A DNA stretch of 15,135 bases from Gemmatimonadota bacterium. Lineage in GTDB: Bacteria > Gemmatimonadota > Gemmatimonadetes > Longimicrobiales > Longimicrobiaceae. Below are positions 1-15,135 of the stretch, piece after piece. Where the stretch lies: NCBI GenBank assembly GCA_019240375.1, contig JAFAYN010000086.1:1-15135 (forward strand), written 5' to 3'. The position numbers and the translations under genes were made by a program. The notes beneath the pieces were generated by a model. The model had not been told where the DNA came from and made no database searches. It saw nothing but the letters and a program-made list of their open reading frames with translations. The stretch's first letter is position 1. Every line of letters begins with the position of its first letter.

Positions 1-629
1 CGGACATCACCGAGGCGGCGCAGGTGGCGCGCATCGTCAACGCCATGCCGGCGGAGGAGCGGCGCGAGCTGGAGGAGATCGCGGAGATGTCGGGGATCCC
101 GAGGCGCAAGGCGCGCATCGTCCTGACGCTGCTGAAGCGGCACGGGATGGTGCGGGAGCACCGCGGGGGGATGTGGGAGCGGCTGGCGCCGGACGTGACC
201 GCCGCGGACCTGAGCCGGGAGCTGATCGACTACGAGGAGCGCCGCAAGCGCGACCGCGAGAAGCTGGAGGCGATGGTCCGCTACTGCCGCACCGCGAAGT
301 GCCGTACCCGGATGATCCTGGAGTACTTCGGCGAGGAGCACCCGGAGGACTTCCGCTGCGGCCACTGCGACAACGACGCGGACCCGGACCGCAACCCCGA
401 CCGGGGCGGCCACGCCCCCGCGACGGTGGAGGTCCCCGCCATGGTCGGGGAGTCGCCGGCCACGCAGCCCTCCGAGGAGCAGCCGCACGTGCTGTGGGCG
501 GGCGAGGAGGTGCGCCACGAGACCTTCGGCGAGGGGATCGTGCTGGAGATCAACAACGACCGCGCCGAGGTGGACTTCGCCGGGCACGGGACGAGGGTGG
601 TGAGGCTGGAGTTCCTGGAGCGGGTGTAG
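1..629 (+). CDS. RecQ-family ATP-dependent DNA helicase, C-terminal part (5' end outside window)
   Basis: This is the 3' end of a gene that enters from the left edge; the frame starts at base 3 and ends with TAG at 627-629. The helicase motor domains lie upstream, so only the accessory C-terminus is seen. Counting from the GTG codon at 24, residues ~15-52 look like a winged-helix segment. Residues ~83-118 carry the RecQ zinc-binding signature: YCRTAKCR, then EYFGEE, then CGHC, with probable zinc ligands Cys88, Cys93, Cys112 and Cys115. A low-complexity, Asp/Pro-rich linker follows. The last ~47 residues (VRHETFGEGIV...VDF) resemble the small Tudor/SH3-like tail of UvrD/PcrA helicases. Winged helix before zinc module, as here, differs from the E. 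coli RecQ order, but I recall it from a RecQ subfamily of GC-rich bacteria. Role by family: 3'-5' DNA unwinding in recombination and repair. No HRDC domain is visible. The real start cannot be judged. Confidence 0.88.
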   Translation, partial: DITEAAQVARIVNAMPAEERRELEEIAEMSGIPRRKARIVLTLLKRHGMVREHRGGMWERLAPDVTAADLSRELIDYEERRKRDREKLEAMVRYCRTAKCRTRMILEYFGEEHPEDFRCGHCDNDADPDRNPDRGGHAPATVEVPAMVGESPATQPSEEQPHVLWAGEEVRHETFGEGIVLEINNDRAEVDFAGHGTRVVRLEFLERV

Positions 630-655
630 GCGGACGCAGACGAAGCCCCAGTGCT

Positions 656-681
656 CCCCTCTCCCAGCATTGGGAGAGGGG
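656..681. repeat. Short palindromic repeat-like hairpin, 11-bp stem
   Basis: CCCCTCTCCCA at 656-666 pairs perfectly with TGGGAGAGGGG at 671-681 around a GCAT loop. It lies 27 bases after the RecQ stop codon. No T-tract follows in either direction, so it is a poor classical intrinsic terminator, although a stem this strong could still protect or end a transcript. The arm style (pyrimidine-rich run ending CCCA, four-base loop, mirror arm) matches the palindrome at 745-768, which suggests REP-like dispersed palindromes. Only genome-wide counting can confirm that. Confidence 0.55.
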
Positions 682-744
682 TCGGGGGTGAGGGCCTGTG
701 ATACCCCGGCTCGGTACGCCCCCATCCGGCTCGCAGGCTCGCCA

Positions 745-768
745 CCTTCCCCCAATTCTGGGGGAAGG
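745..768. repeat. Short palindromic repeat-like hairpin, 10-bp stem
   Basis: CCTTCCCCCA at 745-754 pairs perfectly with TGGGGGAAGG at 759-768 around an ATTC loop. It sits in the gene-free stretch after the RecQ gene, directly before copy A of the large structured repeat. It has the same design as the hairpin at 656-681 but a different arm sequence. No poly-T tail follows on the + strand. A REP-like element is the most likely reading; a weak terminator is the alternative. Confidence 0.5.
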
Positions 769-772
769 CTGC

Positions 773-996
773 ACGGCAGGTCAAAGAGAAGGGTCGGCAT
801 CCACGCGGATGCCGGCCCTTCGTTGTCGTTCCGCCGTTCCCTGCGGTTCCCAGAAGATGTTGCGGAGGGAGACGCGCCCGGCGGTTCGGGCGTGGCTCCC
901 GTAGCGGTCGGGGAGACTGCCAGCAGTACCAGCAGGCTCGCCGGCCCCGCGGAAGAGACGGACGGTAGTTTCGTCCGGCTCTGGAGCGGCCCGCCA
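773..996 (+). repeat. Structured ~225-bp repeat, copy A (candidate RNA element, four hairpins)
   Basis: Copy A of an element repeated at 2088-2314 in the same orientation. Homology runs from ACGGCAGG to GCGGCCCGCCA. Hairpin 0 (789-820) has a 14-bp stem with an ACGC loop. Hairpin 1 (867-900) has GGGAG/CTCCC, an A872-G895 mismatch, then 7 bp (873-879 with 888-894). Hairpin 2 (906-946) has a 10-bp lower stem with one G-G mismatch (912/940), an A916-G936 mismatch, then CTGC/GCAG. Hairpin 3 (947-989) has CCGC/GCGG, a symmetric GGA/GGA internal loop, AGAG/CTCT, an A958-G978 mismatch, then CGGACG/CGTCCG. G-U pairs at 794/815, 874/893 and 908/944 would be A-C or C-A on the minus strand, so the + strand is the likely RNA sense. 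It lies 3' of the RecQ gene and could be a 3'-UTR element, a separate small RNA or a mobile repeat. I recognise no known family. Confidence 0.7.
789..820. terminator. Possible intrinsic terminator (hairpin 0 of repeat copy A)
   Basis: A 14-bp stem (789-802 with 807-820, one T-G pair) closes on an ACGC loop. On the + strand it is followed by CGTTGTCGTT, a broken T-rich run. Read on the minus strand, the stem is followed by CTCTTT. Either could give weak termination, but neither tail is a clean T-tract. The matching hairpin in copy B has a better tail. Confidence 0.35.
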
Positions 997-1017
997 CCAC
1001 ACACCGGAAGCCAGCGG

Positions 1018-1046
1018 TTCCAAGCCGTCGCCCCGCGAGTTATCTT
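1018..1046 (+). promoter_or_regulatory. Weak candidate sigma-70-like promoter for the 1088-2059 gene
   Basis: TTCCAA at 1018-1023 and TATCTT at 1041-1046 are separated by 17 bases. They match the consensus boxes at 3 of 6 and 4 of 6 positions. The -10-like box ends 41 bases before the ATG at 1088. This is the only AT-leaning patch in the region, but the match is weak and the assignment is tentative. Confidence 0.2.
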
Positions 1047-1087
1047 CTTCCCTGCCAACGTCCAACCGCCGTCCATCACGAGGCCGA

Positions 1088-2059
1088 ATGCCGCAGCCAC
1101 TCCCCGAACGGACGCCCTCCGCAGGCTCCGACCTGCTTTCCGATCAAAGAGCCCGCGAGGCGTTGCGCCGGGCCGCGCAGCTCCAGGCGGAGGCGGTCGA
1201 GCGGCTGGAGCAGCAGGCCCGCCGGAGAATCCAGGCTCAGACCGGGGAGGAGAGCGAGCCGGGCGGCTTCCGGCGTGAGGACGTCGAGTCGGCGGCCGTG
1301 GAGGCCGGAATCTCGGTGGAGTTCATCCGCCAGGCGCTGCTGGAGCAGGAAACGCTGGGGGAGGAAGCGGCCGACCTGGCGCCCTGGGTCGACCGGGTGG
1401 GGAGCCGGATGCTCCGGACGCGGGAACGGAGCATCCAGCTTTCCCGGATCGTGGACGCGGAGCCGTCCGTGGTGCTGGAGGCGATGCAGCGCGTCTTCCC
1501 CTCCCAGCCGTACGGGATGACGCTGGTGGACTCGCTCGGGGGGCTGCCGCTGGAAGGGGGAGTGCTCGTCTTCCAGCTCCCCCGGATCACCATGTCGGGG
1601 AGCACCTCCATGACCCCGTTCGCCTACGCGGCGACGACCGTGGACCTGTCCCAGCTCCACGTCTCGCTCCGGGCGGTGCCGCTGGGGGAAAGGACCGGGT
1701 GCGAGCTCACCCTGCGCGGCGACCTGCGCCCCGGCCTGCGCCGCAACGTGTGGGTGGGGCTCGCGCTCTCCGGTGTGACGGGCGGGCTGGGGATGACGAT
1801 CGCCGTGACGGCCGCGATCGCGTCCGGCGCCCTCCTCCCGCTGCTCGCGGGAGGCGCAATAGCGGGGCTGGGCGGCGTCAGCGCGTTCGGGTACGGCACC
1901 ATCTACCGCTACTACCTGAAGAAGCTGATCGGCGAGCTGGAAATGCTCCTCAAGGTCGTGGACACCACTGCGCGGACGGGGGGCGGGTTCCGCTTTCCGG
2001 CGCCCCCGGCCGGAAGCGGCGGCACCGATACCTTCCTCTCGCTCCTCGGCCCGTCGTAG
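1088..2059 (+). CDS. Hypothetical membrane protein with charged N-terminal helix and two hydrophobic segments
   Basis: A 323-residue protein of unknown function. ATG at 1088 is preceded by a weak CGAGG ribosome site at 1079-1083; the gene ends with TAG at 2057-2059. Residues ~18-50 form a strongly charged, Ala/Arg/Glu/Gln-rich helix, probably coiled coil. Residues ~60-90 (GFRREDVESAAVEAGISVEFIRQALLE) resemble a short helical module that I recall at the N-terminus of other hypothetical proteins from this phylum. The middle (~95-215) looks like a soluble alpha/beta region without a recognisable motif. Residues ~222-246 and ~248-272 are two glycine/alanine-rich hydrophobic segments, probably a transmembrane hairpin, followed by a basic YYLKKL and a Gly/Pro-rich tail. 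There is no signal peptide. The gene stands alone between the two direct copies of the structured repeat, with copy B starting 29 bases after its stop. Codon use is ordinary for this GC-rich DNA, and long antisense frames across it are shadows. Confidence 0.8.
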   Translation: MPQPLPERTPSAGSDLLSDQRAREALRRAAQLQAEAVERLEQQARRRIQAQTGEESEPGGFRREDVESAAVEAGISVEFIRQALLEQETLGEEAADLAPWVDRVGSRMLRTRERSIQLSRIVDAEPSVVLEAMQRVFPSQPYGMTLVDSLGGLPLEGGVLVFQLPRITMSGSTSMTPFAYAATTVDLSQLHVSLRAVPLGERTGCELTLRGDLRPGLRRNVWVGLALSGVTGGLGMTIAVTAAIASGALLPLLAGGAIAGLGGVSAFGYGTIYRYYLKKLIGELEMLLKVVDTTARTGGGFRFPAPPAGSGGTDTFLSLLGPS

Positions 2060-2087
2060 GGAGCAGCCCGGCGTTTCGAGGACCGAG

Positions 2088-2314
2088 ACGGCAGGACAGA
2101 GAGCAGGGCGGGCATTCGCGCGAATGCCCGCCCCGCGTGTTTTTCGCCGTTGCAGTTCCCTGCCGTTCCCACATGCTGTTGCGAGGGAGACGCGCCCGGC
2201 GGTTTGGGCGTGGCTCCCGTAGCGGTCGGGGAGACTGCCGGCTGTATCGGCAGGCTCCCCGGCCCCGCGGAAGAGACCGGCAGCAGTACCGCCGGGCTCT
2301 GGAGCGGCCCGCCA
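2088..2314 (+). repeat. Structured ~225-bp repeat, copy B (candidate RNA element, four hairpins)
   Basis: Copy B of the element at 773-996, same orientation, lying between the convergent ends of the unknown membrane protein (stop 2059) and the D-aminoacylase (stop 2329). Hairpin 0 (2106-2133) is a perfect 12-bp stem with a GCGC loop. Hairpin 1 (2185-2218) is the same as in copy A except for one loop base. Hairpin 2 (2224-2264) has a 10-bp lower stem, an A2234-G2254 mismatch, CTGCCG/CGGCAG and a GCTGTAT loop. Hairpin 3 (2265-2307) has CCGC/GCGG, GGA/GGA, AGAG/CTCT, an A2276-G2296 mismatch, CCGGC/GCCGG and an AGCAGTACC loop. Against copy A, paired changes keep the stems: 795-814 C-G to 2110-2129 G-C; 801-808 C-G to 2116-2123 T-A; 960-976 G-C to 2278-2294 C-G; 962-974 A-T to 2280-2292 G-C. 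A conserved GTTCCC-rich linker separates hairpins 0 and 1. Confidence 0.72.
2106..2144 (+). terminator. Likely intrinsic terminator of the 1088-2059 gene (hairpin 0 of repeat copy B)
   Basis: A perfect 12-bp GC-rich stem (2106-2117 with 2122-2133, loop GCGC) is followed by CGCGTGTTTTT, which includes five T at 2140-2144. It begins 47 bases after the stop codon of the upstream + strand gene. The T-run starts a few bases after the stem, so efficiency may be moderate. It forms the first hairpin of the larger repeat. Confidence 0.6.
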
Positions 2315-2328
2315 AGACAGCCAGAACC

Positions 2329-4050
2329 CTACCGGGCACCCACAGAACCACCCCGCCGCAAAGCACGCCCCGGACGCGCGCCAGTAACCTCCCCGTTCCT
2401 CACGACCGGAACACCATTCACCAGCACGTGCCGGATCCCCACCGCCGTCCGGACCGGGTTCTCGAACGTCCCCCGGTCGCACACCGTCTCCGGGTCGAAC
2501 AAGGTCAGGTCCGCGAACATCCCCGCCTTGACCACCCCCCGGTCCGCCAGCCCCACCCGCGCCGCGGGCAGGGCGCTGAACTTCCGCACCGCGTCCTCCA
2601 GCGTGATCACGTGCCGCTCGCGCACGTAGTGGCAGAGGATGCGAGGAAACGACCCGTACGCGCGAGGATGTGGGTGCTCCGCCACGGTGGAGTCCGCCGC
2701 CCGCGCCCCGGCGTCGATCCCCACGCTCACCCACGGCTGCCGCATCCCGTACTCGATGTCCTCTTCCGACATGGAAAAGTAGATCGCCGCGGTCCGCGAC
2801 CGGTCGGCCAGCAGCAGGTCGAAGAGCGCGTCCACCACCTCCTGCCCGCGCGCCTGCGCCACCTCGTCCAGCCGCATCCCCTGGTACTTCCGCAGCGAGT
2901 CCGCGCCCACTCCGGCGATCATCACCCCGTGCGGCCCCCCGGCCGAGGTCCCGATCCGCCAGTCGGAGCCGCCGCCCCCGCTCCCGCCCAGCTCCTCGCG
3001 CAGTCTCGCCCGCGCCTGCGGATCGCGCAGCCGGGCCAGGAGCGAGTCCGTCCCCCCGGCGTGCGCCCAGTTGGGGATGATGGCGTCCAGGTCGGTCCCG
3101 GAGGCGGCGTACGGGTACTGGTCGGCGCTGACGTCCACCCCGCGCGCCCGGGCCGAGTCGATGGCGGCGACGGCCTGCCGCATCTTCCCCCAGTTGGGGC
3201 GGCCGGACGCCTTGAGGTGGTGGATCTGCACCCAGGTCCCCGCCCCCTCCCCGATCCCGATCGCCTCGTGGATGGCCTCCACCAGCCGGTCGCCCTCGGA
3301 GCGGATGTGCGAGGCGTACCCGCCGCCGTACGCCGCCGCCACCTTCGCCAGCTCCGTCACCTCCTCGGTGGAGGCGAACGAGGTGGGGGCGTAGATCATC
3401 CCGGTGGAAAGCCCCATCGCCCCCTGCCGCATCGCCTCCGCGACCAGCCCCTTCATCCGCTCCATCTCCTGCGGGGTCGGGGCGCGGGAGGCGTCGCCCA
3501 TCACCGCGCGGCGCACCGAGCCGACGGTGACGAAGGTCCCCAGGTTGATGGCGGGCTTCGCCGCTTCCAGCACCCGGAAGTACCCGTCCAGGTCGCGCCA
3601 CCGCGGCGCGCGCTCGTCGCCGGGCTCCCCCTGTCCGCCGGTGCTGGCCGGGACGGGGACCACGCTGGTCACCTCGCCGGTGATCTCGGAGGTGATCCCC
3701 TGGGTGATCTTGGAGATCGCCCGCCCGTCGCGGAGGAGCGGGTACTCGGAGTGCCCCAGCATGTCGATGAAGCCGGGGGCCACCACCAGCCCGGTGGCGT
3801 CGATGGTGTCGCGGGCGCGGGCCCGCGGCATGAGCCCCACGGCGACGATCCGGTCCCCCGTGATGGCGACGTCGCCCCGGTACCAGGGGCTCCCCGTCCC
3901 GTCCACGATCCGCCCGCCGCGAATCAGCAGGTCGTAGGTGGGCATGCCGGGCGCCGTGGACGCGGAGGGGTTCGCGGCGCACCCGGACAGGGCGACCACG
4001 GAGAAAGCGGCGGCGATAGTGGAGACCAGGGAGCTGCGGAGCTTCGGCAT
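2329..4050 (-). CDS. N-acyl-D-amino-acid deacylase (D-aminoacylase), lipoprotein
   Basis: A 573-residue amidohydrolase-superfamily enzyme, last gene of the cluster. By family it removes the acyl group from N-acyl-D-amino acids. The N-terminus is a lipoprotein signal with lipobox LSGC (Cys24), so it should act outside the cytoplasm. The fold is marked by an N-terminal urease-type strand region (DLLIRGGRIVDGTG), the barrel start APGFIDMLGHSE (91-102), GITSEITGE (118-126), GGYASHIRSEGD (243-254; His248), QIHHLK (275-280; His278), GVDVSADQYPYAASGT, and a C-terminal ADLTLFDPETV...NP close to the family ending. As I recall, studied D-aminoacylases have HxH at the barrel start and a metal-bridging Cys after GVTT. 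Here the first His is Leu (LGH) and the Cys region reads TGEV, so Glu126 may be the bridging ligand. The start at 4050 follows the kinase stop by 51 bases; no strong ribosome site is visible. A dipeptidase or other D-amino-acid amide substrate is possible. Confidence 0.86.
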   Translation of the reverse strand: MPKLRSSLVSTIAAAFSVVALSGCAANPSASTAPGMPTYDLLIRGGRIVDGTGSPWYRGDVAITGDRIVAVGLMPRARARDTIDATGLVVAPGFIDMLGHSEYPLLRDGRAISKITQGITSEITGEVTSVVPVPASTGGQGEPGDERAPRWRDLDGYFRVLEAAKPAINLGTFVTVGSVRRAVMGDASRAPTPQEMERMKGLVAEAMRQGAMGLSTGMIYAPTSFASTEEVTELAKVAAAYGGGYASHIRSEGDRLVEAIHEAIGIGEGAGTWVQIHHLKASGRPNWGKMRQAVAAIDSARARGVDVSADQYPYAASGTDLDAIIPNWAHAGGTDSLLARLRDPQARARLREELGGSGGGGSDWRIGTSAGGPHGVMIAGVGADSLRKYQGMRLDEVAQARGQEVVDALFDLLLADRSRTAAIYFSMSEEDIEYGMRQPWVSVGIDAGARAADSTVAEHPHPRAYGSFPRILCHYVRERHVITLEDAVRKFSALPAARVGLADRGVVKAGMFADLTLFDPETVCDRGTFENPVRTAVGIRHVLVNGVPVVRNGEVTGARPGRALRRGGSVGAR

Positions 4051-4101
4051 GAACGGTCGGAGCGAAGGGGGCGGATCAGGATGAAGCGTGCGGAGCCGGC
4101 C

Positions 4102-5022
4102 TCAGGCGTGCGCCAGGAGCGCCCGCGCGTAGCGCAGCGCCCCGGCCACCGCGTCGGCCACCGGGGGGCGCACCTGGAAGGGGTGGCCGGTCTCGTCCAG
4201 CGCCCGGGCCACCAGCCCGGAGTACAGCTCGGTCCCCAGCACCCCGCCGTGGAAGACCACCGGGACCGGCGCGGTCCAGGGACCCAGGCGGGCGTACAGG
4301 GCGACCACGTGCAGCGCCAGCTGGCGCGCTTCCCGCTCCACCAGCGCGCGGGCGACGGCATCCCCCTCGCCGGCGGCGACGATCACGTGCGTGCAGAGCG
4401 CGGCGATCTCGGCCTTGGACGAGCGTCCCACCCAGGGGGGGATCCCCAGCGTGTCGGCCAGCTCCAGCACCTCCAGGAAGAGGGGGAGGAGACGGGTCGG
4501 CTCGCCGCGGCCGTCGTCGGCGCGGAGGGCGGCGGCCAGCCCGCCGCGGCCGATGGCGTAGCCGCTCCCCTCGTCGCCCACCGTCATCCCCCACCCGCCG
4601 CACCGCTCCTCGCGGCCGTCCTCGGCACGTCCGTAGGCGATGGAGCCGGTCCCGGCGATCACCATGATCCCCGCCCCGCCCCCCAGCGCCCCGTCCAGCG
4701 CGATCTCGCCGTCGGTCACCACCCGCACCCGCCCGGCGAGCCCGGCGGCGGACAGCGCATCCTCCACCGCCTGCCGCTCGGTGGCGTTCCCCACCCCGGC
4801 CAGCCCCGCGCAGAGCGCTTCCGGGGGGTGGCCGATCCCCGCCTCGTCGATGGCCTCCCGGATCACCCTGGCGACGATCTCCGCGGCGGCGGTCGGGTCG
4901 CGCGGGTCCACCAGCCCGGCGGGTCCCACCCGCCGGGCCAGCTCCCGTCCCTGCTCGTCCGCGAGGGCGACGGTGGTCTTGGTCCCCCCACCGTCCACCC
5001 CCGCGATGTATCGGGTCGGCAA
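4102..5022 (-). CDS. N-acetylglucosamine kinase-like protein (BadF/BadG/BcrA/BcrD ATPase family)
   Basis: A 306-residue sugar kinase of the ASKHA fold, expected to phosphorylate GlcNAc (or a related N-acetylated amino sugar) at C6 in the cytoplasm. The phosphate-1 loop is DGGGTK (10-15). TDGEIAL contains the likely catalytic Asp104, the phosphate-2 loop is GTGS (124-127), and GGWG plus GDEGSGYAIGR (142-159) is characteristic of NAGK-like members. GGVLG near the C-terminus is the adenosine-side motif. The start is TTG at 5020-5022: it is the only plausible start ahead of the DGGGTK loop, and an AGG lies five bases upstream, overlapping the end of the preceding gene. The upstream NagB fusion ends in TAG at 5029-5031 in the same reading frame, so the two proteins are separated by one stop and two codons. 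Context (GlcNAc-releasing enzyme, symporter, NagB) supports GlcNAc; MurNAc or glucosamine kinase activity remains possible. Confidence 0.87.
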   Translation of the reverse strand: MPTRYIAGVDGGGTKTTVALADEQGRELARRVGPAGLVDPRDPTAAAEIVARVIREAIDEAGIGHPPEALCAGLAGVGNATERQAVEDALSAAGLAGRVRVVTDGEIALDGALGGGAGIMVIAGTGSIAYGRAEDGREERCGGWGMTVGDEGSGYAIGRGGLAAALRADDGRGEPTRLLPLFLEVLELADTLGIPPWVGRSSKAEIAALCTHVIVAAGEGDAVARALVEREARQLALHVVALYARLGPWTAPVPVVFHGGVLGTELYSGLVARALDETGHPFQVRPPVADAVAGALRYARALLAHA

Positions 5023-5040
5023 CGCGGCCTACCCCCGCAC
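5020..5040 (-). promoter_or_regulatory. Translation-coupling site: NagB-fusion stop, ribosome site and TTG start of the kinase
   Basis: Read on the minus strand the junction is GGGGG-TAG-GCC-GCG-TTG. The TAG ends the NagB fusion, and AGG (overlapping the stop) acts as Shine-Dalgarno for the TTG. Both genes share a frame. This arrangement favours re-initiation by the same ribosome and would turn any stop readthrough into a NagB-PIG-L-kinase fusion. Confidence 0.6.
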
Positions 5041-7032
5041 CGCCTGGCCGCCCAGCTCGCCGACCTCGCTCCCGGCGCCTCTCCCCAGCCCGGGCGTGCT
5101 CCCGGACCCGTAGGCCGGGTGGTCGGTGGCGCGGCGCATCCGCGCCGGGTCGCCCAGCGCGCTGGTGGGGACCGTTTCCGGCTCCAGCCGCTGACCGTTC
5201 TTGCGCACCACGTAGGCTTCCATGGCGAAGTACTCGGGAAGCCCCAGGCGGTCCACGATGCGCGCCGTGGCGGTGTTCCGCTCCTCCACCCGCTGCCAGA
5301 ACTCGCGTTCGTCCTGCCCCGGGAAGGGGGCGCGGTCCTTCTGGCTCTGGTGCTTGTAGATGGCGAGGATCTTCAGCTCCAGCTCGTCCTCGGAGAGCGG
5401 GACCATCACGTCCGCCTCGGACACCGGCCACTCCTGCCAGGCGCCGCGGTAGTACCAGAGCTCCGGCGGGTCGCCCGAGTACTGCTGCAGCGCCTGCTCC
5501 ACCGCCTGCAGGCACATGCGGTGGGTGCCGTGCGGGTCGGACAGGTCGCCGGCCACGAACACCAGCTCCGGGCGCTGCTCTTCCAGGAGCTGCAGGGTGA
5601 TCTCCACGTCCTTGGGACCGATCGGGTCCTTGCGGACCTTCCCCGTCTGGTAGAAGGGGAGGTTGAGGAAGCAGGCGTTCTCGCGGCTCATCCCGAAGGT
5701 CTCGATGCCGGACACCGCCTCGGCCTCGCGGATGCGCTGCTTGATCCGCTGCACCTCGGGGATGTCCACCTGCCCGGGGTGCTTGCTGTCCAGGAACCCC
5801 TCGATCCGGTCGGTCAGCTCGGTGACCTGCCCGTCGGCCACGTGGAAGTCGCGGTCGAACCGGCGCAGGAAGTCCATGTAGCGCCGCACCTCGTGGTCGA
5901 AGACCGCGATGTTCCCCGAGGTCTGGTACGCGACGGTGATCTCGTTCCCGTTCTGGTGCAGCTTGTTGAGGATCCCCCCCATGGAGATCACGTCGTCGTC
6001 CGGGTGCGGCGAGAAGACGATGATCCGCTTCCCCGAGGGGAGCTTGCTCCTGCCGCGGATCTTGGAGATCAGCGCGTTGAACACCTCGCCGTTCAGCGGC
6101 CCGGCCGCGCCGTAGCGCGCCAGGAGCGAGGAGAGGTGGTGCTCGCGGTAGTCCTCGGCGTCCAGCTTGAGCACCGACTTCCCCGTGCTCCCGCTCAGCC
6201 AGATCACCGCCTCGATCTCAAGCTTGCGGGTCCACTTCACCTCGCCCACCACCCAGGGCGTCTTGATGCGGGTCAGCTCCGCCGCGGCCGCCGGGTCCAC
6301 GTAGAAGGCGGCGGCGGGGTGCTCCTGCAGGTAGGTGGCGGCCACGTCCGGGTCGGGCTCCCCCTCCACCGAGCGCCGCACGATCACCGCCTTGTGCTCG
6401 CCGGTGGCGATCAGGGCGATCTCGCGCGCCTCCATGATGGTGGCGACGCCCATGGTGATCGCCTCGGTGGGGACGTTGTCCTCGCCGAAGAAGTCGGCCG
6501 CGGCGTCGCGCCGGGTCACCGTGTCCAGGGCGATCAGGCGGGTGCGCGACTCCATCCCCGAGCCGGGCTCGTTGAAGCCGATGTGCCCCGTCTTGCCGAT
6601 CCCCAGGATCTGGAAGTCGATCCCGCCGGCGTCGCGGATCGCCTGCTCATACGCCGCGCAGTGCGCCTCCACCTCCTCGCGGGGGAGGTCGCCGCGGGGG
6701 ACGTGCACGTTCTCCGGGCGGATGTTGATGTGCTCGAAGAGGTTCTCCCACATGTACCGGTGGTACGAGTGGATGCTCTTCGGGTCCATCGGGTAGTACT
6801 CGTCGAGGTTGAAGGTCACGACGTCGGAAAAGTCGAGCCCTTCCTCCCGGTGCATCCGGATCAGCTCCCGGTACACGCCGATGGGGGTGCTCCCCGTCGC
6901 CAGCCCCAGCACGGGCGGCTTCCCGGACTCGCGCTTGGCCTGCATGACCTCGGCGATCCGCCGGGCGACGGTACGCGCGATCTCGTCGTACTCCACGATC
7001 ACCACGGGTACCCGTTCACGAACTTGCGCCAT
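5029..7032 (-). CDS. nagB: Glucosamine-6-phosphate deaminase fused to a PIG-L/LmbE-type deacetylase
   Basis: A 667-residue cytoplasmic two-domain enzyme. Residues ~10-275 are NagB, which converts glucosamine-6-phosphate to fructose-6-phosphate and ammonia: LATGSTP (44-50), FNLDEYY (74-80, catalytic Asp77), GIGKTGHIGFNEPGS (144-158, His150 and Glu155) and SRTR. E. coli NagB, as I recall it, has Asp where Thr148 sits. After a ~60-residue linker, residues ~335-560 form a PIG-L domain: SPHPDDD (341-347) and DPHGTH (499-504) supply the zinc-binding Asp/His set, so deacetylase chemistry looks intact. The same fusion is known from Bacteroidota. Because the locus has a GlcNAc kinase but no nagA, the PIG-L domain may deacetylate GlcNAc-6-phosphate; this is inference. 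The start at 7032 has a clear AAAGGGAGA ribosome site directly upstream. It follows the symporter by 66 bases. The last ~45 residues are low-complexity Gly/Ser-rich. Confidence 0.93.
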   Translation of the reverse strand: MAQVRERVPVVIVEYDEIARTVARRIAEVMQAKRESGKPPVLGLATGSTPIGVYRELIRMHREEGLDFSDVVTFNLDEYYPMDPKSIHSYHRYMWENLFEHINIRPENVHVPRGDLPREEVEAHCAAYEQAIRDAGGIDFQILGIGKTGHIGFNEPGSGMESRTRLIALDTVTRRDAAADFFGEDNVPTEAITMGVATIMEAREIALIATGEHKAVIVRRSVEGEPDPDVAATYLQEHPAAAFYVDPAAAAELTRIKTPWVVGEVKWTRKLEIEAVIWLSGSTGKSVLKLDAEDYREHHLSSLLARYGAAGPLNGEVFNALISKIRGRSKLPSGKRIIVFSPHPDDDVISMGGILNKLHQNGNEITVAYQTSGNIAVFDHEVRRYMDFLRRFDRDFHVADGQVTELTDRIEGFLDSKHPGQVDIPEVQRIKQRIREAEAVSGIETFGMSRENACFLNLPFYQTGKVRKDPIGPKDVEITLQLLEEQRPELVFVAGDLSDPHGTHRMCLQAVEQALQQYSGDPPELWYYRGAWQEWPVSEADVMVPLSEDELELKILAIYKHQSQKDRAPFPGQDEREFWQRVEERNTATARIVDRLGLPEYFAMEAYVVRKNGQRLEPETVPTSALGDPARMRRATDHPAYGSGSTPGLGRGAGSEVGELGGQAVRG

Positions 7033-7098
7033 GTCTCCCTTTAACCGTTCTGAATGTCTTCGAGAGGGGTTCCCGGGCGAGATGCACGAATTGCACCT

Positions 7099-8927
<1,829 letters not shown>

Positions 8928-8931
<4 letters not shown>

Positions 8932-10781
8932 GGGCGGGCCTCCGGGACAGGGTTGGCCGCGACGCGCGGCCGGACGTCGCGCCGGATCCCGGCGCCGCGC
9001 GGGAGCAGGGGAGGGAGCGAGACGGGGAGCCGTCCGGTGATCGGGGACTCCCCCAGGAGGGCGCGGGCGGCGGCCCGCTGGCTCACCTCCGCCCCGCCCC
9101 AGGCGAGGAGGTATGCCGGGACCGAGGGGAAGTCGCCCAGCACGTACGGGCTCCCGAAGGCAATCGCGACCAGCGGCTTCCCGGAGGCCGCGATCTCCTC
9201 GAAGAGCCGGGCCGCGCCGCCCCGGGCATCGACGCTCCCCCGGTGCTCGCGCGGAGACACGTAGACGGAGGCCAACACCAGGTCGGCACCGGCCGCGGCG
9301 GCGCGCAGCGAGTCCAGCTCCGCCGGCGTGGTGCGGTCGTCCACCCGCGCCCGGTCCACCCGGGCACCGCCTTCGGCCAGGGCGGCGTCGAAGGCGCGCC
9401 CGGCCACCATGTCCGTGGGATCGGCGTAGGTGACGACCAGGATCCGGCGGGCGCTCCCCGCGAGCGGGACCAGCCCCCGGTCGTCCCGGGCCAGGGTGAT
9501 GGATCGCTCGGCGATCCGCCGCGCCAGCTCGGTGTGGGCGCGGATCCCCACCACCCGGTCCACCCCGTCCAGCGGAACCAGGCGCCCGCCGCGAAGCCCG
9601 GCGCGCGCCTTCATCTCCAGGACCCGCCGCACGGAAGCGTCGATCCGCGACTCCTGGATCCGTCCCGAGCGGACCGCGGCGGTCACCGCCTCGATCGCGG
9701 AGTGCACGCTGCGCGGCATGAGCAGCACGTCCGCGCCCGCCTCCACCGCCCGCACCGCCGCGTCCTCGTCCCCGTAGCGCTTCACCACCCCGCCCATGTC
9801 CAGGGCGTCCGTGAACAGGACGCCGTCGAAGCCCATTTCCTTCCGAAGCACGTCCGTCATGAAGTACGGCGAGAGCGTCGCCGGGGGCGCGTCCGGCCCC
9901 AGCACCCCGACCACCGCGATGTGCGCGGTCATGATCCCGTCGATCCCGCCCCGCACCGCGGCCCGGAACGGGACCAGCTCCACCCGGTCCAGCCGCGCCC
10001 GGTCGGCGGTGATGGTGGGGAGCTCGATGTGCGAATCCGCCCGAGTGTCCCCGTGCCCGGGGAAGTGCTTTCCGGTGGCGAGGAGCCCGGCGGCGTGGGT
10101 TCCGCGAATATACGCCTCCCCCATCCGCGCGACCAGAGCCGGGTCCTCGCCGAAGGAACGGGTGTTGATGATGGGGTTTTCCGGGTTGGAGTTGACGTCC
10201 AGCACCGGCCCGAAGGTCATGTGCACCCCCACCGCCCGTGCCTCGGCCCCCAGCACCCGCCCCAGCTCGTAGGCGAGCGAGTCGGAACCGGCGGCGCCCA
10301 GCGCCATCACCGGCGGGAAGTCGGTCCCTCCGCCCTGCGGGAGGAGGTACGGGAGGGCGTAGATCCCCGCCATGCGCATCCCCGGGCCGTTCTCCATGTC
10401 CGAGGCCACCAGGAGCGGGAGGGGGGCGCGCCGCTGCAGCTCGTTGAGCTTGGCCGCGTAGCTGTGCGGGAGGCCAATGGACAGGATCACCCCGCCCACC
10501 CGCTCCCGCTCCACCCAGTCGAGGAGGTGGTCGAACTCCGGGGAATCGGCGGCGACGTACTCCCCGCTCACCCAGGGCATCACCAGCTGCGCCACCCGCT
10601 CGCGCAGCGTCAGCGAGCGAAGGGTGCGCTCCACCCAGGCGTGGTCCGCGGCGGCGAGGGACCCTGCCGCGTGGGACGGGGCGAGGGGGGCGGAGGGCGG
10701 GCTCGACACGGCGGGCGCGCACCCCGCCAGGGCGAGCAGGAGACAGGCGCGGGCGTACGCGCCCGGCTGGAATCGGGGCAT
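8928..10781 (-). CDS. NagZ-like glycoside hydrolase family 3 beta-N-acetylglucosaminidase, lipoprotein
   Basis: A 617-residue GH3 enzyme expected to cleave terminal beta-GlcNAc from muropeptides or chito-oligosaccharides. The N-terminus is a lipoprotein signal with lipobox LAGC (Cys21), placing it on a membrane facing the periplasm. The first domain (~45-400) is the TIM barrel. It carries KHFPGHGDTRADSH (238-251), the NagZ-type Asp/His acid-base pair (Asp249, His251), and VLFTDALDMGG with the likely nucleophile Asp325. A second alpha/beta domain (~410-617) makes it a long form, like Bacillus subtilis NagZ (YbbD), rather than the short single-domain E. coli enzyme. The ATG at 10781 was chosen because it gives the signal peptide and is preceded by GAGGA at normal spacing; the open frame continues upstream into shadow sequence. 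It follows SusD by 83 bases, including a strong hairpin, and overlaps the symporter start by four bases. Confidence 0.93.
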
Positions 10782-10824
10782 CGGGTCCTCGGGATTCCGG
10801 GTGTGGTGGAGGTCGTGGTGGTCG

Positions 10825-10854
10825 AAGGGCCCGGCGCTCCCGCGCCGGGCCCTT
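10825..10854 (-). terminator. Perfect 13-bp hairpin between susD and the GH3 gene (attenuator or processing site)
   Basis: AAGGGCCCGGCGC (10825-10837) pairs without mismatch with 10842-10854 around a four-base loop. It begins 10 bases after the SusD stop on the minus strand. The 3' side ends in TT then CGACC, with no T-tract, so full intrinsic termination is unlikely. Likely roles are a stabilising 3' end for susCD mRNA, a partial terminator, or an RNase stop that keeps the outer-membrane proteins more abundant than the enzymes. Confidence 0.6.
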
Positions 10855-10864
10855 GCGGATGGCC

Positions 10865-12163
10865 TCAGCTCATCCCTTCGCTCTGGCCGACCGGCCAGCA
10901 GGTCACGCCGCCGTACCGGTACGGCACGCCGTCCGGGTACCCGCCCATCGCCCCCCTGGGCCACAGGTCCACGCCGTGGTGGGCCTGGTAGCGGAGCAGG
11001 TCGGGGAGGCGGTACCCCGCGAAGTACAGGTCCATCATCCGCTGCGCGCGCTCCTCGCCCTTGAGGTCGGAACCGGTGAACGGACCGTGCCCCCCCACCG
11101 CGCGCCGCGCGTTGAGGAACGACAGTACCTCGCCCTGGCTCCATCCGCCACTCCCGCCCCACAGACTGGCCTCGGCCAGGATGTGCTGCGCCTCCAGCCC
11201 CGACGCGAACATGATGTCCGCGTCGTCGCGGATCCGGGTGGTGTTCCCGGGGGTCCACCCCTCGAAGGAGTACGGCGTGTACGGCAGCAGCCCCACGCGC
11301 CCCTCCGGCTTGCTGGTGAACATCCGCCGGGGGCTCGGATCGTACGGGAGGCGGAGGTCCGTCCTCGCCGCGCTCCAGTCCTTGGGGTCGAGCGCCAGGT
11401 TGAACTCGTTGGGATCGCGCAGCCCCGAGGTGCGGTTGTACAGGTTGTAGACGTTGACCCAGTCGTCCCAGTTGGGGCTGGAGGAGAAGCGGACCCAGGC
11501 TTTGAACTGCGGGTCCACCTTGCGGGCGTAGGAGATGGCTTCGTTCAGGTTCCACCGGTTCAGGTAGGCCCGCGCGATCCCCACGTTGGCCAGGTTGACC
11601 AGGGTGTCGTTGCGCGCGGCGGTGGCGAGGTCCACCGCCTGCTTCAGGTAGGCGATGGCGGTGTCGTACGCCTCGTCGCGCGAGACCAGCTTCCCGCCGA
11701 TGGCGACCTGGCACTGGTAGTCGGCCAGGAGGAGGGTGCTGTACCCGGCGTACGCCCAGGCCCGGGCCTCCAGCGCCCCCGTCCCCTTCGCCGCGACGGC
11801 GTTGTTGCGCGAGGTGGTGCGGGCCGACGCCATGTAGCCGTAGCCGATGCAGTCGTGGGGGCACCCCACGCCGGAAAGGTCGCGCTCGTCGTAGTCCTCC
11901 CAGGGCGACCAGCCGTGCGCGAAGATGGCCTCGTCGGTCGCGGCGGCGCCGCTGTTGGCCACCCAGTTGAAGGCCCGCTTGTACTGGCTCTCGGAGGCGT
12001 TCACCAGCGCCTGCGCGGCGTTGGGGTCGCCCTGCAGGTCGCCGGGGAGGATCAGGTCCTTGCGGTCCACGTCCAGGAGGCTGTCGCACCCCGCCGCCCC
12101 CGCGAGCAGGACGAGCGCGGGGAGCGCCACCCCCAGCCGACGGTGCAAGCTCGTTCGTTTCAT
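10865..12163 (-). CDS. SusD/RagB-family outer-membrane lipoprotein
   Basis: A 432-residue SusD-like glycan-binding lipoprotein that would sit as a lid on the SusC pore. The signal peptide MKRTSLHRRLGVALPALVLL ends in lipobox AAGC (Cys26), followed by DSLLDVDRKD, the usual SusD start. The alpha-helical body is visible as repeat-like segments: ALVNASESQYKRAFNW, LEARAWAYAGYSTLLLADY, AYDTAIAYLKQAVDLA and VNLANVGIARAYLNR. The C-terminal part carries AQHILAEASLW and LSFLNARRAVGG, typical of the family, then RMMDLYFAGYRLPDLLRY. It is slightly short for a SusD. The ATG at 12163 has an AAAGGTGA ribosome site at good spacing. It lies 35 bases after the SusC stop. Ligand specificity cannot be read; the downstream enzymes suggest a GlcNAc-containing glycan. 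Confidence 0.93.
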   Translation of the reverse strand: MKRTSLHRRLGVALPALVLLAGAAGCDSLLDVDRKDLILPGDLQGDPNAAQALVNASESQYKRAFNWVANSGAAATDEAIFAHGWSPWEDYDERDLSGVGCPHDCIGYGYMASARTTSRNNAVAAKGTGALEARAWAYAGYSTLLLADYQCQVAIGGKLVSRDEAYDTAIAYLKQAVDLATAARNDTLVNLANVGIARAYLNRWNLNEAISYARKVDPQFKAWVRFSSSPNWDDWVNVYNLYNRTSGLRDPNEFNLALDPKDWSAARTDLRLPYDPSPRRMFTSKPEGRVGLLPYTPYSFEGWTPGNTTRIRDDADIMFASGLEAQHILAEASLWGGSGGWSQGEVLSFLNARRAVGGHGPFTGSDLKGEERAQRMMDLYFAGYRLPDLLRYQAHHGVDLWPRGAMGGYPDGVPYRYGGVTCWPVGQSEGMS

Positions 12164-12198
12164 GGTTTCACCTTTCGGTTCCGCGAACCGGATGGGGA

Positions 12199-15135
12199 TC
12201 AGAAGCTCACGTCGATGGAGGCGGTGATCCGCCGCAGCATGGGCATGGTGAAGAAGTCCTGCCGGACCCAGGCGTAGTCGGCCCCGGGCTGGTCGAGCCC
12301 CGCGAACGACACCTCCGGGTCCAGCCCTGTGTATTCGCCCTTCCACAGGAAGCCCAGGTTGTGGCCGGCCAGGGTGAGCGCCATCCGGTCGGTCCGGAAG
12401 CGCCGGGCGAGGGTGGAGGGGACGGTGTAGGTGAGCGAGACGTCGCGCAGCTTGACGAAGTCGGCCCGCTGCGTGTACAGGGCGTCCGCGTCCTTGAGCG
12501 CCACGCTGGTCAGGAGCTTCTTCCGCTCCGCCGGCACGGACGGGTCGTTCATCTCCTCGCACACCGCCGCCTGCGAGCACCGCCAGTACTCGGTGGCGTT
12601 GAGGAGGTAGTTCCCGCCCTTGTAGTCGACCAGGGTGAAGAGCCGCAGGTTCCCCAGCACGGTGAAGGTGTTGGAGAGCGACGCCTCGCGGGTGGGGAGC
12701 GACGGCCCCAGGTAGCGCACCGGGCCCGCGGTGTACTGCCCGTCGGCGCCCAGCACCGGGTCGCGGACGAAGAAGGCCCCCAGCGGGTGCCCCACCACGT
12801 GCAGCTGGCTCACGCTCCCGGTGGGCCCCGCGCCGAAGCGGATGGTGTCCTGCGCGATCCCCAGGTCCGCGATCCGGTTCCGGTTGGTGGACAGGCTCAG
12901 CCGCGTGTCCCAGGTCAGGGCGCGCCCCTGCAGGGGCGTCCCGGTGAGCCCCAGCTCCAGGCCCCGGTTGCTGATCCGGCCGACGTTCTGGAGCTGGCTG
13001 TAGTTGGGGATCCCCACCTCCGACACCGGGATCGGCACCGGGATCAGGGCGTCGCGGGTGGTCTTGTCGTAGGCGGTGAACTCGATCCCCAGCCGGTTGC
13101 CGAGGAACGCGGCGTCGAACCCCGCCTCGAACTCGCTCCCCCGCTCCGGGCGGATGTCGGGGTTGCCGATCTGCGCCAGCGCCGGGTAGCGGATCTCCTG
13201 CCCGGAGGCGTCCACCCCGGTCGCCATGATGTAGTACGTTTCGCGCGCCACCGACCCGGGCGCGTTCCCGGCCTGCCCCCACGCCGCCCGCAGCTTCAGC
13301 TCGTCCAGCCACGACCGGCCGCGGAAGACCGGCCCCTCGGTGGCGACGTACGACACGGAAAGCTTGGGGTAGTAGAGCTGCTTGATGTTCTGGCCGAAGA
13401 CCGAGCTGTTGTCCACCCGGAGCGCCCCGGTGACGAAGAGCCGGTCGGACCACCCCAGCTGCTCCTGGCCGAAGAACCCGAGCGAGCGGGTCTGGTTGAA
13501 CTCGTCCCACCCGCGCAGCACGTCGGCCTGGCTGACGGTGGACGCCTTGCCCACCTCGAAGTTGGTCCCCTGCGCGATGGCGTTTCGGTACGTGGTGGTG
13601 GTGTACTGCGCGCCGAAGGAGAGCGCCGAGGTCAGCGACCCGGTCAGCGCCCGCTCGACGGTCCCCGCGTAGTCCAGCGAGTACACCGTCTGCCGGGGGG
13701 AGCCCTCGGTCACCTGCCCGCCGGTGGGGAGGAGGCCAATGTCGTTGCGGGGGACGTAGCGGACCGCGCGCCCCGCGTTCAGGTCGCCGCCGATCACCAG
13801 CCGGTTCCGGAACCAGTCCGCCGGGCGGAAGTTCAGCGTCGTCCCCAGGATGATCCGGTCGCCGCTCAGCGAGTTCTCGTACCGCGCCAGCTCGGCGGGG
13901 GTGTTCCCCAGACCGTACACGCGCCCCGGGAGGGGGGTGCGCCCCGGCTGGTACATCAGCGCGCCCTGCACCGCCCCGGAGGAGTTGTCCAGGAGCGGGA
14001 TGTTGGTGCGGCTGCGGGTGTAGCCGAGGTTGACGGAGAAGTCGACCCTGTCGGTCGGGTAGAAGGTGAAGTTGCCGCGGGCCCCCGTCCGGTCGCTGGT
14101 GCTGTTGCTGAAGACGCCGTCCTCGCCCGTGTCGTCCAGCGCGGCGAAGAACGAGTACCCCTGGCCGCCGCCCCGCACCGAGAGCGAGTAGCCGGTCAGC
14201 CCGCCGGTCTGGAGCACCTGGTCGAGGAAGTTCTCGGTGAGCACGGTGCCGGTGGGGACGCTCGTGCACCCGAACCACTCCGCCGCGGCCGCCTGGTGCG
14301 CGGCGTCGCAGGTGGTGTAGTTGGCCGGCCGGGCGAGAGCCCAGTCCGACGACCCCGCCTGGACGCGGGCGTTCCACTCCAGCTTCTGCTCCCCGGGCTT
14401 TCCCTTCTTGGTGATGATCTGGATCACCCCGTTTGCCGCGTCGGCCCCGTACAGGGTGGAGGCCGCCGGCCCCTTGATCACCTCGATCGACTCGATGTCC
14501 TCGGGGTTGATCGCGTCGAGCGCGCTGACCGCCTGCCCGCCCCCGCCCGCGGTGACGCTCTGGTCCTGCGAGGGCTGCTGGTAGCTGTTCTTGAAGTTCC
14601 CCGCGTGTCCGGAGTAGACGCGCACCCCGTCCACGTACACCACCGGGGCGGAGTTCGCCGCCAGCGAGGTGACGCCGCGGATGCGGATGTTCCCGGCGGT
14701 CCCCGGCGCGCCGCTGCTGGCGCTCACCGACATCCCCGGGACCTTGGCCTGGAGCAGCTCGGTCACGCTGTTGTTGGCGACCACGTGGCTCACCTCGGCC
14801 ACGTTGATGGTGGAGATCGCGTTCCCGACGGTGCGCCGGGACACGGCGCCCGCGGTCCCGGTCACCACGATCTCGTCGAGGGCGACCGCCGCGGCCGAAA
14901 GGGCGAAGTCCGCCTCCGCGGGCGTGGAGGGCGCGACGACCACCGCCCGCTCGGCGGCGGAGAAGCCGAGGAGGGAGGCCCGCACACGGCGGTTCCCGGA
15001 GGGGACGTTCACCAGCGTGTACCGGCCGGCGGCGTCGGTCACCGCCGCCAGCCCGGTGCCCACGACGGCGACCTGCGCCCCGCTCAGCGGGCGCCGCGAC
15101 CCCGCTTCGGTGACGGTCCCGCGGACCGTCCCCTC
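12199..15135 (-). CDS. SusC/RagA-family TonB-dependent outer-membrane receptor (5' end outside window)
   Basis: The visible 978 residues are nearly the whole protein; the frame is open through the right edge, and only the signal peptide and the first part of the N-terminal domain are missing. The start of the visible part is a carboxypeptidase-regulatory-like beta-sandwich (GTVRGTVTEAGS...PLSGAQVAVVGTG...TDAAGRYTLVNVPSG), typical of SusC. DEIVVTGTAG follows, then the TonB plug: LLQAKVPGMSVSASSGAPG, IRIRGVTS, APVVYVDGVRV, DIESIEVIKGPAASTLYG and NGVIQIITKKGK. The rest is a 22-strand type beta-barrel ending in SIDVSF, with the terminal Phe expected of outer-membrane barrel proteins. It forms the import pore paired with SusD immediately downstream. 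The transported ligand is probably a GlcNAc-containing oligosaccharide, by gene context only. The promoter and any regulator lie outside the window. Confidence 0.95.
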   Translation of the reverse strand, partial: EGTVRGTVTEAGSRRPLSGAQVAVVGTGLAAVTDAAGRYTLVNVPSGNRRVRASLLGFSAAERAVVVAPSTPAEADFALSAAAVALDEIVVTGTAGAVSRRTVGNAISTINVAEVSHVVANNSVTELLQAKVPGMSVSASSGAPGTAGNIRIRGVTSLAANSAPVVYVDGVRVYSGHAGNFKNSYQQPSQDQSVTAGGGGQAVSALDAINPEDIESIEVIKGPAASTLYGADAANGVIQIITKKGKPGEQKLEWNARVQAGSSDWALARPANYTTCDAAHQAAAAEWFGCTSVPTGTVLTENFLDQVLQTGGLTGYSLSVRGGGQGYSFFAALDDTGEDGVFSNSTSDRTGARGNFTFYPTDRVDFSVNLGYTRSRTNIPLLDNSSGAVQGALMYQPGRTPLPGRVYGLGNTPAELARYENSLSGDRIILGTTLNFRPADWFRNRLVIGGDLNAGRAVRYVPRNDIGLLPTGGQVTEGSPRQTVYSLDYAGTVERALTGSLTSALSFGAQYTTTTYRNAIAQGTNFEVGKASTVSQADVLRGWDEFNQTRSLGFFGQEQLGWSDRLFVTGALRVDNSSVFGQNIKQLYYPKLSVSYVATEGPVFRGRSWLDELKLRAAWGQAGNAPGSVARETYYIMATGVDASGQEIRYPALAQIGNPDIRPERGSEFEAGFDAAFLGNRLGIEFTAYDKTTRDALIPVPIPVSEVGIPNYSQLQNVGRISNRGLELGLTGTPLQGRALTWDTRLSLSTNRNRIADLGIAQDTIRFGAGPTGSVSQLHVVGHPLGAFFVRDPVLGADGQYTAGPVRYLGPSLPTREASLSNTFTVLGNLRLFTLVDYKGGNYLLNATEYWRCSQAAVCEEMNDPSVPAERKKLLTSVALKDADALYTQRADFVKLRDVSLTYTVPSTLARRFRTDRMALTLAGHNLGFLWKGEYTGLDPEVSFAGLDQPGADYAWVRQDFFTMPMLRRITASIDVSF

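Follow-up and report, generated by a model that had tools for sequence, protein, structure and literature searches.

The window, meaning the whole stretch of 15,135 nt that was analysed (contig C453 of the genome G000; 3.46 Mb in 632 contigs, 62% complete), carries two direct copies of a structured element at 773-996 and 2088-2314, and the question raised by this locus is what kind of element this is. A sequence-only reading had described it as a pair of copies of a four-hairpin element, selected for RNA structure and matching no known family. Both copies were found at these positions, and a repeat search of the window gave an ungapped match of 137 nt (88%) between copy A and copy B. The compensatory changes that had been reported were also present in the sequence: in hairpin 0, 795/814 (CG) versus 2110/2129 (GC) and 801/808 (CG) versus 2116/2123 (TA), and in hairpin 3, 960/976 (GC) versus 2278/2294 (CG) and 962/974 (AT) versus 2280/2292 (GC), together with the pair 794/815 (TG), which is CG at 2109/2130. 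The G-T pair at 874/893 and the T-G pair at 908/944 were confirmed in copy A, their copy B equivalents being read by eye. Folding of both copies beat 200/200 dinucleotide shuffles (z -4.5 and -4.4). A promoter scan of 600-2400 returned a single match, on the minus strand at 784-755, and none on the plus strand.

Genome searches revealed that the two copies, real as they are, do not form a pair but belong to a family of about 90 members in G000. The first search of this genome, with 281 nt around copy A, gave at least 63 matches, 40 of them strong, with 40 of 139 candidates scored. A covariance model (R1) of 41 of the 42 distinct copies, the remaining one being cut by a contig end, gave 96 rows among the 150 of 4335 candidates scored, namely 84 at ≥111 bits, seven weaker matches on their own places and five opposite-strand shadows; decayed copies are thus few among the candidates scored. 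Matches below 45 bits were excluded from the placement and head-reading sets described below.

The earlier delimitation of the element as four hairpins holds for the covarying hairpins themselves but not for the first of them, which lies outside the shared unit of a leader and three hairpins. With a model of the two window copies, 15 of 42 distinct copies matched only from position 48-65 of 228 on, and the sequence upstream differs from copy to copy, being a mosaic of other repeats among the sequences listed. Hairpin 0 scored as terminator-like in both window copies; it is a separate, variable, terminator-like module, and its compensatory changes are real but belong to this other module. The features of the two copies are as follows.

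788-821, plus strand: copy A hairpin 0, a terminator-like module separate from the shared unit
832-862, plus strand: copy A leader with the GCCGTTCCC / GCGGTTCCC motifs, from the alignment of 41 copies
863-905, plus strand: copy A hairpin 1 region, with GAGAC at 869-873, head at 874-893 and GGCTC at 894-898, then CCGTAGC
906-946, plus strand: copy A hairpin 2, with GG(T)CGG(G)GAGAC, head at 918-934, GGCTC at 935-939 and (G)CCG(G)CC
947-992, plus strand: copy A hairpin 3, with CCGC, the GGA/GGA internal loop, foot at 955-959, head at 960-976 and GGCTC at 977-981
983-992, plus strand: copy A hairpin 3 end, GGAGCGGCCC
993-1018 (approximate extent), plus strand: copy A tail; across the family this part is A/C-rich
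2106-2133, plus strand: copy B hairpin 0, a separate terminator-like module
2151-2181, plus strand: copy B leader, from the alignment of 41 copies
2182-2223, plus strand: copy B hairpin 1 region, with GAGAC at 2187-2191, head at 2192-2211 and GGCTC at 2212-2216
2224-2264, plus strand: copy B hairpin 2, with GAGAC to GGCTC at 2231-2257
2265-2310, plus strand: copy B hairpin 3, with GAGAC to GGCTC at 2273-2299 and the end GGAGCGGCCC at 2301-2310
2311-2328, plus strand: copy B tail, followed at 2329 by the end of the minus-strand ORF of the next gene

The shared unit measures about 130 nt and is usually followed by an A/C-rich tail. In the aligned copies the leader carries one or more GYNGTTCC-like motifs, after which the hairpins follow in the order CGGAGGGAGAC-[head 1]-GGCTC, linker, GGNCGGGGAGAC-[head 2]-GGCTCACCGGCC and CCGCGGARGAGAC-[head 3]-GGCTCYGGAGCGGYCC, with variants. 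Every hairpin stands on a foot, GAGAC...GGCTC with an A.G mismatch, above which the stem is free in sequence yet self-complementary and ends in a loop that is mostly GYNGTWY (strict motif in 403 of 456 heads). Among the 41 copies gathered by overall similarity, both columns of the foot mismatch are invariant in hairpins 1 and 3, and in hairpin 2 the A is invariant and the G present in at least 90%; the corresponding counts in a wider set (97, 94 and 97 of 97 for hairpins 1-3) are partly built in, because the reader demanded the feet. The symmetrical GGA/GGA loop between foot and base of hairpin 3 was not a reading criterion, and its A.G, G.G and G.A oppositions occur in 97, 77 and 94 of 97 elements. 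Past the last base, a tail of 20-30 nt is T-poor and A/C-rich regardless of the direction of the next gene (67 elements before a convergent and 28 before a codirectional gene, of 104).

Hairpin 1 has a further, optional stem on its outer side. Before hairpin 2, the 78 readable G000 copies have GTAG in 33 cases, CTCCG in 43 and neither in two; the 43 CTCCG copies carry CGGAGG in 40 cases, TGGAGG in one and the shortened CGAGG in none, two being misread, and CGAGG goes with GTAG in 18 copies and CGGAGG with GTAG in 14. The G001 and G006 loci shown have other bases at this point, hairpin 2 has an additional outer segment in G006 and G007 loci, and the heads of G004 are minimal, without the loop motif. 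A protein-coding reading was rejected because the differences in head length are not multiples of three (among the 41 copies, hairpin 1 heads measure 10 to 20 nt).

The sequence-only reading had also named many copies with significant covariation, recovered with a covariance model, as support for an RNA element; many copies were recovered, and their covariation exceeded both shuffled and slid controls. In an alignment of 28 sequences from five genomes and four genera (A2; L075, L071 and L234 were left out for length or for lack of a clean hairpin-1 reading), 91.2% of cells pair and both sides have changed in 10 of 30 pairs. The covariation score was 0.215, compared to 0.077 (sd 0.007) in shuffled alignments, none of 500 of which reached it, and to at most 0.069 in slid controls; of five measures, only the number of further pair types (19) did not exceed the shuffles (192/500). 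When head arms were re-dealt among the G000 copies, 0 of 2000 shuffles reached the observed fit at each of hairpins 1-3. The corresponding numbers of 2000 shuffles were 41 and 6 for hairpins 1 and 2 in G001, 28 and 12 for hairpins 1 and 3 in G006, and 194 for hairpin 1 in G007; hairpin 2 showed no excess fit in G006 (1678) and G007 (2000), where unequal arms had been read out of register.

As for the strand, the plus strand is likely the functional one, since it is favoured by the purine-purine mismatches, the T-poor, A/C-rich tail and the folding energies, the last in 81 of 97 elements with a mean difference of 4.2 kcal/mol. Taken at face value, the stem cells with G-T (27) and with A-C (110) count against the plus strand, an imbalance due mostly to the loop-closing pair and to one G-T pair at the base of hairpin 1, with unequal arms read out of register. 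The claim of selection for RNA structure thus stands as far as an unrecognised family with covariation above controls is concerned, but RNA as the molecule is a further step: single-stranded DNA would give the same pairs, and we infer that RNA is probably the form that acts. Part of the observed covariation could come from correction of hairpins at the DNA level.

The distribution of the family is narrow and patchy. A second covariance model (R2; 28 sequences, 140 candidates scored per genome) found 90 copies in G000, 14 in G001 (another species of the same genus, 96% complete), 52 in G006, 34 in G007, two in G004 (93% complete) and one in G008, and no element in 15 further Longimicrobiaceae genomes, so that 6 of 21 genomes of the family are carriers. 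With R1 and stricter filters, the matches listed numbered 15 in G001, 46 in G006, 33 in G007, two in G004 and one in G008, with none in 40 genomes from other families of the order, and genome-specific sub-versions exist among the carriers. The exact hairpin 3 pattern occurred in 8 of 395 genomes of the phylum. Two phylum matches outside the family (one each in G095 and G182) look like chance, the backwards control also giving one. A stricter pattern search of GTDB contigs, which may not cover the window's own genome, returned 23 stretches, all from the Gemmatimonadetes MAGs RYN_364 or CSSed162cmA_48. A known RNA family was rejected, in agreement with the sequence-only reading: the window gave no Rfam match at gathering score, and eight loci from six genomes gave none at E up to 1. 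A viral source was rejected as well, the pattern being absent from viral contigs; a search of these for relatives of the gene between the window copies gave nothing useful.

Placement relative to genes was analysed for the 84 G000 elements, with genes from our own codon-usage caller started from six window ORFs. The next gene was convergent in 58 of 80 cases, and in 45 of these 58 its stop lay within 40 nt of the 3' end of the element; where it was codirectional (22), its start was 102 nt away (median). On the 5' side the upstream stop was within 40 nt in 2 of 55 cases, the median distance being 236 nt (55). With both neighbours called (n = 72), 36 copies had convergent, 15 and 17 codirectional and four divergent surroundings, and in 17 of the 72 both neighbours were on the opposite strand. 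For 58 of 80 copies the plus strand runs antisense to the first gene downstream, which excludes a cis-acting 3'UTR element of one fixed sense. The 13 G001 loci, counted without L187 (a 23-bit match) and L175 (no upstream gene), showed no excess of convergent surroundings (two convergent, one divergent, five and five codirectional). On fixed placement next to genes, which had been named as support for an RNA element, the result is thus mixed: G000 shows a strong 3'-end preference without fixed orientation, and G001 shows no preference.

Comparison of G000 with G001 revealed both gain and persistence. Two of the 15 G001 loci (C417 and C211) are shared with G000 (C521 and C323, respectively), in the same orientation and between proteins that are 74-85% identical at both sites, and some copies are therefore old. 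At C521/C417 the scaffold is alike, all three heads are different and pairing is kept. Conversely, three of three usable G000 sites, picked for conserved-looking genes and not randomly, were empty in G001. We take these to be the gap-pgk, truA-purB and rny sites, the names being our reading of the sequences and not the result of a family search. At gap-pgk, G001 has other sequence and G006, G007 and G008 have no spacer at all; at truA-purB, G001 has a short spacer. At rny, the gene overlaps the next one by GTGA in G001, and 457 nt with an antisense element separate them in G000; loss in G001 is unlikely, at least at this site, because the overlap would need restoring. This was the sole junction read, and a target-site duplication would not stand out there, GTGA already being the gene overlap of the empty site. 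The amidohydrolase of the window was unsuited to the empty-site comparison because its best G001 match is only 46% identical.

The way in which copies differ was studied in 152 readable sequences from four genomes: 78 of 84 places in G000, 36 of 44 loci in G006, 25 of 29 in G007 and 13 of 15 in G001. No two of the 152 are identical; the sequences of G006, G007 and G001 are all distinct, and so are the head triplets in 78 of 78 G000 copies. Nearest neighbours in G000 are 92.6% alike (median), and only 2 of 3003 pairs reach 97%. Positions 1, 2 and 3 hold 41, 39 and 23 distinct heads, respectively, of which two are common to positions 1 and 2, position 3 sharing none with the others. Of 131 pairs of heads with a single difference, 70 differed at loop position 3, 28 at loop positions 2, 6 and 7 and 27 anywhere in the arms, six being unreadable. 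Loop bases 1, 4 and 5 stay fixed and base 3 varies, in a table whose reader itself required G at 1, G/T at 4 and T/C at 5; such a pattern points to a constraint that leaves a single base free, or to a single mutable base.

Mutual information among the 78 G000 copies showed that the heads behave as units. Within a head, arm type is linked to the rest of the loop (z 8.3-18.7) and to the free base (z 5.1-6.8), and between heads there is no linkage (z 0.0, -1.0 and 0.3). Neither flank of the adjoining backbone is linked to head 2 (z -0.7 for each), nor is the preceding linker to head 3 (z 0.9). Weak links exist between head 1 and both its own foot (z 2.2) and its linker (z 4.5), and between head 3 and the base that follows its foot (z 3.8). 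Within the backbone, foot and linker are linked across head 1 (z 21.8), where they form a base-paired stem, and the first linker is linked to the base that follows hairpin 3 (z 7.3); linkers 1-2 and 2-3 are hardly linked to each other (z 1.6; 136/2000). The same analysis had little power in G006, G007 and G001 because most heads there are singletons. Most simply, whole heads with ends near the feet would pass from copy to copy; the alternative is that they are replaced repeatedly in place, within a small set of allowed heads.

We read these data as a dispersed plus-strand element, structured and probably RNA, which is maintained by selection and whose heads undergo cassette-like exchange. In its full form, which we favour tentatively and with somewhat less than even confidence, this is an extragenic family whose plus strand acts folded, most likely as RNA, in a role at gene ends. 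Folded as a single strand, the plus strand would present the leader and then three consecutive rods. All of these share one foot (GAGAC/GGCUC, A.G mismatch included) and most of them the loop of seven bases, GYNGUWY; the stem of each need only pair and is otherwise free in sequence. A protein might read feet and loops. The job at gene ends may be to keep a transcript apart from the gene that follows it, through termination, insulation or protection of 3' ends. Copies would have inserted between genes, in one case where two genes overlapped, and would since have been kept intact, with heads passing between them as short cassettes, perhaps by ectopic gene conversion or template switching at the hairpins, and each of the three head positions drawing on its own pool.

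A possible, though rather unlikely, alternative is a mobile element like a MITE or REP, selfish, non-autonomous and without host function; its hairpins, as single-stranded DNA, would be the recognition structure for a transposase encoded elsewhere. The dispersed and patchy occurrence, the genome-specific sub-versions and the three empty G001 sites all suit such an element, as does a 3'-end preference like that of REPs (PMC3733652), and Y1 transposases are present in the carriers G006, G007 and G008. However, Y1_Tnp (PF01797), the RAYT-type transposase, had no match in the carriers G000, G001 and G004, of which only the first is far from complete, and it also occurs in G003, G005 and G011, where no element was found, and in G025, outside the R2 search. 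No longer copy with an internal gene appeared among the matches listed; near-identical pairs are nearly lacking and decayed copies few. A pattern of hairpins 1 and 2 gave 160 matches in G000, about 100 of them listed and by eye all in known places except C217, C338 and C309:7-40; among those listed from this incomplete genome there was neither a split copy nor an autonomous parent.

An improbable reading is that of an architectural or binding site at the DNA level, BIME-like (for gyrase, a nucleoid protein or recombination), in cruciform or duplex form and not as RNA. The palindromes, the lack of a fixed orientation to genes and the 3'-end and convergent placement in G000 would agree with it, but the two strands are unequal, the A.G and GGA/GGA mismatches being kept in one sense, as is the A/C tail, and a duplex site has no need of free, covarying stems. 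We consider it very unlikely that the copies are old neutral repeats whose stems are kept complementary by template switching at DNA hairpins: the full replacement of heads with retained pairing at C521/C417 would fit such repair, but it should also erase the nearly invariant A.G and GGA/GGA mismatches, and it leaves the fixed loop bases 1, 4 and 5 beside the varying base 3 unexplained.

Palindromic extragenic repeats at gene 3' ends are known as REP, BIME and REPIN elements from Pseudomonas, enterobacteria and other bacteria, and the present family resembles them in being extragenic, in many copies and mostly at gene 3' ends in G000, not so in G001. As described in PMC3733652 and PMC3116915, REP elements are palindromic, extragenic, present in many copies and located predominantly downstream of coding regions, between unidirectional or convergent ORFs. 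A RAYT-REP system was nevertheless rejected: three carriers have no transposase, and no conserved GTAG or CGTC tag was found beside the palindromes (GTAG in 33 of 78 G000 copies), yet G006, G007 and G008 have Y1. Unlike REPs, which are units of 20-40 bp or inverted doublets, the element strings together three distinct hairpins, all pointing one way and always in one order, with heads that covary and assort independently. The repeats bcr1-bcr18 of the Bacillus cereus group are described in PMC3446304 as lineage-specific and intergenic, some being MITE-like and some having conserved secondary structure and being transcribed within UTRs; going by that description, they are set apart by phylum and apparently by anatomy. 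Rfam families are similar as covarying structured elements, and none of them gave a match in the window at gathering score or in the eight loci at E up to 1.

Integron attC sites are hairpins with conserved feet and a variable terminal structure, and the element may resemble them in this but differs in its three tandem hairpins. In bacteria, interspersed repeats are as a rule either remains in decay or almost identical copies that a transposase has spread, and we know of no described repeat family with a nearly invariant scaffold, all-different copies and independently assorting heads. The parts of the literature on this lineage that were searched did not describe the element. It is a real family, new in its anatomy and mode of variation, within the broad kind of bacterial interspersed structured repeats.

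About 90 copies with a nearly invariant scaffold, of which the 78 readable ones are all different and their heads independent, are unusual for repeats, and the family opens two questions to testing: why old extragenic copies stay intact, and by what means hairpin heads of 15-20 nt travel between loci. It is conceivable, though we regard it as doubtful, that the family is combinatorial, each copy having a unique set of three heads drawn from positional pools, as cassettes ending at the GAGAC/GGCTC feet, with one protein reading the scaffold common to all copies. If true, this would give each locus its own three-part tag on that scaffold.

Comparison of the rny site of the window's own genome (contig C611, locus L093) with its counterpart in a species of the same genus (genome G001, contig C12, locus L198) revealed that 457 nt, including the element, are located in the former exactly at the GTGA gene overlap of the latter, and that both reading frames beside this stretch are intact.

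The intergenic regions of the window's genome also contain further repeat modules, which form a mosaic and were seen at window positions 651-770 and upstream of many element copies. Examples are CCCCCAATTCTGGGGG, CGCCCCCATCC and GGGGTGAGGGCC, which occurred, respectively, 40, 48 and 29 times in 80 partly overlapping loci of this genome, both strands counted.

Another carrier in the family, G004, had only two copies of the element (L070/L156 and L075/L172), both with minimal heads and without the loop motif GYNGTWY. Judged by eye, the gene that one of them adjoins resembles a copper-transporting ATPase, and the gene 229 nt from the other resembles a multicopper oxidase.

The other features of the window were as follows:

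1088-2056, plus strand, gene between element copies A and B, with no match in the Pfam search
8064-8154, minus strand, tRNA-Arg(ccg) called by ARAGORN within the sodium:solute symporter gene, probably a false call
2332-15063, minus strand, gene cluster

The cluster comprises a TonB receptor, a GH3, a symporter, a BadF/BadG-type ATPase, an amidohydrolase and a fusion of glucosamine-6-phosphate isomerase and PIG-L deacetylase domains, a gene content that looks like amino-sugar use.
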